Virus record (IMG/VR): IMGVR_UViG_3300010885_020795
Coordinates: 1 to 64,000 of that record
Source: a virus
Length of the DNA stretch: 64,000 nt
Strand: one strand, 5' to 3'
The notes beneath the pieces were generated by a model. It made no database searches, was not told where the DNA came from, and worked only from the letters and a program-made list of their open reading frames with translations. Shown here piece after piece: positions 1 to 64,000 of the stretch (its first letter is position 1; the number at the start of each line of letters is the position of its first letter). Position numbers and translations under genes: made by a program.

Positions 1-838
1 CCCATTGGTCATATACTGTTTCATAGGCACTATATAATGCATCAATTTCGGGTATGCTAAGATCATACTTGTCAGGGAAATCACCTATTGCTGACATTGC
101 TCGGTCAACAGAATCATTGAATTTATTATTTCTAATTCCGTATTTTGCTATATTGTACCAAGCTGTTTTGATAGGATTGCCGTAGTGACCAACCTTTGCC
201 CAGTTGCCTACTTCTCGTAGACCTAAGTCGATTGGTGGATTTTCACCGGCCATTCTTTCATTATATGCGGCTAATCTTTTAACTTGTTCTTCATGTGAGT
301 CTTCTTCAATCTTTGCTTCCTGGATGCCTGCATATCTACGTAGTAAACTTAGGGCACTTTCTTTCATTGATTTTTCTTCTTCGTCAGCTTGATCATCATC
401 AAATTCCATGGCTTCTTCGTCACTGGTGTTATAGCTACCATCTTTGTTAAAACCTTCTTTAACTTCATCACTTGGTTTTTTACCTGTTTGAGGAACGCCT
501 GATTTTTTCTGTAAATCTTTGATTAGCTCTTCGTCATCTTTGTGACCTAGAGTGTCCAATGCTTTTTTACCAAACTCTTTAACTTTATCCATTACACCTT
601 CTTCAACTTCTTCTTTGCAATCACCTGTGTGTACGTGACCGCAATCTGGACATTTTTCACTGTCAGCTTCTTGAATGGCTTGCAGACCTTTTAATACGTT
701 GGCAATATCTTCGTTTTTCTTCTTGCCGTCTTTTTCTTCTGCTTTTAATTCAGCTTTAAGTAACCAGTCTGGCTTTTTACCATCTTTGTCTTCGGCAACA
801 ATGGTGTTTAATTTTTTTAGTATGTCTTCAAAGTTCAT
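1..838 (-). CDS. Unknown acidic phage protein with zinc-knuckle-like motif, C-terminus cut off
   Basis: The reading frame opens with ATG at 838 behind an AAGGAA Shine-Dalgarno and is still open at the window edge, so about 279 codons are visible. It begins MNFEDILKKLNTIVAED and is rich in Lys, Asp and Glu. Around residues 63-72 there is a CPDCGHVHTGDC motif, a possible zinc-binding knuckle. A very acidic stretch near residue 145 is followed by LSLLRRYAGIQEA, which resembles the RKLAGI tail of the scaffold gp22 in this window and contains an I-x-E site of the kind cut by T4 prohead proteases. The C-terminal half looks globular, with Trp and Tyr residues. It is the last visible gene of the gp18-gp19-gp4-gp16 late operon, so a virion or prohead role is likely but unproven. 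I do not recognise the family. Confidence 0.75.
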   Translation of the reverse strand, partial: MNFEDILKKLNTIVAEDKDGKKPDWLLKAELKAEEKDGKKKNEDIANVLKGLQAIQEADSEKCPDCGHVHTGDCKEEVEEGVMDKVKEFGKKALDTLGHKDDEELIKDLQKKSGVPQTGKKPSDEVKEGFNKDGSYNTSDEEAMEFDDDQADEEEKSMKESALSLLRRYAGIQEAKIEEDSHEEQVKRLAAYNERMAGENPPIDLGLREVGNWAKVGHYGNPIKTAWYNIAKYGIRNNKFNDSVDRAMSAIGDFPDKYDLSIPEIDALYSAYETVYDQW

Positions 839-840
839 AA

Positions 841-1476
841 TTATTTCCTTGCAAACGATGGTTGCTTACCTGGCTTACCGGACTTAGTCAATGGGCTTGT
901 TTCATTTTCCTTGGGCTGATCGCCGATCTGAGGTTCACTAACAGGCACGTCGGGGTCTGCTATTTTGGGTAAATCTTTACGTCTTTCATCAGATAATTTT
1001 TTTAATTCTTTTAAAAGACCAGTATTGAATTTGTCGCCGTAAACTTCATCTGCTGTGGTTTTACTTCCTTCGCTCTTGTCGTAATCTGTACCGATGATTG
1101 CTTGCTTGTCCTGTTTGTTCAATGAGTTTTTAGCAATATCGTCTTGTGTTTCGCGTGGATCTGTTGAATGGCGTACAACAACATAACGTTCTGTACAATT
1201 TAATAACTTAGAGATTTCTATTTTAAGAACTTCGTTACTAACAGGCAGGCCTGCAACAAAATCAATAATCTGGACTTCAGCTGAATCTAAGTCTGGAAAA
1301 TCTAAGGGTGATTTTTGTAGTATTAGTTTGTGCGGTGCTGTTATGCGCTCTGCGTCATACTTTTCTAAGTGTTTTTCAATCTTATCAATTTGCTCATCCG
1401 TGACAGGACAGGCCAGTTTGATTCTGATTTCATGCTTAGTTCTAAGTTGTTCTATGTATTCAAATAGAGTTGCCAT
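841..1476 (-). CDS. Unknown late-operon protein, 211 aa
   Basis: The first 110 residues (MATLFEYIEQLRTKHEIRIK...) alternate predicted helices and strands and could form a small alpha/beta domain. The C-terminal half is charged, low in complexity and rich in Lys, Asp and Pro, ending GKQPSFARK, which suggests a disordered tail. It lies directly between the terminase small subunit gene and the acidic zinc-knuckle gene, with only a few bases between frames, so it is co-transcribed with DNA-packaging and tail genes. Such placement fits a structural or packaging accessory protein. No family is recognised from the sequence. Coding status is well supported by the tight packing and consistent strand. 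Confidence 0.8.
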   Translation of the reverse strand: MATLFEYIEQLRTKHEIRIKLACPVTDEQIDKIEKHLEKYDAERITAPHKLILQKSPLDFPDLDSAEVQIIDFVAGLPVSNEVLKIEISKLLNCTERYVVVRHSTDPRETQDDIAKNSLNKQDKQAIIGTDYDKSEGSKTTADEVYGDKFNTGLLKELKKLSDERRKDLPKIADPDVPVSEPQIGDQPKENETSPLTKSGKPGKQPSFARK

Positions 1477-1493
1477 CTGTATTCTCCGATACT

Positions 1494-2006
1494 TTATTTA
1501 TCATTCTTTTTTAAGTTCTGGTTAATGAGATTTAATATCGCATTACGATCCGTGGTAAGTTCTGTGGATGCATCACCAGCTGGTTCAGCATCTTTCATGC
1601 TGTTTGCCAGTCTAGCGGCCTGTAATTGCAAGCTGACCATCTTCAATTTCTTTTCCAATTTGGCAGTTTTAGCTGTGATAGCATTGGACATCATTCCGCT
1701 GGCAACTTCAAAAATTTTACCTGCATTTCTATCATCGACGTTAAAACCTAGATCCATTAAACGATCATAGCTTTCCATGGCTTTTTGTGCATAGTCGTCT
1801 AGATCGTTGTCTTCTGTGTCTAAGCCTTTGACCTGCGGTAATGCCTGATCAATTCGCTGTGCCACAGTTAATTGTTCTTTGATAGAACTTTGTAAGTCAA
1901 CTATCTGGGCAGTATTTACTATTGGTAGTTGATTTTCACTTGTAGACTCTGATCTGTCGGTTTCCAAGGATTCTATGTTAAAAAAATCTTCTAGTTTTTT
2001 AGTCAT
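1494..2006 (-). CDS. gp16: Terminase small subunit, gp16-like
   Basis: A 170-residue helical protein. Its central segment DYAQKAMESYDRLMDLGFNVDDRNAGKIFEVASGMM (read in two parts, residues about 70-105) matches the T4-like gp16 pattern in which a D-Y-x-x-A motif is followed by a coiled-coil helix and a PRAFEV-like turn; here the turn reads GKIFEVAS. T4 gp16 is 164 aa. In T4 the protein forms a ring that recognises concatemeric DNA and stimulates the gp17 motor. It overlaps the upstream gp4-like gene by an ATGA junction, so the two are translationally coupled. The large subunit gp17 is not adjacent and not in the window. The assignment rests on motif memory, length and context; an HMM search would settle it. 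Confidence 0.72.
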   Translation of the reverse strand: MTKKLEDFFNIESLETDRSESTSENQLPIVNTAQIVDLQSSIKEQLTVAQRIDQALPQVKGLDTEDNDLDDYAQKAMESYDRLMDLGFNVDDRNAGKIFEVASGMMSNAITAKTAKLEKKLKMVSLQLQAARLANSMKDAEPAGDASTELTTDRNAILNLINQNLKKNDK

Positions 2007-2470
2007 CTTGTTCTTGTCCTTTTAGCTCGGGGTTTAGATTTTGGTTGCCAATTGTTGTATATATCTTCTTCTGTGAGTATTCTAAATTTCATACCCATAC
2101 GTTGACAAAAGGCTCTACATGCTTCCCACTTAGCCATATTTAACACCACAGCCGCTTTTTCTTGTTGTGTAGTAGCTTCGCCTAATATTGCTTGTTTACG
2201 CGGCTTTACTTCGATGACTTCGCTGATTTTATTTCCATTCTTATCTTGATAAGTGATTAAGAAGTCCGGAATATAAAATGTATTTCTGCCATCAAAAGGA
2301 TTTCTATAAGGAACACGCAGACATTCACTGCCCCATCCTATAACGGCAGGATGGTTATCACAGAATCGCATTACAGTTAATTCCCAGCCACTGCGATATT
2401 TAGGTGTTCCTTTACCTATGTACTTTTGAGGATTCTGTGGCGTAAATGCGCCTTGTAAATAGTTAGGCAT
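2003..2470 (-). CDS. gp4: Head completion protein gp4, PD-(D/E)xK-type nuclease fold
   Basis: 155 aa, close to T4 gp4 (150 aa). The N-terminus FTPQNPQKYIGKGTPKYRSGWE corresponds to the conserved FxPxNPxKYxG...YRSxWE signature of the gp4 family. A nuclease-like signature is visible: IPDFLIT at residues 67-73 and EVIEVKP at 84-90, giving PD at 68-69 and ExK at 87-89. The C-terminus is basic (PKSKPRAKRTRTR), consistent with DNA contact. In T4 gp4 (with gp2 and gp50) closes filled heads before tail joining. The start codon overlaps the stop of the 94-aa gene by one base and its stop overlaps gp16 by ATGA. Confidence 0.85.
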   Translation of the reverse strand: MPNYLQGAFTPQNPQKYIGKGTPKYRSGWELTVMRFCDNHPAVIGWGSECLRVPYRNPFDGRNTFYIPDFLITYQDKNGNKISEVIEVKPRKQAILGEATTQQEKAAVVLNMAKWEACRAFCQRMGMKFRILTEEDIYNNWQPKSKPRAKRTRTR

Positions 2471-2754
2471 TATACTATCTGCGATTTAATTACAGGCGGA
2501 ACATTGTTTATATCAATATAACCTATTTGACTGCTATTTGTACGAGTGCTGTTTAATGCTCGATAAATGTTAGTGTCAAATCTAATGCCGTTGGTAGAAA
2601 CATTCTTTAGTAACTCGTCGGTTGATACGCCTGTGTCATGACTAATAGTCAGTATCATTTTAGCTAAAGCCTTGGCTGCTGTTGTACTAACATTTTTTCC
2701 CAGTAACTTTCCATAGACAACATCAAACAATGTTGTTTCAATTGCATTACTCAT
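2470..2754 (-). CDS. Small unknown protein of the tail/packaging operon, 94 aa
   Basis: A 94-residue protein with an N-terminal helical half (TTLFDVVYGKLLGKNVSTTA) and a C-terminal half rich in Asn, Ser and Ile. No catalytic or metal motif is seen. It sits between the tube-like protein gene and gp4, overlapping both by a few bases, so it is clearly part of the late operon. In T4 the tail completion protein gp3 acts at the tube end; this protein is much shorter than T4 gp3 (176 aa), so equating them would be speculation. Function unknown. Confidence 0.7.
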   Translation of the reverse strand: MSNAIETTLFDVVYGKLLGKNVSTTAAKALAKMILTISHDTGVSTDELLKNVSTNGIRFDTNIYRALNSTRTNSSQIGYIDINNVPPVIKSQIV

Positions 2755-3361
2755 TTGTTGCTCCTGTAACAGGATTTTCTACAGAATAAGTGATAGCTTC
2801 GAATCTAACAGAAATAGTCCATGTAACTGCTTCGCTGGCAGCATAATCTAAATTGTCATGCTGTACATCAACAATCTTTGGACGCCATAGTGTAATTGTA
2901 CTTGTGTTATCTCTGTAAAATTTCACAATTTCTATTTTTTCAAAAACTGTGTCACCCATGTCTGGACGAATTTTAAGACCAAATCCATCCAGGCCTGTTC
3001 GCATAGTTTTCATACTTGTGGCTACTTGAATCGGGTCAAAGTTTGAACTAACGTCGTTGAGATATGTTGTTAAGAATGATTGAAATTTATTGTCTGTTGT
3101 ATCGTTAAAAGCAATAGTAATAGGATCAAATTGAACCTTGGTAGGAACTAACTGTCTTACGTTCCAAGAATTAATTACTTCTGTTTCTATGTTATAACGT
3201 GGTAGTTCAATGGTCCTTAGGGCCTTGACTGTCATTTTAGATTGTTCTTGTAATGTTGTGTTAGATTTAGAATAGAAAGTAACATCAAATAGGTACTTCG
3301 GGCGAATCAATTGTTCGCCCGGAGACCCCGACCATTCCATTGCTTGGGTTATAGCGGCCAT
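2747..3361 (-). CDS. Second tail-tube-like protein, gp19 paralogue
   Basis: 204 aa, nearly the same length as the adjacent gp19 (209 aa), and built on the same pattern: N-terminal RPKYLFDVTFYSKS, a middle segment with LPRYNIETEVINSWNVRQLVPTK (in parts) and TQVQFDPITIAFND-like strands, then a C-terminal strand TWTISVRFEAITYSV. This matches the tube fold strand order PKYRFRV...TRPSL...WEPITITL...VTLQIRF of gp19. It follows gp19 in the operon with a TAGGTAG-like ribosome site. Known relatives of the tube fold in T4 are gp19, gp48 and gp54; gp48 has a better candidate at 44082. It may be a minor tube, tube-initiator or terminator protein. Paralogy is inferred by eye. Confidence 0.7.
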   Translation of the reverse strand: MAAITQAMEWSGSPGEQLIRPKYLFDVTFYSKSNTTLQEQSKMTVKALRTIELPRYNIETEVINSWNVRQLVPTKVQFDPITIAFNDTTDNKFQSFLTTYLNDVSSNFDPIQVATSMKTMRTGLDGFGLKIRPDMGDTVFEKIEIVKFYRDNTSTITLWRPKIVDVQHDNLDYAASEAVTWTISVRFEAITYSVENPVTGATNE

Positions 3362-3371
3362 AGGCTACCTA

Positions 3372-4001
3372 TTAACCTCTTAGTGCGTTAGAACCTAGAC
3401 CTGATAATATTGGCGATGGGCCTAATACTCCATTAGTTAAAGCGCCTTGCTCAAATTCGCTAGGTTGTTCAACATTATGAATATCTGCAGAATCAAAACG
3501 TATCTGTAAAGTTACTTGCATTACATCACTGGTAGCATAGTTGTTTTCGCCATAGTTAACGTTTTGAATGAAACAACCATTCAAACTCCATGTTTCAATA
3601 ACTGTAGCAGGTTGTGCGCCATCTAACTGCTCTACTAAAATACCAAACTTGTATTGACTTGCAGTAGCCGGAGCACTTTGTAAACCATGATTCAATTGTT
3701 TTTGTAATTGTGAAGACACGTGTCTATGTACATTATTATTGATATCATCTCTTAATGTAATAGTTATCGGCTCCCATGTGTGTTTACCAGCCACATAAGC
3801 GCGGCTGTTGTATGCATCGATGGTTATTTCGTCATGTGTTAAACTTGGACGAGTCACGCTGACTACGTTCTGTGTGAAGTCTGAACTACTAGTATCTGCG
3901 CCAAATTGTATCATTTTGACACGGAATCTGTACTGTAGTTTCGGCATCACAATAGTTGAACCTGTATCAGTTGGAACGCCAAATTGTGTTAAATCTGCCA
4001 T
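3372..4001 (-). CDS. gp19: Tail tube protein gp19
   Basis: 209 aa; T4 gp19 is 163 aa. It contains the tube-fold strands: PKLQYRFRVKMIQF near residue 20, VTRPSLTHDEITID near 48, AGKHTWEPITITLRDD near 72 and VMQVTLQIRFDSADI near 162. The protein polymerises into hexameric rings that form the inner tail tube through which DNA passes. It is directly downstream of the sheath gene gp18, the conserved T4 order. An AAGGAG Shine-Dalgarno precedes the ATG, and a GCTAAATA late-promoter box lies 24 bases upstream, immediately after the gp18 stop, so it can be transcribed on its own as well as with gp18. Confidence 0.88.
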   Translation of the reverse strand: MADLTQFGVPTDTGSTIVMPKLQYRFRVKMIQFGADTSSSDFTQNVVSVTRPSLTHDEITIDAYNSRAYVAGKHTWEPITITLRDDINNNVHRHVSSQLQKQLNHGLQSAPATASQYKFGILVEQLDGAQPATVIETWSLNGCFIQNVNYGENNYATSDVMQVTLQIRFDSADIHNVEQPSEFEQGALTNGVLGPSPILSGLGSNALRG

Positions 4002-4024
4002 GTATTTTCTCCTTGGTCTATTGT

Positions 4025-4032
4025 TATTTAGC
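4025..4032 (-). promoter_or_regulatory. Late promoter box for gp19
   Basis: GCTAAATA, a variant of the T4 late consensus TATAAATA, between the gp18 stop and gp19; 24 bases to the ATG with AAGGAG in the leader. Confidence 0.6.
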
Positions 4033-4034
4033 TA

Positions 4035-6434
4035 TTATTTGGTCGTTCCTAATTCGCCGGTATTAACCACGCGGATTGGAATATAGATAAATTCAGCGGC
4101 TTTAGTTGGTTCAATAGCAACATCAATCCATAATTCGTTTTTATCTATTTTAGCTGGTGTGTTGTTTGTTTCATCACAAACAACGATAAAGTCATATATG
4201 GCTCTCTTGGCCAACATATCTGATAAGAATGCGTCAAACACAGATTTAGCGTTAGTGCGTGTGATCTTATCGTTGGGTTCGAAAATAAACGGACGAGCTA
4301 ATGGATCGAAACGTTCACGTAAGTAAGCCAATAAGCGACCTACGTTAATTCTGTCCAATGCTGTAGAAGCGTATTGTAAAGTTTTCTGACCGAATACATA
4401 TAAGCCTTGTCCAGGGAAGTTAGCCAATGGGTTAAGTCTGTTTGCATACAATGTATCACGTTGACCACCTGTTAATGCTACTGGAATAAATTCGCCGTCC
4501 ATGTTAACATAGCCCACGTTCGAAGCATTAGTAATAACACCGCGTGTTAAACCTGCAGGTGCAAACCATGGATAACTAACTTGGTCATTGTATGCCATTG
4601 TTCTTAGTACAACATGACTTGCTGGAACAACTACATCATTGCCCATTAAATCTGTTGTGATTGCGCTTGGGTAGTAAGCGGCACAAGTACTTTCGGCACT
4701 GATTAAACCATCTTCGCCGTTTGAGCCAGCATTAACACCTGTTGCCCAATCAATGATTTCTTGACCAGCTGGTGCTAAACGTAATGGAGTATCAATGATG
4801 ATAAACGCTGTTTCTTTACGGTCAACGTTTAATGTTACCATTTCGTCTGTTAACTCTGGATAACCAGGAGCGGCAATCAATGTAAAATATACTGTTTCTT
4901 CACGGATCTTTGTGTTGTTAGTCACAGCGGCCTGCATAGCTTTAACTACTGCACGACGTTGTGCTTTGCGTAACATATAAGGTTGGCCAGCTTTAGGACC
5001 TGCATCATAGTTACCACTGTATGAATGCCATTTACCAGTCATAGCATCGTATTGTTTGACGTTGCCAGTGCTTACCATAGTGTTCCATAATAGCATATCT
5101 TCCGGATGGAATGCTGGATCTGGTGCTTCCATATCGATGGCTGTTGCGCCGCCGCCATTAGACGTATCACCTGCTGTTGCTGTTAAATCAGCAAAGATTA
5201 CACCATTAGGTGTAGATTGATCAGCTGTGTCTCGCTCGACCCAAACTGAACCACTGTAAACAAATATTCTTGGATAATTTTCTAAGTCACTGGTATCAAC
5301 CCAAACATCATTGGTGTTAGGAGATACAGGTGCGCTGGAATCAACTGTTACATTAGTAGTAACTGGTTGCCATTTACCGTTGGCCTTTTTATACAAGTCA
5401 ACTGTTAGGTTTGAGTTATACCATAGTGCGCCATCTACTGGTGCTCCAACTGGTGCAGTATAATGTGCTTCATAGGAATTAGAACTGGCTAGATCAGTCC
5501 ATGCTGTTCCGTTATAGATTTTTAATTCAAATGCTACAAGGCCACCGCCTGCAACTTTTACATACATGTCGCCGTTGTTTAATGAAGCGCCGTAGCCAGT
5601 TGTTGCATGGGCATCATCTTGATATTGTGGCATATCTTGTGCGATCCACTGACGTGTTGTTGAATTATATTTCTTAACAACAACTTTCAATCCGTGATTT
5701 GGAGTTGTTGTTTGAATCCATACATCACCGGTGTTGCCTATTGCTGGTACTGTTGTACCTAGTTTATAGTGTGGTTGTGCATAAACAGCAATACCCAATG
5801 ATGTGTTTACTGCAACCCATGTGCCAGCTGTTTTTCTATATAGTGTATTAGGAGGATTGCCACCACCTGCATACAAAGATACAGCGTAGTTACCGTTGGC
5901 GCCAAAACTATCTAATGGCTTTTTAATACCGTCTACTTGTGCTTGACTTGGAATTAATACAGTTTTAGTAGCCCATACTGTGCCATTCCATTCTTTTACA
6001 CCCCATACTGTGTCAGCTAGATCTAACCAGTATGTTCCGTTAGTTGGTGCGCCAGCTGGTTCGTGTGTAGATGATTCAAGTTGACTTAAATCAACATCTG
6101 CACGTAGAACATAAGCACGATTTGCAAGACCTAAGAAACTGTAAGCGGCCATTAAACCGTATTCGTTTACTTCTGATCCGTGTACCGGAGTTCCGTCTAC
6201 TACAGTAAACATCGGCGCTCCGAATTTTTCAATTAGTTCACGCTGACTAGTTAACAAATATGGTTTATTTGCATTGGAAGGCATTGTGCCTTCAGCATAG
6301 CCACTGCCACTAACATTTGGTTTGTTTGATTCAGTTGCTAAGATAATTAATGGGACTGTTCCTTGGGAACCGGATCCATATGCGCTTTCGTCGATTACGC
6401 TGACTGCTACGCCTGGGGATACTAAATTGGCCAT
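4035..6434 (-). CDS. gp18: Contractile tail sheath protein gp18 with inserted repeat modules
   Basis: ATG at 6434 (MANLVSPGVAVSVIDES) is chosen because an AGGAG site sits seven bases upstream; longer frames lack one. The 799-aa product exceeds T4 gp18 (659 aa). Residues 1-105 (start through EKFGAPMF and GLANRAYVLRADVD) and the C-terminal 350 residues (ITRTNAKSVFDAFLSDMLAKRAI, in parts) are typical sheath. Between about residues 115 and 440 there are some six degenerate copies of a module of the form GDxWxxT...L..Y.GxxW (for example GTYWLDLADTVWGVKEWNG, GDVWIQTTTPNHG, NDVWVDTSDLENYPRIFVY). These probably project from the sheath surface. The sheath contracts to drive the tube into the cell. Confidence 0.92.
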   Translation of the reverse strand: MANLVSPGVAVSVIDESAYGSGSQGTVPLIILATESNKPNVSGSGYAEGTMPSNANKPYLLTSQRELIEKFGAPMFTVVDGTPVHGSEVNEYGLMAAYSFLGLANRAYVLRADVDLSQLESSTHEPAGAPTNGTYWLDLADTVWGVKEWNGTVWATKTVLIPSQAQVDGIKKPLDSFGANGNYAVSLYAGGGNPPNTLYRKTAGTWVAVNTSLGIAVYAQPHYKLGTTVPAIGNTGDVWIQTTTPNHGLKVVVKKYNSTTRQWIAQDMPQYQDDAHATTGYGASLNNGDMYVKVAGGGLVAFELKIYNGTAWTDLASSNSYEAHYTAPVGAPVDGALWYNSNLTVDLYKKANGKWQPVTTNVTVDSSAPVSPNTNDVWVDTSDLENYPRIFVYSGSVWVERDTADQSTPNGVIFADLTATAGDTSNGGGATAIDMEAPDPAFHPEDMLLWNTMVSTGNVKQYDAMTGKWHSYSGNYDAGPKAGQPYMLRKAQRRAVVKAMQAAVTNNTKIREETVYFTLIAAPGYPELTDEMVTLNVDRKETAFIIIDTPLRLAPAGQEIIDWATGVNAGSNGEDGLISAESTCAAYYPSAITTDLMGNDVVVPASHVVLRTMAYNDQVSYPWFAPAGLTRGVITNASNVGYVNMDGEFIPVALTGGQRDTLYANRLNPLANFPGQGLYVFGQKTLQYASTALDRINVGRLLAYLRERFDPLARPFIFEPNDKITRTNAKSVFDAFLSDMLAKRAIYDFIVVCDETNNTPAKIDKNELWIDVAIEPTKAAEFIYIPIRVVNTGELGTTK

Positions 6435-6460
6435 TGTTATTCTCCTTAATTGGTTAAGTA

Positions 6461-6468
6461 TATTTACC
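6461..6468 (-). promoter_or_regulatory. Late promoter box for gp18, within hairpin
   Basis: GGTAAATA overlapping the 5' arm of an 8-bp stem (TAATTGGT/ACCAATTA, plus 6447-6454 with 6466-6473) that ends beside AGGAG of gp18. The same promoter-in-hairpin layout as gp13. Confidence 0.6.
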
Positions 6469-6501
6469 AATTAGAGTTGAAATAGGGCTATTTAGCGAAA
6501 A

Positions 6502-7149
6502 TCAAGAAATCAACGAATCAGGATGCACCAGTTTTTCTACTTGGGAAAACAAATTATCTAAAGTACCATTATTGTCAATTACATGATCAAATGCTGTTCC
6601 TACCCATGCTGTTTCACTGGCATGTATTTTAAGTTTTTCTAACTTACTGTTGCCCAGGGCCCAGCCGAGGTGTCTATCACCTTTGTTGGCATTTACTGCA
6701 TCTTCATACCACTCAGGTTCTGCGCCGCGTACTACACGAATAACAATGCCTCCTGCATTTTTAATTGATTTGATTTCATTGGGAAAACGACAGTCTGATA
6801 TTACAATGTCGTCTCGACTGTTACGCAGTTTATTTTCTAAACTGGCAATCCAAATGTCATCATTGAACCCTCGACGACAAACTTCTGTGCCCCAGTATTG
6901 TAAGACCCAACGCGGAGTTAAATGAGGCATGTTTAGTCGTTCTGCCCACCATGGATCTACTTGTTCGCGCCATTCACGTGCTTGTTTAGTGCGACCTTCT
7001 AGTAATTCTCGGTCCCAACCAAATACCGCGGCTACAGCATCTTTTAATGTGTTGGCAAAACTTTCGCGCCTAAATTCATGACTGTTAACAAGATAGTCTG
7101 CTATAGTGTCTTTGCCACTGCCGATAAATCCACAAATACCAATGATCAT
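6502..7149 (-). CDS. gp1: Deoxynucleoside monophosphate kinase, gp1-like
   Basis: Start taken at ATG 7149, which overlaps the stop of the nucleotidase gene as ATGA, rather than the longer TTG-type frame. The 215-aa product starts MIIGICGFIGSGKDTIADYL; GFIGSGKD at residues 7-14 is a Walker A loop. T4 gp1 is 241 aa and phosphorylates dGMP, dTMP and hydroxymethyl-dCMP. Further family features are the QYWGTEVCRR segment near 90 and VISDCRFPNEIKSIK near 118, with D-x-R resembling the lid/base contacts of the family. It is placed among late structural genes, next to a 5'-nucleotidase, so a nucleotide-metabolism pair is embedded in the tail operon. Confidence 0.9.
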   Translation of the reverse strand: MIIGICGFIGSGKDTIADYLVNSHEFRRESFANTLKDAVAAVFGWDRELLEGRTKQAREWREQVDPWWAERLNMPHLTPRWVLQYWGTEVCRRGFNDDIWIASLENKLRNSRDDIVISDCRFPNEIKSIKNAGGIVIRVVRGAEPEWYEDAVNANKGDRHLGWALGNSKLEKLKIHASETAWVGTAFDHVIDNNGTLDNLFSQVEKLVHPDSLIS

Positions 7150-7634
7150 TTTAATGTTTCCTCTAACCATAGTTTACATTCAGGCCATTCTTTATACTGG
7201 TGGCAGATACCACCGGCCTCCGTCCATTGCTGATAATTAGACAGTCTATCGTCTATTAAAATATCTCCGGGCTGACAACGATATGCCTTATCCTTGCTAT
7301 AAGGACCAAAGAATACAGGAACTCCGGGAAAGTAAAAGTTTGCCCAATGTACTTTGTCTTGGAATGCCCAAGGACAGTCGTTGCCATTTGGTACTGCTGT
7401 TAAAAAAGCAACAAATACATTTTCGTGTGTTTTTTGATAATTAAGAATCCATTCGACTAGTTCGTTGCCGCCTCGTCGAACTTCTAAATGCCTATATATT
7501 CTACCAGCTTTTCTTAGTTCCTGCCATTTTTCATCAGGAACTCTTTCCAGTCTTTCATCCCAGTCGCCGATAATCTTTTTAGCGGCAGATTTCCAATCGG
7601 CCACGACTTCATCCATGTCAATGTAAATATTCAT
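7146..7634 (-). CDS. 5'(3')-deoxyribonucleotidase-like HAD phosphatase
   Basis: 162 aa. The N-terminus MNIYIDMDEVVADW carries the HAD motif I DxD (D6, D8), typical of the NT5C family of pyrimidine 5'-nucleotidases. FLTAVPNG near residue 78 fits motif II (T), and GDILIDDRLSNYQQW near 123 fits motif IV (DD). The family removes phosphate from dNMPs, often dTMP or dUMP. The gene is coupled by ATGA to the dNMP kinase gene downstream, so the operon encodes both a kinase and a phosphatase for deoxynucleotides. Substrate cannot be read from sequence. Confidence 0.87.
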   Translation of the reverse strand: MNIYIDMDEVVADWKSAAKKIIGDWDERLERVPDEKWQELRKAGRIYRHLEVRRGGNELVEWILNYQKTHENVFVAFLTAVPNGNDCPWAFQDKVHWANFYFPGVPVFFGPYSKDKAYRCQPGDILIDDRLSNYQQWTEAGGICHQYKEWPECKLWLEETLK

Positions 7635-7677
7635 ACTAGTAGTATATAGTCGTGTAATCTACTTGTAAAGAGATTTT

Positions 7678-7968
7678 TTATTTTTTAGGCTCGGGATTTT
7701 CACCAGTTAGCATTGGTCTGGCAAACCATAATTTAAACCATTCATCAGTGCCAGGTTTAATGTCGTGCTTTTTTTGATACTCACCTTTTTCGGTGCCAAT
7801 AGATCCATCAATCGGACTATCTCCAGATCGTTCCATTAGACCTAAAGTATCTATTCCTGCGAGTTTTTTTATTCTGGCTAGTTCACTTGGATCAACATAA
7901 GCATCAGGAATAGTAGGATCGTCACCACTGGTGCGAAAAGTTTCGCTGGTAATTCTATGCTGTTTCAT
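7678..7968 (-). CDS. Small hydrophilic unknown protein with RIKKLAGI motif, 96 aa
   Basis: A soluble 96-residue protein starting MKQHRITSETFRTSG, with a motif ELARIKKLAGIDTLG in the middle that resembles the RKLAGI end of the scaffold gp22 (30305-31411) and RRYAGI in the protein at 1-838. The rest is rich in Gly, Asp and Pro and looks unstructured. The start overlaps the end of the gp13 gene by ATGA, so expression is coupled to the neck protein. The family is not recognised; the position suggests a small virion or assembly component. Confidence 0.68.
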   Translation of the reverse strand: MKQHRITSETFRTSGDDPTIPDAYVDPSELARIKKLAGIDTLGLMERSGDSPIDGSIGTEKGEYQKKHDIKPGTDEWFKLWFARPMLTGENPEPKK

Positions 7969-8708
7969 CCGATGATAAATCCTACTGGGGTAGATCCATC
8001 AACATAAGTTCTTAGATCTTCTTCTAGTTTATCCATTTCAGCTTGAGCTTCGTTCTTTAAGTTATCACCGTTCAAACTTGTTCCGCCTTGCGGACCAGCA
8101 ATAGTACTAAATTTACTACGTGCTTCTCCTAGGTAAAATTTGGCCTGAGCAAATGCATAGTCTTTGATCCAAACACCTGCATACACATCATTCATGATAT
8201 CATCATCGGCACGTTCGATATCGCACCATAGCCACACTTCGTCATCGGCATTAAATTTTCTATGAATAAACAATGTCTTGTCTGTTCTGTTCCATGTAAA
8301 TGTAACGTATGCTCCGAACATACGAGCAATTAGTGCTCGTCTATCTGCATACATTTCGTAGTTGACAAGATTCTGTCCCATGCCGCCACCTTGTAACATT
8401 AGGTTACTCAAATAAACAGCATTAAATGGTTCGAAGTCTACGCCTGTGCCACTGCTTAAACTTCCTTGGAATCGTTTGATAACTTCGCGTACATTAACAA
8501 CATTGCCGGGGATTTGATAAGTTTGTTGGTATGTAAAAATTTCTAAAGGAATAAATGTTTCAAGTACAGCATTGGTTGCTCGTTGACGATACTTTCTAAG
8601 GGCTCTAGTCATGGCTAATTCATAGTGGCCTAAATCTAGCTCGACATCTACCATGCCGCCGCCCAGTCTTAGTTCTATTTCTTTAATTAATTCGTCTTTT
8701 ACACTCAT
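7965..8708 (-). CDS. gp13: Neck protein gp13
   Basis: 247 aa (T4 gp13 is 309). The start MSVKDELIKEIELRLGGGMVDVELD, the helical segment HYELAMTRALRKYRQRA and FIPLEIFTYQQTYQIP followed by NVVNVREVIKR match the gp13 family. In T4 gp13 and gp14 form the neck that seals the portal vertex and accepts the tail. It heads a late operon running through the nucleotidase and gp1 towards gp18. Its Shine-Dalgarno AGGAG lies inside the 3' arm of an 8-bp hairpin whose loop contains a GCTAAATA late box, predicting that only transcripts started at the late promoter are translated well. Confidence 0.85.
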   Translation of the reverse strand: MSVKDELIKEIELRLGGGMVDVELDLGHYELAMTRALRKYRQRATNAVLETFIPLEIFTYQQTYQIPGNVVNVREVIKRFQGSLSSGTGVDFEPFNAVYLSNLMLQGGGMGQNLVNYEMYADRRALIARMFGAYVTFTWNRTDKTLFIHRKFNADDEVWLWCDIERADDDIMNDVYAGVWIKDYAFAQAKFYLGEARSKFSTIAGPQGGTSLNGDNLKNEAQAEMDKLEEDLRTYVDGSTPVGFIIG

Positions 8709-8712
8709 GGAA

Positions 8713-8743
8713 AATCTCCTACTAGTATATTTAGCAGGAGATT
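8713..8743 (-). promoter_or_regulatory. Terminator-like hairpin enclosing gp13 late promoter and hiding its Shine-Dalgarno
   Basis: AATCTCCT pairs with AGGAGATT (8736-8743 with 8713-8720) followed by TTTT on the minus strand. The late box GCTAAATA (8728-8735) sits next to the 5' arm. AGGAG in the 3' arm is the gp13 ribosome site. Transcripts from the lipoprotein operon would fold; those started at the late box would lack the 5' arm. Confidence 0.65.
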
Positions 8744-8748
8744 GAAGT

Positions 8749-10125
8749 TTAATTTAAAGGAATTTTGATACTACATTTACTGGTGTTAAACAAAGGATCT
8801 GTCATGTCACGCTCACAGCCTGCTACAAAAGGCACTAAGTTAAGTTTATCTTTTGTCAGTTTTAACTGTGGACTAATAGCGCCTTCGCTCATTCCCAAAT
8901 CTCGATCCAAGGAATAGATCTGTGTTACTGCCAAAGTTACGGCATCAATCTTCTTAACAGTCATTACTCCGGGCCAGTTACCACCACTGTGGTCAACATA
9001 AAAACTGCCGTCTTTATAAAGAATATCTAAAGGGCTTGCTTGATAGCCTACTTGTAATGGAAGATATGTGGGAGCGACTGAGCTAAAATTTCCATTACCC
9101 GGATTTTTATACCATGCTACTTTGTCGCCAACTGCAACCAAATCAATGCGTCCATTTTCTGTGGGTATTAAGTATGTCCAGTATACGTGAATCGATGACC
9201 CAACATCTGTGACCATACTAGCTGGCATCCTGGTATAATCTTTTGTAAAAGTACCATCGCCATTGCCCATTAAGAAATAAGGACGATAGTCTTCGGAGGG
9301 ATTTGTATTACCCCAGCTGGCATTTACTGTGGCTACGTCTGCTTTACCGTCACCATTAATATCTGCTGTACTGGCATGATGCCCGTAAATTTTACCAGGA
9401 ACTACGATTCGTTTGTATGTGCCGTCAACTTGACTTAAAAAGACTATCTGATCATCGAACATGATATTTCGCCAAGTACTGGGAAATATTTGATCAATTG
9501 ACTGTCCTGTAATTGTATCGCCTGCACCAAAACTATAATCAATGCCATGACAGCTTACAAACAGGTCAGGTTTAGAATCATTGTTAAAGTCGGCTACGGC
9601 TGTATAACTATGACTTACACAAGTATAACGATCGCTTTCATTGGGCAACAATGTCGATGTTTTATCAACCCACTTGCCGTTTATAAATTTAGCAAAGTAT
9701 ACTTTATTTGGAGCATCTACAATTGGTTTATTTTTCAAATAACTATCATGAACTCCTGTTCGACGCCATGTTGTTAAAAAGGCGCTGTAAGTACCGTCTT
9801 GGAAAAAGTCTCCGAACGCCAAACTCCTATCATTGACCACACCTCCATTGCAACCAGTTGTGTTGCAGCCTGCAGATTTTTCTGCATCACTAAAGATCCA
9901 ACCATTAGCGTCCCTTAGCAGTCTAAACGAAGGCAATTGCACACTATCAGTGATAATCAAATTTTTATTATTATAAGAAGTCAGCGATACACTTAGTTTA
10001 TTGTTACTAGGCGGATTACTAGTAGTATTTACATTATCCGATGGAGCAGTAATACCACCGCCTCCGCCTCCGCCACAGCCGGTAAGAGCCGTGGTAATAG
10101 CTACCAACAGTAACAATTTATTCAT
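8749..10125 (-). CDS. FG-GAP/VCBS-repeat lipoprotein, putative host-envelope protein
   Basis: The start is the ATG at 10125: MNKLLLLVAITTALTGC is a textbook lipoprotein signal with lipobox LTGC, Cys17 as the lipidated residue and Gly at +2, followed by seven glycines. The mature 440-residue domain is secreted in character and holds calcium-binding FG-GAP-type loops such as VADFNNDSKPDLF and TADINGDGKADVA, plus weaker copies. Extra cysteines (CNTTGCNGG) could form disulfides. Such proteins are common on bacterial surfaces but rare in T4-like phages. The gene follows the 401-aa gene by ten bases, downstream of a consensus sigma70 promoter, and ends at a terminator-like hairpin, so early expression is inferred. 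It could alter the outer membrane, for example to block superinfection; host-derived transfer is possible. Confidence 0.87.
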   Translation of the reverse strand: MNKLLLLVAITTALTGCGGGGGGGITAPSDNVNTTSNPPSNNKLSVSLTSYNNKNLIITDSVQLPSFRLLRDANGWIFSDAEKSAGCNTTGCNGGVVNDRSLAFGDFFQDGTYSAFLTTWRRTGVHDSYLKNKPIVDAPNKVYFAKFINGKWVDKTSTLLPNESDRYTCVSHSYTAVADFNNDSKPDLFVSCHGIDYSFGAGDTITGQSIDQIFPSTWRNIMFDDQIVFLSQVDGTYKRIVVPGKIYGHHASTADINGDGKADVATVNASWGNTNPSEDYRPYFLMGNGDGTFTKDYTRMPASMVTDVGSSIHVYWTYLIPTENGRIDLVAVGDKVAWYKNPGNGNFSSVAPTYLPLQVGYQASPLDILYKDGSFYVDHSGGNWPGVMTVKKIDAVTLAVTQIYSLDRDLGMSEGAISPQLKLTKDKLNLVPFVAGCERDMTDPLFNTSKCSIKIPLN

Positions 10126-10135
10126 TTTAAACCTT

Positions 10136-11341
10136 TTACTTGTATGCTTTGAGCAATACAATGTCTGCGTTAATACGACCGTTAAGTTTAGTTTCTGTGG
10201 CTCGAACACCTTTAAACCATTTCTTTGCGGCGGGCTTACCATTGCTGGATAATTCCTTTAGTTGATCTGCAGGTTTGCGTAGAGTTTTTTGCACACTGGC
10301 CGCGGCATCAAATCCTGTGATCGTTTTACCTTTGACTGCTAAAGTACCAGCATATTGATCCACAATGTAGATGCCTAGTTTTCTATTCTTTGTGTTATAA
10401 ACCCAAAGTTCTTGAGCACTAAGAATTTGTGTAGGTTCCACACTTTTGAGTTTAAGGTCAGCAAACTCTTTAAGATACACTAACTTACTAACAATCTTCT
10501 CAGGCGGAACAGCCTTTTTCTTACGAGGTGTTTTACTGGCTTTTTTAACAATGTTATAACTGTTGGCATCTGCCAAGGCCTGTTGCCACCATTTAATAAT
10601 GGCATTCAATTGGCGCTTGCCCAAGTGCTTGTATGCTTCCAGCAATTGGCTATCTTTTGTAGTAAGAATTTCTTCGTACTCATCGATTCTACGCTCGAAG
10701 AAACTTTGAGTAGATTTCAGTTGAGCAGGTTGAATATTAAATTGTACAAACAAATCAACTAGTTTCGGATCACCTTTGAAATCATTGGCAGTGATAAAGT
10801 CATCAAAACGACCTTCAACTTCTCCTAGACATTCGCTCATTTTTTCATTGAGACGATCTTGGATGTTAGGAGCCTTGGCTTTAACTTCGACTTTTTCTTT
10901 TACTTCAGGTTTTAGATTTTTTAATTGTTTTTCAGCGACCTTAAGATGTTTAATCAAAGTACGCAGACTGCCAAAGCGTAGTTTCAATCCAACACGAGCG
11001 GCTCGAAATGCAAAGCCAGCAGTACTGCCTGGCCAAGCTTCACCTCGTTTAATTGCTTCTGCTAGGGCCGCACGTCGAGGATTACGAATCAGGAATTGAT
11101 GCACCCACTCTGCACTCTTTTTGGCATCCTGTGTATAACTGTACCAATTTAATGTTTTTAACAGTTGAGTTTGATACTCGCTGTTAGTCCAAGCATCTTG
11201 TTCTTCCACAGAAGGATAACGGGGTTCATCGCCTACATACTTACTGTCAGCGTCCCTGTACATCAAGGGCTTTGCAGGATCGGCAAAGCGCCATGCAATT
11301 TTTGTATCAGTGTTTTTAACAGCCGGTTTTCGAATAGCCAT
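10136..11341 (-). CDS. Unknown basic protein, 401 aa, early-type promoter
   Basis: A Lys-rich protein with N-terminal aromatic segment (NTDTKIAWRFADPAKPLMYR in part), a helical middle with a charged stretch near residues 140-160 (EVKEKVEVKAKAPNIQ), a basic linker SKTPRKKKAVPPEK near 270 and a compact C-terminal domain containing LWVYNTKNRKLGIYIVDQ and ETKLNGRINADIVLLKAYK. I have seen similar conserved hypothetical proteins in aquatic T4-like phages but know no function. The ATG follows a strong GGAGG and an exact TTGACA-N17-TATAAT promoter at 11360-11388. The lipoprotein gene follows ten bases after its stop, so the two form a putative early operon. Basic charge would allow nucleic-acid binding, but no motif shows this. 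Confidence 0.8.
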   Translation of the reverse strand: MAIRKPAVKNTDTKIAWRFADPAKPLMYRDADSKYVGDEPRYPSVEEQDAWTNSEYQTQLLKTLNWYSYTQDAKKSAEWVHQFLIRNPRRAALAEAIKRGEAWPGSTAGFAFRAARVGLKLRFGSLRTLIKHLKVAEKQLKNLKPEVKEKVEVKAKAPNIQDRLNEKMSECLGEVEGRFDDFITANDFKGDPKLVDLFVQFNIQPAQLKSTQSFFERRIDEYEEILTTKDSQLLEAYKHLGKRQLNAIIKWWQQALADANSYNIVKKASKTPRKKKAVPPEKIVSKLVYLKEFADLKLKSVEPTQILSAQELWVYNTKNRKLGIYIVDQYAGTLAVKGKTITGFDAAASVQKTLRKPADQLKELSSNGKPAAKKWFKGVRATETKLNGRINADIVLLKAYK

Positions 11342-11359
11342 ATATCCTCCAAAAAATTA

Positions 11360-11388
11360 ATTATAGCAGAATGTTAGTTATTTGTCAA
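11360..11388 (-). promoter_or_regulatory. Exact sigma70 promoter for 401-aa/lipoprotein operon
   Basis: TTGACA (plus positions 11383-11388) and TATAAT (11360-11365) with a 17-base spacer; GGAGG and ATG follow. It lies partly behind the metallopeptidase stop. Confidence 0.85.
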
Positions 11389-11390
11389 TT

Positions 11391-11819
11391 TCACTGATTT
11401 ACGACAGCCCACAGTTTATTGGCCAAAACCATTTGCTGACTCCATGCTTGGATTTCCCAAGGACGGTTATAATAACTTGCAACAACCTTTTTTCCCAACC
11501 AAAAAGGTGTTTCCTTGCCTCTGATATATTTCCATTGCAGTTTACCCGAAGCCAATTGCTTGATATGCACCATTTCGTGGGCCAGGGTTTCCACCATTTT
11601 TTCTATGTCTAAACGACTGTCTAAAATTACTACTAAAGTATTATCAGGCAACTTGCTAGCCATACCCCTAGCACCTTCTTCTGCGATCAAATTTTTCTTG
11701 GTAGAAATTAGTAGTTTATGCTTAAATTTTTCAAGTTTAAGTTCTTTGATAAACAAAGCAGTCGCGGCTTCTAAGAAGGCACGTTTGCCACTGTTGCGTA
11801 GGAGTATTTCTGTGTTCAT
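11391..11819 (-). CDS. Small zinc metallopeptidase-like protein (HExxH)
   Basis: 142 aa with the zincin signature HEMVHIKQ (H81, E82, H85) and a downstream acidic residue in RPWEIQAW (E122) that could be the third zinc ligand, as in SprT-like and related short metallopeptidases. The N-terminal part is helical followed by strands (HKLLIST, NTLVVILDSRL). The substrate is unknown; phage enzymes of this type could act on host or virion proteins. The ATG lies six bases after an exact consensus -10 box, so its mRNA from the sigma70 promoter at 11826-11854 should have almost no leader, and no Shine-Dalgarno is present. It is divergent from gp14. Confidence 0.8.
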   Translation of the reverse strand: MNTEILLRNSGKRAFLEAATALFIKELKLEKFKHKLLISTKKNLIAEEGARGMASKLPDNTLVVILDSRLDIEKMVETLAHEMVHIKQLASGKLQWKYIRGKETPFWLGKKVVASYYNRPWEIQAWSQQMVLANKLWAVVNQ

Positions 11820-11825
11820 GTGTTA

Positions 11826-11854
11826 ATTATACAATAAACGGGATTTACTGTCAA
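11826..11854 (-). promoter_or_regulatory. Exact sigma70 promoter for metallopeptidase
   Basis: TTGACA (11849-11854) and TATAAT (11826-11831), spacer 17. Only six bases separate TATAAT from the ATG at 11819, predicting a leaderless mRNA. Confidence 0.85.
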
Positions 11855-11875
11855 TTTTTTGATTTAAGTTTTTCA

Positions 11876-11883
11876 GGTAAATA
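11876..11883 (+). promoter_or_regulatory. Late promoter box for gp14
   Basis: GGTAAATA, seven bases before the ATG at 11891; no Shine-Dalgarno in between. Divergent to the early metallopeptidase promoter. Confidence 0.6.
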
Positions 11884-11890
11884 GTAGACT

Positions 11891-12925
11891 ATGCCAAGAT
11901 TAAGCCTGTGGAAAAAAGAAAAAACCAATGATTTTCACTTCATGGATAAAATTATCCGTGAACAATTTCTAGTGGGAGGAACCGGTGTCCTTGTCCACAA
12001 ATATGTACAGCCTGCCGATCAGGGTGCTAGTAACGATCCTACTAGACCTAACTATCGTGCAGATGATATTTTAAATGAAACAAAAATTCAAGATTTGTTG
12101 TTCTTAGAAAATAGAGACAGAATATATGACCCAGATGTATATGAGCTCATGGGCGTGTACAACGTAGGAGATCAAGATTTTGACTTAACACAATTCGGTT
12201 TATTCCTGTCAGCTGACACAATTTTTATTAGTTTTCATATCAATGACATGGTTGATAGAATAGGCCGTAAGTTAATGGCCGGTGATGTTATCGAACTACC
12301 CCATGTTAGAGACGATTTATTATTGGATCAAAGTAAACCAGCAGTAAACAAATTTTATGTAGTACAGGATGCTAGTCGTGCCGCAGAAGGTTTTAGTCAA
12401 ACATGGTACCCACATATTTGGCGTATTAAAGCAAGCCCTATGACCGATGCACAAGAATACAGAGATATACTACAACAAAATGCCGAGGAAGGTTCTGGTG
12501 TGGACACACTAAAAGATGCACTAAGCACTTATCAACGAGAATTAGAAATCAGCAACGCTATCATTGCCGCTGGTGAAAAAGAAGTTCCGAAATACGAGCA
12601 GAATACCAGTAACTTAGTCAATGATACTACAAAACAATATCAGTATGATCATGGCGAGCAAGTTGATCAAGGAAATAGTTTCCCTATAAATCCACACGAT
12701 GGTGATTTCTTTATTCGAACAGACTACATGCCAAATGCCATGTTTGTTTATCGAGGAACAAGATGGCAACGTGTATCTGAGTTTAATGATACAACTACTA
12801 TGAGAGACAGAGTGTTTAACGCTGGTCAGTTTATTAACAATACTGCTACCACTGTTGTGGGCAATAAAGAAATACCAATAAGACAACCATTGAGTCAAGT
12901 GATCAAACCTAAGGCAGATATTTAA
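11891..12925 (+). CDS. gp14: Neck protein gp14
   Basis: 344 aa (T4 gp14 is 256). The start MPRLSLWKKEKTNDFHFMDK is followed by IREQFLVGGTGVLVHKY, IQDLLFLENRDRIYDPDVYEL and a segment on FGLFLSADTIFISFH, which match the gp14 family. With gp13 and gp15 it forms the head-tail neck. An additional C-terminal segment near residues 270-300 reads HDGDFFIRTDYMPNAMFVY then RGTRWQRV, a copy of the GDxW-type module also inserted in gp18 and gp15 here. A late box GGTAAATA lies seven bases before ATG and no Shine-Dalgarno is visible. gp15 follows after two bases. Confidence 0.87.
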   Translation: MPRLSLWKKEKTNDFHFMDKIIREQFLVGGTGVLVHKYVQPADQGASNDPTRPNYRADDILNETKIQDLLFLENRDRIYDPDVYELMGVYNVGDQDFDLTQFGLFLSADTIFISFHINDMVDRIGRKLMAGDVIELPHVRDDLLLDQSKPAVNKFYVVQDASRAAEGFSQTWYPHIWRIKASPMTDAQEYRDILQQNAEEGSGVDTLKDALSTYQRELEISNAIIAAGEKEVPKYEQNTSNLVNDTTKQYQYDHGEQVDQGNSFPINPHDGDFFIRTDYMPNAMFVYRGTRWQRVSEFNDTTTMRDRVFNAGQFINNTATTVVGNKEIPIRQPLSQVIKPKADI

Positions 12926-12927
12926 TT

Positions 12928-14286
12928 ATGCAATTTTTTTACGATGAACAAATACGAAGATACTTAACTCAGTTTATGAGACTCATGGGAGAGTTTTCTG
13001 TAAAGACTGGTAAAGATAGAAACGGTCAAGAAAGTTATATTCAAGTGCCAGTACGTTATGGCGACATCAATCGTATGGCCGCACACATAATGAAAAATCA
13101 AAGTGAGAACATGATTAATACTGTTCCATTTATCAGTGTGTATGTCACTGACTTGACTATCAATGCTGAACGAAGAAACAATCCCACGCACGTAGATAAA
13201 GTGCAAGTTTTTGAAAAAAAATATGATTACGCTACAGGACAATATATAGACGGAGAGATAGGAAATACTTATAGTATAGAACGTTATATGCCGGTACCCT
13301 ACGACCTAACTGTTCAAGTTGATATATGGACCAGTAACACAGATCAAAAATTACAAATATTAGAGCAGTTGTTAGTTTTGTTTAACCCTAGTATCAACTT
13401 GCAGGTCAATGATAATCCATTTGATTGGACTGGTTTAACTTATACAGAACTAATCAACGTTGTATGGAGTGTTCGTCAAGTTCCGCAAGGCACAGATGAT
13501 ATCATCGATGTGGCCGCACTAAATTTTACTATTCCTATTTTTATTAATCCTCCGGCCAAGGTAAAACGACAAACACTTATTCATACTATTATGAATGAAA
13601 TTAAACGAGCACAGGATAAAAATCCCTTAGATTGGAATCCTGCCGATCCTGTACCAAATAAACAATGGGTTATAGTAGGCTTTGAAGATTTACAATTACA
13701 AGTTAGAATCGACGGAGATTATGCTTTGCTGTTAAACAGACAAGGCACAGCAACATTTGACGACGGCAGTCCTTTAGGTTGGGAGGAAGCCCTTAAACCT
13801 TATGGACAATATCGTCCTGGTATAAGTCAAATGCGTCTACGTCGCGGCGATGATCCTGCTAATAGTGGCAGTGATATTATTGCTACACTAGGTGACATTA
13901 GCCCTGTGCAGATGAATAAAATTTTTATAAACATAGACGAAAGTAGTTTACCTGGCACTACTATTGCGGCTGTTAATGCCATTGTTGATCCAAAAAAATC
14001 TTCACCTGGTCATGGATTGCCTGCGGCACAGTTAGGTCAAAGATACTTGATTATTAATAATGTTCCGGAAATTGATTCATGGAGTAATGTTAGTGCCAAA
14101 CAATTTGATATCATTGAATTTAATGGTACTGCTTGGGTTGTTAGTTTTAATGCTTTAGCCAATGGCAATTCAAGTGCCTACGTATTAAATATAACAACTG
14201 GATTAATATATGAATGGCGTGCCGGACAATGGATTAGTGCATATGAAGGAACATATCGTACAGGTTGGTGGAGATTGTATCTGTGA
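12928..14286 (+). CDS. gp15: Tail sheath stabilizer and completion protein gp15, with C-terminal extension
   Basis: 452 aa against 272 in T4. The first 220 residues fit gp15: MQFFYDEQIRRYLTQFMRL, IQVPVRYGDINRMAA, VPFISVYVTDLTI, MPVPYDLTVQVDIWTSN, KLQILEQLLVLFNP and FTIPIFINPPAKVKRQ. In T4 gp15 caps the tail tube and sheath and joins the tail to the neck. The C-terminal 200 residues are extra and include a Trp/Tyr-rich module (DIIEFNGTAWVVSFN and LIYEWRAGQWISAYEG) related to the repeats inserted in the sheath. The stop overlaps the Nudix start as GTGA. Confidence 0.9.
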   Translation: MQFFYDEQIRRYLTQFMRLMGEFSVKTGKDRNGQESYIQVPVRYGDINRMAAHIMKNQSENMINTVPFISVYVTDLTINAERRNNPTHVDKVQVFEKKYDYATGQYIDGEIGNTYSIERYMPVPYDLTVQVDIWTSNTDQKLQILEQLLVLFNPSINLQVNDNPFDWTGLTYTELINVVWSVRQVPQGTDDIIDVAALNFTIPIFINPPAKVKRQTLIHTIMNEIKRAQDKNPLDWNPADPVPNKQWVIVGFEDLQLQVRIDGDYALLLNRQGTATFDDGSPLGWEEALKPYGQYRPGISQMRLRRGDDPANSGSDIIATLGDISPVQMNKIFINIDESSLPGTTIAAVNAIVDPKKSSPGHGLPAAQLGQRYLIINNVPEIDSWSNVSAKQFDIIEFNGTAWVVSFNALANGNSSAYVLNITTGLIYEWRAGQWISAYEGTYRTGWWRLYL

Positions 14287-14759
14287 AGCAGTATAAGGCA
14301 GTTGGCGGAATTATTGTTAGTAAGAGTACAGGCAATGTATTGACTTTGTTGCGCTCTAAAAAAGAAAGCCATCCTAACACTTGGACGTTTTGTGGCGGCA
14401 AATTAGAAAATAATGAACTAGAGCATAGTGCATTATTAAGAGAGATGAACGAAGAACTGGGCAACATAGAAGTTGATAAAGTAATACCTTTTCACAGATA
14501 TCAAAGTAGAAGTAAAGATTTTATCTACGATACTTTTATTGTGTTAGTAGATGAAGAATTTACTCCCACCCTTAATTGGGAAAACAGTGGATATGCATGG
14601 ACTCCCATGGATAATTTGCCTAGTCCTTTGCACAGTAAAACCAGACAAATGTTATCCAGTTCTAGATTAATTAAAAAGTTCGAAACTTTTTGTCAATGGG
14701 TTGATAAGAAAAATGGCGGCAGAGATAGTACAATTCCCGAAAAGAATAAAAAAGCCTAA
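14283..14759 (+). CDS. Nudix hydrolase
   Basis: A complete Nudix box GGKLENNELEHSALLREMNE followed by ELG is present at residues 38-60 (G-x5-E-x7-RE-x2-EE-x-G), counting from GTG 14283. I prefer this start because the GTG overlaps the gp15 stop (GTGA), a standard coupling junction; a TTG at 14265 is also in frame but overlaps more. The product is about 158 aa. Nudix enzymes hydrolyse nucleoside diphosphates linked to another group, such as oxidised dNTPs, sugar nucleotides, ADP-ribose or RNA caps. T4 has NudE; the substrate here cannot be told. It is expressed with the late neck proteins. Confidence 0.87.
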   Translation: MKQYKAVGGIIVSKSTGNVLTLLRSKKESHPNTWTFCGGKLENNELEHSALLREMNEELGNIEVDKVIPFHRYQSRSKDFIYDTFIVLVDEEFTPTLNWENSGYAWTPMDNLPSPLHSKTRQMLSSSRLIKKFETFCQWVDKKNGGRDSTIPEKNKKA

Positions 14760-15117
14760 TGTCGTTAAAAGTTTAGACCTGCGACATTGCTGGGACTCGC
14801 GGCTACAAAATCCATATCTTAATTCTTTATATAAGTCCGAACTATCCTATGCAGAACGATGGTACTTACATGCTGTACATTGTTTAAATTTTGACAAAGA
14901 AGATCATCCATTGATATCCGTGCTGTTAAATCCGTCTGACTACACGTTAAACCTGTTATATACTTGCGTGAACAATGATTTAAAAATACAACTAAAGGCA
15001 TTAGAAAGTATTCATTTACCAAACCCTTATGCAATGACCGCAGATTATAATATAAGAAGATTAAACAAATGGAAAACTAAGTGGGAATGTTTGATTAATT
15101 ATCGGGATCGACTTTAA
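14713..15117 (+). CDS. Unknown small protein after Nudix, 134 aa
   Basis: I take ATG 14713 (MAAEIVQFPKRIKKPNVV) over the upstream TTG. The frame overlaps the Nudix gene by 47 bases and the convergent glycosyltransferase gene by about 23 bases. The protein is helical and Tyr/Leu-rich (YLNSLYKSELSYAERWYLHA) with no recognised motif. The sequence has sensible composition and no membrane segment. It is the last gene of the gp14-gp15 operon. Function unknown. Confidence 0.65.
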   Translation: MAAEIVQFPKRIKKPNVVKSLDLRHCWDSRLQNPYLNSLYKSELSYAERWYLHAVHCLNFDKEDHPLISVLLNPSDYTLNLLYTCVNNDLKIQLKALESIHLPNPYAMTADYNIRRLNKWKTKWECLINYRDRL

Positions 15118-15730
15118 AGTTTTTAGTACCCAAGTGTCCTAATTTTTTTGTCACTGTTAGATCTAAATTTATATCTATTTTTTTGTCCAGTAACATTCTG
15201 CAGAACTCAATATCTTCCCCGGTATATTGGCCGTGCCATCCTAGAACAAACCAAGGTAGTGCTAGTTCGTCAAATACTGTTATATCTATCAGCATGAATC
15301 CCATGGCCACTGCTTGACATGTGATCAAGTCTTTGTCAAATTCTTGTACATGACTATCCCATTTATATATTTCATGCCATGCTGTGACTACAAAAGGTTC
15401 TACACGTTTACTATAACCTGCGGCAACAACTGGCAATTTTCTATCTATTAATGATATAACACAATCAGGTGTAAACTCCATGTCACTGTCAATAAACATG
15501 ACATGTGTTGCGCCCCATTCCTGTGCGGCCAATACTAGCTCATGTCTTTGGTTTACTATTAGAGTTCCGTGACTAAGAAATAATTTATTATCTATACCTA
15601 GTCTAGTTAGTACGCTACTTAAATTGTAAAGACAAAAAGTAGTAACAGCATGCATTTGATCCCTTGCAGGTATGCATACTGCTAATCTTATACTATTATA
15701 GTCGGTGCTGAGTTTATCTAAGAAGTTCAC
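15095..15730 (-). CDS. Family 2-type (GT-A) glycosyltransferase-like protein
   Basis: 211 aa. The start MNFLDKLSTDYNSIRLAVCIPARD has the N-terminal strand of GT-A folds, THVMFIDSDMEFTPDCV at residues 75-91 carries the DSD (DxD) metal/nucleotide-sugar motif, and GQYTGEDIEFCRMLLDKK near 165 supplies the GED/ExxxC acceptor-side motif of GT2-like enzymes. Similar enzymes in tailed phages modify virion proteins, DNA or host glycans. It is coupled by ATGA to the upstream 195-aa gene and lies next to the tail-fibre block. Target unknown. Confidence 0.82.
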   Translation of the reverse strand: MNFLDKLSTDYNSIRLAVCIPARDQMHAVTTFCLYNLSSVLTRLGIDNKLFLSHGTLIVNQRHELVLAAQEWGATHVMFIDSDMEFTPDCVISLIDRKLPVVAAGYSKRVEPFVVTAWHEIYKWDSHVQEFDKDLITCQAVAMGFMLIDITVFDELALPWFVLGWHGQYTGEDIEFCRMLLDKKIDINLDLTVTKKLGHLGTKNFKVDPDN

Positions 15731-16314
15731 AGATTGCTTTTTAATTTAATGCCGCGTTTTTCTATAGGTTGTGGATCAGGAGATACTTCTTTTTCCGGTG
15801 CATTTGCCCTAATTCCAATGTCTTCTTCTGCTTTGATTGTTGCTTGTTTAATTGCATTAGCTAGTTTGACACAGAGTTGAGTTGCCTTAACATACCCTTC
15901 TTCAGGCAACATGGTCATTTTTTCCATGGTGTCTTTACTGATTTGTCCTGCTGTTATGATTTCAATAGCTGATGTTTTTCCTAGTTTATCTATCCAGAAA
16001 TTTAATTCTTTTTCTTCCCATTTAGATACTAGATCACACAGGTTATCAATTTTATAGTTGTCTAACCATTCTTTCAGTGCATCAATGTTAGCTTGATTGT
16101 TATTCTTTTCATATTCTGTGGTTGCTAGATTCGCAGAACTTAGTTCTCTAATTTTGTTTACTACTTCGATTACTCTACGTGGAAATCCAATGGATGATGT
16201 AGTCGCATTAAAGTTTTCTAATTCAAATTGACTGGGTATCATGTAGGGTACAATATCAAATAGTTTTTGATACTTGTCTGTGTCGGTTGTAGCTGTTGAT
16301 TTCTTTGTGGCCAT
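15727..16314 (-). CDS. Unknown helical protein with hairpin-masked ribosome site, 195 aa
   Basis: Largely helical, with start MATKKSTATTDTDKYQKLFD and C-terminal basic tail RGIKLKSNL. The segment IPSQFELENFNATTSSIGFPRRVIE (in parts) is the only distinctive one; no enzyme motif is visible. The ATG at 16314 is preceded by GAGG, which lies in the right arm of an 11-bp hairpin (16317-16344), and a perfect TATAAATA late box overlaps the left arm. This predicts translation only from late transcripts. The glycosyltransferase is coupled downstream. Function unknown; a partner or target of the transferase is possible. Confidence 0.75.
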   Translation of the reverse strand: MATKKSTATTDTDKYQKLFDIVPYMIPSQFELENFNATTSSIGFPRRVIEVVNKIRELSSANLATTEYEKNNNQANIDALKEWLDNYKIDNLCDLVSKWEEKELNFWIDKLGKTSAIEIITAGQISKDTMEKMTMLPEEGYVKATQLCVKLANAIKQATIKAEEDIGIRANAPEKEVSPDPQPIEKRGIKLKSNL

Positions 16315-16316
16315 AA

Positions 16317-16344
16317 AAATACCTCGATGTTATTCGAGGTATTT
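16317..16344 (-). terminator. Hairpin at start of 195-aa gene: terminator and ribosome-site mask
   Basis: AAATACCTCGA/TCGAGGTATTT, 11 perfect pairs around a six-base loop, then TTTT, ending three bases before the ATG on the minus strand. The GAGG ribosome site lies in the 3' arm. The late box 16340-16347 overlaps the 5' arm. Confidence 0.7.
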
Positions 16345-16347
16345 ATA
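16340..16347 (-). promoter_or_regulatory. Perfect late promoter TATAAATA for 195-aa gene
   Basis: Exact T4 late consensus. With +1 about six bases after the box, the transcript begins near the hairpin loop and lacks the arm that would mask GAGG. Confidence 0.7.
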
Positions 16348-16364
16348 AGTTTATATCTTAAGAA

Positions 16365-16559
16365 TTAGTATGTATATGGAATAGTTTGGCCACCAAAACG
16401 TGAGCTCAAACTAATTTGTGTGCTCGCGGATTGTCCAACGTATGCACCTAATGTAGCACTTAATCTAATGTTTTGGCCACCTGCGGCCGCCACGTTACTA
16501 TAAGCTTTTTTTACACGACCCATTACAATTTCGGTTCCTGTTGCTGGTAAAATAGCCAT
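16365..16559 (-). CDS. Short structural-type protein, 64 aa
   Basis: MAILPATGTEIVMGRVKKAYSN followed by a Gly/Ser/Ala-rich end (GAYVGQSASTQISLSSRFGG) resembles short tail-fibre-associated proteins of aquatic T4-like phages that begin with an MxLPxSG-type motif and end in Gly/Ser. It has its own late box GATAAATA (16583-16590) and AAGGAA ribosome site, between the S74 fibre terminator and the hairpin of the next gene. A minor fibre tip or attachment component is plausible, by context only. Confidence 0.65.
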   Translation of the reverse strand: MAILPATGTEIVMGRVKKAYSNVAAAGGQNIRLSATLGAYVGQSASTQISLSSRFGGQTIPYTY

Positions 16560-16582
16560 TTTAGAATTCCTTTATTTCATAT

Positions 16583-16590
16583 TATTTATC
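16583..16590 (-). promoter_or_regulatory. Late promoter box for 64-aa gene
   Basis: GATAAATA, 24 bases before the ATG at 16559, with AAGGAA in the leader; directly behind the S74 fibre terminator. Confidence 0.6.
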
Positions 16591-16610
16591 ACTTCAAAGT
16601 GAAAATAAGT

Positions 16611-16632
16611 GGAAGGTAGTTGCCTACCTTCC
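16611..16632 (-). terminator. Terminator after S74 fibre gene
   Basis: GGAAGGTAG/CTACCTTCC, nine pairs with a four-base loop, followed on the minus strand by ACTTATTTTC. It separates the fibre from the 64-aa gene. Confidence 0.7.
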
Positions 16633-16645
16633 AAAAATACCAGTA

Positions 16646-18451
16646 TTATAGTTCTGGCTTAGAACCAACTTGTGCTTCAAGAACTTTAACTTTTGCACTT
16701 AGCTCTTTAACTGCTTCGATTAACAATGCTGTTAGCTTGTCGTAACGAACTGTTTTGTAGCCTTTAAATGCAGAATCGCATACCAACTCAGGAGCAACTG
16801 CTTCGACTTCTTGAGCAATAACACCCATCTGGTGACGATTATCAATGCCTAATGCTAGAGCAGTTTCGTTTGGATCAAATGTAACACCGTTGATTGCTTC
16901 AACTTTATCCAAAGCATCTGCAATAGTAACAATGTTTGTCTTCAATTTCAAGTCAGAGTAGTAAGCTGTAACTTCACCAGTAGCAGTAATTGCACCAGTA
17001 ACTGTTAAAGCACCTGTTGAACATGCGCTACTTGTGCTTACTGCACCAGTGTGTGTACCACTTGTGTTGCTACTTGAAGTGATATAACTACTTGGGTTAG
17101 TAGCATTGTATGGTGTAAAGCCTAAAGCTGTTGTTACGTTAGCACTTGTAATACCAGTGATATAACCAGCACCGTTAGTCAATTGGTTATTGTTAGTTAC
17201 GTTGGTAGCACCTGCGGCAATACCGTCTAACTTGGCGGCATATGTACTTGTCATATAACCGTTTACACTGGCCGTGGCCGCTGCCATACTGATTGTAGTT
17301 GCACCACTTGTTGTACTTGCACTAACTGGAGCTGTACCAGTAATGCTTAAAATACCAGTGTTAGTAATTGTAACTGCACCAGTAGCACCACTTACGCTAA
17401 TACCAGTACCAGCAACATTACTTGTTACACCAGCGTTAGAAATTGTTGTACCACTTACGCCAATGCCTGTACCAGCTGTTGTAACTGTAATGGCTGCACT
17501 ACCGTCAAAACTTACACCGTTAATTGTGCGAGCTGTTTGTAGTGTAGTTGCTGTTGAAGCATTACCACTTAAAGCACCGTAAACTGTTGTGACGTTTAAG
17601 TTCTTATTGAAGTTCCAACGATCGTCAGCACTTGTATAAGTTAATGTTGCAGGAGTAGCTGGGCCGTCGATGGTTAAGCCAGCACCGTTTGCTTGTGCGG
17701 CTGTTGTGGCATTCTTAGCAAGTTCAATATTTAAGTCTGCCACGGCTACTGTAGTCGAGTTAACTGTTGTAGTTGTGCCGCTGACTGTTAAGTTACCAGA
17801 AACTGTTAAGTCACCTGGTGTTGTCAATGAGCTTGGTAAACTTAATGTTACACCGCCTGTGCTAGCACTGGCTGTAATTTGGTTAGTTGTACCAGAAATA
17901 GTTGTTACACCAGTATTGCTAACTGTTGTACCACTTACGCCAATACCTGTACCGGCTGTAACAACGGTAATGTTTGCACTACCATCAAAGCTTACGCCTT
18001 GAATGTTACGAGCTGTTTTTAATGTTGTAGCTGTATCAGCATTACCTGTTAGCGCACCTGTAAAACCAGTTGAAGAAACTGAAGTTAAACCAGCTAGTGT
18101 GGTTGAGCTGGCACCTAATGCGATTGCTGTTGAACCAATTGTTGTTGAACTATTGGCCAAGTTAGCATTAGTAATACCTGCTGTACCGCTTAGGTTGCTG
18201 TTTGTTAAACCAGTGATAGTATTGCTACCTGCGGCAATAGTTTTATTTGTTAAAGTTTGTGTACCAGCAATAGATGCTAGTGTACCTGTTGTTGGTAAAG
18301 TAACAGTTGTTGCACCAGTTGTTGTTAGCGTAAGTGCATTATTTGCACTTAACGATAAACTGTTGCCTGTTGCACCAATATTAGTAATGGTATTACCATT
18401 ACTGCTAAGACCGTTTACGCCGATCAGAGGCGTTTTTGAAGATGTTGCCAT
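16646..18451 (-). CDS. Tail fibre with C-terminal S74 intramolecular chaperone
   Basis: 601 aa of Thr/Ser/Gly/Ala-rich beta repeats with recurrent TAGTGIGVSGTT and GVSFDGSANITV units, ending in a peptidase S74 domain from about residue 497: SDLKLKTNIVTIADALDKV, DPNETALALGIDNRHQMGVIAQEVE and KLTALLIEAVKELSAKVK. S74 domains trimerise fibres and then cut themselves off. A module with VSGTTTTVNSTTVAVADLN and NGAGLTIDGPAT (residues about 215-290) is shared with the 1077- and 1627-aa proteins. Terminators lie upstream (18474-18500) and downstream (16611-16632), so the gene is an independent cassette. No clear late box was found in its short leader. Confidence 0.9.
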   Translation of the reverse strand: MATSSKTPLIGVNGLSSNGNTITNIGATGNSLSLSANNALTLTTTGATTVTLPTTGTLASIAGTQTLTNKTIAAGSNTITGLTNSNLSGTAGITNANLANSSTTIGSTAIALGASSTTLAGLTSVSSTGFTGALTGNADTATTLKTARNIQGVSFDGSANITVVTAGTGIGVSGTTVSNTGVTTISGTTNQITASASTGGVTLSLPSSLTTPGDLTVSGNLTVSGTTTTVNSTTVAVADLNIELAKNATTAAQANGAGLTIDGPATPATLTYTSADDRWNFNKNLNVTTVYGALSGNASTATTLQTARTINGVSFDGSAAITVTTAGTGIGVSGTTISNAGVTSNVAGTGISVSGATGAVTITNTGILSITGTAPVSASTTSGATTISMAAATASVNGYMTSTYAAKLDGIAAGATNVTNNNQLTNGAGYITGITSANVTTALGFTPYNATNPSSYITSSSNTSGTHTGAVSTSSACSTGALTVTGAITATGEVTAYYSDLKLKTNIVTIADALDKVEAINGVTFDPNETALALGIDNRHQMGVIAQEVEAVAPELVCDSAFKGYKTVRYDKLTALLIEAVKELSAKVKVLEAQVGSKPEL

Positions 18452-18473
18452 TTTTAGTTTCCCTTTCCACTAA

Positions 18474-18500
18474 AAGTTAGGGGAATCTTTCCCCTAACTT
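18474..18500 (-). terminator. Strong terminator after 1077-aa fibre gene
   Basis: AAGTTAGGGGAA/TTCCCCTAACTT, 12 perfect pairs with a three-base loop; the minus strand continues TTTAG. Located between the 1077-aa gene stop and the S74 fibre start. Confidence 0.8.
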
Positions 18501-18513
18501 GCTTGGCTAATTA

Positions 18514-21500
18514 TTATACCTTGTACGCGATTGCTTTGACTTTGAACTTAGTATTTGCGTTTGTTGGTGTTACCAATAGACGTAAATTGCCGCCGGAAAT
18601 ATCAGCGTCAAATGATGCCAATGATGTAGCGGCAGTTGTTATTAACTGCTGGTCACCTAAGAAAACTACGTTACTAGAGTTATAAGTTACAGTTTCTTGC
18701 CATACTTCCTTGTCAGTTGCTGTTTCAACACTGATAATGTAAGTAACAGATGTATAACCTGAAGCTGAAATACTGTCAAGTACTTGGTTAGCTGTTGTTG
18801 CTGTTGCATTTAAGTAAACAACATACTCGTCAGCAATACTTGTGCTACCTGTTTTGAACGTTGTTACACCACCAATTACAGGAGCAGTCAATGTCTTGTT
18901 AGTTAAAGTCTGTGTACCTGTTAGTGTAGTAACTGTAGAGTCGATAGCAACTGTTACTGCGGCTGTTTCTGATCCAGAACCAGTTACTGTCATACCTGTA
19001 CCAGCTGTTACTGTAGCAACATAGTTACCAGTTGTATCAGTACCTAGTGTAACTGCATCGCCGGTTACTGTAGCATTCAATGTTACGTTAGCACTACCGT
19101 CAATGCTTACGCTACCTGATAAGTCACCACCTAGTGTAATTGTACGAGCTGTTGTCCACTTAGTTGCTGTGTCAGCATTACCTGTTAATGCACCAGTAAA
19201 GCCTGTTGATGTAACACTTGTTAAACCAGCCAATGTAGTTGCACTTGCACCTAAACTGATGTCTGTTGTACCAACAGTTACTTTACTGTTTGTCAAGCTA
19301 GTATTACCAATGTTTGATAATGTGTTTGAACTACCACTGATTGTCTTGTTAGTCAATGTTTGTGTTGCAGTAGTACCGACGATGCTAGTGAATGTTGTAC
19401 CATCGTTTGTGAACTGCCATGCACTTCCGCTTTCGTTCCAGCGTAATTGAACCGCAGTACTATCACCACGCATTACTCTGAAGCCGACGTTTTCTGTAGG
19501 TGTACCACTTGTTACATCGCTGTTCAAATCAACTAAGTTATCAGCAATAGCCAAGTTTGTTACATTGATGTTGGCAATAGTACCGCTAACTGTCAAGCTA
19601 CCGTCTACTGTTAGTGCGCCTGTAACTTTTACATCGTCGTCTAATTTAACAATGCCTGAACCAGTACCTGTTAATACTAAGTCTGTGTTATTAGACTTAC
19701 TTGTCAAGCTGTCAACACCAATTTGGTTACCGAAAGCAATCTTGTTACCATCGCTTGAAGTAATGTTATTACCAGCATAAACAACCATTGGACCCTTCAT
19801 GTTTAAGGTACCTGTTCCAGATGGAGCAAATTCGACGTTACCTGTACCGCTTGTTTGGATGCTGACGTTTTGGTTTATATCGGCAGAAACAACGATGTTG
19901 TTGTTTGTTGTTGACAATACTTGTTGGTTGTTAATATATAAAGAACCTGGACCAACGTATACAGAGTGGAACATCTTTGATGGGCTACCTAAGTTGTACG
20001 TGTTATCCACCGTTGGGATAATGTTACCGCTAACAGTTGCACCATTGATGTTTGGATTTGTTAAAGTCTTGTTAGTTAAAGTCTGTGTGCCAGTTAATGT
20101 AGCAACTGTTGAATCAATTGCCACTGTTACTGCGGCTGAACCGTTATAACTAGTACCAGTTAAACCTGTACCAATTGTTAACGCATTAGCGGCTTGGGCT
20201 GTAACTGTTGTGCTACCACCTAATGCAACAGAAGAACCGTTGATTGTAATACTGTTGTTGCTTAGTGAGCTATTTGGAATGCTACTTAAACTAAATGCAC
20301 CAGTAGAACTGTTATAAGAAATACCTGTACCGGCTGTAACACTAACTGCACTACGTGCGCGATTTGTAGTAAAATATTGGTTAGTTGAACCTTCTGAAAT
20401 GTCATCAGTGCCTAATGTACGTGTACCACCTAATGCAACAGAAGAACCGTTGATTGTAATACTGTTGTTGCTTAGTGAGCTATTTGGAATACTACCTAAA
20501 CTAAATGCACCAGTAGAGCTGTTATAAGAAATACCAGTTCCGCTTGTTGCACTCAATGCTGTACGAGCACGAGCTTGTGTAAAATATTGGTTAGTACCTT
20601 CTGTTAAATCTGTTGTAGTAACTGCGATTGGATTGTAAACAGAACCATCGTTGGTAAATGTCCATTTCTGTGAACCTTCATTCCAACGAATTTGTGTATT
20701 TGTACTATCACCACGGTTAACTTCAATACCAGCGTTCTGGGTCGGTGTACCTGTCCAGTCACTGTTCAAAGTGAGAATGTTGTCAGCAACTGCAACAGTA
20801 TTTGAATTTACTGTGGTTGTTGTACCGTTAACTGTAAAGTTGCCAGAAATTACAACACCTGTGTTATCAACTGTAAGAGCAGTAGTACCGTCAACTGTAA
20901 CTGTTACTACACCAAGACCTGTGTCTGTTACTGTAACATTGGTGTCACCTTTAGTGATACTTGATGTTGAAATTGCACCAATTGCTGTATCAACATAACC
21001 TTTTGTAGCCGCATCAGTGTTTGTGGTAGGTGTTGTTACATTGATAATTTTATGATTTTGCATGTCGATAGTGTTAGCAAATAAAATCTTTGTATTTGCA
21101 CTATCTTTGATTTGTTTAGTACTTGTAATTGTTAAATCACCAGTAACTGTTGCGGCACCAATGTTTAATGTACCTGTACCTGTTGCTGATAATTGTACGT
21201 CTTGGTTAGTTGCACCACCTAAAACCATTGCACCTGTATTTGATGTACTTGCAATTGGGCTACCGTTAACATAAATTGTACCTGGACCTACATAAAGGTC
21301 TTTCCACTGCTTATCTATACTACCTAATGAATATGTAACATCGGTCGCTGGAATGACGTTGCCAGTCATACCCAAATTGCCAGTCAATGTTAGGCCAGCA
21401 AATGTTGGACTGCCTGATGTAGTTAAATTTTGTGTTGTGCTAATTGCACCAGTACCACTATTATATGTGATACCAGAACCTGCATTGATTGCGCTTCTTG

Positions 21501-21747
21501 CGCGAGCTTGTGTAAAATATTGGTTGGAACCTTCGCTGATATCTGTTGTAGATAAAACAACGCTACCAGTTTTTGTATTAACACTGGTTACGCCACCGAT
21601 TTGAACAACACTAGGTGTGCCGTCGTCTTTTTTGATATAGATCAAACCGTCATAGGTGTTGATCGCAATTTCGCCTAGAGCTAACTGGCTGGTTGTTGGA
21701 ACCTTACCAGATTGTGCGCTACGCTTTAGAATAATTGTATTGGCCAT
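18514..21747 (-). CDS. Large tail fibre/adhesin protein, 1077 aa
   Basis: The N-terminus MANTIILKRSAQSGKVPTTS then QLALGEIAINTYDGLIYIKK is a common phage fibre N-terminal domain. The rest is repeat-rich beta structure with TQTLTNKTL, TDDISEGSNQYFTQARARSA and SIPNSSLSNNSITINGSSVALG units, and two copies of the module with TTTTVNSNTVAVADNILTLNSDW followed by an RGDST..QIRWNEGSQKWTFTNDG end. The C-terminal 110 residues (TSIADEYVVYLNATATTANQ onward) look globular and are a candidate receptor-facing domain. It has a GATAAATA late box at 21805-21812 and a strong terminator after the stop. Confidence 0.87.
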   Translation of the reverse strand: MANTIILKRSAQSGKVPTTSQLALGEIAINTYDGLIYIKKDDGTPSVVQIGGVTSVNTKTGSVVLSTTDISEGSNQYFTQARARSAINAGSGITYNSGTGAISTTQNLTTSGSPTFAGLTLTGNLGMTGNVIPATDVTYSLGSIDKQWKDLYVGPGTIYVNGSPIASTSNTGAMVLGGATNQDVQLSATGTGTLNIGAATVTGDLTITSTKQIKDSANTKILFANTIDMQNHKIINVTTPTTNTDAATKGYVDTAIGAISTSSITKGDTNVTVTDTGLGVVTVTVDGTTALTVDNTGVVISGNFTVNGTTTTVNSNTVAVADNILTLNSDWTGTPTQNAGIEVNRGDSTNTQIRWNEGSQKWTFTNDGSVYNPIAVTTTDLTEGTNQYFTQARARTALSATSGTGISYNSSTGAFSLGSIPNSSLSNNSITINGSSVALGGTRTLGTDDISEGSTNQYFTTNRARSAVSVTAGTGISYNSSTGAFSLSSIPNSSLSNNSITINGSSVALGGSTTVTAQAANALTIGTGLTGTSYNGSAAVTVAIDSTVATLTGTQTLTNKTLTNPNINGATVSGNIIPTVDNTYNLGSPSKMFHSVYVGPGSLYINNQQVLSTTNNNIVVSADINQNVSIQTSGTGNVEFAPSGTGTLNMKGPMVVYAGNNITSSDGNKIAFGNQIGVDSLTSKSNNTDLVLTGTGSGIVKLDDDVKVTGALTVDGSLTVSGTIANINVTNLAIADNLVDLNSDVTSGTPTENVGFRVMRGDSTAVQLRWNESGSAWQFTNDGTTFTSIVGTTATQTLTNKTISGSSNTLSNIGNTSLTNSKVTVGTTDISLGASATTLAGLTSVTSTGFTGALTGNADTATKWTTARTITLGGDLSGSVSIDGSANVTLNATVTGDAVTLGTDTTGNYVATVTAGTGMTVTGSGSETAAVTVAIDSTVTTLTGTQTLTNKTLTAPVIGGVTTFKTGSTSIADEYVVYLNATATTANQVLDSISASGYTSVTYIISVETATDKEVWQETVTYNSSNVVFLGDQQLITTAATSLASFDADISGGNLRLLVTPTNANTKFKVKAIAYKV
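20214..20323 (-). repeat. Near-identical direct repeat in 1077-aa fibre, copy 1
   Basis: About 110 bases nearly identical to 20424-20533, coding for the SLSNNSITINGSSVALGG unit. The copies lie 210 bases apart and show only a few base differences, implying recent duplication or gene conversion. Confidence 0.75.
20424..20533 (-). repeat. Near-identical direct repeat in 1077-aa fibre, copy 2
   Basis: Second copy of the repeat at 20214-20323. Confidence 0.75.
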
Positions 21748-21804
21748 TTGAGTATATACCCCTCTTGAATTTTTAGAACGATCGATTTCTAATATTCTCG
21801 AAAG

Positions 21805-21812
21805 TATTTATC
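21805..21812 (-). promoter_or_regulatory. Late promoter box for 1077-aa fibre
   Basis: GATAAATA, 58 bases before the ATG. The leader contains a TTAGAA/TTCTAA stem and GAGGGG. Confidence 0.55.
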
Positions 21813-21839
21813 AAATTTTGGCTTTACTCTACTAAAACA

Positions 21840-22340
21840 CTAGAATTCGCCGCCATCAAGGTTGATATCTACAGCAGTTATATTATCAACTTCGCCTGTT
21901 TCATCTAGGGTTATCATCAAAGTTTTATTAGCTGAACCATAAGAACCACTAATATCAGTGGTACCTATTCGGTTTTCTTTGGCAAATGTTAAACCAGTTA
22001 TTCCAGGAGTTATCACTCCCTGTGTTATTAAAGTCCAAGTTGTTTGTGAAAAAGTATTACCTTCTTCAACATACACTTTATTTCCTGAACTCAATTCAAA
22101 AATACTATCGGCATCTTCTGACCTTTTTAACCTACGAGTAGCCGATGACCACGAATATATGCCATTTTCTGCAGATGAATTTTGGCCTAGCAATAAAATT
22201 CTATCTTTATCACTTAAAGTGATGCCATCTATTATAGTCACAGTACCGCTAACACCAACATTAGAACGTGTGGCTACCCGAACACTATCTTTATAGTCAG
22301 AAACAGCACTGACAAAATTTTTACCTCTGAATATTGGCAT
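21840..22340 (-). CDS. Small tail protein with phage fibre domain, 166 aa
   Basis: The segment VRVATRSNVGVSGTVTIIDG, then DRILLLGQNSSAENGIYSW and KVYVEEGNTFSQTTWTLIT match a domain frequently found in phage fibre or baseplate-associated proteins (variants read VRVATTGNI...DRVLLKGQ...NGIY). It ends NITAVDINLDGGEF, similar to the SNIDGGTY end of the 1627-aa protein, suggesting a shared C-terminal anchoring sequence. The gene has a perfect TATAAATA box at 22366-22373. Function: probably fibre or fibre-attachment component. Confidence 0.75.
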   Translation of the reverse strand: MPIFRGKNFVSAVSDYKDSVRVATRSNVGVSGTVTIIDGITLSDKDRILLLGQNSSAENGIYSWSSATRRLKRSEDADSIFELSSGNKVYVEEGNTFSQTTWTLITQGVITPGITGLTFAKENRIGTTDISGSYGSANKTLMITLDETGEVDNITAVDINLDGGEF

Positions 22341-22365
22341 CTTTAAACCTAAACTGTAATAGTTA

Positions 22366-22373
22366 TATTTATA
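22366..22373 (-). promoter_or_regulatory. Perfect late promoter TATAAATA for 166-aa gene
   Basis: Exact consensus, 26 bases before the ATG at 22340, downstream of the giant fibre terminator. Confidence 0.7.
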
Positions 22374-22390
22374 TCAAAACGAAAATAAGA

Positions 22391-22412
22391 AAAGGTACGT
22401 TTCCGTACCTTT
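22391..22412 (-). terminator. Terminator after the giant fibre gene
   Basis: AAAGGTACG/CGTACCTTT, nine pairs with a GAAA loop on the minus strand followed by TCTTATTTTC. Separates the 1627-aa gene from the 166-aa gene. Confidence 0.78.
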
Positions 22413-22437
22413 CCTATAAATTAATCAATTAAATTGA

Positions 22438-25400
22438 TTAATATGTACCACCATCGATGTTACTTCCTTCATTTAGAACGCCGCCAGCACTTAGAGTGTT
22501 AGAAGCAACTACGCGAACGAAGATATAATCGTTGACTTCCGGAGCTGTGTCAAACACAATACTTGTTACACTACTAACTGTGTTAATTGTGTAAGAGTAT
22601 GTAGGTGCTTGAATCAAACCGTTAATATACACTTGCGTGTTATCAATACTAGTAACTTCGACACCAGTACTGAAGCTAGCTGTTGTACCATCACCAGTAA
22701 AGTTCATTGAACTCGCTTGAACAGCAATGTTCTGCGGTACAAATTTACCTAAGAAACTGTTCCAAACTAGTGTGTAACCGTCTTGTAGTGCTTGTACTTT
22801 ATCTACGTCATTCAAATCACGAATACTTGCGGCTGCAATACGTGCATCTGCACGACTGTCAGTGTAGTATAGATTTGTTAGACCTTCACTGATAGCATCT
22901 GTAGTTGGTGTAACAAATGTAAATGTACCAGTACCAGTAGCATAACTTAAGATGTTAGAATCGTCAGTTACTAAGGTAATTGCACTTTGAGCACGAGTAT
23001 TTGTAAAATACAAGTTTGTCGAACCCTCTGTTACATCATCTGTACCTAATACAACATCATGTGTTTGACCATTTACTGACCAAACAGCAGCCTGTGTACT
23101 AACGATACCAGTTGCTGGATCATAGTCGATATTTGCACCATTGCTTATGCTAGCGCGAGCGCGAGCTGTTGTAAAGTATAAGTTTGTTAGACCTTCAGCA
23201 ATTTCATCTGTGTTGATGTTAGCCAATGTAAAGTGGAAGTTACCAGTTGTATTATCATAGCTCATTGCATCTCTGTTATCAGTTGTTAAGCTGATAGCAG
23301 TACGAGCACGGCTGTCTAAATAATACTTGTTAGTAGTACCTTCTGTTACATCATCAGTACTTGGAGCACTAATAGTGATAACACCGCTGGTACTATCATA
23401 GCTTAGGTTACTCCAACCACTTGAACTAATGCTATTACGAGCACGAGCTTGTGTAAAGTATTGATTTATCATACCTTCAGCTACATCATCTGTAGTCATA
23501 CCAGCTAAGTCAAATGTAAACACACCGCTAGTATTATCATAGCTTAGTGTGTTTAAGTTACTTGATACTAAACTGACTGCATTACGAGCACGACTGTCTG
23601 TGAAGTACAAGTTTGTTGTACCTTCGCTGACATCATCAGTGCTAAAAGTAATTGAATCGCCTAATGAAACAGGAGCACCTAAAATAGTAATTGAACTATT
23701 AGTCAATGAACTGTTTGGAATATTAGCTAGACTGAATACACCAGTTGCACTATCATATGCGGCACCTGTTGATGTGTTAGCACTGAAGTGAGCACGTACT
23801 TCAGAATCATTTGGACCTGTGTATGTGAATATGCCAGTTGCACTATCATAAGCAAAGTTGCCGTCGCCGCTTGCTTTAACTGCACTGAAGTGAGCACGTA
23901 CTTCAGAGTCACTTGGACCTGTGTATGTAAATGCACCAGTTGCACTATCATAGCTAAATGAACCATCACCGCCTGCATCAATAGCACTGAAGTGAGCACG
24001 TACTTCAGAGTCACTTGGACCTGTGTAGCTGAATACGCCAGTTGTACTGTCATAGGCAAAGTTGCCGTCACCGCTAACCTTATTTGCACTTACTGCTCGA
24101 CGATAATCAGCACTATCTGGACCTGTATAACTGTATGTACCAGTTGCACTATCATAGCTGAAATTACCATCACCGCTGATCTTAGTTGCACTTAGTTCAC
24201 CGCGGATATCTGCACTTGTCACTTTGGCAAATGTAAATTTACCAGTTGTATTATCATAGCTTAAAGTGCCATGACCAGTACCACTGTTATCTGCACTTAG
24301 AGCACTACGTACACGAGCATCTGTGAAGTACAAGTTTGTTGTACCTTCGCTGACATCATCGGTTGTATGATTGCTTAGATCGCTGACTTGACCTGTTACG
24401 TTACCAGTTAAATTACCTGTAACATTACCTGTAACATCACCAGTCAATGGGCCAGTAAATGCTGTTGCAGTTAATGTACCTGTCATTGAATTAAATGTTA
24501 GACCGGAAGCGTCAGATAATTCACCATCTGTGCCAGCAAATACAACACGACCAGCTGTTAAAGCTGTGTCTTTCAATTGTGTAAACTTACCAGCGGCTGG
24601 TGTTGTTTGACCAATTGGAGTATTATCAATAGCACCAAATTGAGCAGATCCACTTGTACCGAAGTCACCGTTTACATACAAGCCTTTGTTAGTTTCCCAA
24701 CGATCGGCACCTGATACATAGTTGAATGTTGCATTAGCACCATCAATAGTTAAACCAGCTCCGTTGGCTTGAGCGGCACTTGCGGCGCCTTTGGCCAATG
24801 TCAAGTTCAAGTCATTGATTTCAACAGTAGTTGACTGAATAGCAGTCATTGTACCTAACACAGTTAAGTCACCGCTGACTGTTACATCGTTGAATGTAAC
24901 ATTGCTTGTTGTGCTAACATCTTGACCGATTGCAATAACACCAGTAGAACTTGTGTATGTTACACCAGTACCACCACTTAGCGTATTACGAGCACGAGTT
25001 TCTGTGAAATATTGCGTACCGCTGGTTGCTGTTGCCATTGGATCTTCAGCTAGGTCAGCTGTAGTCTTTGCGGCAAATGCTGTGTCAAAACGTGACTGTG
25101 TGTAGTATAAATTGTTTGTACCTTCAGCAACATCATTAGTTGTTTTACCAGCTAATGCTGTGTCAAAACGTGCTTGAGTCCAGTACAAGTTCATTGTACC
25201 TTCGTTGATATCATCAGTGACTAAATTATAGCTACCGCCCAATGAAATATCATGTGAGTTAACTGTGATCTTGCTGTTTGTCAAACTTGCATTTGGAATA
25301 TTAGCTAAACTAATAATACCTGTTGCGCTGTCATAACTTACACCAGTTGCACTTGTTGCACTGATATCACCACGAACATCACTAGCCGTAACTTTAGCGT

Positions 25401-27321
25401 ATGTATATGCACCAGTTGTTGGATCATATGTCAAATCGCCATGGCCTGTACCAGTTGTTGCGGCACTTAGGTTACTGCGAACATCAGATGCTGTAACTTT
25501 GGCAAATGTGAATACACCAGTTGTATTGTCGTAGGTTAAATCGCCAAAACCAATACCACTTGTTGCGGCACTGAAGTGTAAACGAACTTCTGCGGCACTT
25601 GGACCAGTATATGTGAAAGTACCAGTTGCGCTGTCATAGGCAAGGTTACCGTCGCCACTGGCTTTGTATGCACTTACAGCTTGACGATAGTTAGTATTTG
25701 TTGGACCATCATATGTGAATACACCAGTTATGCTACTATATTGTAGATTACCATCGCCACTGTTGGCTAAGGCGCTTACAGCTTGACGATAGTCTACAGA
25801 AGTTGGACCTGTATAGCTGAATACACCCATAGTGTTATCATATGTAAAGTCGCCGTCGCCGCTAACTTTAGTTGCACTTACTGAGTTTTGAGCACGAGTT
25901 GTTGTAAAGTATAAGTTTGTTGCACCTTCTGTTACATCATCTGTACTTGGAGCTGATATTGCAATAATACCAGTTGCGTTATTATAACTTAGATTGCTCC
26001 AACCGCTTGCACTGATACTGTCACGAGCACGAGCTGTTGTAAAGTATAAGTTTGTACGACCTTCTGCAACGTCATCCGTTGTTTGACTACCCAAGCTGAA
26101 TGTGAATACACCGCTGGTAGGATCATATGATAATACGCTGTTGTTGTCAGTGGTTAAACTAACAGCATTTCTTGCGCGAGCATTTGTAAAGTATAGGTTC
26201 ATTGAACCTTCGTTTACACCATCAGTTGTTGGTGTAGAATAACTGAAATTACCAGTCAAGTCGTTGTAGCTGATATCGCCACTTGCGCTTACTGCGGCAC
26301 GAACGCGAGCGTCTGTGTAATACAAATTAACTGCGCCTTCGCTGATAGCGTCTGTGCTTGGTGTAACAAATGTAATTACGCCTGTGCCAGTGCTATAACT
26401 TAAAATGTTTGAATTGTCAGTGGTTACACTAACTGCACTACGAGCACGAGCATCAGTATAGTATAGGTTCATTGAACCTTCATCAATATTGTCTGTGTCT
26501 AATACAACATCGTGTGTTTGACCGTTTACTGACCAAACAGCGGCCTGTGTACTAATAACACCAGTTGCTGAATCATAGTCAATGTTTGCACCGTTGCTTA
26601 CACTATTACGAGCACGAGCTGTTGTAAAATATTGATTTGTTAGGCCTTCTACAATTTTATCAGTGCTTGGAGTTGTAAATGTAAATTCACCTGTCTGTGA
26701 GCTGTATGATATAATTGTGTTATCATCGCTGTTAAGACTGATACTTTGACGAGCACGGCTTTGACTAAAATATAAATTTGTAGTACCTTCTAAGATACCA
26801 TCACTAGTTGGATGATTATAAGTTAATATACCTGTTGTTTGGTCATAGCTTAAAACAGTGGTGTTATCACTGAATAAACTCCAGGCGCCGCGTACACGAG
26901 CGTCTGTGTAGTACAAGTTAGTTGTGCCTTCAGGAACATCATCTGTACTATAAATCATCTGTGCGTTGATAGCACTATCAACATATTGCTTTGTTACCGC
27001 ACCTAAATTCGTAATTGGATCACCGGAAAGTGTTAACTCACCGGTCATTGCTTGACTACCGTCTTTTGGTAGTTTTGTTGCAAGACTTGTAGCAATCGTA
27101 GTTGCAAAATTTGGATCGTTTGCAATAGCGGCTGCTAATTCATTTAAGGTGTTTAGCAAATCTGGTGAACTATCGATTAACTCGGCAATAGCTGTACGAA
27201 CGAATGATGTACTGGCTAGTTGATTTGTATTAACCGTTTGTTCTGCTGTAGGAGCCGTTGGCTGCCCTCTTAGGTCTACGCTGTCGATAATCGAACTGGA
27301 CCTTGCTTTAATTAATGGCAT
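22438..27321 (-). CDS. Giant repeat-rich tail fibre, 1627 aa
   Basis: N-terminus MPLIKARSSSIIDSVDLRG, then SPDLLNTLNELAAAIANDPN and a T-rich linker. Most of the protein is two repeat types: TDDVxEGTTNLYFTxARARxAVS with LSYDxxTGxFTF, and a 34-residue SEVRAHFSAxKASGDGNFxY unit ending DSATGxFTYTGPS. In the middle, around residue 830, is a VSGDLTVLGTMTAIQSTTVE/ANGAGLTIDGANAT module shared with the other fibres. The C-terminus has a domain MNFTGDGTTASFSTGVEV with VYINGLIQAPTYSYTI that recurs in the 385-aa protein, ending NIDGGTY. Likely a long fibrous adhesin. Confidence 0.88.
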   Translation of the reverse strand: MPLIKARSSSIIDSVDLRGQPTAPTAEQTVNTNQLASTSFVRTAIAELIDSSPDLLNTLNELAAAIANDPNFATTIATSLATKLPKDGSQAMTGELTLSGDPITNLGAVTKQYVDSAINAQMIYSTDDVPEGTTNLYYTDARVRGAWSLFSDNTTVLSYDQTTGILTYNHPTSDGILEGTTNLYFSQSRARQSISLNSDDNTIISYSSQTGEFTFTTPSTDKIVEGLTNQYFTTARARNSVSNGANIDYDSATGVISTQAAVWSVNGQTHDVVLDTDNIDEGSMNLYYTDARARSAVSVTTDNSNILSYSTGTGVITFVTPSTDAISEGAVNLYYTDARVRAAVSASGDISYNDLTGNFSYSTPTTDGVNEGSMNLYFTNARARNAVSLTTDNNSVLSYDPTSGVFTFSLGSQTTDDVAEGRTNLYFTTARARDSISASGWSNLSYNNATGIIAISAPSTDDVTEGATNLYFTTTRAQNSVSATKVSGDGDFTYDNTMGVFSYTGPTSVDYRQAVSALANSGDGNLQYSSITGVFTYDGPTNTNYRQAVSAYKASGDGNLAYDSATGTFTYTGPSAAEVRLHFSAATSGIGFGDLTYDNTTGVFTFAKVTASDVRSNLSAATTGTGHGDLTYDPTTGAYTYAKVTASDVRGDISATSATGVSYDSATGIISLANIPNASLTNSKITVNSHDISLGGSYNLVTDDINEGTMNLYWTQARFDTALAGKTTNDVAEGTNNLYYTQSRFDTAFAAKTTADLAEDPMATATSGTQYFTETRARNTLSGGTGVTYTSSTGVIAIGQDVSTTSNVTFNDVTVSGDLTVLGTMTAIQSTTVEINDLNLTLAKGAASAAQANGAGLTIDGANATFNYVSGADRWETNKGLYVNGDFGTSGSAQFGAIDNTPIGQTTPAAGKFTQLKDTALTAGRVVFAGTDGELSDASGLTFNSMTGTLTATAFTGPLTGDVTGNVTGNLTGNVTGQVSDLSNHTTDDVSEGTTNLYFTDARVRSALSADNSGTGHGTLSYDNTTGKFTFAKVTSADIRGELSATKISGDGNFSYDSATGTYSYTGPDSADYRRAVSANKVSGDGNFAYDSTTGVFSYTGPSDSEVRAHFSAIDAGGDGSFSYDSATGAFTYTGPSDSEVRAHFSAVKASGDGNFAYDSATGIFTYTGPNDSEVRAHFSANTSTGAAYDSATGVFSLANIPNSSLTNSSITILGAPVSLGDSITFSTDDVSEGTTNLYFTDSRARNAVSLVSSNLNTLSYDNTSGVFTFDLAGMTTDDVAEGMINQYFTQARARNSISSSGWSNLSYDSTSGVITISAPSTDDVTEGTTNKYYLDSRARTAISLTTDNRDAMSYDNTTGNFHFTLANINTDEIAEGLTNLYFTTARARASISNGANIDYDPATGIVSTQAAVWSVNGQTHDVVLGTDDVTEGSTNLYFTNTRAQSAITLVTDDSNILSYATGTGTFTFVTPTTDAISEGLTNLYYTDSRADARIAAASIRDLNDVDKVQALQDGYTLVWNSFLGKFVPQNIAVQASSMNFTGDGTTASFSTGVEVTSIDNTQVYINGLIQAPTYSYTINTVSSVTSIVFDTAPEVNDYIFVRVVASNTLSAGGVLNEGSNIDGGTY
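23780..24085 (-). repeat. Tandem 102-base repeats in giant fibre
   Basis: At least three copies start at 23780, 23882 and 23984 (GCACTGAAGTGAGCACGTAC each time). Each encodes a 34-residue unit (SEVRAHFSA... DSATGxFTYTGPS). More diverged copies continue to about 24190 and around 25560-25860. Confidence 0.78.
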
Positions 27322-27355
27322 TTTTTTATCCTCTTTATTGAATTTCTAATGAAAT

Positions 27356-27562
27356 TCAGCTAGCATTGTTTTTGTCTATGCTAACAGACTTTGCTAGTTC
27401 CGCCAAAGTATTTAAAAGTACCGGGGCCGAACCAACTAAGTTACTAATCTCTTGTTGAACCATTTGAGTAGTAGCTATATAAGATAATTCAGCCGCGGTT
27501 GGTATTCCCTTTAAATCTATACTATCACTTAGTGAACTTGATTTAAGTTTTATCAATGGCAT
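27356..27562 (-). CDS. Truncated duplicate of the giant fibre N-terminus, 68 aa
   Basis: MPLIKLKSSSLSDSIDLKGI, then PTAAE, QMVQQEISNLVGSAPVLLNT and LAELAKSVS, is clearly homologous to residues 1-65 of the adjacent 1627-aa fibre (MPLIKARSSSIIDSVDLRGQ...SPDLLNTLNELAAAIA). The frame then stops after NNAS. It keeps a good GGAG ribosome site. It may be a leftover of fibre-gene recombination or a real short capping or attachment protein that shares the fibre docking domain. Confidence 0.72.
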   Translation of the reverse strand: MPLIKLKSSSLSDSIDLKGIPTAAELSYIATTQMVQQEISNLVGSAPVLLNTLAELAKSVSIDKNNAS

Positions 27563-27614
27563 CTTTATTATCTCCTGGCATTTTTAAGTTTGGTGCCGCC
27601 AACTGTGAGAATAA

Positions 27615-28772
27615 TCATATAACTAACAACCAGTAGTTTTTCGTTATTTCAACGCTACCGTTGCTAGCAGTTACAGTAATTTCATATCGACTAGGACTGC
27701 TGTTTCTAGGAGCAGTACCTACGATACTAGTTCCACTGATAGTTAACCAACTAATAGTGGATTCACCTGCATAAGCAGGGCTTATTATTATACTTGTAGC
27801 ATTATTTACCGCAAGTCTAAAATTTATTGCTTCTCCGGATCTAAAACGCCCTATATAGGTATTAGAGTCTGTCCATTTTGGCTTAGAAGAATTAAGATTA
27901 ATTAAATTTTTATATGTATATTCATTACCGCTAACATCTAATAAAGTTAGATCTTGAGGAATATTCCAAAAAGAACTGTTAGCATTAATAGTGTTTGTTT
28001 CAATCATTAGTTGAAGAATGCTATCACTGGGGTAATCTATTCTAGTGATATTTTGATTTCCGATTCTAACTCCTGTACCATAAGCAATGTCTGTGGCTAC
28101 TATAGATATAGTAGTATAATTACTGATTGTGCTATAACTTATAGAAGTTATTTTAGGTCTAGGTCTATCGCTGGTTGTATTACTGCGTAAAATTCTTATT
28201 TGAATTCTATCACCTATAGCAGGTGCTTCATCAAAGGCTACAATATTTCCATTAATAATAGTATAACTATAATAAGGTTCTTGATTGATACCGTTTATAG
28301 TTACAACTAGATTATTTGGACTACTAACAGTATTCTGTATGTCAAATTCTAACGTAGTACCATCTCCGGTGAATAATCTTGTAATAGGTGTTAAAGAATT
28401 AATCTGACTTCTAAATTTACCAAAGGTACTGTCATAGACTAATACTTCACCTGTTACCGGAGAAGTAACAGTGACGTCAGTGAGACTGTTTAATTGTAAA
28501 TTACTGATTGTATTAGTAAGGTTACTATTTTCATTTGACAGTTGTGTGTCAACATAATCTTTGTTTACTATAATTTGCCATGTTGCACCATCATAGTATT
28601 CTGGATTTGCAACACCGGTATCGCCTAAATATCTAATCAAGCCTGCACTTGCAATTGCCGGGCGGTTTGTTAAATTTCCAGTGGGAAGTTTTAGTGCTCC
28701 AGTGGCGTTAACAGTTAATACACCAGAATCTGGTGTAAGGCTTTCTGCAGAATGATTTACTTTAATGGACAT
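27615..28772 (-). CDS. Tail structural protein with Ig-like domain, 385 aa
   Basis: Begins MSIKVNHSAESLTPDSGVLT with ALKLPTGNLTNRPAIASAGL, IRYLGDT and NPEYYDGATWQIIV, typical of phage tail proteins. Residues about 130-200 hold RLFTGDGTTLEFDIQNTVSS with VVTINGINQEPYYSYTI, the same domain as the C-terminus of the 1627-aa fibre. The end (TISWLTISGTSIVGTAPRNS, SPSRYEITVTASNGSVEI) fits a putative Ig/cadherin-like fold. A GATAAATA late box lies at 28792-28799. It heads a fibre transcription unit including the truncated fibre and the giant fibre. Confidence 0.8.
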   Translation of the reverse strand: MSIKVNHSAESLTPDSGVLTVNATGALKLPTGNLTNRPAIASAGLIRYLGDTGVANPEYYDGATWQIIVNKDYVDTQLSNENSNLTNTISNLQLNSLTDVTVTSPVTGEVLVYDSTFGKFRSQINSLTPITRLFTGDGTTLEFDIQNTVSSPNNLVVTINGINQEPYYSYTIINGNIVAFDEAPAIGDRIQIRILRSNTTSDRPRPKITSISYSTISNYTTISIVATDIAYGTGVRIGNQNITRIDYPSDSILQLMIETNTINANSSFWNIPQDLTLLDVSGNEYTYKNLINLNSSKPKWTDSNTYIGRFRSGEAINFRLAVNNATSIIISPAYAGESTISWLTISGTSIVGTAPRNSSPSRYEITVTASNGSVEITKNYWLLVI

Positions 28773-28791
28773 GAGTTAACCTTATTTCAAT

Positions 28792-28799
28792 TATTTATC
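28792..28799 (-). promoter_or_regulatory. Late promoter box for 385-aa protein
   Basis: GATAAATA, 20 bases before ATG 28772; leader holds AAGG. Confidence 0.55.
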
Positions 28800-28812
28800 A
28801 AAATCTAAGATC

Positions 28813-29046
28813 TTAACTCTTGTCCCATAGTTTTAAAATTGATTCTTCAAGTTGATTAATGATACTGTCTCCGGGATCTGACCTGCCCCATTTACCCATT
28901 GGGCATTCAGTTTCTGCAAACAATGCCTTGGCCGGCATATAACATTTACATTCATTACAAGTTTTTAATTTGTTTATAAAAGATTCACAGCTATAACATA
29001 TTGTTAATCTTTGTTCTTTAATTGATTCATCGACTGTGGCAAACAT
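28813..29046 (-). CDS. Small cysteine-rich, zinc-ribbon-like protein, 77 aa
   Basis: I choose ATG 29046 (MFATVDESIKEQRLTICYSC), directly after a TATAAATA late box with a five-base gap and no Shine-Dalgarno, over upstream in-frame starts. Cysteines lie in CYSC, CNECKCYMP and ETECPMGKWG, compatible with one zinc site of the CxxC...CxxC type. Short proteins of this kind, often with CPxGKW ends, are widespread in T4-like and other phages. Function is unknown. It is separated from gp23 by a perfect UUCG-loop terminator. Confidence 0.75.
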   Translation of the reverse strand: MFATVDESIKEQRLTICYSCESFINKLKTCNECKCYMPAKALFAETECPMGKWGRSDPGDSIINQLEESILKLWDKS

Positions 29047-29051
29047 AGTAA

Positions 29052-29059
29052 TATTTATA
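29052..29059 (-). promoter_or_regulatory. Perfect late promoter TATAAATA for leaderless 77-aa gene
   Basis: Exact consensus ending five bases before the ATG (29046), so +1 should be the A of ATG. Lies directly after the gp23 terminator. Confidence 0.7.
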
Positions 29060-29064
29060 AATGG

Positions 29065-29088
29065 AAAAGGACTCCGAAGAGTCCTTTT
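29065..29088 (-). terminator. UUCG-loop terminator after gp23
   Basis: AAAAGGACTC-TTCG-GAGTCCTTTT on the minus strand: ten perfect pairs, C(UUCG)G tetraloop and T-run. It closes the capsid operon. Confidence 0.85.
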
Positions 29089-29113
29089 CATACAAGTTGT
29101 TAAACTTCCTAGA

Positions 29114-30292
29114 TTATAGGAACTTAACTGCACCCATAGCAATGTTGCCAACGTAGTCAGCGGCATTACCTAGAGAAGATGCTGTGTTTGTCAATTCAAC
29201 ATAACCATAACGTGTCATGAAGCTTACGACTGGTTCCATTGTAGCTGGATCCATTACAACACCACTGCTCATCAATGGGATATATGGGCAATAGAAAGCT
29301 GCCGCATCCATTTCGTTAGGTCCTTTGTAACCAACTAAAACTGGAGCAGTAGAATCTGCGTATGCGTTTACATATACTTTTACAGAACTGTTCAATGTAC
29401 CAGCAAACTTTGTGTTTGTTGGAGCTTCGAATGTACCTTCTGTAGTACGTGCAAATGCAGATGTAGTAGCACTTTGTAGGATAGTCAATGCTGTTGGGGA
29501 AACAACTGCATAGTTACCTGCGCCACGACGTGTGCGTTGAGCGATACGGTTAGCAACATCATTGATCATGATGGCCAATGCCGCGTGTTGGTCACCAACG
29601 TATGTAGGTGTACCTGTGAAGCTTACGCTACCGTCTTGAGCAAATGTGTGAACTGCTGTACCACTTAAAGTTACTAGCTTGCCAAGAATTTCTTGGTCAA
29701 TTTCAGCAGTAATTTCTTGTGCAAGTGCGGCCATGATTTCAGCTTCAACGTCCAAACCGTGCATGGCTTGTGCGTCTTGAGCGGCTTCAAATGTCCAACG
29801 AGCAGAAATCTTACGGCTTCTTGCTTCAACTGTTTGCTTCAAGATTTGAATGCTTAGTTTTTTACCAACTTCGCCTTCTAAAGAGCTTGTAGCTACTGGG
29901 CCTGGGGCACCTGCATTACTGTTACCTGTGTAGGCTTGAGCAATGTTGAATGGGCTTAAAGCTTCAGTACCTGCTGTAACACCAGCAGAAGTTTCAGCAT
30001 AACGAACACGTAGAGTGTGGATTTGACCAACTGGGCCAGTCATTGGTTGTACACCAACGATTTCGTTAGCAATAACTGTAGGCATAACACGACGAATAAC
30101 TGGTAGAATTACTTTGTTAAGTACTGCTACGTTGCCAGACTGTGTTGCACCAGCAGTTACAGATTCTGTAAGTTGCTTACGTGTGTTTTCTAGAACTGTC
30201 TCCATGACAGCTTTACGGTTACCGTTGAGTCCTTCTAGTAGAACATCCTTAGTTGCGTTCCAGTTCTGGGACTCGAAAAGTTTTTCAGACAT
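29114..30292 (-). CDS. gp23: Major capsid protein gp23
   Basis: 392 aa, shorter than T4 gp23 (521). Conserved segments are VLNKVILPVIRRVMPTVIAN near residue 58, EIVGVQPMTGPVGQIHTLRV near 78, SRKISARWTFEAAQDAQAMH near 158, VEAEIMAALAQEITAEIDQE near 182 and YGYVELTNTASSLGNAADYV near the end. Candidate prohead protease sites of the (L/I)xE type near the N-terminus include LTE at residues 41-43, which would release a propeptide as in T4. It follows gp22 by 13 bases with an AAGGAG site and ends at a strong terminator (29065-29088). Confidence 0.95.
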   Translation of the reverse strand: MSEKLFESQNWNATKDVLLEGLNGNRKAVMETVLENTRKQLTESVTAGATQSGNVAVLNKVILPVIRRVMPTVIANEIVGVQPMTGPVGQIHTLRVRYAETSAGVTAGTEALSPFNIAQAYTGNSNAGAPGPVATSSLEGEVGKKLSIQILKQTVEARSRKISARWTFEAAQDAQAMHGLDVEAEIMAALAQEITAEIDQEILGKLVTLSGTAVHTFAQDGSVSFTGTPTYVGDQHAALAIMINDVANRIAQRTRRGAGNYAVVSPTALTILQSATTSAFARTTEGTFEAPTNTKFAGTLNSSVKVYVNAYADSTAPVLVGYKGPNEMDAAAFYCPYIPLMSSGVVMDPATMEPVVSFMTRYGYVELTNTASSLGNAADYVGNIAMGAVKFL

Positions 30293-30304
30293 AATAGTCT
30301 CCTT

Positions 30305-31411
30305 TTAATTCTTTCCTATTCCGGCTAGCTTACGTAGTGATAGTATGTCTGCGCCTGCAGAATGTTCACTAGAAGTTTTATCACCGGTCACCGCAGTCTT
30401 CTGCGATACCGAACTCTCGGAAATTACTTGTTTGCTTGATACAGTTTTAGTAGTTTCGTTGAGGACTGCTGGTAGATACTTGTTGTATGCTTCACGGAGA
30501 CTTTCGGTTGCTGTTGTTTTCAGCAAGTCTTCCATGATTCCCTTCTTCTCTTTAGAAAGAGGAGATACCAACTCTTGCATAATAGTTTGGCGTTTTACCG
30601 CGTCTTCTGCTATGCGAATTTTCTTTTGAGCCTGAGTTAATGCCTGGTTTTTAGATTCTACGATCTGTGCTTGTTCTGATAATTTTTGGTTTAGTTCTTC
30701 GATTTGTGTTCCAAGTTTTTTGACTTGGGTTCCATCTGCAAAGCCACTGGCCATAAATTCGGCAGCAAAAGCTTCCATAATCTTACGTCCAAATGCATTT
30801 TGTCTGCTCATTTGAATGTCTTCACGTAATTGAGTTATTTCATTGCGTAAAGCACCACTGATAAGTTGTTCAGTCTTATTTGCGGCTTCTTTAATAAACT
30901 TAGCTTTAGCGTCTGCAATAATTTGCTTGCCTTCAGCAACCATTTGAACACGAGCACGAACAAGTTTTTGCTCGTCTTCGCGTAGTTCTTTTAGTTCTGC
31001 TGTTAGTTTGCTCACTGCAAATTCTTCTAGTTTACCAAAGTTCTTTTTCTGTGTATCACGATCTTCTCTGAGTTCTTTGATTTCTTTGGCCATGGCTTCT
31101 AGAACAAATTTGTTTAGCAATTGAGCGTGCTCTTTCATTTGTTTTTTGTAAGCTACTTTAGCTTCTACTACATCGCGTTTGTCTTGTGCAAATTCTGTAA
31201 TTTCACGCTGAATTGCTTCAGTGATCATTTTGTCAGCCGCTTCAACAATCAAACCTTTGTCATGTTCATAACGTTGGCTAAATTCTTCACGTAAATTTGC
31301 TTCAACTTCTTCATGTAGTTGCTTAACCTTAGAATCCCAAGCTTCTTGTAATTGACTTGTTACTTCCTCAGATAACATCCCGGTACCGAATAGTTCTTTT
31401 AATGTGCTCAT
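30305..31411 (-). CDS. gp22: Prohead core scaffold protein gp22
   Basis: 368 aa (T4 gp22 is 269), almost entirely coiled coil with heptads rich in Glu, Lys and Gln (KELREDRDTQKKNFGKLEEF, EDEQKLVRARVQMVAEG, AEFMASGFADGTQVKKLG). The segment EAFAAEFMASGF fits the conserved core motif of the family. It is the internal scaffold around which gp23 assembles and is degraded by gp21. The C-terminus ends DILSLRKLAGIGKN, a motif echoed in two other genes in this window. Genes 21-22-23 are contiguous as in T4. Confidence 0.92.
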   Translation of the reverse strand: MSTLKELFGTGMLSEEVTSQLQEAWDSKVKQLHEEVEANLREEFSQRYEHDKGLIVEAADKMITEAIQREITEFAQDKRDVVEAKVAYKKQMKEHAQLLNKFVLEAMAKEIKELREDRDTQKKNFGKLEEFAVSKLTAELKELREDEQKLVRARVQMVAEGKQIIADAKAKFIKEAANKTEQLISGALRNEITQLREDIQMSRQNAFGRKIMEAFAAEFMASGFADGTQVKKLGTQIEELNQKLSEQAQIVESKNQALTQAQKKIRIAEDAVKRQTIMQELVSPLSKEKKGIMEDLLKTTATESLREAYNKYLPAVLNETTKTVSSKQVISESSVSQKTAVTGDKTSSEHSAGADILSLRKLAGIGKN

Positions 31412-31421
31412 CTAGTTCCCC

Positions 31422-32054
31422 TTATTTTTTTAGGTTATCGATGAACCTGAGAACCTCTTCCTGGAGGTATCTTTGTGCTTTTGAATCATGTCTTACTGCA
31501 TCTGCGACGCCCCATAATTGGTTACGTCTGCGATCGTGCATAACACGTTCGTAGATAGCTTTAGGATATGCTTCTGGAGCACTAGGTTGTGCCACGATGT
31601 CCACCGTGACAATTTCAAATTCAGTAACGCCACCAGATTCATTGACGTTACCGGATCCCCTACTTGATACACCTAGTTTAACACCACTCTCTAAGAGAGT
31701 TTTTACGATGTTACCCATTGGTGTAGGTAGGATTTTTAATTTACCTATACCGTTGTTTTCATTCATGTACATATTAGTAATCATGTGTGATACACGGTCT
31801 AAGTTAACTTGTAGGTCATCAGGATGATCGGCTTCGCCTAATACTGAATAACCATTTTTAATTTTTTCGGCAATGTTACTACATGCTCTAGCAATTTCAT
31901 TGACGGGATAAACTCTCTGGTTTTGATTTTTTACTCCGCCTTGAATAAAAATGCCTTCCATGTAGAGATCCTTGCCGCCAGAGGCGTTTTCAATCAGCTG
32001 GGTTCTAATTCCAGCTTGATCGTATGTAAGGGCTTCTACTAATGGTAAGGCCAT
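31422..32054 (-). CDS. gp21: Prohead core protease gp21
   Basis: 210 aa, matching T4 gp21 (212). Visible features are KDLYMEGIFIQGGVKNQNQR near residue 28, VLGEADHPDDLQVNLDRVSH with the catalytic His in ADHP, LLESGVKLGVSSRGSGNV with the catalytic Ser in SSRGSG, and EFEIVTVDIVAQPSAPEA. The serine protease cleaves capsid and core proteins at (L/I)xE sites during head maturation. It lies in the order gp20, two small genes, gp21, gp22, gp23. Confidence 0.94.
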   Translation of the reverse strand: MALPLVEALTYDQAGIRTQLIENASGGKDLYMEGIFIQGGVKNQNQRVYPVNEIARACSNIAEKIKNGYSVLGEADHPDDLQVNLDRVSHMITNMYMNENNGIGKLKILPTPMGNIVKTLLESGVKLGVSSRGSGNVNESGGVTEFEIVTVDIVAQPSAPEAYPKAIYERVMHDRRRNQLWGVADAVRHDSKAQRYLQEEVLRFIDNLKK

Positions 32055-32058
32055 GTTA

Positions 32059-32910
32059 TTAACTCTTTGCTACTGGGCTAGTTTTATTGCTAGCTGAATC
32101 GCTGTTCATCTTTGGTACGGCAACATTTTGTAAGCTAGGAGCTTTTTTGTTACCTGGAGCTGTTCCAACGTTTTTAGCGTTTGGATTAGCAACTACGTTA
32201 CCTTTTAAAAGACCATTGCCTTTTAATTGGCCACCTGTAGAACCAGCTTCGCCGCCGTTCATGCTACCGTCATTGATTTTAATTGCGCCAGCGCCATTAC
32301 CAGAAATCTTAGCACCAGAACTTACTGGGCTTTTCTTGTTGTCAGCGGCATCGCTGTTAGCTGGAGATGCTACATTTTGCAATGCAACGTTTTCACCTAA
32401 AGCGGCATAACTTTCTTCTGTTGGCTCTTCTTCGCCGGGCATTTCCATGCTTGACTCTTCTTCACCGCCAGTTAATTCAGCAAATAATGCTTTTAGTTCA
32501 GCTAACGAATCTTCAACAGAAGTTAATAGTTCGTCTGCCTTTTCTTCAGTACCTTCGGCGCCTTCTTCTCCGGATCCGCCCATAGCTAAATCGCTAGTGG
32601 CTTCTGGTTCTGTTGGCTCATCACCGCCCATGGCTGACATTGGATCTTCTTCTTCATCTTCAGCTTCGCTGAATAGACGTTCATCTTCCAAATCTGCTTG
32701 ATGATCTGTGATTTCATCTTCGAACCCTTGTTGTGGGTTTCCGCCGATACCTTCTTCGATATCCTCTTCAACTTCTTCGTCGAACTGACTTAGTTCTTCG
32801 TAAATTGATTTACCTTTTGCAACAAAGAATTGATGTAGCAATTCGCTTGCACGATCGTCTTCTTTATTGATTAAGTGCTCAAGCACCTGTTCTAATGTAT
32901 GTTTTGACAT
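32059..32910 (-). CDS. Acidic prohead core protein, gp67/gp68-like position
   Basis: Start ATG 32910 (MSKHTLEQVLEHLINKEDDR) is preferred because GGAGA lies six bases upstream; a further in-frame start lacks it. The N-terminal 45 residues (ASELLHQFFVAKGKSIYEEL) are a helical core-protein motif. The middle is strongly acidic (EDEEEDPMSAMGG and runs of Glu) and the C-terminal third is disordered, Gly/Asn-rich, with two copies of LQNVAxPxxNSDxAxNKxSPV. T4 has two small core proteins, gp67 and gp68, here. It has its own TGTAAATA late box and a strong upstream terminator. Confidence 0.8.
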   Translation of the reverse strand: MSKHTLEQVLEHLINKEDDRASELLHQFFVAKGKSIYEELSQFDEEVEEDIEEGIGGNPQQGFEDEITDHQADLEDERLFSEAEDEEEDPMSAMGGDEPTEPEATSDLAMGGSGEEGAEGTEEKADELLTSVEDSLAELKALFAELTGGEEESSMEMPGEEEPTEESYAALGENVALQNVASPANSDAADNKKSPVSSGAKISGNGAGAIKINDGSMNGGEAGSTGGQLKGNGLLKGNVVANPNAKNVGTAPGNKKAPSLQNVAVPKMNSDSASNKTSPVAKS

Positions 32911-32952
32911 GCTGTTCTCCTTTTTGGCCAAAAGTGGTTGTCTTCGTAATAT

Positions 32953-32960
32953 TATTTACA
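32953..32960 (-). promoter_or_regulatory. Late promoter box for acidic core protein
   Basis: TGTAAATA inside a 7-bp GTAATAT/ATATTAC hairpin (32946-32952 with 32960-32966), about 42 bases before ATG 32910. Confidence 0.6.
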
Positions 32961-32973
32961 TATTACATAAAAA

Positions 32974-33015
32974 ATCTAGTAGAAACACCATTAAAAACGT
33001 GTTTTTCTACTAGAT
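32974..33015 (-). terminator. Strong terminator after portal and 70-aa genes
   Basis: On the minus strand ATCTAGTAG... (33015 to 32999) pairs with ...CTACTAGAT (32988 to 32974) over 15 pairs with a two-base bulge, followed by TTTTTT. The reverse orientation also forms a hairpin. Confidence 0.82.
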
Positions 33016-33039
33016 ATACGAAGTAAGTATAGATTAATA

Positions 33040-33252
33040 CTACATTGCCGCGGGCCGTGCATAAATGGTTTTATACAGTTCTTTCCGTTGCTCTGTTTCT
33101 AATTTTCTAATCTCTCTCATTTTTCTAATTTTGTTAAGATGTTCTAAACTTAATCTAGGACGGCGAGTATCGGTTTTTTCAGCTTTGTGAAATTGATCCG
33201 CTTCTGGATTATAGTGTCCATCTTGGAAATCTGTTACTTCATTGAGTTTCAT
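33040..33252 (-). CDS. Small basic protein of the head cluster, 70 aa
   Basis: MKLNEVTDFQDGHYNPEADQ, then RRPRLSLEHLNKIRKMREI with RKLETEQRKELYKTIYARP. The second half is a highly basic helix. It overlaps the portal gene end by 14 bases and is followed by a strong terminator, occupying the position of gp67 in T4 gene order, but its charge is opposite to the acidic T4 gp67. Similar short basic proteins occur next to gp20 in other aquatic T4-like phages, from memory. Role unknown. Confidence 0.75.
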   Translation of the reverse strand: MKLNEVTDFQDGHYNPEADQFHKAEKTDTRRPRLSLEHLNKIRKMREIRKLETEQRKELYKTIYARPAAM

Positions 33253-34969
33253 TTGGGGTTCCTCCTAGTGGACTTTGATTACCTTGTGCATTGGGATTGG
33301 GCTCGCCATTCAAGCCCAAGTCCTGACCAGCTTCTGCAGAACCTTCTGTGTCACCTAACAAGCCCATGTCGTCATCTGTGGGCTTATCGATTCCCACGCT
33401 GTTTAGGTCACCGCCACTGGTTGCTAGGCTAGCATCGCCCTGTGGTGTTGGTGCTCCATCTGGATTTTCTTCACTCCATTTTACTTCGTTTTCCACAATC
33501 TCTTCGTCGGTTAATCCTAGATATTTCTTCAATGCAAATCTACGACTAATATATGGAACTTCTGCCAATTGTGTAAACACAGCGGCTCTGGCATTGTTAA
33601 CTTCGATTTCTCTGTATTCACTAAAGCTCTGTGGAGCACAGAATGCCAATGTAAATGTACTTGAATCAAGTTCTACGCCCTTGTTTTTCAAGAACATTTT
33701 AAATTCGTTGTCCAATGATTCAATTAAAAGTTGTTGCAGACGTTGACAATATTTGTTGAAACGATATTCTTGAATATATGCAGTACCTACACGGCCATCA
33801 TTGTAAACTGCTGTACCATCATCGGGTCCTGTGGGCAAATAGCTACTGGGAATACGCAGGGCTCGCATCATTTTATTAGTAAAGAATCTTAGGTCATCAA
33901 TTTGTCCTAGATTATCGCCGCCGGGCAATGTTTCAACTTTACTGCCACGGCCATCGGCTGTTTGTGCAAAGAAATAGTCTTCTAACATACTCAATGGATT
34001 ATAACTGGCATCCATTATGCTAGCGCCGCCGCCTGTACGACTAGGCATACGCTTTTGGTGGATTTCGTTTTTAACACGTTCCACAAAGGCCATGGCCATG
34101 TTTGCAGGCATGTTACCCACGTCAATATAGAAAATACGTCGTTCTGGCGCACGTTGAACACGATAGATAATAATACTATCTTCTAATAAACTCTTCTGTT
34201 GGAATACTTTATAGCAAGATTCTAGTACACTGACGCCAAAAGGATAGTTATTATCCAAGCCTTCTGTTAAACTTAGATGTATCACGTGATCTGCATTTAC
34301 TGCAATTTCCTCGCTGGGATTCTGATTACCACCACTGGCTCTAACACCTGCGGCATACTGTACAAAACTAGCACTACTAAATTGCGGTGCGGTCTGTGCT
34401 TTGTCTGTGCTTAATGGAGTAGATGCTACTTTATTGGCAATGTCCAAGCTTAGGTTACGCATTATATACTGCTCAACTTGACGTCCTTTGGCTTCATTGA
34501 TAATAATCTTAGTGACATCTGCGGCATTTACATAGTGCAATTCAAATGTTTCAGGATCTCTAATAAAGAACTGATCCCCATATTTTATGCTGTTTCTAAC
34601 TGTGCGCCAGCAACGTTTTTTCCATTCGTTGATCAAACACCACTGGCGTAGACTATTAGATAGTACTTTTACTTCTGCGTCTGTGGGATCTTGAAAATGT
34701 TCAAAGGTAAATGGTAAGTTAGTTTCGTAGTCAAACTGTGTGCAAAACTCTGCTATTGTGTCCAACGCTGAATTAATTTCACTGTCCACATCCATTTGTT
34801 CATACTGAGCATAACGGTCGGTTCTGTTTGGTGCGCCTGTATAAACGTCTTTTAGCCAGCTGGCAAATTTATTGGCACTTACGTGACCGTTATTGCCGTT
34901 TTTTTGCTGTTGAGCCTTCATTAGCTCATTTGCTGTTTGTGGTATTTGAAAGTGTTTGCGCCAACTCAT
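33239..34969 (-). CDS. gp20: Portal vertex protein gp20
   Basis: 576 aa (T4 gp20 is 524). Typical segments are DVDSEINSALDTIAEFCTQF near residue 60, KRCWRTVRNSIKYGDQFFIR near 118, FGVSVLESCYKVFQQKSLLE, YRVQRAPERRIFYIDVGNMP near 275, PGGDNLGQIDDLRFFTNKMM and RALRIPSSYLPTG. The dodecameric portal is the DNA entry channel and initiates prohead assembly. The C-terminal 80 residues are Gly/Asn/Asp rich and probably disordered. The AGGAT ribosome site pairs with an upstream ATCCT, with a perfect TATAAATA late box between them. Confidence 0.95.
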   Translation of the reverse strand: MSWRKHFQIPQTANELMKAQQQKNGNNGHVSANKFASWLKDVYTGAPNRTDRYAQYEQMDVDSEINSALDTIAEFCTQFDYETNLPFTFEHFQDPTDAEVKVLSNSLRQWCLINEWKKRCWRTVRNSIKYGDQFFIRDPETFELHYVNAADVTKIIINEAKGRQVEQYIMRNLSLDIANKVASTPLSTDKAQTAPQFSSASFVQYAAGVRASGGNQNPSEEIAVNADHVIHLSLTEGLDNNYPFGVSVLESCYKVFQQKSLLEDSIIIYRVQRAPERRIFYIDVGNMPANMAMAFVERVKNEIHQKRMPSRTGGGASIMDASYNPLSMLEDYFFAQTADGRGSKVETLPGGDNLGQIDDLRFFTNKMMRALRIPSSYLPTGPDDGTAVYNDGRVGTAYIQEYRFNKYCQRLQQLLIESLDNEFKMFLKNKGVELDSSTFTLAFCAPQSFSEYREIEVNNARAAVFTQLAEVPYISRRFALKKYLGLTDEEIVENEVKWSEENPDGAPTPQGDASLATSGGDLNSVGIDKPTDDDMGLLGDTEGSAEAGQDLGLNGEPNPNAQGNQSPLGGTPNETQ

Positions 34970-34974
34970 ATTTT

Positions 34975-34997
34975 ATCCTGTTATATATTTATAGGAT
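34975..34997 (-). promoter_or_regulatory. gp20 late promoter in a Shine-Dalgarno-masking hairpin
   Basis: TATAAATA (34986-34993) lies within a small stem ATCCT/AGGAT (34993-34997 with 34975-34979). AGGAT is the gp20 ribosome site, so transcripts started upstream could hide it, while transcripts from this promoter would not carry the pairing arm. Confidence 0.6.
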
Positions 34998-35002
34998 TTG
35001 CC

Positions 35003-37519
35003 TTAGTTCGGCAGTGGCAGATTCTTTATGTTTCTGCTAGTATCACGCTGATAATTCAATGCCTGAGCATTCATCGAATTAGCGGCCCGTTGCTGATCAA
35101 CCAATTCTGTTACACTGGCATTTAATCTAGCAGTTTCGGCAACTCTTTTTTCGTTGTCGCTGTATATGGTATCATTGGCACTGACCGCAGTATCAGTGAC
35201 ATCATCACCAAATAATTTGTCGCCCAATAACTGTCCTATAACACCGCCAGCGGCTGAGCCAATGGCTATGCCCACTGGTCCGGCCCAAGTACCTAACATG
35301 CCTCCAAGGAATCTGCCAGCAAAAGATCCGCCTACACCACCTGCAATGCTACCTGCAATGTTGCCCGCTGTGCCTGCATTAGTCTGTGCCGGGCCCATGA
35401 CAGCATTTGCCACTGTTCCCCCTACTAATGCTCCTGCTCCGCCGGCCATTATTCTCGGACCTAATCTCATTAATGCGGCTGACCCTGCTCCACGATAACC
35501 TGTTGCTCGTAGTATAGATGCCATGCCAGTTTTACCATATGCTTTATACATAGACATGATGGTAGCAATGTCTACGCCAGCTCCTAATAATTCTACTACT
35601 TTTCCAGCATCGCCTTCCATGCCACTGCCAACAGATCCTAGTATGCCACCCAGTGCCATGCCACCCATACCAATTTTGGCTGCTGTACTCATGCCTGTTA
35701 GGCCAGCAAACATTCCACTACGACTGGCCTGTGCTCTGGCTTCTGCTGGTGATAAACCCTGTCTACGTAAATCTTTGTATTTTGCCTGTTGTTCTGGTGT
35801 CATACCAGGACTTGTTCCACGGCCACCATTTAATACATTATCAACTGTTCTTACCCACAGTGGTGTGGCCGCGGTTTGGCCATTTGCTCTACGACCAAAC
35901 ATACTGGCAAAACCACCTGCGGCGTTACCGCCTAGCAAGGCCTTGGCTGATCCAAACAAACTGGTAAATGCTGTAAATGCGGAACCGGCTATGCCCACTA
36001 CACCTGCCAGTGCTAGTAGGCCTCCCAACAAACTGCCTGCGCCTGTGGCACCTAATAAATTGGCAATGGGATTTAAGACCTTAAGAATTGTATTGAATAC
36101 TGCGGCAACTCCATTTAAAATTCCATAAAAGAAATTCCAATTAATGTTGTTAAGTATGCCCAGTACTGGTATCAGTGCTTGTTGTAAATTAGCTTCTAAT
36201 TTATTTCTTTCTGCAACAAATCTACGACTAGCGTCTAATTGTTTTTTACGTTCTTTGCCTTCTTCTGTGTTATAGAATCTAGCTTCTTCTGCTAGTTTTA
36301 ATAATTGTCTTGCAGATTCTCCTGCTGGACCTTCTAACATACTCAGTGTTTTAATCTGCTGGCCGCGCTGTTCAACTTCTTGTTCGGCTAATTTTCTTAG
36401 TCTGTCTCTATCTTGTTCTGTTACTTGTCTGCCCTGCTGTACTCCTTCAGCAAGTTTAGTAAATTCATTGTATAAAGGTGCGCTGGCAATTAATAAATTT
36501 TTACCAGATTCTGTTAGTGCCAGTGGTAAACCAGCGGCCGCTGACTTTAATGCATCTGTGCCCAGGACGTCGCCTGCTTCACCAAATACTCCCCTTATAC
36601 TTGCGGCAAATCCTAAAACTGCACTACTAACTTGTTTTCTATTTTCCCTAGTCGTGGCCACCATGGTGGCAATCAAAGGATCTGTGGCTAATTTATTTGC
36701 GGCCGCGGCTAATTCAGTTACACTTTTACCTGTGCTTTCACTTAGATTTTGTAAGTCTTTGGCCAGGGCCACTGAATTCGCTCTTACCTGTTCCTGTGCC
36801 TGCTTGCCTTTAAAGCCTTGACTCACTGCTACTTTGACCTGTTGAGCAGTAAACATTGCCAAGTCATCTAGGCTTAGGCCTAGATTACCAAAACGTTCTG
36901 TGCTGGATCTTACTTCCGACACCAATGCACCAAATTTTACAGCGCCATCAGTGGCACTGGTACCTAGACTGGCAAAGCCGCCGCCCGTTTCTTTTAGCGC
37001 AGATGTAAATGATTCTAATCTAACACCAGCAGTTTTACTGGCTATGGCAAATGTCATAATGTCACCGGCCACACCCATTTGCATGGCCTTGCCTAGGTTA
37101 TCTGCATATCCGTTTAGAGCACCCAACATTGTACCAAATCCCGTTAGGCCAAGGGCTAACTTACTGTTATGACTTAGAAAATAAGATAAGTCACTGAGTC
37201 CTTTAAAACTTCCATGGGCAACACGACTTAGATTATCAAATCCAAATCTTAGATCTTCGGTGGCATCACCGAGTTCTTTTGTTTGCTTAGATGCCTTAGT
37301 TGTTTCTTTGTTACTGGCTTTTATAGCATCTATACGGTCTAATTCTGCTTTACCTTCAGGTGTGTCTTTGCCTTTGACCAGTCTTTTGGCCATGGCACTA
37401 GTAAGGTCAATCAACTTGTCCATTTGTTTGGCCGTAGAAATGCCGTTCAATGAAAAATCATAGTAACCCGGTCTAGATGGGTCAGGTATCGCGGTACCTG
37501 TTATATCGTTTAGTGCCAT
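35003..37519 (-). CDS. Tail tape measure protein (gp29-like)
   Basis: 838 aa with the expected tape-measure composition: N-terminal helical region (GISTAKQMDKLIDLTSAMAK, SKQTKELGDATEDLRFGFDN), long Ala/Leu/Gln helices (LQNLSESTGKSVTELAAAAN), a hydrophobic middle at residues about 455-540 (LLGATGAGSLLGGLLALAGV) and several Gly/Ala-rich hydrophobic stretches from 640 to 780 (AGNIAGSIAGGVGGSFAGRF). T4 gp29 is the tape measure and hub component. It sits divergently from the gp26-like gene over a 61-base gap carrying back-to-back late promoter boxes. Assignment is by composition, size and context. Confidence 0.82.
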   Translation of the reverse strand: MALNDITGTAIPDPSRPGYYDFSLNGISTAKQMDKLIDLTSAMAKRLVKGKDTPEGKAELDRIDAIKASNKETTKASKQTKELGDATEDLRFGFDNLSRVAHGSFKGLSDLSYFLSHNSKLALGLTGFGTMLGALNGYADNLGKAMQMGVAGDIMTFAIASKTAGVRLESFTSALKETGGGFASLGTSATDGAVKFGALVSEVRSSTERFGNLGLSLDDLAMFTAQQVKVAVSQGFKGKQAQEQVRANSVALAKDLQNLSESTGKSVTELAAAANKLATDPLIATMVATTRENRKQVSSAVLGFAASIRGVFGEAGDVLGTDALKSAAAGLPLALTESGKNLLIASAPLYNEFTKLAEGVQQGRQVTEQDRDRLRKLAEQEVEQRGQQIKTLSMLEGPAGESARQLLKLAEEARFYNTEEGKERKKQLDASRRFVAERNKLEANLQQALIPVLGILNNINWNFFYGILNGVAAVFNTILKVLNPIANLLGATGAGSLLGGLLALAGVVGIAGSAFTAFTSLFGSAKALLGGNAAGGFASMFGRRANGQTAATPLWVRTVDNVLNGGRGTSPGMTPEQQAKYKDLRRQGLSPAEARAQASRSGMFAGLTGMSTAAKIGMGGMALGGILGSVGSGMEGDAGKVVELLGAGVDIATIMSMYKAYGKTGMASILRATGYRGAGSAALMRLGPRIMAGGAGALVGGTVANAVMGPAQTNAGTAGNIAGSIAGGVGGSFAGRFLGGMLGTWAGPVGIAIGSAAGGVIGQLLGDKLFGDDVTDTAVSANDTIYSDNEKRVAETARLNASVTELVDQQRAANSMNAQALNYQRDTSRNIKNLPLPN

Positions 37520-37539
37520 TAAAGTATACTTTTTACTGG

Positions 37540-37547
37540 TATAAATA
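37540..37547 (+). promoter_or_regulatory. Perfect late promoter TATAAATA for gp26
   Basis: Exact consensus 33 bases before ATG 37581; the leader has CGGAG. Forms one half of a palindrome with the minus-strand box. Confidence 0.75.
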
Positions 37548-37555
37548 TGTTTATA
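37548..37555 (-). promoter_or_regulatory. Late promoter box TATAAACA for tape measure
   Basis: On the minus strand, directly abutting the gp26 box on the plus strand (TATAAA-tatg-TTTATA palindrome). About 28 bases to the tape measure start. Confidence 0.6.
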
Positions 37556-37580
37556 CGCTTTTTATTTATCGGAGTTAAAA

Positions 37581-38435
37581 ATGCCAGAAACAGCACAAAT
37601 TGAAAATAATCCACTAAAGAGTTTCTTTAGAAAACCAGGCATTTGGATACTGCTACCCAGTCAGGGAAAGTATTATACCACACCCTTAGCGGAACTAAAT
37701 GCTCAGGGAGAGATACCAGTATATCCAATGACTGCCAAAGATGAAATTGTACTTAAAAATGCTGATTCATTGTTAAACGGCAATGCTATTCGTCAATTGA
37801 TCAATAGCTGTGTGCCCTGTATTAAAAATGTCGATGAAATGCCGGCCATTGATTTAGACGCTATTCTTGTTGCTATTCGACGAGCAACCTATGGCGAAAA
37901 TTTTGATGCGTCTGCAGAATGTGACTGCGAAAACAAAGCTGTAACAGAATTTACTGTTAACCTAAACAGAGTTATCTCCAGCATCAAAGTGATCAACGAT
38001 ATCAAACCCATAGACTTAGACAGCGGTATCAAAGTGTTTGTTAGACCAATCACTGTTAAAAGTATATTGAATTTAAACTGGGTTCAATTTGAACAAATGC
38101 GTAATCTGCAAATGGCTGAACAACGAGATCTAAGCCAAGACGAACAACTCAAAATTGTCAATACCAGCTATGATATACTCTTAGATACCAGTATTAAAAC
38201 TGTGGCAAACTGCATCGAAGAAGTACTGCTACCAAACGGTGTTGTAGTAAAGGATCAGGCACAGATATTCGAATGGGCCATGCAAATGGAGCGACCTGAA
38301 TTTAAGAAGCTAGAAACAAGTTTACTTGAAATTTCCGAACTAGGTATTAATAAGAGTGTTGATGTACAATGTTCTAAATGCGACAAGACTTTTAAAACTA
38401 CATTAGACCTGAATCCCACAACTTTTTTCGCATGA
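37581..38435 (+). CDS. gp26: Baseplate hub assembly protein, gp26/T4_baseplate family
   Basis: 284 aa. Features of the family are FFRKPGIWILLPSQGKYYTT near residue 16, IPVYPMTAKDEIVLKNADSL, LINSCVPCIKNVDEMPAIDL, LDAILVAIRRATYGENFDAS and near the end a CSKCDKTF knuckle, with SAECDCENKA near 112. These cysteines suggest a structural zinc. T4 gp26 (208 aa) is needed for the baseplate hub. It starts after a CGGAG site and a perfect TATAAATA late box. Its last codons contain an in-frame T-TTT-TTC slippery heptamer (38423-38429), and the small gene downstream is in the -1 frame. Confidence 0.82.
   Translation: MPETAQIENNPLKSFFRKPGIWILLPSQGKYYTTPLAELNAQGEIPVYPMTAKDEIVLKNADSLLNGNAIRQLINSCVPCIKNVDEMPAIDLDAILVAIRRATYGENFDASAECDCENKAVTEFTVNLNRVISSIKVINDIKPIDLDSGIKVFVRPITVKSILNLNWVQFEQMRNLQMAEQRDLSQDEQLKIVNTSYDILLDTSIKTVANCIEEVLLPNGVVVKDQAQIFEWAMQMERPEFKKLETSLLEISELGINKSVDVQCSKCDKTFKTTLDLNPTTFFA
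38423..38429 (+). other. Candidate -1 ribosomal frameshift heptamer TTTTTTC
   Basis: Reads T-TTT-TTC in the gp26-like frame, a canonical X-XXY-YYZ slippery site, two codons before the stop. A -1 shift would add about eleven codons before TAG at 38462, in the frame of the downstream small gene. The product may be only slightly longer, so function is uncertain. Confidence 0.3.
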
Positions 38436-38485
38436 GGCTTTTGACTCTTAAGTCAGGTCCTTAGATTTTAAAGTTGCTAAAATCT

Positions 38486-38674
38486 ATGGAAAAAGATACA
38501 AAAGCCTTAATCGAAGATGTTGCAACACTGGCCTTGTACAGTGGCCAAAGCTATAATGAACTTTGGAATTTTACCTATGAAGAACGTGAAATTTTTTCCA
38601 TGGTACTCCAAAACAAGATAAAGATAGACAAAGGCATTAAGCCAACTACAGAATATAAACAACAACTCTTTTAA
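38486..38674 (+). CDS. Small tail-assembly partner protein, 62 aa
   Basis: From ATG 38486: MEKDTKALIEDVATLALYSG with YNELWNFTYEEREIFSMVL, then NKIKIDKGIKP. The YNELWNFTYEER segment resembles short proteins found after gp26 in other T4-like phages and the extension parts of tail chaperones in other phages. It lies in the -1 frame relative to the gp26-like gene, separated by a single TAG in that frame (38462-38464). There is no strong Shine-Dalgarno. The stop codon lies in a 7-bp hairpin (38661-38681) that could compete with a second pairing partner (38687-38693). Confidence 0.7.
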   Translation: MEKDTKALIEDVATLALYSGQSYNELWNFTYEEREIFSMVLQNKIKIDKGIKPTTEYKQQLF

Positions 38675-39184
38675 AGTTGTTCAGAGAACAACTAAGATTA
38701 ATGTTTAGCTTCGCTAATACTCGCATAAACATTAATCTTTGAAATTCTTATCTTAATTTAAAAACAGTTATTTAGATTACTTACATAACTGATACTTGTC
38801 AAGGTTTTGCAGTCGTACTTTGCCCTGCTACGGGCAAAGAAAATAAAGGAATTCCTGTCGGAGGCCTATTATCGTAATCCATCGCTACAACTGTGAACAG
38901 TAAAGGCGGTTATGCGGTACCTTTTTACGTAGTCCTTTTAATAACGCAGAATCTTATTGCTGAAGGATGAACGCAAAGATTCTTGTGGGTTGCAATGACT
39001 CAACAGAGCCCACTCTTTTTAGTCTTACTATACATTTGCCAACACGTTTCAGACTGTGTGTTGCGTCCGGTTAAGGATAGTGGCAATCATGTCTCTGTTA
39101 TCGATGCAGAATTTCCATCCCTGCGACCCGTGGTCCAGTTGTAGGGCACCTTGTTAAAACGGCCAGTGCGGAGCCTATCGATAA
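38661..39184. ncRNA. Candidate structured non-coding RNA region (strand unresolved)
   Basis: About 500 bases without a credible gene but dense in perfect pairings: AACAACT/AGTTGTT (38661-38667 with 38675-38681), a 14-bp stem (38694-38707 with 38726-38739), CAGTTAT/ATAACTG (38765-38771, 38785-38791), CTTTGCCC/GGGCAAAG (38818-38825, 38832-38839), ACTG-TGAA-CAGT (38890-38901), AGAATCTT/AAGATTCT (38948-38955, 38976-38983), GTGGGTTG with CAAC and CCAC (38985-39013), TTGCCA/TGGCAA (39036-39041, 39081-39086) enclosing CAACAC/GTGTTG, and TTATCGAT/ATCGATAA (39098-39105, 39177-39184) enclosing GCAG/CTGC and other short stems. Nested stems suggest multibranch folding. It is richer in G and C than its surroundings. 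No tmRNA, tRNA or RNase P landmark was recognised. It lies between the gp26 unit and the GIY-YIG gene. Confidence 0.55.
38694..38739. repeat. Perfect 14-bp inverted repeat, possible bidirectional terminator or RNA stem
   Basis: AAGATTAATGTTTA pairs with TAAACATTAATCTT across an 18-base loop (38708-38725) that itself can fold as AGC-TTC-GCT. The right arm is followed by TGAAATTC on the plus strand, so the T-run is poor; it may be the first stem of the structured region rather than a terminator. Confidence 0.6.
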
Positions 39185-39185
39185 A

Positions 39186-39620
39186 TTATGAGCCTAATTT
39201 GTTTATTATGTGGGAGCCGTGTACTCGAACCTGTATGTGACCGTTGTAGTAGTCAGTTGATTCCAGTACTTTTTGTGTGAATTGTTCTCGAGCCTCGATA
39301 TAACTACATTCTGCCTTGGATTTACAATAATAAAGTATTTCTCTTTTAAAATGTTCCGGGCCTAATGTTGCCACATCTTTGTTTAGTGCTTCGTTTGAGC
39401 CATAGTATGTTTGCCAGTCGCTGTCGATTTTGCTTCTAATTTTTTTCTTTTTCTTTGTGCCATTTTTTAGTTTTACTGTTTTTGTAGTTGTTTTAGAAAA
39501 TTTTGCCAATTTTTTACCAATGTACTTGCGTCCATTAGTGGTGTTAGTAATTAGATAAACAAAACCGATACAGTCTTCTGGTAGTGATTCTACTACAGAC
39601 TCTTGATATAACCATGTCAT
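39186..39620 (-). CDS. GIY-YIG endonuclease-like protein
   Basis: 144 aa. The N-terminus carries a GIY-YIG core: CIGFVYLITNTTNGRKYIGK, with G19-F-V-Y and Y33-I-G35, followed by a basic linker (KTTTKTVKLKNGTKKKKK) and SDWQTYYGSNEALNKDV with the YYGSN motif, then an ExREQFTQ segment with the catalytic-type Glu near residue 110. Similar free-standing GIY-YIG proteins of unknown purpose are frequent in T4-like phages; homing nucleases such as I-TevI also use this domain. It is the last gene of the gp55-gp47-gp46-ACP operon and abuts the structured RNA region. A hairpin (39623-39640) precedes the ATG and no Shine-Dalgarno is seen. Confidence 0.85.
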   Translation of the reverse strand: MTWLYQESVVESLPEDCIGFVYLITNTTNGRKYIGKKLAKFSKTTTKTVKLKNGTKKKKKIRSKIDSDWQTYYGSNEALNKDVATLGPEHFKREILYYCKSKAECSYIEAREQFTQKVLESTDYYNGHIQVRVHGSHIINKLGS

Positions 39621-39662
39621 TGTGTAGATACTTATCTACATGGTACCGGTTTATTTGGTTAA

Positions 39663-39872
39663 TTACTTGACCGACATAGCGGCTTTGGTTTCAGTAATTT
39701 CTTTACGTCTAATTTTAATAGCCTTGCTCATTTCTTGCAAGGCTTTACGAGCACGACCTGCTGCCGCTTTAACACCTTTGTCAGTGAACTTAAAGTTCTC
39801 TGCAAGATATAATTCAAATTGTTTTACAATCTCTTCGTGATTGTTTACTACTGCTGTTGTTGTTTCGGTCAT
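39663..39872 (-). CDS. Histone H1 (Hc1)-like DNA-binding protein, 69 aa
   Basis: MTETTTAVVNNHEEIVKQFE, then FKFTDKGVKAAAGRARKALQ with EMSKAIKIRRKEITETK. The KGxKAAAxRARKALQEMxKxxKxxRKEI pattern matches the core of bacterial Hc1-like histone H1 proteins, where KGNKAAGTRVRKxLQ is typical. Hc1 proteins bind and condense DNA. The start overlaps the second acyl carrier protein by ATGA, so it is expressed with recombination genes. A role in phage or host DNA packing or in masking DNA is plausible. The match is by eye. Confidence 0.65.
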   Translation of the reverse strand: MTETTTAVVNNHEEIVKQFELYLAENFKFTDKGVKAAAGRARKALQEMSKAIKIRRKEITETKAAMSVK

Positions 39873-40099
39873 TTCATTTTATCCTGAATGTAATCTACTA
39901 ACTTTCTAAAGTTACTAAGAGCTGGGTAATCATCGTCTGGGATTTCAATTTTGAACTCGTCTTCTAAGACAAAAATGATTTCCATGACATCAAGACTGCC
40001 AAGTCCGAGATCTTTCCATGTACCTGCTGATGTTATCTCGTCAGCCGATTTTTCTAATTGTTTTATTAAAACATCAAGTGTTTGTTCTTCAATGCTCAT
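39869..40099 (-). CDS. Acyl carrier protein-like protein, second of a tandem pair (GSL variant)
   Basis: ATG 40099 is chosen because AAGGAAA lies seven bases upstream. The 76-aa product has the ACP fold signature: TWKDLGLGSLDVMEIIFVLE, with the phosphopantetheine Ser at residue 35, then DEFKIEIPDDDYPALSNFRK and LVDYIQDK. The residue before the Ser is Gly instead of the usual Asp of DSL, which could weaken modification by a holo-ACP synthase. It is downstream of another ACP gene (40101-40331) and overlaps the histone-like gene. Confidence 0.83.
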   Translation of the reverse strand: MSIEEQTLDVLIKQLEKSADEITSAGTWKDLGLGSLDVMEIIFVLEDEFKIEIPDDDYPALSNFRKLVDYIQDKMK

Positions 40100-40100
40100 T

Positions 40101-40331
40101 TTATTTCCTTTTTGCTTCAATTAAAGAGATAAGATCATTCAAATTTTTAATTGACTGTGCTTCGTCATCTTCGAAGTGTATATCATAAGTGTCTTCGATT
40201 TTCATAACTAGCTCGACTGTGTCCAAGCTGTCTAAACCAAGGTCACTCCATTTTTTTGCATTTTTAATTTCTTCAGCTGATTTTTTAAAATCATCAGTGA
40301 TCATTTTTAAAATTTCTGTTTCTAAACTCAT
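40101..40331 (-). CDS. Acyl carrier protein-like protein, first of a tandem pair
   Basis: 76 aa with the canonical ACP site KWSDLGLDSLDTVELVMKIE (Ser35 in DSL) and the helix III segment YDIHFEDDEAQSIKNLNDLI. Bacterial AcpP is about 78 aa with the same layout. Attachment of 4'-phosphopantetheine to Ser35 by host AcpS is expected if the protein is functional. No ketosynthase or other fatty-acid enzyme is nearby; the gene follows gp46 with GGAGG before ATG. Possible roles are diverting host lipid synthesis, activating a host partner, or modifying virion or membrane. A phage with two ACPs is unusual. Confidence 0.88.
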   Translation of the reverse strand: MSLETEILKMITDDFKKSAEEIKNAKKWSDLGLDSLDTVELVMKIEDTYDIHFEDDEAQSIKNLNDLISLIEAKRK

Positions 40332-42107
40332 TTATGCCTCCACCATTTCTACATCTGTACTGAATGTTGTAAATCCATTTTCTTTGATAACCTGTAGAAT
40401 GTTATTGACTCTACCTACAAGTTCGTCTCGGTGACTAATCAAAAATATGTTTTTATTTTGTTCCCTGGCCATCTTCTTAAGGATACCAAGGGCATTGTCA
40501 ACTCCGTTTGCATCCATACCACTGTCAATCATTTCGTCGATGAACAATAAATTAATAGGATGATTCAAACTTTCATAAACATCTCTAAATGCCCAACTTA
40601 ATCCAAGAATAAGCCTATTGCGTTCTCCTCGACTCAGGTTATCAAAATCAAACTCCTGTCCTAGCTGTGTAATATCCACTTCTAAGTCACTTCGGAATTT
40701 AACTAAATGCGGTAAACTGAGTTTTTCTAGATAATGAGCAAGCCTATGATTTAAGTAGCTCAAATTTTGTTCGATAATACGTTTACGTACAAAACTATCT
40801 TTGGCAGTTAGCAATTTTAATAAAAATTCCTGATGTTCTAGTAATTTAGTCAGCTTGTTCATAAGTTCAAAATTAATTTCTTCTAAAGCTGTATCTTTTA
40901 AGTGATCAATTTGCTCGATGTACGGATCCAAATCTAATGCTCGACGCTCAATTTGATCCATGGCTGTTTCCAGTGTACTTTTGTGATTGACAGCATCGTC
41001 GATGTTATTATACTTGACATTTGGACGACGACCTATATTACCCAGTTTGCTAATAGCTTGATTAATTAGTTCAATCTCTTTTGTTTCGTTGACAAGATCT
41101 TTACGCAGAGATAACACAGCAGTTTGAATTTCTGCCATCATTTCTTCTTGCTTACTATCGTGAATTTCTTGACCACAAGCATGACATTGATGTGCTTCTG
41201 CTTTTGATTGTGCTTTTTCCAAATCGGAAATATTAGAACTTAGTCGTTTGACAGCACTTTGATGTGTGGCAATGTCTTTGTTAAATCTAGTCATCTGTGC
41301 ATCTTGCTCTTTCCATAATGCCAATAGTTTATGGTTAGCAAGCTCTTGCTCGATGTCAATGTTTCTTAGCTCAGTGATGGCCGCACCTAGCTTTTCTATG
41401 TCTTCTTCTTGTTTTGCCTGCCATAGTCGACTGCGTCGTTCTAAATCTTCAATGCTGGCTTTGATTTTATTATTTGCATCACCCATGGCCTTGATTCGAT
41501 ATTCTTCTTCTTTAATCTCATCTTTGGTGCCTTTGATAAGATCTTTGAGTAGAACTGCTTTTTCACTGAGCTGTGTGATACCTAATAGTTGTTCAATGAT
41601 TTCTCTTTGATCATTGGCCTTGAGACTAAGGAATGGCTCGGTGTATGTATTCAAAGCCGCAATATGTTTGAACATATCGTGGCTCATTCCAATAACACGC
41701 TCTATGTGTTCCTGTGTTTCTTTATTCTCGCCTTGTTGTTCTTCACTGTCTTGACTGTCAACTTGATTGTCGTTGATAATAAATTTTAGTACATTAGGCT
41801 TGCGACCTCGTTCTATTTTATAGTTAGTACCATTCAAATCAAACTCGCAGGTAACTAACATATTTTTAGTGTTAGTCTTATTGATTAAATTATCCTTGCG
41901 AATGTTCGTCAGCGCATTGCCATACAGTACGTAACTTAGTGCGTTGACAATAGTAGTCTTGCCAGTGCCATTGCGACTGCCGTCTCCACCTAGGTCTAAG
42001 TTGTTACCTAGGACTAATGTTAGTCCATGTTGATCGAAGCGTAATGCCTGTGTCACATTGCCCACAGACAAAAAGTTTTTAATTGTTAGATTTTTAATCT
42101 TAATCAT
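40332..42107 (-). CDS. gp46: Recombination endonuclease subunit gp46 (Rad50/SbcC-like)
   Basis: 591 aa (T4 gp46 is 560). IKNFLSVGNVTQALRFD leads into a Walker A loop SRNGTGKTTI near residues 44-53. Long coiled coils flank a zinc hook HQCHACGQE near 306-312. The C-terminal ATPase has the LSRGERNRLILGLSWAF signature near 487 and LFIDEMIDSGMD as Walker B. With gp47 it resects DNA ends for recombination-dependent replication. Seven bases separate it from gp47 upstream. Confidence 0.95.
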   Translation of the reverse strand: MIKIKNLTIKNFLSVGNVTQALRFDQHGLTLVLGNNLDLGGDGSRNGTGKTTIVNALSYVLYGNALTNIRKDNLINKTNTKNMLVTCEFDLNGTNYKIERGRKPNVLKFIINDNQVDSQDSEEQQGENKETQEHIERVIGMSHDMFKHIAALNTYTEPFLSLKANDQREIIEQLLGITQLSEKAVLLKDLIKGTKDEIKEEEYRIKAMGDANNKIKASIEDLERRSRLWQAKQEEDIEKLGAAITELRNIDIEQELANHKLLALWKEQDAQMTRFNKDIATHQSAVKRLSSNISDLEKAQSKAEAHQCHACGQEIHDSKQEEMMAEIQTAVLSLRKDLVNETKEIELINQAISKLGNIGRRPNVKYNNIDDAVNHKSTLETAMDQIERRALDLDPYIEQIDHLKDTALEEINFELMNKLTKLLEHQEFLLKLLTAKDSFVRKRIIEQNLSYLNHRLAHYLEKLSLPHLVKFRSDLEVDITQLGQEFDFDNLSRGERNRLILGLSWAFRDVYESLNHPINLLFIDEMIDSGMDANGVDNALGILKKMAREQNKNIFLISHRDELVGRVNNILQVIKENGFTTFSTDVEMVEA

Positions 42108-42113
42108 ATGTTA

Positions 42114-43133
42114 TTATACATGAAGTTGATTATAAATGTCAATGAGAACTTGACGATCGATTACTTCACTTTCGATTGCAGATAGCTGTGAAAGAACAAT
42201 TTGATCTACACTTTCAAAATGTACATCGCCACTCCAATCCTGTGCATGTTCTTCTTTCTTAATAGGAATTAAACTAACTTCTCTTAGATTAAATGTTTCT
42301 TGCCAGCTTTCTTTGAGATAGTTGGCTTCTTCATAACTAATATCAGCATCGCAGGTAATACGAATAAAAGTATTAGCATCCATGTATTTTTCCGGAGACT
42401 CGATCAATTTAGTAAGATCAATAGTTTTGAATTTTGGTGCATTAGGCCAAGCAATATACTCAGGCTGGCCACCAAACTCTAAGATCATCATGCCTCGATC
42501 GTCATCCCATGCATCGGCAAAATTATGCGGAAAAGCATTACCTGTATAAATTACATTGCCACGTTGTTGTCTTAGATGGAAATGTCCACTGAATACCATT
42601 TCTTGATTGGGAAAGTGTCCTGTGTTAAGACCTCCATGATCCGGCATTTCAACCATGGCGTTCATTTTAAAACTAGGCAGTTCAAAATGTCCAAAGACAT
42701 ATCTACTGTCCAGCTTTTTCATCTTGGTCCATTCGTCGCCGACTAACCAAGGAACTAGGCTAACATCTCCTTCGGTATAAACGTCATTGACCAAAACAAT
42801 GTTTTTTTGATTTTTGATAAATGGTACGCTGTTTAAGTCTCGCTTTTCACGATAGTACAAATCGTGATTGCCAGGAATGAAAAAGAAACGTTCAAAATGT
42901 TTACTGATATAATCAATGGCATCAACTGTGTAGTTTAATGTACTGACATTAACAGTGGCTCTATGATGATGCCAGTCGCCCATAAAGATCGCTGTGTCGC
43001 AGTTATTTTCTTGAGCTGTTTTACAAAACCATTTAACAAACTCTGTACAATCTTCATTATGGGCTTTGCTGTTTTGTCTCATGCCAAAGTGAATGTCCGT
43101 AAACACGGCCGCTTTCTTAAACATATCGGTCAT
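42114..43133 (-). CDS. gp47: Recombination endonuclease subunit gp47 (Mre11/SbcD-like)
   Basis: 339 aa, identical in length to T4 gp47. Metal-binding motifs of the phosphoesterase are VFTDIHFG (D13, H15), FMGDWHHH near 51, FIPGNHDLYY near 93 and FSGHFHLRQ near 197. It forms the nuclease with gp46. Its start overlaps the stop of gp55 by one base. Confidence 0.95.
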   Translation of the reverse strand: MTDMFKKAAVFTDIHFGMRQNSKAHNEDCTEFVKWFCKTAQENNCDTAIFMGDWHHHRATVNVSTLNYTVDAIDYISKHFERFFFIPGNHDLYYREKRDLNSVPFIKNQKNIVLVNDVYTEGDVSLVPWLVGDEWTKMKKLDSRYVFGHFELPSFKMNAMVEMPDHGGLNTGHFPNQEMVFSGHFHLRQQRGNVIYTGNAFPHNFADAWDDDRGMMILEFGGQPEYIAWPNAPKFKTIDLTKLIESPEKYMDANTFIRITCDADISYEEANYLKESWQETFNLREVSLIPIKKEEHAQDWSGDVHFESVDQIVLSQLSAIESEVIDRQVLIDIYNQLHV

Positions 43134-43990
43134 TAATAATCCTCAGTTTTTAAACTAGCAATTCTGTCACGCTCTTCACGCATAACAGTTTCGTGTTCCA
43201 TCTGTCTTGTAAAACTAGGACTTTGTCCGGTTTCGATTAATAAGTCGTCTCGAATCATTTGATTTTTCTTTTCAATATTAAGGATGCGAGTGAAGCTGTT
43301 GTCAATAGCGGCAGTATAATACGCAAAAGGGTTCTGCGATTTTGATTCATCAAATTGTAATCCTATCTGTGATAATTGTAACAGAGCTTGACTACGCATT
43401 TCATCTACGTAGGTATAACCACGCCAGTTAAAACGCATACTGTATCGTTCAACTAACAACATAAAACTCTTGGCCAGCTTGTTGGTCATAGTGCCATGAT
43501 CTAAACGAAATTCTCCAGTTTCGACGTCGCCCTTCCAATGACTCTTGCCCACACAAACCAGTTTGTCGTCGCTGTCAAATTTAAAATGTTGATATGGAGG
43601 AAAATTTACTTTGGTATGATGATCGCCTCGACTTTTAGGAGTCTTTTTCCTGCCCGGTTCCAAGGGAATATGATCATGTGTCATTATCCTAAAAATAACG
43701 TCTGACTTGGGAATTTTTTTGTAGTCGATTTCTACATCAGGCAGTCTTAATTTCGGATTTGATTTCTGAGCCTCTGTTAATGCAATTTGACTTAGTTTTA
43801 AAGCTCGCACACGTTTTGCTTCAGCAGTGGTACGCACGTTGATTTTGCTTAAATCGGGTAAGATTAAATCGTAGTCGGCACACTCTGGGCTAGTGTAAGA
43901 ACTATATCTGTTTTTACTCAAATGTAGTTCTTTGAGTAATTCTTTATTGGTTAGGTATTGTTTTGCAACAAGTTTGTTTGTAGGATCCAT
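43133..43990 (-). CDS. gp55: Late-transcription sigma factor gp55
   Basis: 285 aa; T4 gp55 is 185. The core is RYSMRFNWRGYTYVDEMRSQ, then ALLQLSQIGLQFDESKSQNP, FAYYTAAIDNSFTRILNIEK and KKNQMIRDDLL (residues about 183-250), matching region 2-like gp55 that recognises the TATAAATA late box. The N-terminal 180 residues are longer than in T4 and basic. It heads an operon with gp47, gp46, two ACPs, histone-like and GIY-YIG genes. A TTGACT-N18-TATACT promoter puts +1 near the ATG, so the mRNA should be almost leaderless. Confidence 0.88.
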   Translation of the reverse strand: MDPTNKLVAKQYLTNKELLKELHLSKNRYSSYTSPECADYDLILPDLSKINVRTTAEAKRVRALKLSQIALTEAQKSNPKLRLPDVEIDYKKIPKSDVIFRIMTHDHIPLEPGRKKTPKSRGDHHTKVNFPPYQHFKFDSDDKLVCVGKSHWKGDVETGEFRLDHGTMTNKLAKSFMLLVERYSMRFNWRGYTYVDEMRSQALLQLSQIGLQFDESKSQNPFAYYTAAIDNSFTRILNIEKKNQMIRDDLLIETGQSPSFTRQMEHETVMREERDRIASLKTEDY

Positions 43991-43997
43991 AGCGTAT

Positions 43998-44027
43998 AGT
44001 ATAACAAAAAAATAGAAGTAAAGTCAA
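43998..44027 (-). promoter_or_regulatory. Sigma70-like promoter for the gp55 operon
   Basis: TTGACT (44022-44027) and TATACT (43998-44003), spacer 18, with seven bases from -10 to the ATG of gp55 at 43990. Predicts early expression and almost no leader. Confidence 0.7.
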
Positions 44028-44068
44028 CCTTTACTGGTAAAAATGATTATCAGATACTTTAATTACAC

Positions 44069-44076
44069 GATAAATA
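44069..44076 (+). promoter_or_regulatory. Late promoter box for leaderless gp48
   Basis: GATAAATA ends five bases before ATG 44082; +1 is predicted at the A of ATG. No Shine-Dalgarno. Confidence 0.65.
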
Positions 44077-44081
44077 TCTAT

Positions 44082-44780
44082 ATGAGTGTATATTTAATAT
44101 GTAATAATCCTATTGCCGGCTTGAATCGATTGGACTTTCCGTATACTCCACAAATCGATTACAGCCAAGACGTTAAGCATGATATTTATGGTTTGACACA
44201 TACCAACTATCAGCCCTATGCATACACACGAAGTGAGAATCCAACTATTGGAATGTCCTGCAAATTCAGTGCCCATACAGAATCTCATTTTAAGGTTGCC
44301 GAACAAGCATTAAGATTTTTAAGAACTTATTCCAAAATGAACTATGGACGAAATGATGCACAGCGCGGCCTACCTCCAAGGATTTTAAATTTCTTTGCTT
44401 ACGGAGCAACGGTGTTTAATGATGTACCTGTTTATCTTTCAAAATTTAGTATGGTATTTCCCGAAGATATTGACTATGTCACAGGAACATTTGATTCGAA
44501 AGGACAGCTAGTATCAAGCTCTAGAATCAAGGATGCTCCATCAGGAGTGCAGGTAAGAGACCCCGGAGTAGCCAGTACCCAAGTACAAAATCAAGATGCT
44601 ACTGGTGCAACTAGTACAGCCGGTGATATAAAGAATAATCAAACATATCAAATATCTTTGCCTATTTTATTTACAGTAAATATATCTTTGATAGTACAGC
44701 AAAATTTACATAAAACTGTAAATGAATTTACACTGGATAAATTTGCCACTGGTGAATTGATGGCCAAAGGATATATCTGA
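44082..44780 (+). CDS. gp48: Baseplate tail tube cap, gp48-like
   Basis: I take ATG 44082 (MSVYLICNNPIAGLNRLDFP), exactly six bases after a GATAAATA late box, over the upstream in-frame ATG. The 232-aa product has FKVAEQALRFLRTYSKMNYG, then LPPRILNFFAYGATVFNDVP and VYLSKFSMVFPEDIDYV, matching the gp48 family of tube-like baseplate proteins; T4 gp48 is longer (364). It sits next to gp53, as in related phages. gp48 and gp54 form the platform for tube polymerisation. No Shine-Dalgarno is present, consistent with a leaderless mRNA. Confidence 0.72.
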   Translation: MSVYLICNNPIAGLNRLDFPYTPQIDYSQDVKHDIYGLTHTNYQPYAYTRSENPTIGMSCKFSAHTESHFKVAEQALRFLRTYSKMNYGRNDAQRGLPPRILNFFAYGATVFNDVPVYLSKFSMVFPEDIDYVTGTFDSKGQLVSSSRIKDAPSGVQVRDPGVASTQVQNQDATGATSTAGDIKNNQTYQISLPILFTVNISLIVQQNLHKTVNEFTLDKFATGELMAKGYI

Positions 44781-45085
44781 TGACAGCAGTTTATGACAGA
44801 AAGAGTTATCTCAGCGATACTCCCATAAGAAGCTTTTATCTTGACGTGGCAAAAATGCCCAGCATGATAGGAGTCACCGGAAAGTATGTTATTGTTCCAC
44901 CTGAATGTGAAAATAGAATAGATTTATTTTCTTATCAACAATATGGTAGCAGTAGGTATTGGTGGATGATAGCCTTGGCCAATGCAGACGCTATAAAAGA
45001 TCCTGTATGGGATTTCCACAGTGGTATGCAATTATTAGTGCCCGACAAGTCCAAGATCTTAGATGAATTTTCTACGTTGAGGTAA
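44780..45085 (+). CDS. gp53: Baseplate wedge gp53-like (LysM-like)
   Basis: 101 aa, shorter than T4 gp53 (196). The pattern MTAVYDRKSYLSDTPIRSFY, then VIVPPECENRIDLFSYQQYG, SSRYWWMIALANADAIKDP and GMQLLVPDKSK follows the LysM-like D-x-x-A/S-YQ-YG-S-x-x-YWW pattern of gp53 proteins. It clamps wedge subunits around the hub. Start overlaps the gp48 stop by ATGA-like one-base contact. Confidence 0.8.
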   Translation: MTAVYDRKSYLSDTPIRSFYLDVAKMPSMIGVTGKYVIVPPECENRIDLFSYQQYGSSRYWWMIALANADAIKDPVWDFHSGMQLLVPDKSKILDEFSTLR

Positions 45086-45089
45086 GCAA

Positions 45090-45905
45090 ATGCCAGACTA
45101 CAGTAGCAAATATAATATAGGTTTTATACGCAACAGTCCAGTACAATGGCAAAATAGTCAAAACGGCGGCAAGGGCTATGTTGAATTTGCAGGCTGGGAC
45201 GCCGGTGTGCGAGCAAATACATTAAATGCACAGGCCAAACTTAAAGGTACTCCGGGTCAAGGCGGCTATACAATTATCAATGAAAACAATCAAAAAGAAA
45301 CTGTTAATCCTAACTTAGGCAATGGCTATGCAGACTTACCCGGACTTACTAGAATTAATACTCCTCCGCGAACAAGCAGTGGCGGAATTGAAAACGATGG
45401 TGCATTTAGAGGTAAAAATGGTCAGCCTGGATCAGATGCTTATAATTACGGGCAATACTATGCCAACGTTAAGAATGGTATGACCGACTATATAAACGAT
45501 CCTGCCAGCGGATATAGTGCCGAAGACAAACAACGCATACTAAATGACTTACAAAGTAATCGATTAAATTCAAATGATCCAAAATCAATGGAAGCATATA
45601 ATGCTGGTATTATGAGATCGGAACATAGTTCATCTGACTATAAAGATTTTTTAGCAAATAGAGACAAAGTTAGAGATGGAGTTCAAGCGGCCCTGGGTAA
45701 TAAGGTATTAGACAATAGTCCTCCTCCTAACAATCCAGGCTCCGGTGTACCTGACAAGTATAAACCGCAGAAACCGCAACCGGAAAAAGATCCTATTAAT
45801 GATATAGTTAAACAAAAAGAAAACGAAGCTTGGCGTAAAAAGAACATGGAAAGAATAATGAGAATGGCCGGACAGGAAAACGTATTGAATAGGTTGAATC
45901 AGTAA
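45090..45905 (+). CDS. Unknown virion-type protein with DGVRA-like motif, 271 aa
   Basis: The N-terminal 45 residues (YNIGFIRNSPVQWQNSQNGG, YVEFAGWDAGVRANTLNAQA) resemble a short motif near the end of the hub protein (ALNNPAGLGQDVKTGRYYQY then PTLEDGLRAQHEYYNYG); both fit a xFxxxxDGxRA pattern common in virion peptidoglycan-associated proteins. The C-terminus is Pro/Asn/Lys-rich and ends MRMAGQENVLNRLNQ, a variant of the KLAGI-type tail. It lies between gp53 and the hub gene with minimal spacing. Probably a baseplate or hub accessory, not recognised. Confidence 0.7.
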   Translation: MPDYSSKYNIGFIRNSPVQWQNSQNGGKGYVEFAGWDAGVRANTLNAQAKLKGTPGQGGYTIINENNQKETVNPNLGNGYADLPGLTRINTPPRTSSGGIENDGAFRGKNGQPGSDAYNYGQYYANVKNGMTDYINDPASGYSAEDKQRILNDLQSNRLNSNDPKSMEAYNAGIMRSEHSSSDYKDFLANRDKVRDGVQAALGNKVLDNSPPPNNPGSGVPDKYKPQKPQPEKDPINDIVKQKENEAWRKKNMERIMRMAGQENVLNRLNQ

Positions 45906-48900
45906 TGTACTACGCAAGATTAACACAGATAAAAACCAATGATATTGGGACCATGGATCCGGGTCGAGGTAAAATTATTTGTGAAACTGCCGCTACCGGC
46001 AAGTTTATTATCAATGACATTAATTGGAAAAGTGCTGTTGCTCCTAACGCAGAAACATTTACTGCTTATTTGGTAGAAGGAGAACTTAAGATAGTAGAAC
46101 CTTTGGGATCTAGATTTTTAGATTATCTTCGATTTGCCGCAATAGACTTGGGAATTATCAATCACTTAGATGCTAGATATTTGTTAGAGATTGAATTCAT
46201 AAGCCAGGAAACAATTGATCAACCCGCAATAAAATATATTTGGCCTATTATGTTTATCAGTACCGAAGGCCATATAAATGAAAAAGGCAGTGAGTATACA
46301 ATTAAATTTGTTCATTGTGCTCAACATGCAATGAACAGTCAGGTGCAGCCGATTAAAGAAACGGCCACGGTCAATGATGTCGAAACTCTGGGAAAATATT
46401 TTCAAGGCTTGGCCACAGTTTTAGAAAGACAGGAATTTGTCTATGCCAAGGCAGGACAAAAAGCAGGCAAAGGCACACCATGGCCCGGAGGAGATCATCC
46501 AGCAGCCAGTGATAACTTCCACGATGAATATTATTTTGTAGTAGATCCTAGAATGGAAAATTGGACCTTTACTACTAAGGGCAAGGCCGATGCTATTAAA
46601 AAAGGCGGCTGGTTTGGACTAAGCACTAGTAAATTTAACATTGAAGCAAGAGCCGGTACTACCTTAAACGCACAGATAACCAAAGTATTGTCCAGTACCA
46701 ATGAAGCAGATAGTTTGTACACTGAAAATTATAATGCCACTGGACAAGGTCAAAAAGCCAACAGCGGTAATACTAGTCCTGATAGATTAAAAGAAATCAT
46801 GGGCAAGATTTATAATTTTGTTCGAGTTGAAACATATACAGTTTATAAAAGCTATGATTATATACGTGGAAGATACGCATGTAAACATGTATTCTTTTTA
46901 TGGTTAGCCTTAGAACCAAAAATGTATCAATATCCCGATGAGTTAGATGTTTTAAGTTTACCTGAAAATAGAAAATTAGTTTTAAACAAACTCAAAGCTT
47001 ATATTCAAGAAGGCCTGTTGTCTAAGTGGTATTATTTTAGTTACACTGGTTTGAATACAGAAGTTCTGAAGTTAGATATTGAGTTAAATCAAGCATACTA
47101 TTTGCCCAGCTTTCCGGTGATCTGGGCCGATAGAGGAAAAACAGGCCTTGGCGAAATAAATCCCTGGGTCAACAGCAATAAACGATTAAGTCCATTTGCT
47201 GTATCGGATAATATGATAGTTCTTAATTCACGTATACAACAACTAGAACAAGAACTAAGACAGATAAAAAGTCAAAAACAAGATTCGGGAACTGCACTGA
47301 GAATAGCCGCAAAAGAAAAAGCACTATCAGAAGCCACAGCGGCCCGTGATGCAAAAACATCTGCGTCAAATGGAACAACTAGTACTGCCGGTGCTACCAG
47401 CAGGGAAGCATTATTGGCGGCATTGTCTGGATTATACATTGAAGACATTGATTATCGAGAAGGCCTTAAGACCAGTTTAGAGTTAGCTGAAAATTATCCC
47501 TCATTGAGACCTATGATGGCTCCAGACGGTTTTATATCATTGGCCGACAATCCACGTGCCGAAGCCGAACGTATCATGGATAAAATTTTTAATGTAGCAC
47601 TTCAAGCCAAAGATTTATTGAACTTAGACATGGAAGTTAGAGGAGATCCCTATTGGTTTGGACCTCCCAACCTAGGATTCGCTGGCAAGAAAGCATTGAT
47701 GGAAATAGAAATGCCACCGGCCATGAAAGATAAAATTGTAAACAAACTAACTGAAATAGATCCAACATTTCCTGATCGAGGATATAATTGGGGAGAGTCT
47801 ATAGATAATCATGCAAATTATTATAAGGGCGGGAACCTTGTCTACTTACATGTACAGTTACCTAACACAGACAGTACTGCTGATAATCAAAACATGACCT
47901 TTGACATCAACGACAGCGTTATAGGTATATATCAAATTTTATTTGTTGAAAGTTATTTCAGGGATGGAAGATTCACTCAACGAATAAAAGGTGTTAGAGA
48001 TTTAACAATACCTAGTCAGTTTATTCCTAGAAGTAATGTCAATGAAGTAACTGCCAGCGGCAGTCCCACAGACACTACATGGGAAACATTTGTCAAGAGT
48101 TCGTTGGAAAGTGATAGACGTGCTGTGGATGATATGAGAGAACATCGTATACAAGCTAACACAGAAAGAATGGAACAGCAAGTTGGTCTAGGCGTTGGCG
48201 CACTAACCGGAGAACAAGGTATGGGTGCCGCTGGTAGAGCACCTAGTAAAATGGCCACAGGCTTGGACGAAGATATAGCCACTGCCAAGACACGTTATGA
48301 TCTTGCAAGATCTAAGGCAGATTTGCCCACTGTTAAAAATCCAGTGGAAAATGCAGAACAACTGGTCAAAGACGGATACAGTAAAGATCAGGCTTATAAA
48401 ATAGCCGCCGATCAATGGGAAAAAGATAAAGCAGACTATTTTGGCAAGTTAAATCAAGTTACAAAAGATACTTACAAAGGCACCAACGAACAAGACATTA
48501 CAAAGTATCGTCCCTATGATGCAGACGCCATGTCAAAGGTTGCCGGCGACGGCGGTCTAGAAGATTGGAAACGTGGCAACACGCAACGTCCTGGTCCATG
48601 GGCATTGAACAATCCAGCTGGACTTGGCCAGGACGTTAAAACTGGCAGATATTATCAGTATCCTACATTAGAAGATGGGCTACGAGCGCAACATGAATAT
48701 TATAATTATGGCATTGGTGTGCCTGTTGGCAGTACCAGTGCTGGCGGTACAAAATTGCCAGATAGATATTTGTTGCCCACTGAACAAACAACCTATGATC
48801 ACAGTATCCTAACAGGGCAATATAAAGCAACAGGCACACAGCCAGTGACATATAATACACAGCAACAAGTTGATTATATAAAACAACAAAACAATCCTAG

Positions 48901-48925
48901 ACTAGCATCAGGAGGGAAACGATAA
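45905..48925 (+). CDS. Large baseplate hub protein, gp27-position
   Basis: 1006 aa. The N-terminal 400 residues (MYYARLTQIKTNDIGTMDPG, YLLEIEFISQETIDQPAIKY, WPIMFISTEGHI) have the beta-barrel hub pattern seen in gp27-like proteins. A coiled coil (RIQQLEQELRQIKSQKQDSG) and an Ala/Thr linker follow at 430-500, then a domain with PYWFGPPNLGFAGKKALMEI and DINDSVIGIYQILFVESYFR. The C-terminal 120 residues hold NNPAGLGQDVKTGRYYQYPT and DGLRAQHEYYNYG, resembling a muralytic-type substrate-binding motif. Order gp53, unknown, hub, gp5 supports a hub role. Precise gp27 equivalence is not shown. Confidence 0.7.
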   Translation: MYYARLTQIKTNDIGTMDPGRGKIICETAATGKFIINDINWKSAVAPNAETFTAYLVEGELKIVEPLGSRFLDYLRFAAIDLGIINHLDARYLLEIEFISQETIDQPAIKYIWPIMFISTEGHINEKGSEYTIKFVHCAQHAMNSQVQPIKETATVNDVETLGKYFQGLATVLERQEFVYAKAGQKAGKGTPWPGGDHPAASDNFHDEYYFVVDPRMENWTFTTKGKADAIKKGGWFGLSTSKFNIEARAGTTLNAQITKVLSSTNEADSLYTENYNATGQGQKANSGNTSPDRLKEIMGKIYNFVRVETYTVYKSYDYIRGRYACKHVFFLWLALEPKMYQYPDELDVLSLPENRKLVLNKLKAYIQEGLLSKWYYFSYTGLNTEVLKLDIELNQAYYLPSFPVIWADRGKTGLGEINPWVNSNKRLSPFAVSDNMIVLNSRIQQLEQELRQIKSQKQDSGTALRIAAKEKALSEATAARDAKTSASNGTTSTAGATSREALLAALSGLYIEDIDYREGLKTSLELAENYPSLRPMMAPDGFISLADNPRAEAERIMDKIFNVALQAKDLLNLDMEVRGDPYWFGPPNLGFAGKKALMEIEMPPAMKDKIVNKLTEIDPTFPDRGYNWGESIDNHANYYKGGNLVYLHVQLPNTDSTADNQNMTFDINDSVIGIYQILFVESYFRDGRFTQRIKGVRDLTIPSQFIPRSNVNEVTASGSPTDTTWETFVKSSLESDRRAVDDMREHRIQANTERMEQQVGLGVGALTGEQGMGAAGRAPSKMATGLDEDIATAKTRYDLARSKADLPTVKNPVENAEQLVKDGYSKDQAYKIAADQWEKDKADYFGKLNQVTKDTYKGTNEQDITKYRPYDADAMSKVAGDGGLEDWKRGNTQRPGPWALNNPAGLGQDVKTGRYYQYPTLEDGLRAQHEYYNYGIGVPVGSTSAGGTKLPDRYLLPTEQTTYDHSILTGQYKATGTQPVTYNTQQQVDYIKQQNNPRLASGGKR

Positions 48926-51378
48926 TGCCAGTAGCAAATCCCAATGGTATAAGATACGTACAAACACAGCATACTACTAACACCGATAAAACAATTGGTC
49001 AAGCAAGTAGCGTTGGTGTTTATTTGGCCACAGTCAAGGATAACAAAGATATTCAAAACATGGGCCGTTTAAAAGTATGGGTAAAAGATTTTGGTGGCCA
49101 CCCTGAAGAAGAAGATCGTTGGCTTACTGTCAGCTATGCCAGTCCATTTGCAGGCAGCACCAGCATTTTCGAACAAGGTAGTAATGTAACAGAATACAGT
49201 GATACTATAAAAAGTTATGGTATGTGGTTTGGAACACCTGACATCGACACACAGGTCTTGGTTACATTTGCCAGTGGTAGATTGGATCTAGGTTATTGGT
49301 TCGCTTGTTTATATCAAACTGGAACTACAGCACCTATACCTGGCTTACCTTCAGGCCGTACGCACACAGGTGACGACAAAGTAAGAACAAATAAAAATAG
49401 AAAAGACAAAGATCCTGATCTAGATAAAAAAGTAGAACATACTCTACATAAACAATTAGAAAAACAGGGTCTAGACAAAGACCGACTACGAGGCCTAACT
49501 ACCAGTGGTGCGGCCCGAGAAACACCTAGCCGTGTATATGGTATTCTTACCCCGGGCCAGCATCAGTTTGTCATGGATGATGGTGACAAAGATGGTAACA
49601 GCAGTAACATTAGACTTCGCACAGTAAATGGAACACAGATATTATTAGACGACACAGAAGGACATGTATATGTTATCAGCAAGAATGGTAAGTCATGGAT
49701 AGAACTCAGTGCCGACGGAAGAATACATTTATACGGTGAAGATGATTTTAGCATACACAGTGAATCAAATATTAATATGTATGCAGGCAAAAGTATTAAC
49801 ATGCAGGCCGTTGAAAGCATCAACATACAAGGTGCAGGAACATCCATGGTATACGATAGTTCTGGATTAAACACAGTAGTGTCGGGAAATATGGTAGAAG
49901 ATGTCACTGGTGATGCTAGTATCAAAGCAGGCGGAAATTATCTAGAGCAGGCCGCAATAATTCACATGAACGGGCCGACATCACCTAGCGGAATAACTCC
50001 ACAGGCCTATCAATTAATAGCCAATAAATTAGTCACAGAAGCAATTATGCCAGTGGTGCCAGAACACGAACCATGGAATGGACACAGTGGATCTATTATA
50101 CCACAGGGTCCGGGTAATATTAAATTAAAAGAAGATCCTGCTCCCACACAACCTCCACGTGAGCCTGCACAGGGAGAAAAAGGAATTCCTGTACAGGGAA
50201 AACTAGCCGATCCTGCAGATACCACAGCGATTCCTACATCTGTGGATCAAGCCAAGGCCAGTGATAAAGTTGTTAATGTGATTAAAGATGAAAACGAATA
50301 TCGAGGATATCCCTATGAAGATGGCAGTGGCACAAGTATTGGCTATGGAACAGCCGTTGGTGCTACTCAGCCGGTGACTCAACGCTTTGATGACGGATCA
50401 ACATTGACAACCAATGCCAATGGAACAATGTCTTCAACTCCGTCAGATCAGTATGAACACTTAACCGGCGAACAAGTTAAAACCACAGCGGCACAACAAC
50501 AGGATGCTGATAATTATGCTGTGAAAAAACAAGAAGAATTACGTGCAAAACAAGATGAAACTAATTCTAAATTAAGTCAAGTTTATGCTCAGGGCAATTA
50601 CTCTGATTTCCCTGCAACTCCAGGATTAACTCCTGACCAAAGACTGGCAGTAATAGAAGATGCAAAATCAAAAGGCATACCTACTAGTCAAGCATTGAAC
50701 AATGCTAATATATTTGGGTATGGTTTACCTCCAACAACCGAAATGCAACTACAGAAAGAATTAAATTCTTCTGGGTACATGTCGCCCACAGGTAGAAATG
50801 CTGTCAGCAATGAAAATTTATATAACGGTATTACTAGAGATCGTGCCAATCAACTATTGGCACAGGATATCAGTACCAGCGAACAGGCAGTAAAAAATAT
50901 GTTAAATGGTGCAGGAGTTACACAAGTAACACCTAGACAATTTGACGGTCTTGTAAGTATGCATAATCAGCTAGGAGATGCTGGCTATGCCTATGTGGGC
51001 AGTGAAAAAATAAACTTGACTAATTTATACGCTAATGGAGAATGGGATCGTGCCGCAGGATTTATTGCCGCAGACGAAAGAAACAATCCACGAAGACAGC
51101 GCGAAGCTAGCATAATGGTCAACGGAGATTATGGAAACCCGTCTACCGAAGATCAAATTGTTAATAGAGGCCTTAATAAGACCAATGCTTTATATCAACA
51201 AGGTAGATTGAATGAGCAAACAGCTACTACATCTAACTATGGACAATTACAGGCCGCGGCCAATAGTTGGCTAGCAGAAAAAGGATTCAATATGCCTGCA
51301 TTGAATTTTTCACAGAGATTGACCACAACCAATTCAGTGGCCACACCGCCTTATGTTAACAGCAAATGGGCTTATTAA
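48925..51378 (+). CDS. gp5: Baseplate central spike gp5 with phage lysozyme domain
   Basis: 817 aa (T4 gp5 is 575). N-terminal OB-fold (VGVYLATVKDNKDIQNMGRL, KVWVKDFGGHPEEEDRWLTV), then beta-helix-like repeats (NINMYAGKSINMQAVESINI) at about 290-320, and a T4 lysozyme-type domain: VIKDENEYRGYPYEDGSGTS with IGYGTAVG at about residue 450 and the C-lobe NGITRDRANQLLAQDISTSE plus FDGLVSMHNQLG from about 630. A stretch of about 130 residues separates the two lobes, much larger than in T4. The catalytic Glu position relative to the conserved Arg is shifted (E at -2 and -4, N at -3), so activity needs testing. It pierces the outer membrane and degrades peptidoglycan. Confidence 0.88.
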   Translation: MPVANPNGIRYVQTQHTTNTDKTIGQASSVGVYLATVKDNKDIQNMGRLKVWVKDFGGHPEEEDRWLTVSYASPFAGSTSIFEQGSNVTEYSDTIKSYGMWFGTPDIDTQVLVTFASGRLDLGYWFACLYQTGTTAPIPGLPSGRTHTGDDKVRTNKNRKDKDPDLDKKVEHTLHKQLEKQGLDKDRLRGLTTSGAARETPSRVYGILTPGQHQFVMDDGDKDGNSSNIRLRTVNGTQILLDDTEGHVYVISKNGKSWIELSADGRIHLYGEDDFSIHSESNINMYAGKSINMQAVESINIQGAGTSMVYDSSGLNTVVSGNMVEDVTGDASIKAGGNYLEQAAIIHMNGPTSPSGITPQAYQLIANKLVTEAIMPVVPEHEPWNGHSGSIIPQGPGNIKLKEDPAPTQPPREPAQGEKGIPVQGKLADPADTTAIPTSVDQAKASDKVVNVIKDENEYRGYPYEDGSGTSIGYGTAVGATQPVTQRFDDGSTLTTNANGTMSSTPSDQYEHLTGEQVKTTAAQQQDADNYAVKKQEELRAKQDETNSKLSQVYAQGNYSDFPATPGLTPDQRLAVIEDAKSKGIPTSQALNNANIFGYGLPPTTEMQLQKELNSSGYMSPTGRNAVSNENLYNGITRDRANQLLAQDISTSEQAVKNMLNGAGVTQVTPRQFDGLVSMHNQLGDAGYAYVGSEKINLTNLYANGEWDRAAGFIAADERNNPRRQREASIMVNGDYGNPSTEDQIVNRGLNKTNALYQQGRLNEQTATTSNYGQLQAAANSWLAEKGFNMPALNFSQRLTTTNSVATPPYVNSKWAY

Positions 51379-51755
51379 GCTTGTTTACTTTTTTCGATAA
51401 ACGGTGTTAGTTCAGGTGCAGTCCAGCCTAGAGGTTTGAGTACTTTACCATCTTCACGCTTGCGAACCTTTCCGGTTTCTTTGTCAATCTTAGCAAAGTT
51501 AGTACGCATAACTTCTTTCCAAGCACCTTCTGCGTCAAAGCCAGCACTATGGATAGCACCGATAGTAACAACTAAGATGTCGATTAATGCATCTAATTGT
51601 TCTACTAAATCATCAGCGGCCACAGCATCTTTAAGTTCTGTGTGTTCTTCTTCAATAAGATCCAAGTACATTTTGTACTGTGTAATTGAATAAGCATCGA
51701 CCTTTTGATCACAGGCCCGCATAAATTTTTCTTGGTCTCTAAATGGATTTGTCAT
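51375..51755 (-). CDS. MazG-like nucleotide pyrophosphohydrolase
   Basis: 126 aa. The EExxE...ExxD metal motif is visible: LIEEEHTELKDAVAADDL followed by VEQLDALIDILVVTIGA (residues 33-67). Members of the superfamily hydrolyse (d)NTPs or phosphoribosyl-ATP; phage homologues are thought to lower ppGpp or degrade unusual nucleotides. It converges with gp5 (four-base overlap) and is the last gene of the ligase operon, overlapping the radical SAM gene by 17 bases. Confidence 0.88.
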   Translation of the reverse strand: MTNPFRDQEKFMRACDQKVDAYSITQYKMYLDLIEEEHTELKDAVAADDLVEQLDALIDILVVTIGAIHSAGFDAEGAWKEVMRTNFAKIDKETGKVRKREDGKVLKPLGWTAPELTPFIEKSKQA

Positions 51756-53028
51756 TTTTTAATTTCCTATATAATGGTTCTAGTTCGGGAAACGTTTGTA
51801 AAAAGTTTGTCGCCCGTTTAATATCTAATGTATCAACTGCCCGAATGAATTTATTCTCTATGGTCGAATAATCATAGCCGTTGTCTATATTTTTTAACAG
51901 CCCGTTAATGTTAGACACAAATTTACTAACATGGTCGGGTGTTTTTACTGCATTCAGTATATTCAAAGTTCTATACATTGCCTGCTGTAGTTCATCTCTT
52001 AGTTCAGGTACATAACATAAGTTGTGTACATTCCATATAATTGGTCCTGTAATAAAGTTCCAGCCCAGCACAGATTTGTCAATGATACCGTTTTCCAAGT
52101 ACCATGTTACCAGTTCGTCCAAGGTCAATATATTGAATAGTGTAATTGAAGTATCCACGGAACCTTCAACGCCGGCACTGATCAATCTATTATAAGTTTC
52201 CAACCACTTTTTGTCTTTGTATCCATATCTAAAATATTCACCTCTTGCACCAAAATGGTCGTGACTCATGTTTATATAAGCATTGCCCCATGGGCGTATA
52301 TAATCTTCGATGATGTCTATGTTTTTATATGTTCGCACACTACCATTGGTGTGGAACCAAAGCTTGATCTTTTTCTGTAAATTACGCTTCTTTAATTCAT
52401 CTAATAGAATAAAAGTTTCTTCTTGAAGGAAAGGTTCTCCTCCATTAAAATGCAACAGTTCTAAACTATCGGCATTTCTTAGAATGTATTCAATTTTATC
52501 GTTGTTATTGATTTTATCTGGATTAGCCCAGTAGTCAAAATTATTTTTATCATTCATGTCGTTTAACCAAATGTCAAACGTGTCTTTGTAATTAGATGCA
52601 ATGGTGCTACTTAAATTAGGCAAACAATGTAAACAGGCAAAGTTACATTTATTAGTCCATATAATATCAAAGAATTTTAATTTATGATTCTGCAGACTGC
52701 CGTCGGTGTTAGTATTTGAAATAGCACTGACAATCACGTTAGTGGACAGTGAATTACTAAATTCTCTAGGATGTCCAACAGTGACTCCGCTGGCTTCACG
52801 TTGCCAACAGCTATCGCAGTCCCGGGGAGATTCTTTGTTTAAAAATTGCAGACGTGTTTTATTTGCTATGGGACCATTGACAATGGCTTCCATGCTCTGT
52901 GTTCTGCTATTACCTAAAACTTCTGTGGTAGCACAACAAAATTTTACATCGCCATCGGCGCTGGACCATAGTGTGGTCCACGGAGCACTACAAAAACTAG
53001 ATCCATGTTTTTCAAAAATTTCTTTCAT
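51739..53028 (-). CDS. Radical SAM protein with N-terminal twitch-like cysteine region
   Basis: 429 aa. The radical SAM cluster motif is CNFACLHC (C128, C132, C135), preceded by IIWTNK and followed by GGEPF near 196. The N-terminus (SSFCSAPWTTLWSSADGDVK, FCC, then CDSCWQREASG at 71-81) has additional cysteines like the auxiliary cluster of twitch/SPASM radical SAM enzymes. Such proteins modify peptides, tRNA or sugars; T4 has none that I recall. Substrate unknown. It is coupled by ATGA to the upstream 76-aa gene. Confidence 0.87.
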   Translation of the reverse strand: MKEIFEKHGSSFCSAPWTTLWSSADGDVKFCCATTEVLGNSRTQSMEAIVNGPIANKTRLQFLNKESPRDCDSCWQREASGVTVGHPREFSNSLSTNVIVSAISNTNTDGSLQNHKLKFFDIIWTNKCNFACLHCLPNLSSTIASNYKDTFDIWLNDMNDKNNFDYWANPDKINNNDKIEYILRNADSLELLHFNGGEPFLQEETFILLDELKKRNLQKKIKLWFHTNGSVRTYKNIDIIEDYIRPWGNAYINMSHDHFGARGEYFRYGYKDKKWLETYNRLISAGVEGSVDTSITLFNILTLDELVTWYLENGIIDKSVLGWNFITGPIIWNVHNLCYVPELRDELQQAMYRTLNILNAVKTPDHVSKFVSNINGLLKNIDNGYDYSTIENKFIRAVDTLDIKRATNFLQTFPELEPLYRKLKNDKSI

Positions 53029-53255
53029 GCAGAAAGTTTTTCCATAAATTCTTCATGCAAGGGTTGATGAGCCACTACTTTAATCCAACCATGATTGACA
53101 CATTCTAAAATAAGATCGCGATAATTTTCTGGACAACGTTGACTAACTTCAAGTGCGGCACGTGGCACAAGAGTGAAACCGTCGGGGCTAAAGGAAAAGT
53201 CAGGATCAGATGATTTATAAGTTTTGTAGCGACTGTTAGTGGTTGAGTAAATCAT
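53025..53255 (-). CDS. Small unknown early-operon protein, 76 aa
   Basis: MIYSTTNSRYKTYKSSDPDF, then SPDGFTLVPRAALEVSQRCP and ENYRDLILECVNHGWIKVVA. The centre-to-end resembles a helix-turn-helix-free alpha/beta protein common in aquatic T4-like phages, by memory. It is coupled by ATGA both to the gene before and to the radical SAM gene, so it may be co-functional with it. Function unknown. Confidence 0.7.
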   Translation of the reverse strand: MIYSTTNSRYKTYKSSDPDFSFSPDGFTLVPRAALEVSQRCPENYRDLILECVNHGWIKVVAHQPLHEEFMEKLSA

Positions 53256-53482
53256 TTTTTCATAGCGTCCATGATATGTTGCTCGGCAATGTTTTTCTTA
53301 TTAAGTTCGTAGATTTCCTGAGCTTGGCCGGCCAGACTTTCAATTAAACCTTTCATGACTTCTATGCCTTCATCATTTAAATGCGAGTATCTAGGATTAG
53401 AACTCATATATCCATACTTTGAATTAGATATACATTCTATCAACTGTGTAGCAAGTATATTGCCTAGATTTTCTTTGTTCAT
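53252..53482 (-). CDS. Small unknown protein, 76 aa
   Basis: I take ATG 53482 (MNKENLGNILATQLIECISN) with an AAGGA site, over a longer frame that overlaps the upstream gene. The product is helical, with SNPRYSHLNDEGIEVMKGLI and IYELNKKNIAEQHIMDAM. No motif is recognised. Stop overlaps the next gene start by ATGA. Confidence 0.7.
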   Translation of the reverse strand: MNKENLGNILATQLIECISNSKYGYMSSNPRYSHLNDEGIEVMKGLIESLAGQAQEIYELNKKNIAEQHIMDAMKK

Positions 53483-53522
53483 AATATAGTCCTTTTTCCT
53501 AGTATTGTTAAACAGTCTGTCT

Positions 53523-53795
53523 TTAATCTTCCCAAGTATTTTTTTCATAGTTCCAGTGCTTAATATTGTAAATACGAAAACTAACACCATAGCCGAGTAA
53601 GCCTAATGTAACATTGAAGCCGGCGTGATCTTCTTTAATACTCCAATTAATATCAATGTCAAATAGACTACCTGAATAATACGTATGCTCAAGTTCCCAG
53701 GCTTTATTTTTGCCAAACCGCCCAGAGATACAGCCTAAGTTTTTAAACTTGTCAAAAGGTAAACTAATCTGCGCTCTTAGTGAGATTATTTTCAT
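53523..53795 (-). CDS. Small unknown protein, 90 aa
   Basis: MKIISLRAQISLPFDKFKNL, CISGRFGKNKAWELEHTYYS, SLFDIDINWSIKEDHAGFNV and LGLLGYGVSFRIYNIKHWNY. Alternating strands and aromatic residues suggest a small beta-sheet protein; the LGLLGYGVSFxIxDxRHW-like end is conserved in similar phage proteins from memory. Coupled by ATGA to the 61-aa membrane protein gene. Function unknown. Confidence 0.72.
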   Translation of the reverse strand: MKIISLRAQISLPFDKFKNLGCISGRFGKNKAWELEHTYYSGSLFDIDINWSIKEDHAGFNVTLGLLGYGVSFRIYNIKHWNYEKNTWED

Positions 53796-53977
53796 ACATT
53801 GGATCCGCTGGACTTGTGTAATTCAGCAGATTTATCTTCGGTTAGATTATTGTATTTCCAAAACATCGACTGATGGCCTTGACTGTACAAATAAGTATCG
53901 CACAGTAAAAACACAGTCATGAACATCCAAAATCCAAACCATCCTGTGAATACAAATGTTTTCGGTTCGTTATTCAT
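53792..53977 (-). CDS. Small single-pass membrane protein, 61 aa
   Basis: A hydrophobic segment FVFTGWFGFWMFMTVFLLCD at residues 8-27 would span the inner membrane, followed by TYLYSQGHQSMFWKYNN and a hydrophilic tail. It is one of several short early-operon genes that overlap by a few bases. Small phage membrane proteins of this kind often interfere with host or superinfecting phage; no evidence for a particular role. Confidence 0.7.
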   Translation of the reverse strand: MNNEPKTFVFTGWFGFWMFMTVFLLCDTYLYSQGHQSMFWKYNNLTEDKSAELHKSSGSNV

Positions 53978-54173
53978 TTTTTAACTCCATGTGCGGTGCA
54001 ATATTATTGTCAAAAATCTGTGCCATTTGTCGCCAAAGGCTTTGTTGTTCTTCACGAGTCATGCCTGCAATTCCCGGAAACGTATAGCCCCCGTGGTCGG
54101 CTTCTTTAAGCAAACCATAATCATGACGCCAGGTATAGCACATTGATGTAATAATGTCTTCACGAGTTTTCAT
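53970..54173 (-). CDS. Small unknown protein, 67 aa
   Basis: MKTREDIITSMCYTWRHDYG, then PGIAGMTREEQQSLWRQMAQ with IFDNNIAPHMELK. The TREEQxxLWxxMxQIFDNNIAPxM pattern is a conserved hypothetical family in T4-like phages by memory. It overlaps the next gene upstream as ATGA and the membrane protein gene downstream by eight bases. Function unknown. Confidence 0.72.
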   Translation of the reverse strand: MKTREDIITSMCYTWRHDYGLLKEADHGGYTFPGIAGMTREEQQSLWRQMAQIFDNNIAPHMELKNE

Positions 54174-54370
54174 TCTTCAACTCCGAAATGTTTCATTAAT
54201 GCTTGATAACCGTTTGGACTAGTAGTTGCTTTACCAACAACATCGATACATTCCTTGACAATCAACTCGGCGAACTTTTCCAGTGCGGCCTCCCACTTGG
54301 CACGATCCTTGCCAAGACCATATATATCAATATGACTTTCTCTTTCACATTTTCTAATTAGTTCCTTCAT
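54170..54370 (-). CDS. Small unknown protein, 66 aa
   Basis: MKELIRKCERESHIDIYGLG, then AALEKFAELIVKECIDVVGK and YQALMKHFGVEE. The FAELIVKECxxVV...IKxHFGVE pattern is a very common phage hypothetical family, typically in early gene clusters. Helical, soluble. Coupled by ATGA on both sides. Function unknown. Confidence 0.78.
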   Translation of the reverse strand: MKELIRKCERESHIDIYGLGKDRAKWEAALEKFAELIVKECIDVVGKATTSPNGYQALMKHFGVEE

Positions 54371-54606
54371 TTATAGGCCTTGATGTCTTTGTGTTTTACA
54401 ACAACAACATTATAAATTTTATCTTCATATTTAATAGGTAAGTCCACGTGAACAGTGATCCTTGGACCCTCGATTTCGTTGATTAATGTATCGTTACCCA
54501 CTGTGCCAACAAATGGAATTTTATTCCAATAACCAAACACACGATCTCCAATATGCCAAGTTGGCTTATAAGCGTTCTGTTCAAAATATTCTGTTAAATT
54601 TCCCAT
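54367..54606 (-). CDS. Small SH3-like unknown protein, 79 aa
   Basis: MGNLTEYFEQNAYKPTWHIG with DRVFGYWNKIPFVGTVGNDT and EGPRITVHVDLPIKYEDKIY, VVVVKHKDIKAYK. The alternating strand pattern around GDRVFGYWNKIPFVGTVG resembles small SH3/KOW-like barrels. Coupled on both sides in the early operon. Function unknown. Confidence 0.72.
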   Translation of the reverse strand: MGNLTEYFEQNAYKPTWHIGDRVFGYWNKIPFVGTVGNDTLINEIEGPRITVHVDLPIKYEDKIYNVVVVKHKDIKAYK

Positions 54607-54827
54607 TACTTTTCCTTACCATAAAATATGTTGATGTTTTTTAAAGTTCTTTTTGCAAACTCTCCGGATTTATGATCCGGGTACATTCTAGCGATATCAT
54701 CTAAAGCAGTCCACATTAATTCATGCTCGTTTTTTAAATCGAACACTTTGCTACGCAAATTACTAGCATCGATAATGCTAACAATTTTAGTAAGAATAAC
54801 GGGAATCCATTTAGATAATAAATCCAT
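54606..54827 (-). CDS. Small unknown protein, 73 aa
   Basis: Amphipathic N-terminus MDLLSKWIPVILTKIVSIID followed by a charged helical segment (NEHELMWTALDDIARMYPDH) ending GKEK. Possibly membrane-associated through its first helix. It shares single-base TAATG-type junctions with its neighbours. Function unknown. Confidence 0.68.
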   Translation of the reverse strand: MDLLSKWIPVILTKIVSIIDASNLRSKVFDLKNEHELMWTALDDIARMYPDHKSGEFAKRTLKNINIFYGKEK

Positions 54828-55030
54828 TAAGCCATTCTATCTACATTCTGCCCCACAGATTTATTCATCTGTCGGGCTATTTCAAGTCGTTTTTGTTCAT
54901 TGACTTCTCGGTCATATTTGACACGGCGTTCTTCTAGAACAAGTTCTTCATGACGCTTGTCTAGTTTTCTAATTTCTGCTTGTTGATACAATTTGAGATT
55001 TTGTGCAGTAACACTAGTAATTGCTGTCAT
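54827..55030 (-). CDS. Small coiled-coil unknown protein, 67 aa
   Basis: MTAITSVTAQNLKLYQQAEI, then DKRHEELVLEERRVKYDREV with NEQKRLEIARQMNKS: a single charged coiled coil. It follows the ligase gene by an ATGA overlap and is the second gene of the operon. Function unknown. Confidence 0.7.
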   Translation of the reverse strand: MTAITSVTAQNLKLYQQAEIRKLDKRHEELVLEERRVKYDREVNEQKRLEIARQMNKSVGQNVDRMA

Positions 55031-56349
55031 AATTTTTCTCCTTGTGCAAATCCACGGAATCCTTTGAATCGAGGAAAGCGCAAACTATAAGTTCCGTCCT
55101 GATTCTGTGTTACTGCATCTGCACGTACTTCGACAACATGCCCGTCGACCTTACAACTCCAGAACTCGTCACGTTGTGTATCAGTAAAGCCACTGCCAAC
55201 ATTAACACGAATAGCTTTACCATCATCTACGCCTTCACAAACTAATGCACCCATCTTGCCTACATTCTTACCTGTGCCTTCTTCTGTGGCAACCACAGTA
55301 AGACTGACTTCAATGAATGGTTTCAATTTTAACCAAGAAACACTACGTTTACATTCGTAAGGTGCTTCGGGATCTTTAAGCATGATACCTTCATACCCAC
55401 CTTCAATGGCCTTGGCATTGATTTCTTTGTAACGAACTTGACCCGCTTCTGTGTCCAAATCAACAAGTTCGTGTCCAACAACTGCTACATTAGGCAACAT
55501 GTCTTTATAGGTCTTATGCCAGTAGTAGACCATCGCACTACGATCTTCTTGACGTTTATCCCAGAAACCTTGTTCAAAATCTTCCAAAGGAATTACATCA
55601 AACAAGTTGAGAATAGCATCGTTGGCCTTGACATCACTTTTTCGATGTACTTGCGTCATTAGGTCTTGAAACGAACTAGACATAATCTCACCATCTAAAA
55701 CAACATCCACGTTGTTGCTGGAACCGTGTGTCTTCACTACATTACTGATCTGTTCTACAATGTGCGGAAAATTAACAAGTTCTTTGCCATTTCGACTGAA
55801 CATATCCACCCTGCCATCACTACGTACAATAGTAATAACTCTAACGCCATCGAGTTTAACTTCGATATATTTTTTGCCCGATACCTTGCTCTCATGATTA
55901 GCACTATCGTGAGCAAGCTGACAACCGAATACAGGAATAGCATAGTCAGCATATTTCTTCTCCACTACTTTGTTAATAGTTTTTTCGCTGACACCACAGC
56001 GTAAGTCTTTGATAAGGATACGTCGATACCAACCATTCCATTGCTGATTAGTACAGTTAGACATCATTTGTGCTAACATGTCACGAGCCATGTTTCCGGT
56101 TATTTGACGAGTAACGAAACCGGTTATAGCCAATGTAAAACTATCCCAACTTACACCCGCGCCGTCTGCACCTTTGCGCTCGGGTACTTGCTTGATACCA
56201 AAGGTAATCATAGGATCAAGGGCTAGTCGACAGCCCTCAAAAAATTCTTTATTGCCCAGTTCGGCCTGTGCCTGTATAATGGCTTCTTTGTTCAAGCGGC
56301 TGGGATGATCTTCCAAGGAAGAAATAACTGAGTAGCAGGGATCTGACAT
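55027..56349 (-). CDS. gp30: ATP-dependent DNA ligase gp30
   Basis: From ATG 56349 (MSDPCYSVISSLEDHPSRLN), behind GGAG at a good distance, the product has 440 aa (T4 gp30 is 487). Motif I is YIEVKLDGVR with the adenylated Lys at about residue 165; further motifs include MFSRNGKELVNFP (III-like), VVLDGEIMSS (III), EGIMLKDP (IV) and SWLKLKP (V). It seals nicks in phage DNA. An exact TTGACA-N17-TATAAT promoter (56381-56409) and a leader of about 25 bases precede it. It heads an operon of ten further genes extending to the MazG-like gene. Confidence 0.95.
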   Translation of the reverse strand: MSDPCYSVISSLEDHPSRLNKEAIIQAQAELGNKEFFEGCRLALDPMITFGIKQVPERKGADGAGVSWDSFTLAITGFVTRQITGNMARDMLAQMMSNCTNQQWNGWYRRILIKDLRCGVSEKTINKVVEKKYADYAIPVFGCQLAHDSANHESKVSGKKYIEVKLDGVRVITIVRSDGRVDMFSRNGKELVNFPHIVEQISNVVKTHGSSNNVDVVLDGEIMSSSFQDLMTQVHRKSDVKANDAILNLFDVIPLEDFEQGFWDKRQEDRSAMVYYWHKTYKDMLPNVAVVGHELVDLDTEAGQVRYKEINAKAIEGGYEGIMLKDPEAPYECKRSVSWLKLKPFIEVSLTVVATEEGTGKNVGKMGALVCEGVDDGKAIRVNVGSGFTDTQRDEFWSCKVDGHVVEVRADAVTQNQDGTYSLRFPRFKGFRGFAQGEKL

Positions 56350-56380
56350 CGAAGTCTCCAAAATAAATCTCTATGCCATT

Positions 56381-56409
56381 ATTATAGCAAACTAGGGATT
56401 TATTGTCAA
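56381..56409 (-). promoter_or_regulatory. Exact sigma70 promoter for DNA ligase operon
   Basis: TTGACA (56404-56409) and TATAAT (56381-56386), spacer 17, located just after the 138-aa gene. A leader of about 25 bases with GGAG precedes ATG 56349. Confidence 0.85.
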
Positions 56410-56822
56410 ATTAACAGGTTTTCTTTGGCCAAAATACTGTGTACAGAGTCATCAATTTCAATGTCTATGGGGGCGTGTACCTGTTGGGACTTGACCAAAT
56501 CAAAGATTTCTTTTTGCATATTTTTGATAACTACTATCAAATCTTCGTCATGTTTTTCTTGAAGGAAATCAAACAACATTTTTTTACGATCCTGCATGTA
56601 CTGAATACGCAGTGAAATTTCCTTCTTTTTGACTTCTTCTACCAATTTAATATTTTTTAAATGATAGCAGAACATCAATAATCGAACTGTGTCGTGATCA
56701 CTTTGTTCAATGTTTTTTGAAAGGCGATAGTCGATCAAATTGCTGTCATGCCGAAATTGCAGATAACAGTCAATGCTGTCAATAATTGTATCTATGTAAG
56801 GAAGATAAATTTTAATGATCAT
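56406..56822 (-). CDS. Unknown helical protein, 138 aa
   Basis: From ATG 56822 (MIIKIYLPYIDTIIDSIDCY) rather than an upstream in-frame start, the product is helical: RLSKNIEQSDHDTVRLLMFC, QDRKKMLFDFLQEKHDEDLI. It overlaps the end of the 72-aa gene by 11 bases and is co-transcribed from the promoter at 57065-57094. No family is recognised. Confidence 0.68.
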   Translation of the reverse strand: MIIKIYLPYIDTIIDSIDCYLQFRHDSNLIDYRLSKNIEQSDHDTVRLLMFCYHLKNIKLVEEVKKKEISLRIQYMQDRKKMLFDFLQEKHDEDLIVVIKNMQKEIFDLVKSQQVHAPIDIEIDDSVHSILAKENLLI

Positions 56823-57030
56823 CAGGCCAACCAATTTCCTGACTTAGCTCGTAGCGTTGTTTATACAGCATACTCAGGTCGTCTTTGAGTTTTAATTTTT
56901 GTTTTTTAAGATTTTCGACTTCAAATTCATTCCAACTTTTTTGGCGTAGAATAGCATCGATTTTGATTCCCAAATCGTCATGCTGTCGAGTTATGTGTTT
57001 AATGTGGTGATCTAAGCTGTCAATATTCAT
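56812..57030 (-). CDS. Small coiled-coil protein, DUF465/YdcH-like, 72 aa
   Basis: MNIDSLDHHIKHITRQHDDL with EFEVENLKKQKLKLKDDLSM matches the YdcH/DUF465 pattern (HxxLxxxHxxLdxxI...xxLKKxKLxLKDxI). Function of that family is unknown. The AAGGAG site and the TTGACT-N18-TAGTAT promoter are close upstream. It overlaps the 138-aa gene. Confidence 0.75.
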   Translation of the reverse strand: MNIDSLDHHIKHITRQHDDLGIKIDAILRQKSWNEFEVENLKKQKLKLKDDLSMLYKQRYELSQEIGWPDDH

Positions 57031-57064
57031 TAAAAACTCCTTGCTCTAAAAAATGCATGATGTT

Positions 57065-57094
57065 ATACTAGCATTTTTCTTACTTATCAGTCAA
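57065..57094 (-). promoter_or_regulatory. Sigma70-like promoter for DUF465-like gene
   Basis: TTGACT (57089-57094) and TAGTAT (57065-57070), spacer 18, followed by AAGGAG and ATG at 57030. Overlaps the 5' region of the divergent HNH gene. Confidence 0.55.
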
Positions 57095-57111
57095 GTTCTT
57101 TCGGACATCAC

Positions 57112-57119
57112 AGTAAATA
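57112..57119 (+). promoter_or_regulatory. Late promoter box for leaderless HNH gene
   Basis: AGTAAATA ends five bases before ATG 57125; no Shine-Dalgarno. Confidence 0.6.
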
Positions 57120-57124
57120 TATAT

Positions 57125-57664
57125 ATGAGCGACACGTTACTTCTTAACCGGGACGGCCAACCACTTTGCATGATCCCGCCCAGCGTAATCGATTGGCAGC
57201 TGGCAGTTAAATTACTTTTTTTGAAAAAAATCATAGTAATCAAAAACCACGACGATTGGGAAGTTCACAGCCAAAAATTATCCCTGCCTGTGCCCAGCAT
57301 TGTAATGACCACACGCTATGTAAAGCCACGTCACAAGGTAGTGTTTAATCGTAAAATGGTGTACCTTCGGGATAACTACACTTGCCAGTACTGCGGGGAA
57401 CAATTTACCAGCAAAGACTTGACCCTGGACCATGTTAAACCAAAAAGTCAGGGTGGTAATTTTGGCTGGAAAAACATTGTTACTTGCTGTGCTACCTGTA
57501 ATTGGATGAAAGGTGCCAAAGTAATCGAACCACTAACAGAACCAAAAGAACCCAATTACTGGCAAATGGTCAAGGCTTCTCGCGGAGTCAATCAATACAC
57601 TTTCAGAGATCCAGCATGGGCAGAATACCTAGGCTACCCTGAACAACTACAAGCCAATGGATAA
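57125..57664 (+). CDS. HNH endonuclease
   Basis: From ATG 57125 (MSDTLLLNRDGQPLCMIPPS), exactly six bases after an AGTAAATA late box, the product has 179 aa. The zinc/HNH motif is YTCQYCGEQF (C87, C90), LTLDHVKPKSQGG with H103, WKNIVTC with N117 and CCATCNWMKG with C122, C125. Such HNH proteins are often called RecA-like or phage-specific endonucleases and nick DNA; one role in packaging or genome processing is possible. The upstream in-frame region encodes a hydrophobic stretch but is not needed. It precedes gp25. Confidence 0.88.
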   Translation: MSDTLLLNRDGQPLCMIPPSVIDWQLAVKLLFLKKIIVIKNHDDWEVHSQKLSLPVPSIVMTTRYVKPRHKVVFNRKMVYLRDNYTCQYCGEQFTSKDLTLDHVKPKSQGGNFGWKNIVTCCATCNWMKGAKVIEPLTEPKEPNYWQMVKASRGVNQYTFRDPAWAEYLGYPEQLQANG

Positions 57665-57869
57665 GTTAATCGCAGACATCGACTTAAAAATAGGATTAGC
57701 CGACTGTGCCCTAGTTTTCAAAGACAACGGCACGTTGGAAATCCTCACGCCCACTGGCATGGACAAAGAAACGCTGAATTACAAGCTTTTAGAAAGCTGT
57801 GTCGGACACATCAAACAGTTAGTCAACGAAAATAAGTTGCCAGACTTTAAAAATAGAACAATTCATTAA
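57657..57869 (+). CDS. Small unknown protein between HNH nuclease and gp25, 70 aa
   Basis: MDKLIADIDLKIGLADCALV with FKDNGTLEILTPTGMDKETL and YKLLESCVGHIKQLVNENKL. It overlaps the HNH gene by eight bases. Short alpha/beta protein, no motif recognised. It leaves about 30 bases before gp25, which carry the gp25 late box. Confidence 0.7.
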   Translation: MDKLIADIDLKIGLADCALVFKDNGTLEILTPTGMDKETLNYKLLESCVGHIKQLVNENKLPDFKNRTIH

Positions 57870-57887
57870 CTACATAGATTATCTGTA

Positions 57888-57895
57888 AATAAATA
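57888..57895 (+). promoter_or_regulatory. Late promoter box for leaderless gp25
   Basis: AATAAATA ends five bases before ATG 57901 (a TGTAAATA also overlaps at 57884-57891); no Shine-Dalgarno. Confidence 0.6.
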
Positions 57896-57900
57896 CTTAC

Positions 57901-58287
57901 ATGCGTAAGTTTAAAGGATTTTCTACTGTTAACCGTCAACACACAGATTGGCGCCTCTACGACATCGATCTTGCTAAACAAGATCTTCTCAATGAGATTT
58001 ATACAAGAAAAGGCGAAAGACTCATGAGTCCTAGCTTTGGCTATGTTGTATGGGATTTACTGTTTGATCCTTTAACTGAACACGTGACCACAGCAATTGA
58101 GCAGGATACAATACGAATTGTCAGTAAAGATCCTAGATTTCAATTATTACAAATACTAGTAACAGACAGCCCCGATGAAAGTTCAATCGACGTAAATCTA
58201 AGATTATATTACGTCCCGTCTGCATCAGAGACAGAACTAATGGCCAGTTTTTCTAGGAATTTAAGCGATCAAAGGATAAAAGAATAA
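57901..58287 (+). CDS. gp25: Baseplate wedge protein gp25
   Basis: 128 aa (T4 gp25 is 132). The GPW/gp25 pattern is clear: KFKGFSTVNRQHTDWRLYDI, DLLNEIYTRKGERLMSPSFG with the ERLM/ GxRxMxPxFG core, VVWDLLFDPLTEHVTTAIEQ. It polymerises with gp6 and gp53 in the wedge. An AATAAATA late box ends five bases before the ATG and no Shine-Dalgarno is seen, predicting a leaderless transcript. Confidence 0.94.
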   Translation: MRKFKGFSTVNRQHTDWRLYDIDLAKQDLLNEIYTRKGERLMSPSFGYVVWDLLFDPLTEHVTTAIEQDTIRIVSKDPRFQLLQILVTDSPDESSIDVNLRLYYVPSASETELMASFSRNLSDQRIKE

Positions 58288-58288
58288 A

Positions 58289-61200
58289 ATGTCAGCATCT
58301 ATTAGGCAAGAAAATTTATACGGCGCCGAAGACTGGAGATTAGTTTATACCAGTTTTAAAAATGCCGAATTTCAAAGTTATGACTTTGATACATTGCGTA
58401 GTGCAATGATAGAGTATCTGCAATTAAATTATCCTGAAGAATACAACGATTACATTCAAAGCAGTGAATTTATTGCACTGGTTGACTTAGTGGCTTTTGT
58501 TGGCCAAAATCTAAGTTTTAGAATGGATTTAAATGCACGTGAAAATATCTTAGACACCGCGGAAAAGCGTGAAAGTGTGTTGCGTATTGCACGTATGCTT
58601 AGTTATAAACCCAAGCGTGTGCGTCCAGCTGAAGGCCTGCTACAAGTTACCGCGGTGAGAACAACAGAACAAATTATAGACAGCACAGGCAATAACTTGT
58701 CTAATCAATTGGTTACTTGGGGCAGTGATCCCAGCGAATTAGACTACGAACGATTTATTAAAATTATTGACAGCGCATTAAACACTACAAATAAATTTGG
58801 AGTGCCTGTACAAAAAGTTACAAATACAACTTCGGGTGATAAATTTGAAGTATATCAGTTTAATAACATTAATAGAAAAACTGAGTACAGCATACCAGCA
58901 ATAATTAATACAACAAATATAAACTTTGACCTTTTATCAGTTGAACTCAGTGACGCAGGTATTATTCAGCAGGCCGTGCCCACAGACAGCTTGGGCTTTA
59001 GTTTATTATATAGAAATGATGGCAAAGGTACTGGTAGTATTCGCACAGGATTTTTTGCACTGGCCAAACAGGGCAGTCAGCAAAGTCAGGTTTTTAGATT
59101 TGATGCACCCAAGGCCAATGCAGTAATTGATTTGTACAGCACATCAAATATCAGTGAAGATGATTTTTATGTACAGACCTTGGACATTCAAGGTAACGTA
59201 GTTAAAAACTGGACCAGAGTAGGATCCATTGATTCCAGCAACTTGGTTGTAAATCAATATGGTAACTCTAACAAAGACTTGTTTGAAGTAATTTACAGCG
59301 ATGCTGATATTACCAGCATTAAGTTCGGTGATGGATTATTCAGCAACAGCGCCGACGGTATTATTCGTGTATGGTACAGACTTGCAGAAGACAGTTTCCT
59401 AAAAGTCAAAGCAGGCGATGTATCAAATAAAGCAATCAACATTGACTATGTTAACAGCAATGGAGAAATTCATACACTAGAGTTAACAATTACTCTGCAA
59501 GAAAGCATGACCACTGGTATACCCAGTGAAAATGTCGATGAGATCAAAGCTAATGCACCCAATGCATTCTATAGTAAAAATCGCATGGTCACCGGCGACG
59601 ACTATGCCGGATTCTTGCCCACACTGAACAATAATACTTTATTACTCAAAGTAGAAAATAGAACATTTGCAGGCTATAGCAGATACACTGATTTAAATGA
59701 TCCAACAGGCAAAAGCAGACCCTTGGTCGAACTAGGCGATGATGGCTACATTTACTATGATGAAGATATTAAAACTGTGGCGGTTGCAGATAAACCCGGT
59801 GTTAGACCCATTGATTTCATTGAAGAACATTTAGAACTAAAATTAAATGACATCGGCCTATTGAATTTTTATTATGGCAAATTAGATTTAACCAACACTG
59901 GTAGTTCTACATTGTTTAAAATATTTAATGTTGCAGATAAACAATATAAATGGAATCCTGCATTCGTGGACAATACCAGCTCAAATGGTTATATTACCAG
60001 TAAAAATGTAGATAATGCCGACGTACCGGCTAGACTGGGATTTACTACCTATGGCGATCTAAGATCCATACGTCCCGGCAGTTTATTAAACATACAAACC
60101 GGCGACACTAAACAGTGGACCATTGTCAATGATATCAAAGGCAATGGCCTGGGGCAGGAAGATGACACTGGAAATTATACAGGGTTATTGCTCAACGGTC
60201 ACGGTGCAGTGGAAATTGACAAATCAATCAGTGCTAGTTCTACCATAGTAAATATTGTGCCTGCATTTCCAAGAATATTTGACGAAAATACTCGTGCTAA
60301 AATAACAGAATTTTTAGTTAACAACAAACCATTTGCTGTGGCCATTGATCATAAACAACCTAAATGGACAGTGATCGACACTACATTAAATGCCATAGAT
60401 AAAACCAGTGACTGGGACAACGCCGACGATAAAAAATATTGGTTATTTTATCTGGAACGCAGTTCAGACAGTTGGATTATCAACTTCAGAACCTTAGACT
60501 ATGTCTTTGGCAGTGACGCATTATTAAGATTTTATAATATTAATTTTGCATCCACAGACAATCCGAATTTTAAGAGCATAGGCAATGATTTTATCACTGT
60601 GATTAATTCAGTGGCAGGTAAACTTACAGATCAAGCCACTTATAGAATAACGGGTTATTATAACTATAAAGATGGCTACACTGACAACAGTAAAGTTAAA
60701 ATTACACCCTTGGATGTAGACAACAATTTGTTGCCCGACGATCCCAATCACTTTATCAAAGTTGTTGGCAACAGTACAATAGCACTTAAAAATTACGTAG
60801 AAGATGATTTTACATATTTGGTGCCAACTACAGCAGATGATACAAATAAAGTTGTAGGTCCTATACCAGGCATACGTGACCTGATGTTCCAATGGACTCA
60901 TAATACTTACACCGATCAAACTTTAAATCCCGCGCTGACAAATATAATAGATGTATATGTGTTGACCAAGAGTTACAACAGCGAATTTAATGCTTGGAAA
61001 AACAGCGGTAGCATTGGCCTACCTCCAGACGCTCCTACCAGCGAAGAATTGAATAGAGAATTTAAAAATATCGCTGACTATAAAATGTCCACAGATGAAG
61101 TAATATTCCATCCTGTAAAATTTAAATCTTTATTTGGCGTTAGTGCTGATGAAAATCTACAAGCAACATTTAAAGTTATTAAGAATGCCAAGAGCAAGAT

Positions 61201-61492
61201 CACAGACAACGAGTTAAAAAGCAAAGTCTTATCTGCAATCAATGGTTTCTTTGCTGTGGGTAATTTTGACTTTGGCGAAACATTTTATTTTACTGAATTA
61301 GCGGCCTATGTGCATGCCAAGTTAAAAACAGATATTAACAGCGTGGTCATTGTTCCGGTAACTTCTTCCAGTAAATTTGGCACGTTGTTCCAGATAACAC
61401 CAAATAAAAATGAATTAATAACTAGTACAGCAACAGTTAACGATATTGTTGTTATTAAAGATATCACCGACCAGAATATCAGGAAAGCATAA
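58289..61492 (+). CDS. gp6: Baseplate wedge protein gp6
   Basis: 1067 aa (T4 gp6 is 660). The N-terminal region DTLRSAMIEYLQLNYPEEYN, DYIQSSEFIALVDLVAFVGQ and NLSFRMDLNARENILDTAEK is the gp6 (baseplate_J-related) signature. SSNLVVNQYGNSNKDLFEVI, SITFGDGLFSN-like (IKFGDGLFS) and MVTGDDYAGFLPTLNNN are further family motifs. It is ATG-coupled to gp25 by two bases and to the next gene by ATGA-type overlap. The longer C-terminal half (from about residue 560) is extra relative to T4 and is beta-rich. Confidence 0.93.
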   Translation: MSASIRQENLYGAEDWRLVYTSFKNAEFQSYDFDTLRSAMIEYLQLNYPEEYNDYIQSSEFIALVDLVAFVGQNLSFRMDLNARENILDTAEKRESVLRIARMLSYKPKRVRPAEGLLQVTAVRTTEQIIDSTGNNLSNQLVTWGSDPSELDYERFIKIIDSALNTTNKFGVPVQKVTNTTSGDKFEVYQFNNINRKTEYSIPAIINTTNINFDLLSVELSDAGIIQQAVPTDSLGFSLLYRNDGKGTGSIRTGFFALAKQGSQQSQVFRFDAPKANAVIDLYSTSNISEDDFYVQTLDIQGNVVKNWTRVGSIDSSNLVVNQYGNSNKDLFEVIYSDADITSIKFGDGLFSNSADGIIRVWYRLAEDSFLKVKAGDVSNKAINIDYVNSNGEIHTLELTITLQESMTTGIPSENVDEIKANAPNAFYSKNRMVTGDDYAGFLPTLNNNTLLLKVENRTFAGYSRYTDLNDPTGKSRPLVELGDDGYIYYDEDIKTVAVADKPGVRPIDFIEEHLELKLNDIGLLNFYYGKLDLTNTGSSTLFKIFNVADKQYKWNPAFVDNTSSNGYITSKNVDNADVPARLGFTTYGDLRSIRPGSLLNIQTGDTKQWTIVNDIKGNGLGQEDDTGNYTGLLLNGHGAVEIDKSISASSTIVNIVPAFPRIFDENTRAKITEFLVNNKPFAVAIDHKQPKWTVIDTTLNAIDKTSDWDNADDKKYWLFYLERSSDSWIINFRTLDYVFGSDALLRFYNINFASTDNPNFKSIGNDFITVINSVAGKLTDQATYRITGYYNYKDGYTDNSKVKITPLDVDNNLLPDDPNHFIKVVGNSTIALKNYVEDDFTYLVPTTADDTNKVVGPIPGIRDLMFQWTHNTYTDQTLNPALTNIIDVYVLTKSYNSEFNAWKNSGSIGLPPDAPTSEELNREFKNIADYKMSTDEVIFHPVKFKSLFGVSADENLQATFKVIKNAKSKITDNELKSKVLSAINGFFAVGNFDFGETFYFTELAAYVHAKLKTDINSVVIVPVTSSSKFGTLFQITPNKNELITSTATVNDIVVIKDITDQNIRKA

Positions 61493-62970
61493 TGAGTAAA
61501 ATTAGTAATATTCCAGGCGAAGAACCATCGCGATCAATTAAAAACGAAGATCTACTGCCTGTTGTTTTCAGAACCGATATCAATAAAAAGATGTTGGATA
61601 GTTCTGCAAACCTTATGACATCTAAGGGTAAAATGCAACCATTTTATCAAAGTTATGGTACACAAAATGCTTCTGATGTTGCAGGAAAATTTTTAACAGA
61701 AGATAATAACATTGTTAGAAAAGAAAGTCAGACTAATCTAGCAATTAATTACTACGATTCCAATGATGAATATAAAGGTAAGTTTTCTTACATTGACCTA
61801 GACAATTATTTTAAAATACAGGGACTGCCATTGAAAGATGGCGTAGACCTGGATAAAGATGTTAAGTCTTTGCAACTGCCTATTAGTCAGTTTAGAACCA
61901 CAGACTATCAATTATACTATTGGTTGCCTGAAGGTCTGCCACCATTTAGAATTCATGTTGAAGATCGTGGCACAGGAATTAGATTAGCTGTAGCCGATAA
62001 TATTGTGGGCAAACCGTTTGCAATTTTAACCGACGACACTTCGGGAAAAACAGTTACACTATCTAATTACCAAAAAATATTTTTTACAGGCGCAGTTGAT
62101 GATGCATATCGAAGTCAGGATCCTGAAAGCCCCGTGGTATACATTGTATTAAACGTGGGCAACAGTATTAGATTAGTACCGGAATCTTTCTATGAAAAGA
62201 GAGCCAATACCACAGCATATACTAAATTACCCTGGGACGAAGACAGCGGTGAACCTCCTTACATGGGCAAAGAATGGGCGGCCGCACCCTGGGACACTAG
62301 CAGATATCTAAATTTAGAACCTGAATATGTTTTAGTTGAACAATATGCCGGTGATAGAAATCCCTGGAGTATAATCAACTGTTGGTATCATGTTTCTAGA
62401 ATTAGAGAAGTAATGAATTTCTATGACTTGAAATTAGAAGATTACATCAGTGAAAAAAACAGAGCACAGCGTCCTATTATTCAACTGTCTGCGGGAACAA
62501 AATTATTTAATTGGCCCACAACATGGATCACTGAAGTTGAAACAGTTATAGAAGGAACTAAGAATAAACATTCTGGTATTCATATCAGTATGATCAAAGA
62601 CAGGTATGATCATCCTATTGCCGAAGGAAAATTAGTTGCCTTTACCGAAGAAGCTACAATCTATAGACTGTCAACTGTTGTACAAGACAACCAACATTTA
62701 TCTGTGTGGACACCAACTCAATATGTTGGCACAGACGGCGCTGGAGTTTTTGTTGTAGGTGCTACAACAATTAGATATTATTCATTTATATTTAAAAACA
62801 ACAAGTGGCAACCTGCACAGAATAAAATTCAGCCTAATCAGTGTCCACTAATAGACGTATTGATGAAAACGGTGTTAGTTACAGTGATTCTTCTGTTTAT
62901 TATAATTCTAATTTTGCCGGCGCACGAGTATTGGATTTTGCACCAGGCACTACCTACGACCCTGTGCTAA
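61492..62970 (+). CDS. Very large baseplate wedge protein, gp7-position, N-terminal part before frameshift
   Basis: Starting at ATG 61492 (MSKISNIPGEEPSRSIKNED), overlapping the gp6 stop, the frame is convincing to about residue 456: NLMTSKGKMQPFYQSYGTQN, YYWLPEGLPPFRIHVEDRGT, LEPEYVLVEQYAGDRNPWSI and QRPIIQLSAGTKLFNWPTTW. After PNQCPLIDV the frame reads a hydrophobic nonsense tail (LLFIIILILP) and stops at 62970. The true sequence continues in the -1 frame from 62862 (DENGVSYSDSSVYYNSNFAG), so a single base appears missing or the gene is frameshifted. Position after gp25-gp6 and large size fit gp7 (T4: 1032 aa). Confidence 0.75.
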   Translation: MSKISNIPGEEPSRSIKNEDLLPVVFRTDINKKMLDSSANLMTSKGKMQPFYQSYGTQNASDVAGKFLTEDNNIVRKESQTNLAINYYDSNDEYKGKFSYIDLDNYFKIQGLPLKDGVDLDKDVKSLQLPISQFRTTDYQLYYWLPEGLPPFRIHVEDRGTGIRLAVADNIVGKPFAILTDDTSGKTVTLSNYQKIFFTGAVDDAYRSQDPESPVVYIVLNVGNSIRLVPESFYEKRANTTAYTKLPWDEDSGEPPYMGKEWAAAPWDTSRYLNLEPEYVLVEQYAGDRNPWSIINCWYHVSRIREVMNFYDLKLEDYISEKNRAQRPIIQLSAGTKLFNWPTTWITEVETVIEGTKNKHSGIHISMIKDRYDHPIAEGKLVAFTEEATIYRLSTVVQDNQHLSVWTPTQYVGTDGAGVFVVGATTIRYYSFIFKNNKWQPAQNKIQPNQCPLIDVLMKTVLVTVILLFIIILILPAHEYWILHQALPTTLC

Positions 62971-64000
62971 AAAGAAATATAAAATTAAGCGACATTGAAT
63001 TTGATGCTTTGCCCACTGTGTCCGATGTATTGTTGTCAGGCCCGAATCAATTACAAATGGTCACTGACATTGATCGAGTATGGAGCTACGACGTAGACAT
63101 CAACGAAAAATCAACGTCCGGTGTTAATTATTACAAATTCTTCAATGTTCTAAATTCTTTCTGGAATCAGCGCACAGGCTTGGACATTACCATGTCAGAA
63201 CAGGTCATCGAGTACACAGAAGACACAGACTTGATGTTCTCAGCTGAAACAACTGCTCCTGTTGATGGATTTAACACTATACATGTTTTTGAAAATGAAA
63301 ATCGTGAAACAAACCTATATTTTTATCTCAAAGATTATGGTATGGTACCATACACATCTCGACGTGGATCTAATTTAAAAGAATTAATACTGCCTGTAAT
63401 TTCCAGTGATTTATACAGCGAATACAGAATTGTCTGCCACAACTTATCCCTGCCCTTGGCATTGTATGAAAATAAATTAGTAGACGGATATTCACAGCCT
63501 GTGCTATTGCCAGAACCCATAGTACAAAACAATAATATATCACATGGTGTAATTACAGTTAACCTAGAATCTACGTATATTGATTCTTCTTTAGTGGTTC
63601 AAACTAATCCTATCAGTGCTGACGATTCAAAGTTTTTATGGAATTATAATAATCAGTGGCGCCTGGCCATAACTCGTCCCATAGACAAGTTCAAGTTTAT
63701 TACCAATGCATTTTTACGAGATAGAACAGTACCTTTATACAACGGATTTGATTATAGAAATGCAACAAATTCTCAGACAGCCACTGGCATTGACGTTATT
63801 GAAGCCACTAAGTCATTGAGTAAAAAAGCACTGGTAGGCGATAAAATTGTAATAGAAAGTCCTGCACTGGTGTCAGGAAAGAAAACAGCACCATATGCAC
63901 TGAGCAGTAATCCAGGCAACGAAGGTCTTTCTAACTTAGATTATTATAGTGTATATCAACACTTGACCTTTGAACAATCTACGTCTCCTAATTCCCGAGA
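62862..64000 (+). CDS. Continuation of the gp7-position protein in the -1 frame, runs off window
   Basis: This frame is open from 62862 to the end of the window, encoding DENGVSYSDSSVYYNSNFAG, ARVLDFAPGTTYDPVLKRNI, SFWNQRTGLDITMSEQVIEY and more, about 379 codons, typical of large virion structural proteins. It joins smoothly to IDV of the upstream frame (IDV-x-DENG). No start codon with ribosome site is near 62862, so this is a piece of the same gene rather than an independent one. Whether the shift is real, or a sequencing/assembly error, cannot be decided here. Confidence 0.72.

Follow-up and report, generated by a model that had tools for sequence, protein, structure and literature searches.

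T4-like phages have accessory-gene hot spots (morons and hyperplastic regions) whose content varies between core genes, and phage PA-2 reportedly encodes a porin, Lc. Propellers of the FG-GAP/VCBS type include the GlcNAc-binding fungal lectins (PVL and AAL2-type), CRTAC1, and integrin alpha. The phage T5 lipoprotein Llp is small (<~10 kDa), periplasmic, and acts on FhuA (PMC9586334), and in T4 I-TevI, soc, e, and other genes have a late promoter inside a hairpin that sequesters the ribosome-binding site on read-through early RNA (PMC2988022).

The locus described here resembles Llp in that it encodes a phage lipoprotein, which we propose to be made early and to reduce phage adsorption to infected cells; it differs in that the product is a 458-amino-acid (aa) propeller on a Gly tether, encoded in a slot into which enzymes are swapped. 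The parallel extends no further than effect, and the 458-aa protein may work to the same end. As in I-TevI, soc, and e, a hairpin lies over a ribosome site and holds a late-promoter motif, but here it guards a gp14-like neck gene and is the fixed border of the cargo slot. The product shares its FG-GAP calcium loops and fold with the FG-GAP/VCBS propellers, yet has a motif of its own (ADFNxDG..CHGxD..YHGAxAADVNGDG), is predicted to be lipid anchored, and belongs to a family of phages and Burkholderiales. As in the T4-like hot spots, gene content varies at one set position among core genes; here, however, the occupant is almost always a single exported protein made of exchangeable export modules and cargo domains. 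The likeness to PA-2 Lc is that a phage would alter the outer membrane of its host while infecting it: a porin gene lies by the slot in 17 relatives, although the window has none.

The FG-GAP lipoprotein and its family

The IMG/VR virus record, from a lake phage, is 148,445 bp long, and the window, the whole stretch of DNA analyzed, is its first 64 kb. On the minus strand, where all window features given below lie, transcription runs from a putative Zn-metallopeptidase gene (positions 11391 to 11819; phrog_10499, HEMVH motif) through a 401-aa gene and the FG-GAP lipoprotein gene to the gp14-like neck (head-tail adaptor) gene (7965 to 8708). The T4-like setting among late head and tail genes proposed in the first-pass annotation was borne out by matches to the gp15 tail sheath stabilizer (PF16724, 1.6e-29) and, for the gp14-like gene, to the neck protein phrog_211 (3.5e-32). 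A small putative Zn-metallopeptidase with HEMVH is kept beside the 401-aa gene in relatives, at about 26 to 36% identity.

The lipoprotein gene occupies positions 8749 to 10125 and encodes 458 aa beginning MNKLLLLVAITTALTGCGGGGGGG; a mechanically called open reading frame (ORF) from 10242 (497 aa) differs merely by an upstream ATG, and the 458-aa form is used here. Its signal peptide and LTGC lipobox span 10075 to 10125, with Cys17 at codon 10075 to 10077, and the lipobox (LLLLVAITTALTGC) satisfies the pattern [LVI][ASTVI][GAS]C. Seven glycines follow (G18 to G24; 10054 to 10074) and would link the lipid anchor to the propeller. Gly at position +2 predicts sorting of the lipidated product to the outer membrane under the E. 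coli Lol rule. Profile searches of the protein returned PF13517 (FG-GAP_3) at 55.9 bits (cutoff, 26.9; E = 6e-15) and PF01839 (FG-GAP) at 37.8 bits (cutoff, 22.1; E = 2e-9). Sequence, Pfam, and family alignment place two calcium loops, DFNNDSKPD at residues 179 to 187 (9565 to 9591) and DINGDGKAD at residues 255 to 263 (9337 to 9363). C169 and C192 are invariant in 32 family sequences, and H193 and H249 almost so; the two cysteines fit with an exported protein, and a disulfide is plausible. Only FG-GAP families were matched in Pfam, with no polysaccharide-lyase family among them. The 458-aa protein is an FG-GAP lipoprotein; by size and fold it is not an Llp.

An AlphaFold2 (AF2) model built with 31 relatives reached a pTM of 0.80 and a pLDDT of 74.5, with many blade strands above 90. 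Among the Foldseek matches listed, most were propellers, with CRTAC1 best (1e-6) and the others including kelch and WD40 proteins, GH43, sialidases, and PVL lectin; the TM score was below 0.6 for every listed PDB match, and the model is of middling quality. The first-pass annotation had called the complete lipoprotein signal, the FG-GAP repeats with their calcium loops, and a beta-propeller-like product. These calls hold, with the reservations that the TM scores are low and that DFNNDSKPD lies one letter away from Dx[DN]xDG.

A profile of the family matched PDB sequences of the lectin 4tqj (6e-10), CRTAC1, the GlcNAc-specific lectin 5mb4, integrins, and PVL (2bwm also listed), with propeller lectins near the top. 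This lectin likeness lies in FG-GAP repeats, a type common to integrins, and is no proof of sugar binding. Searched alone, the lipoprotein matched no PDB sequence and none of 50,697 phage records, and in IMG/VR it matched one contig, with an identical protein; the family was reached through an alignment-based search instead. Very close copies were confined to two loci (L009, identical at 100%, and L017, 68%). Family lipoproteins also occur at other sites in other phages (L091, L093, L096, L097, L101, L102, L107, and L109). One of these, in a 263-kb phage contig (L091:69-10926), is 39% identical to that of the window and lies among glycan-biosynthesis-like genes (sugar-nucleotide, glycosyl, and polysaccharide looking). 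Bacterial homologues come chiefly from Burkholderiales (Collimonas, 34%; Janthinobacterium; Undibacterium; Massilia; Variovorax) and either are lipoproteins or have other extracellular domains (DUF4214, DUF5648, or Ig-like). A Janthinobacterium chromosome (L112:4977-7888) encodes two different family FG-GAP lipoproteins in tandem. In the open-access full texts searched, neither phage FG-GAP lipoproteins nor a slot of this kind was described.

A conserved promoter and a hairpin around the slot

The exact TTGACA-N17-TATAAT promoter that had been noted ahead of the 401-aa gene was confirmed as a sigma-70-type element at 11360 to 11388 (TTGACAAATAACTAACATTCTGCTATAAT), and it is conserved in relatives. 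The record holds seven such sites, versus zero for a reversed control pattern. One of these, at 11826 to 11854, belongs to the metallopeptidase gene, and other exact copies precede genes that look nonstructural on ORF reading, such as VWA/metallopeptidase-like and flap-nuclease-like genes. Among 43 related loci, TTGAC[AT]-N16-18-TATAAT lies directly 5' of the 401-aa gene in 25, where shuffles give an expectation of 0.015, and within 2.2 kb of it in 34. By contrast, TATAAATA/GCTAAATA motifs go with late-type genes: in the window, several of these have a TATAAATA-like motif 24 to 41 nucleotides (nt) upstream.

The first gene of the unit (10136 to 11341) encodes the 401-aa protein, which belongs to phrog_11903; its predicted structure is helical but of low certainty (pTM 0.35) and matched nothing in the PDB. 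Relatives are encoded by 215 IMG/VR stretches, 80 of which were kept, and homologues occur in Cr30, PA5oct, and Sinorhizobium phages. The gene is retained where the slot is empty (L010, L046, L057, and the more remote loci read in the range L067 to L087), and it is missing beside the FG-GAP relatives of other phages and of bacteria. The suggestion that it might be a needed partner of the lipoprotein is therefore not supported: the 401-aa gene is conserved among phages and not tied to the lipoprotein.

At the other end of the unit, an RNA hairpin (8713 to 8743; folding energy, -15.8 kcal/mol) precedes the gp14-like gene, and its 3' arm is the Shine-Dalgarno sequence of that gene. The element reads AATCTCCCG-(C/A)TAAATATA-...-CGGGAGATT. 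Across relatives, 97.9% of cells are paired, versus 34 to 59% in slid controls, and compensatory double changes occur in four of nine pairs. A T4-late-promoter-like GCTAAATA sits in the loop (8728 to 8735), and the same motif is found ahead of other late-type genes of the window; TAAATA after GC, GA, or similar lies in the loop of every element folded. An IMG/VR scan found 50 stretches with the element, about 33 nt 5' of the gp14-like gene in those read, with one exception. In that locus (L153:3709-5316), the hairpin precedes an inserted 524-aa ORF, possibly a tail-fiber-like late gene, and the element therefore marks a border rather than one gene. In the region before the neck gene of PA5oct, the ATAAATA motif was present and the hairpin was not seen.

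The first-pass annotation had read this hairpin as a terminator. We dropped that assignment: a terminator would be a hairpin with a T-run behind it and apart from any translation start, whereas this one has the Shine-Dalgarno sequence in its 3' arm, the late motif in its loop, and the start codon directly past the stem, although some weak termination is possible. Read from its sequence, it is a predicted early/late border, a late-promoter element that sequesters the gp14-like ribosome-binding site, and the slot gene lies on its early side. Together, the conserved sigma-70-type promoter and the late-gene hairpin argue for early expression, and the slot gene is likely to be made early.

A variable slot with two kinds of export leader

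Our survey of the slot covered about 45 related contigs from T4-like freshwater phages, all of them metagenomic and without a proven host, some near-duplicates; contigs closest to the window may be missing from the collections searched. In loci that keep the neighboring genes, the slot runs from the 401-aa gene to the gp14-like gene with its hairpin, and its content varies. Nothing lies there in L010, L046, and L057 or, farther from the window, in the loci read in the range L067 to L087, whereas 34 of 37 rows of a backbone tree have an occupant. Occupants other than the window's include FG-GAP propellers of several subfamilies, alginate-lyase-like proteins (PF05426, 23.4 bits, barely above the cutoff of 22.2), polysaccharide lyases (PF14099; 1e-23 and 1e-25), a beta-lactamase-fold hydrolase (PF00144; 1e-17), and SGNH-like proteins, which matched a GDSL protein weakly (E = 0.03). 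Searches with profiles of the alginate-lyase-like and of the PF14099-like occupants turned up no solved structure. Two occupants stand in a row in L019, L021, L033, and L051, and the cargo ORF of L012 looks broken. The start of the first slot gene overlaps the 401-aa stop codon (ATGA) in all 41 occupied relatives; the window has a 10-nt gap at this point. Export leaders are present on nearly all occupants; the SGNH-like proteins of L044 and L054 have no signal peptide, so export is not universal among cargos.

These leaders are of two kinds. In the first, a lipobox and Gly-rich linker are fused to the cargo, as in the window (16 of 31 classified rows, the window included). In the second, a signal peptide is followed by a carrier domain made of two repeats (about 110 aa), 71 to 90% identical to that of L030, which had no Pfam match and no convincing PHROG match. 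A gene for a 55- to 59-aa lipoprotein lies directly 5' of the carrier-domain cargo in 17 of 17 loci of the second kind, versus 0 of 24 others. This small protein has a conserved tail, NPFQE.LGK.LP.QP..P.PTDPFAPVLKKNGG (L034:7194-7370 and 16 other loci). Because the either/or between leader kinds is strict, we infer that the 55- to 59-aa lipoprotein may anchor the carrier in trans.

In the loci compared, cargo and leader are joined in different combinations: alginate-lyase-like cargo is common to both leaders at 84 to 89% (L024/L040 with L034/L052, and L013 with L038), FG-GAP type C cargo occurs with both (L048 versus L023, 84%), and one carrier bears unrelated cargo (L033 versus L034; carrier 94%, cargo 20%). 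On the backbone tree, a quickly built tree of 37 rows based on the 401-aa and gp14-like proteins, in which the branch of the window is long, cargo class changes 17 times, versus a mean of 16.9 for shuffled labels, while leader kind changes 5 times versus 10.6 (0 of 300 shuffles as low). Cargo is thus random on the tree and leader is not, which suggests that cargo is freely exchanged and that the export hardware follows lineage. The slot is very likely a modular socket for surface effectors.

Porin genes fill a second variable place, 5' of the metallopeptidase and 401-aa genes, and are present in 17 related loci, as Porin_1 (PF00267) in L035 and as Porin_4 (PF13609) otherwise. Examples are L010:4577-5455, L018:4522-5427, L033:4518-5426, L035:3771-4679, L048:3870-4751, L051:2504-3391, L057:4479-5498, and L153:97-1146; further loci with the 401-aa gene have them too. 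The closest solved structure to these phage porins is Omp32, a porin from Delftia. The carrier domain was found in 2 of 200 genomes from the order of the Janthinobacterium match. In a Burkholderiales metagenome-assembled genome (L122; G003 contig 80), a chromosomal carrier plus FG-GAP gene with this same domain order is seemingly split by the insertion of two IS3-type-transposase-like ORFs. The porins, the origin of the homologues, and the origin of the carrier repeats together suggest Burkholderiales hosts, and the island appears to be devoted to the outer surface.

Possible roles of the slot product

A role at the host surface becomes more likely because polysaccharide lyases alternate in the slot and porins adjoin it in relatives. 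The first-pass reading of the product as a surface effector accordingly stands in part: the exported FG-GAP lipoprotein, the propeller, and the early-type promoter remain, and the terminator and the obligate 401-aa partner do not. An effect on host-colony behavior, raised at the same time, was dropped, as no evidence spoke for it.

We propose that host sigma-70 RNA polymerase would transcribe the 401-aa gene and the slot gene early in infection, that the hairpin over the ribosome site would keep the neck gene untranslated on this early message, and that the neck gene would later be switched on from the late promoter that the hairpin contains. The slot product would be exported, and Cys17 and the Gly-rich tether would anchor it to the outer membrane, where a calcium-stabilized propeller would be displayed; that the protein is an exported, outer-membrane-anchored propeller is highly probable from its sequence features. 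The propeller would most likely bind or alter host surface polysaccharide, as expected of the lyases that sister phages have in its position, and such a target has somewhat better than even odds in its favor. The result would be reduced adsorption of further phages and reduced re-adsorption of progeny, a net effect that we put forward tentatively. As a whole, early remodeling of the outer surface by slot cargo that limits adsorption is a reading with about an even chance of being right.

Other explanations weigh the same features differently. The cargo might serve the progeny, with tethered propellers and lyases loosening the capsule or slime of the host and so helping virions to get away once the cell lyses, with no exclusion taking place; the polysaccharide-lyase families among the alternative occupants suit this idea, as does the carrier-domain form, which could be released or loosely held. 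Neither an early promoter nor a tether on the producing cell would be needed for it, late expression being enough, and we consider it rather unlikely. A direct receptor blocker like T5 Llp, in which the propeller hides a host outer-membrane protein such as a receptor porin, would account for a phage lipoprotein with an early-type promoter and for the relatives' own porins beside the slot, as if porins were the receptor. Such blocking is nonetheless distinctly unlikely, since Llp, a small protein, works from the periplasmic side (PMC9586334) and the swaps of propeller and lyase at one site point to polysaccharide, not to one protein partner.

It is also conceivable, if quite improbable, that host surface-protein genes were caught at a tolerant early/late site and have no selected role in infection. 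Cargo turnover as fast as random relabeling, the Burkholderiales homologues, and the seemingly broken L012 cargo would follow from this; the ATGA overlap in every occupied relative, the retention of two export solutions, and the filling of the slot in nearly all tree rows speak against it. FG-GAP domains are present in some virion proteins, and the gene adjoins neck and tail genes, as an ordinary virion or neck-associated protein with a signal-like start would. The lipoprotein matched no virion or structural protein family in PHROG or the phage records. Most relatives have a full lipobox, the promoter is of the early type, close relatives lack or replace the gene, and bacterial relatives are lipoproteins. 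We dropped the virion explanation, whose probability is very small.

In more general terms, the locus may serve lytic T4-like phages as a plug-in platform for surface display, a proposal we regard as evenly balanced: an early fixed socket would put exchangeable domains on the host outer surface, through a fused lipid anchor or a separate 55- to 59-aa lipoprotein holding a carrier, with a porin alongside in many. Most of the known phage genes that change the host surface in lytic infection are isolated examples. The slot would be a fixed point of exchange for complete surface effectors among related phages, with the export hardware and the early/late switch retained; it lets such effectors be found by position alone and offers a natural domain-swap set. 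It would also make a case for surface-polysaccharide arms races among freshwater, probably Burkholderiales-infecting, phages and, if the proposal is true, would give these phages modular control over attachment to, or escape from, the infected cell.
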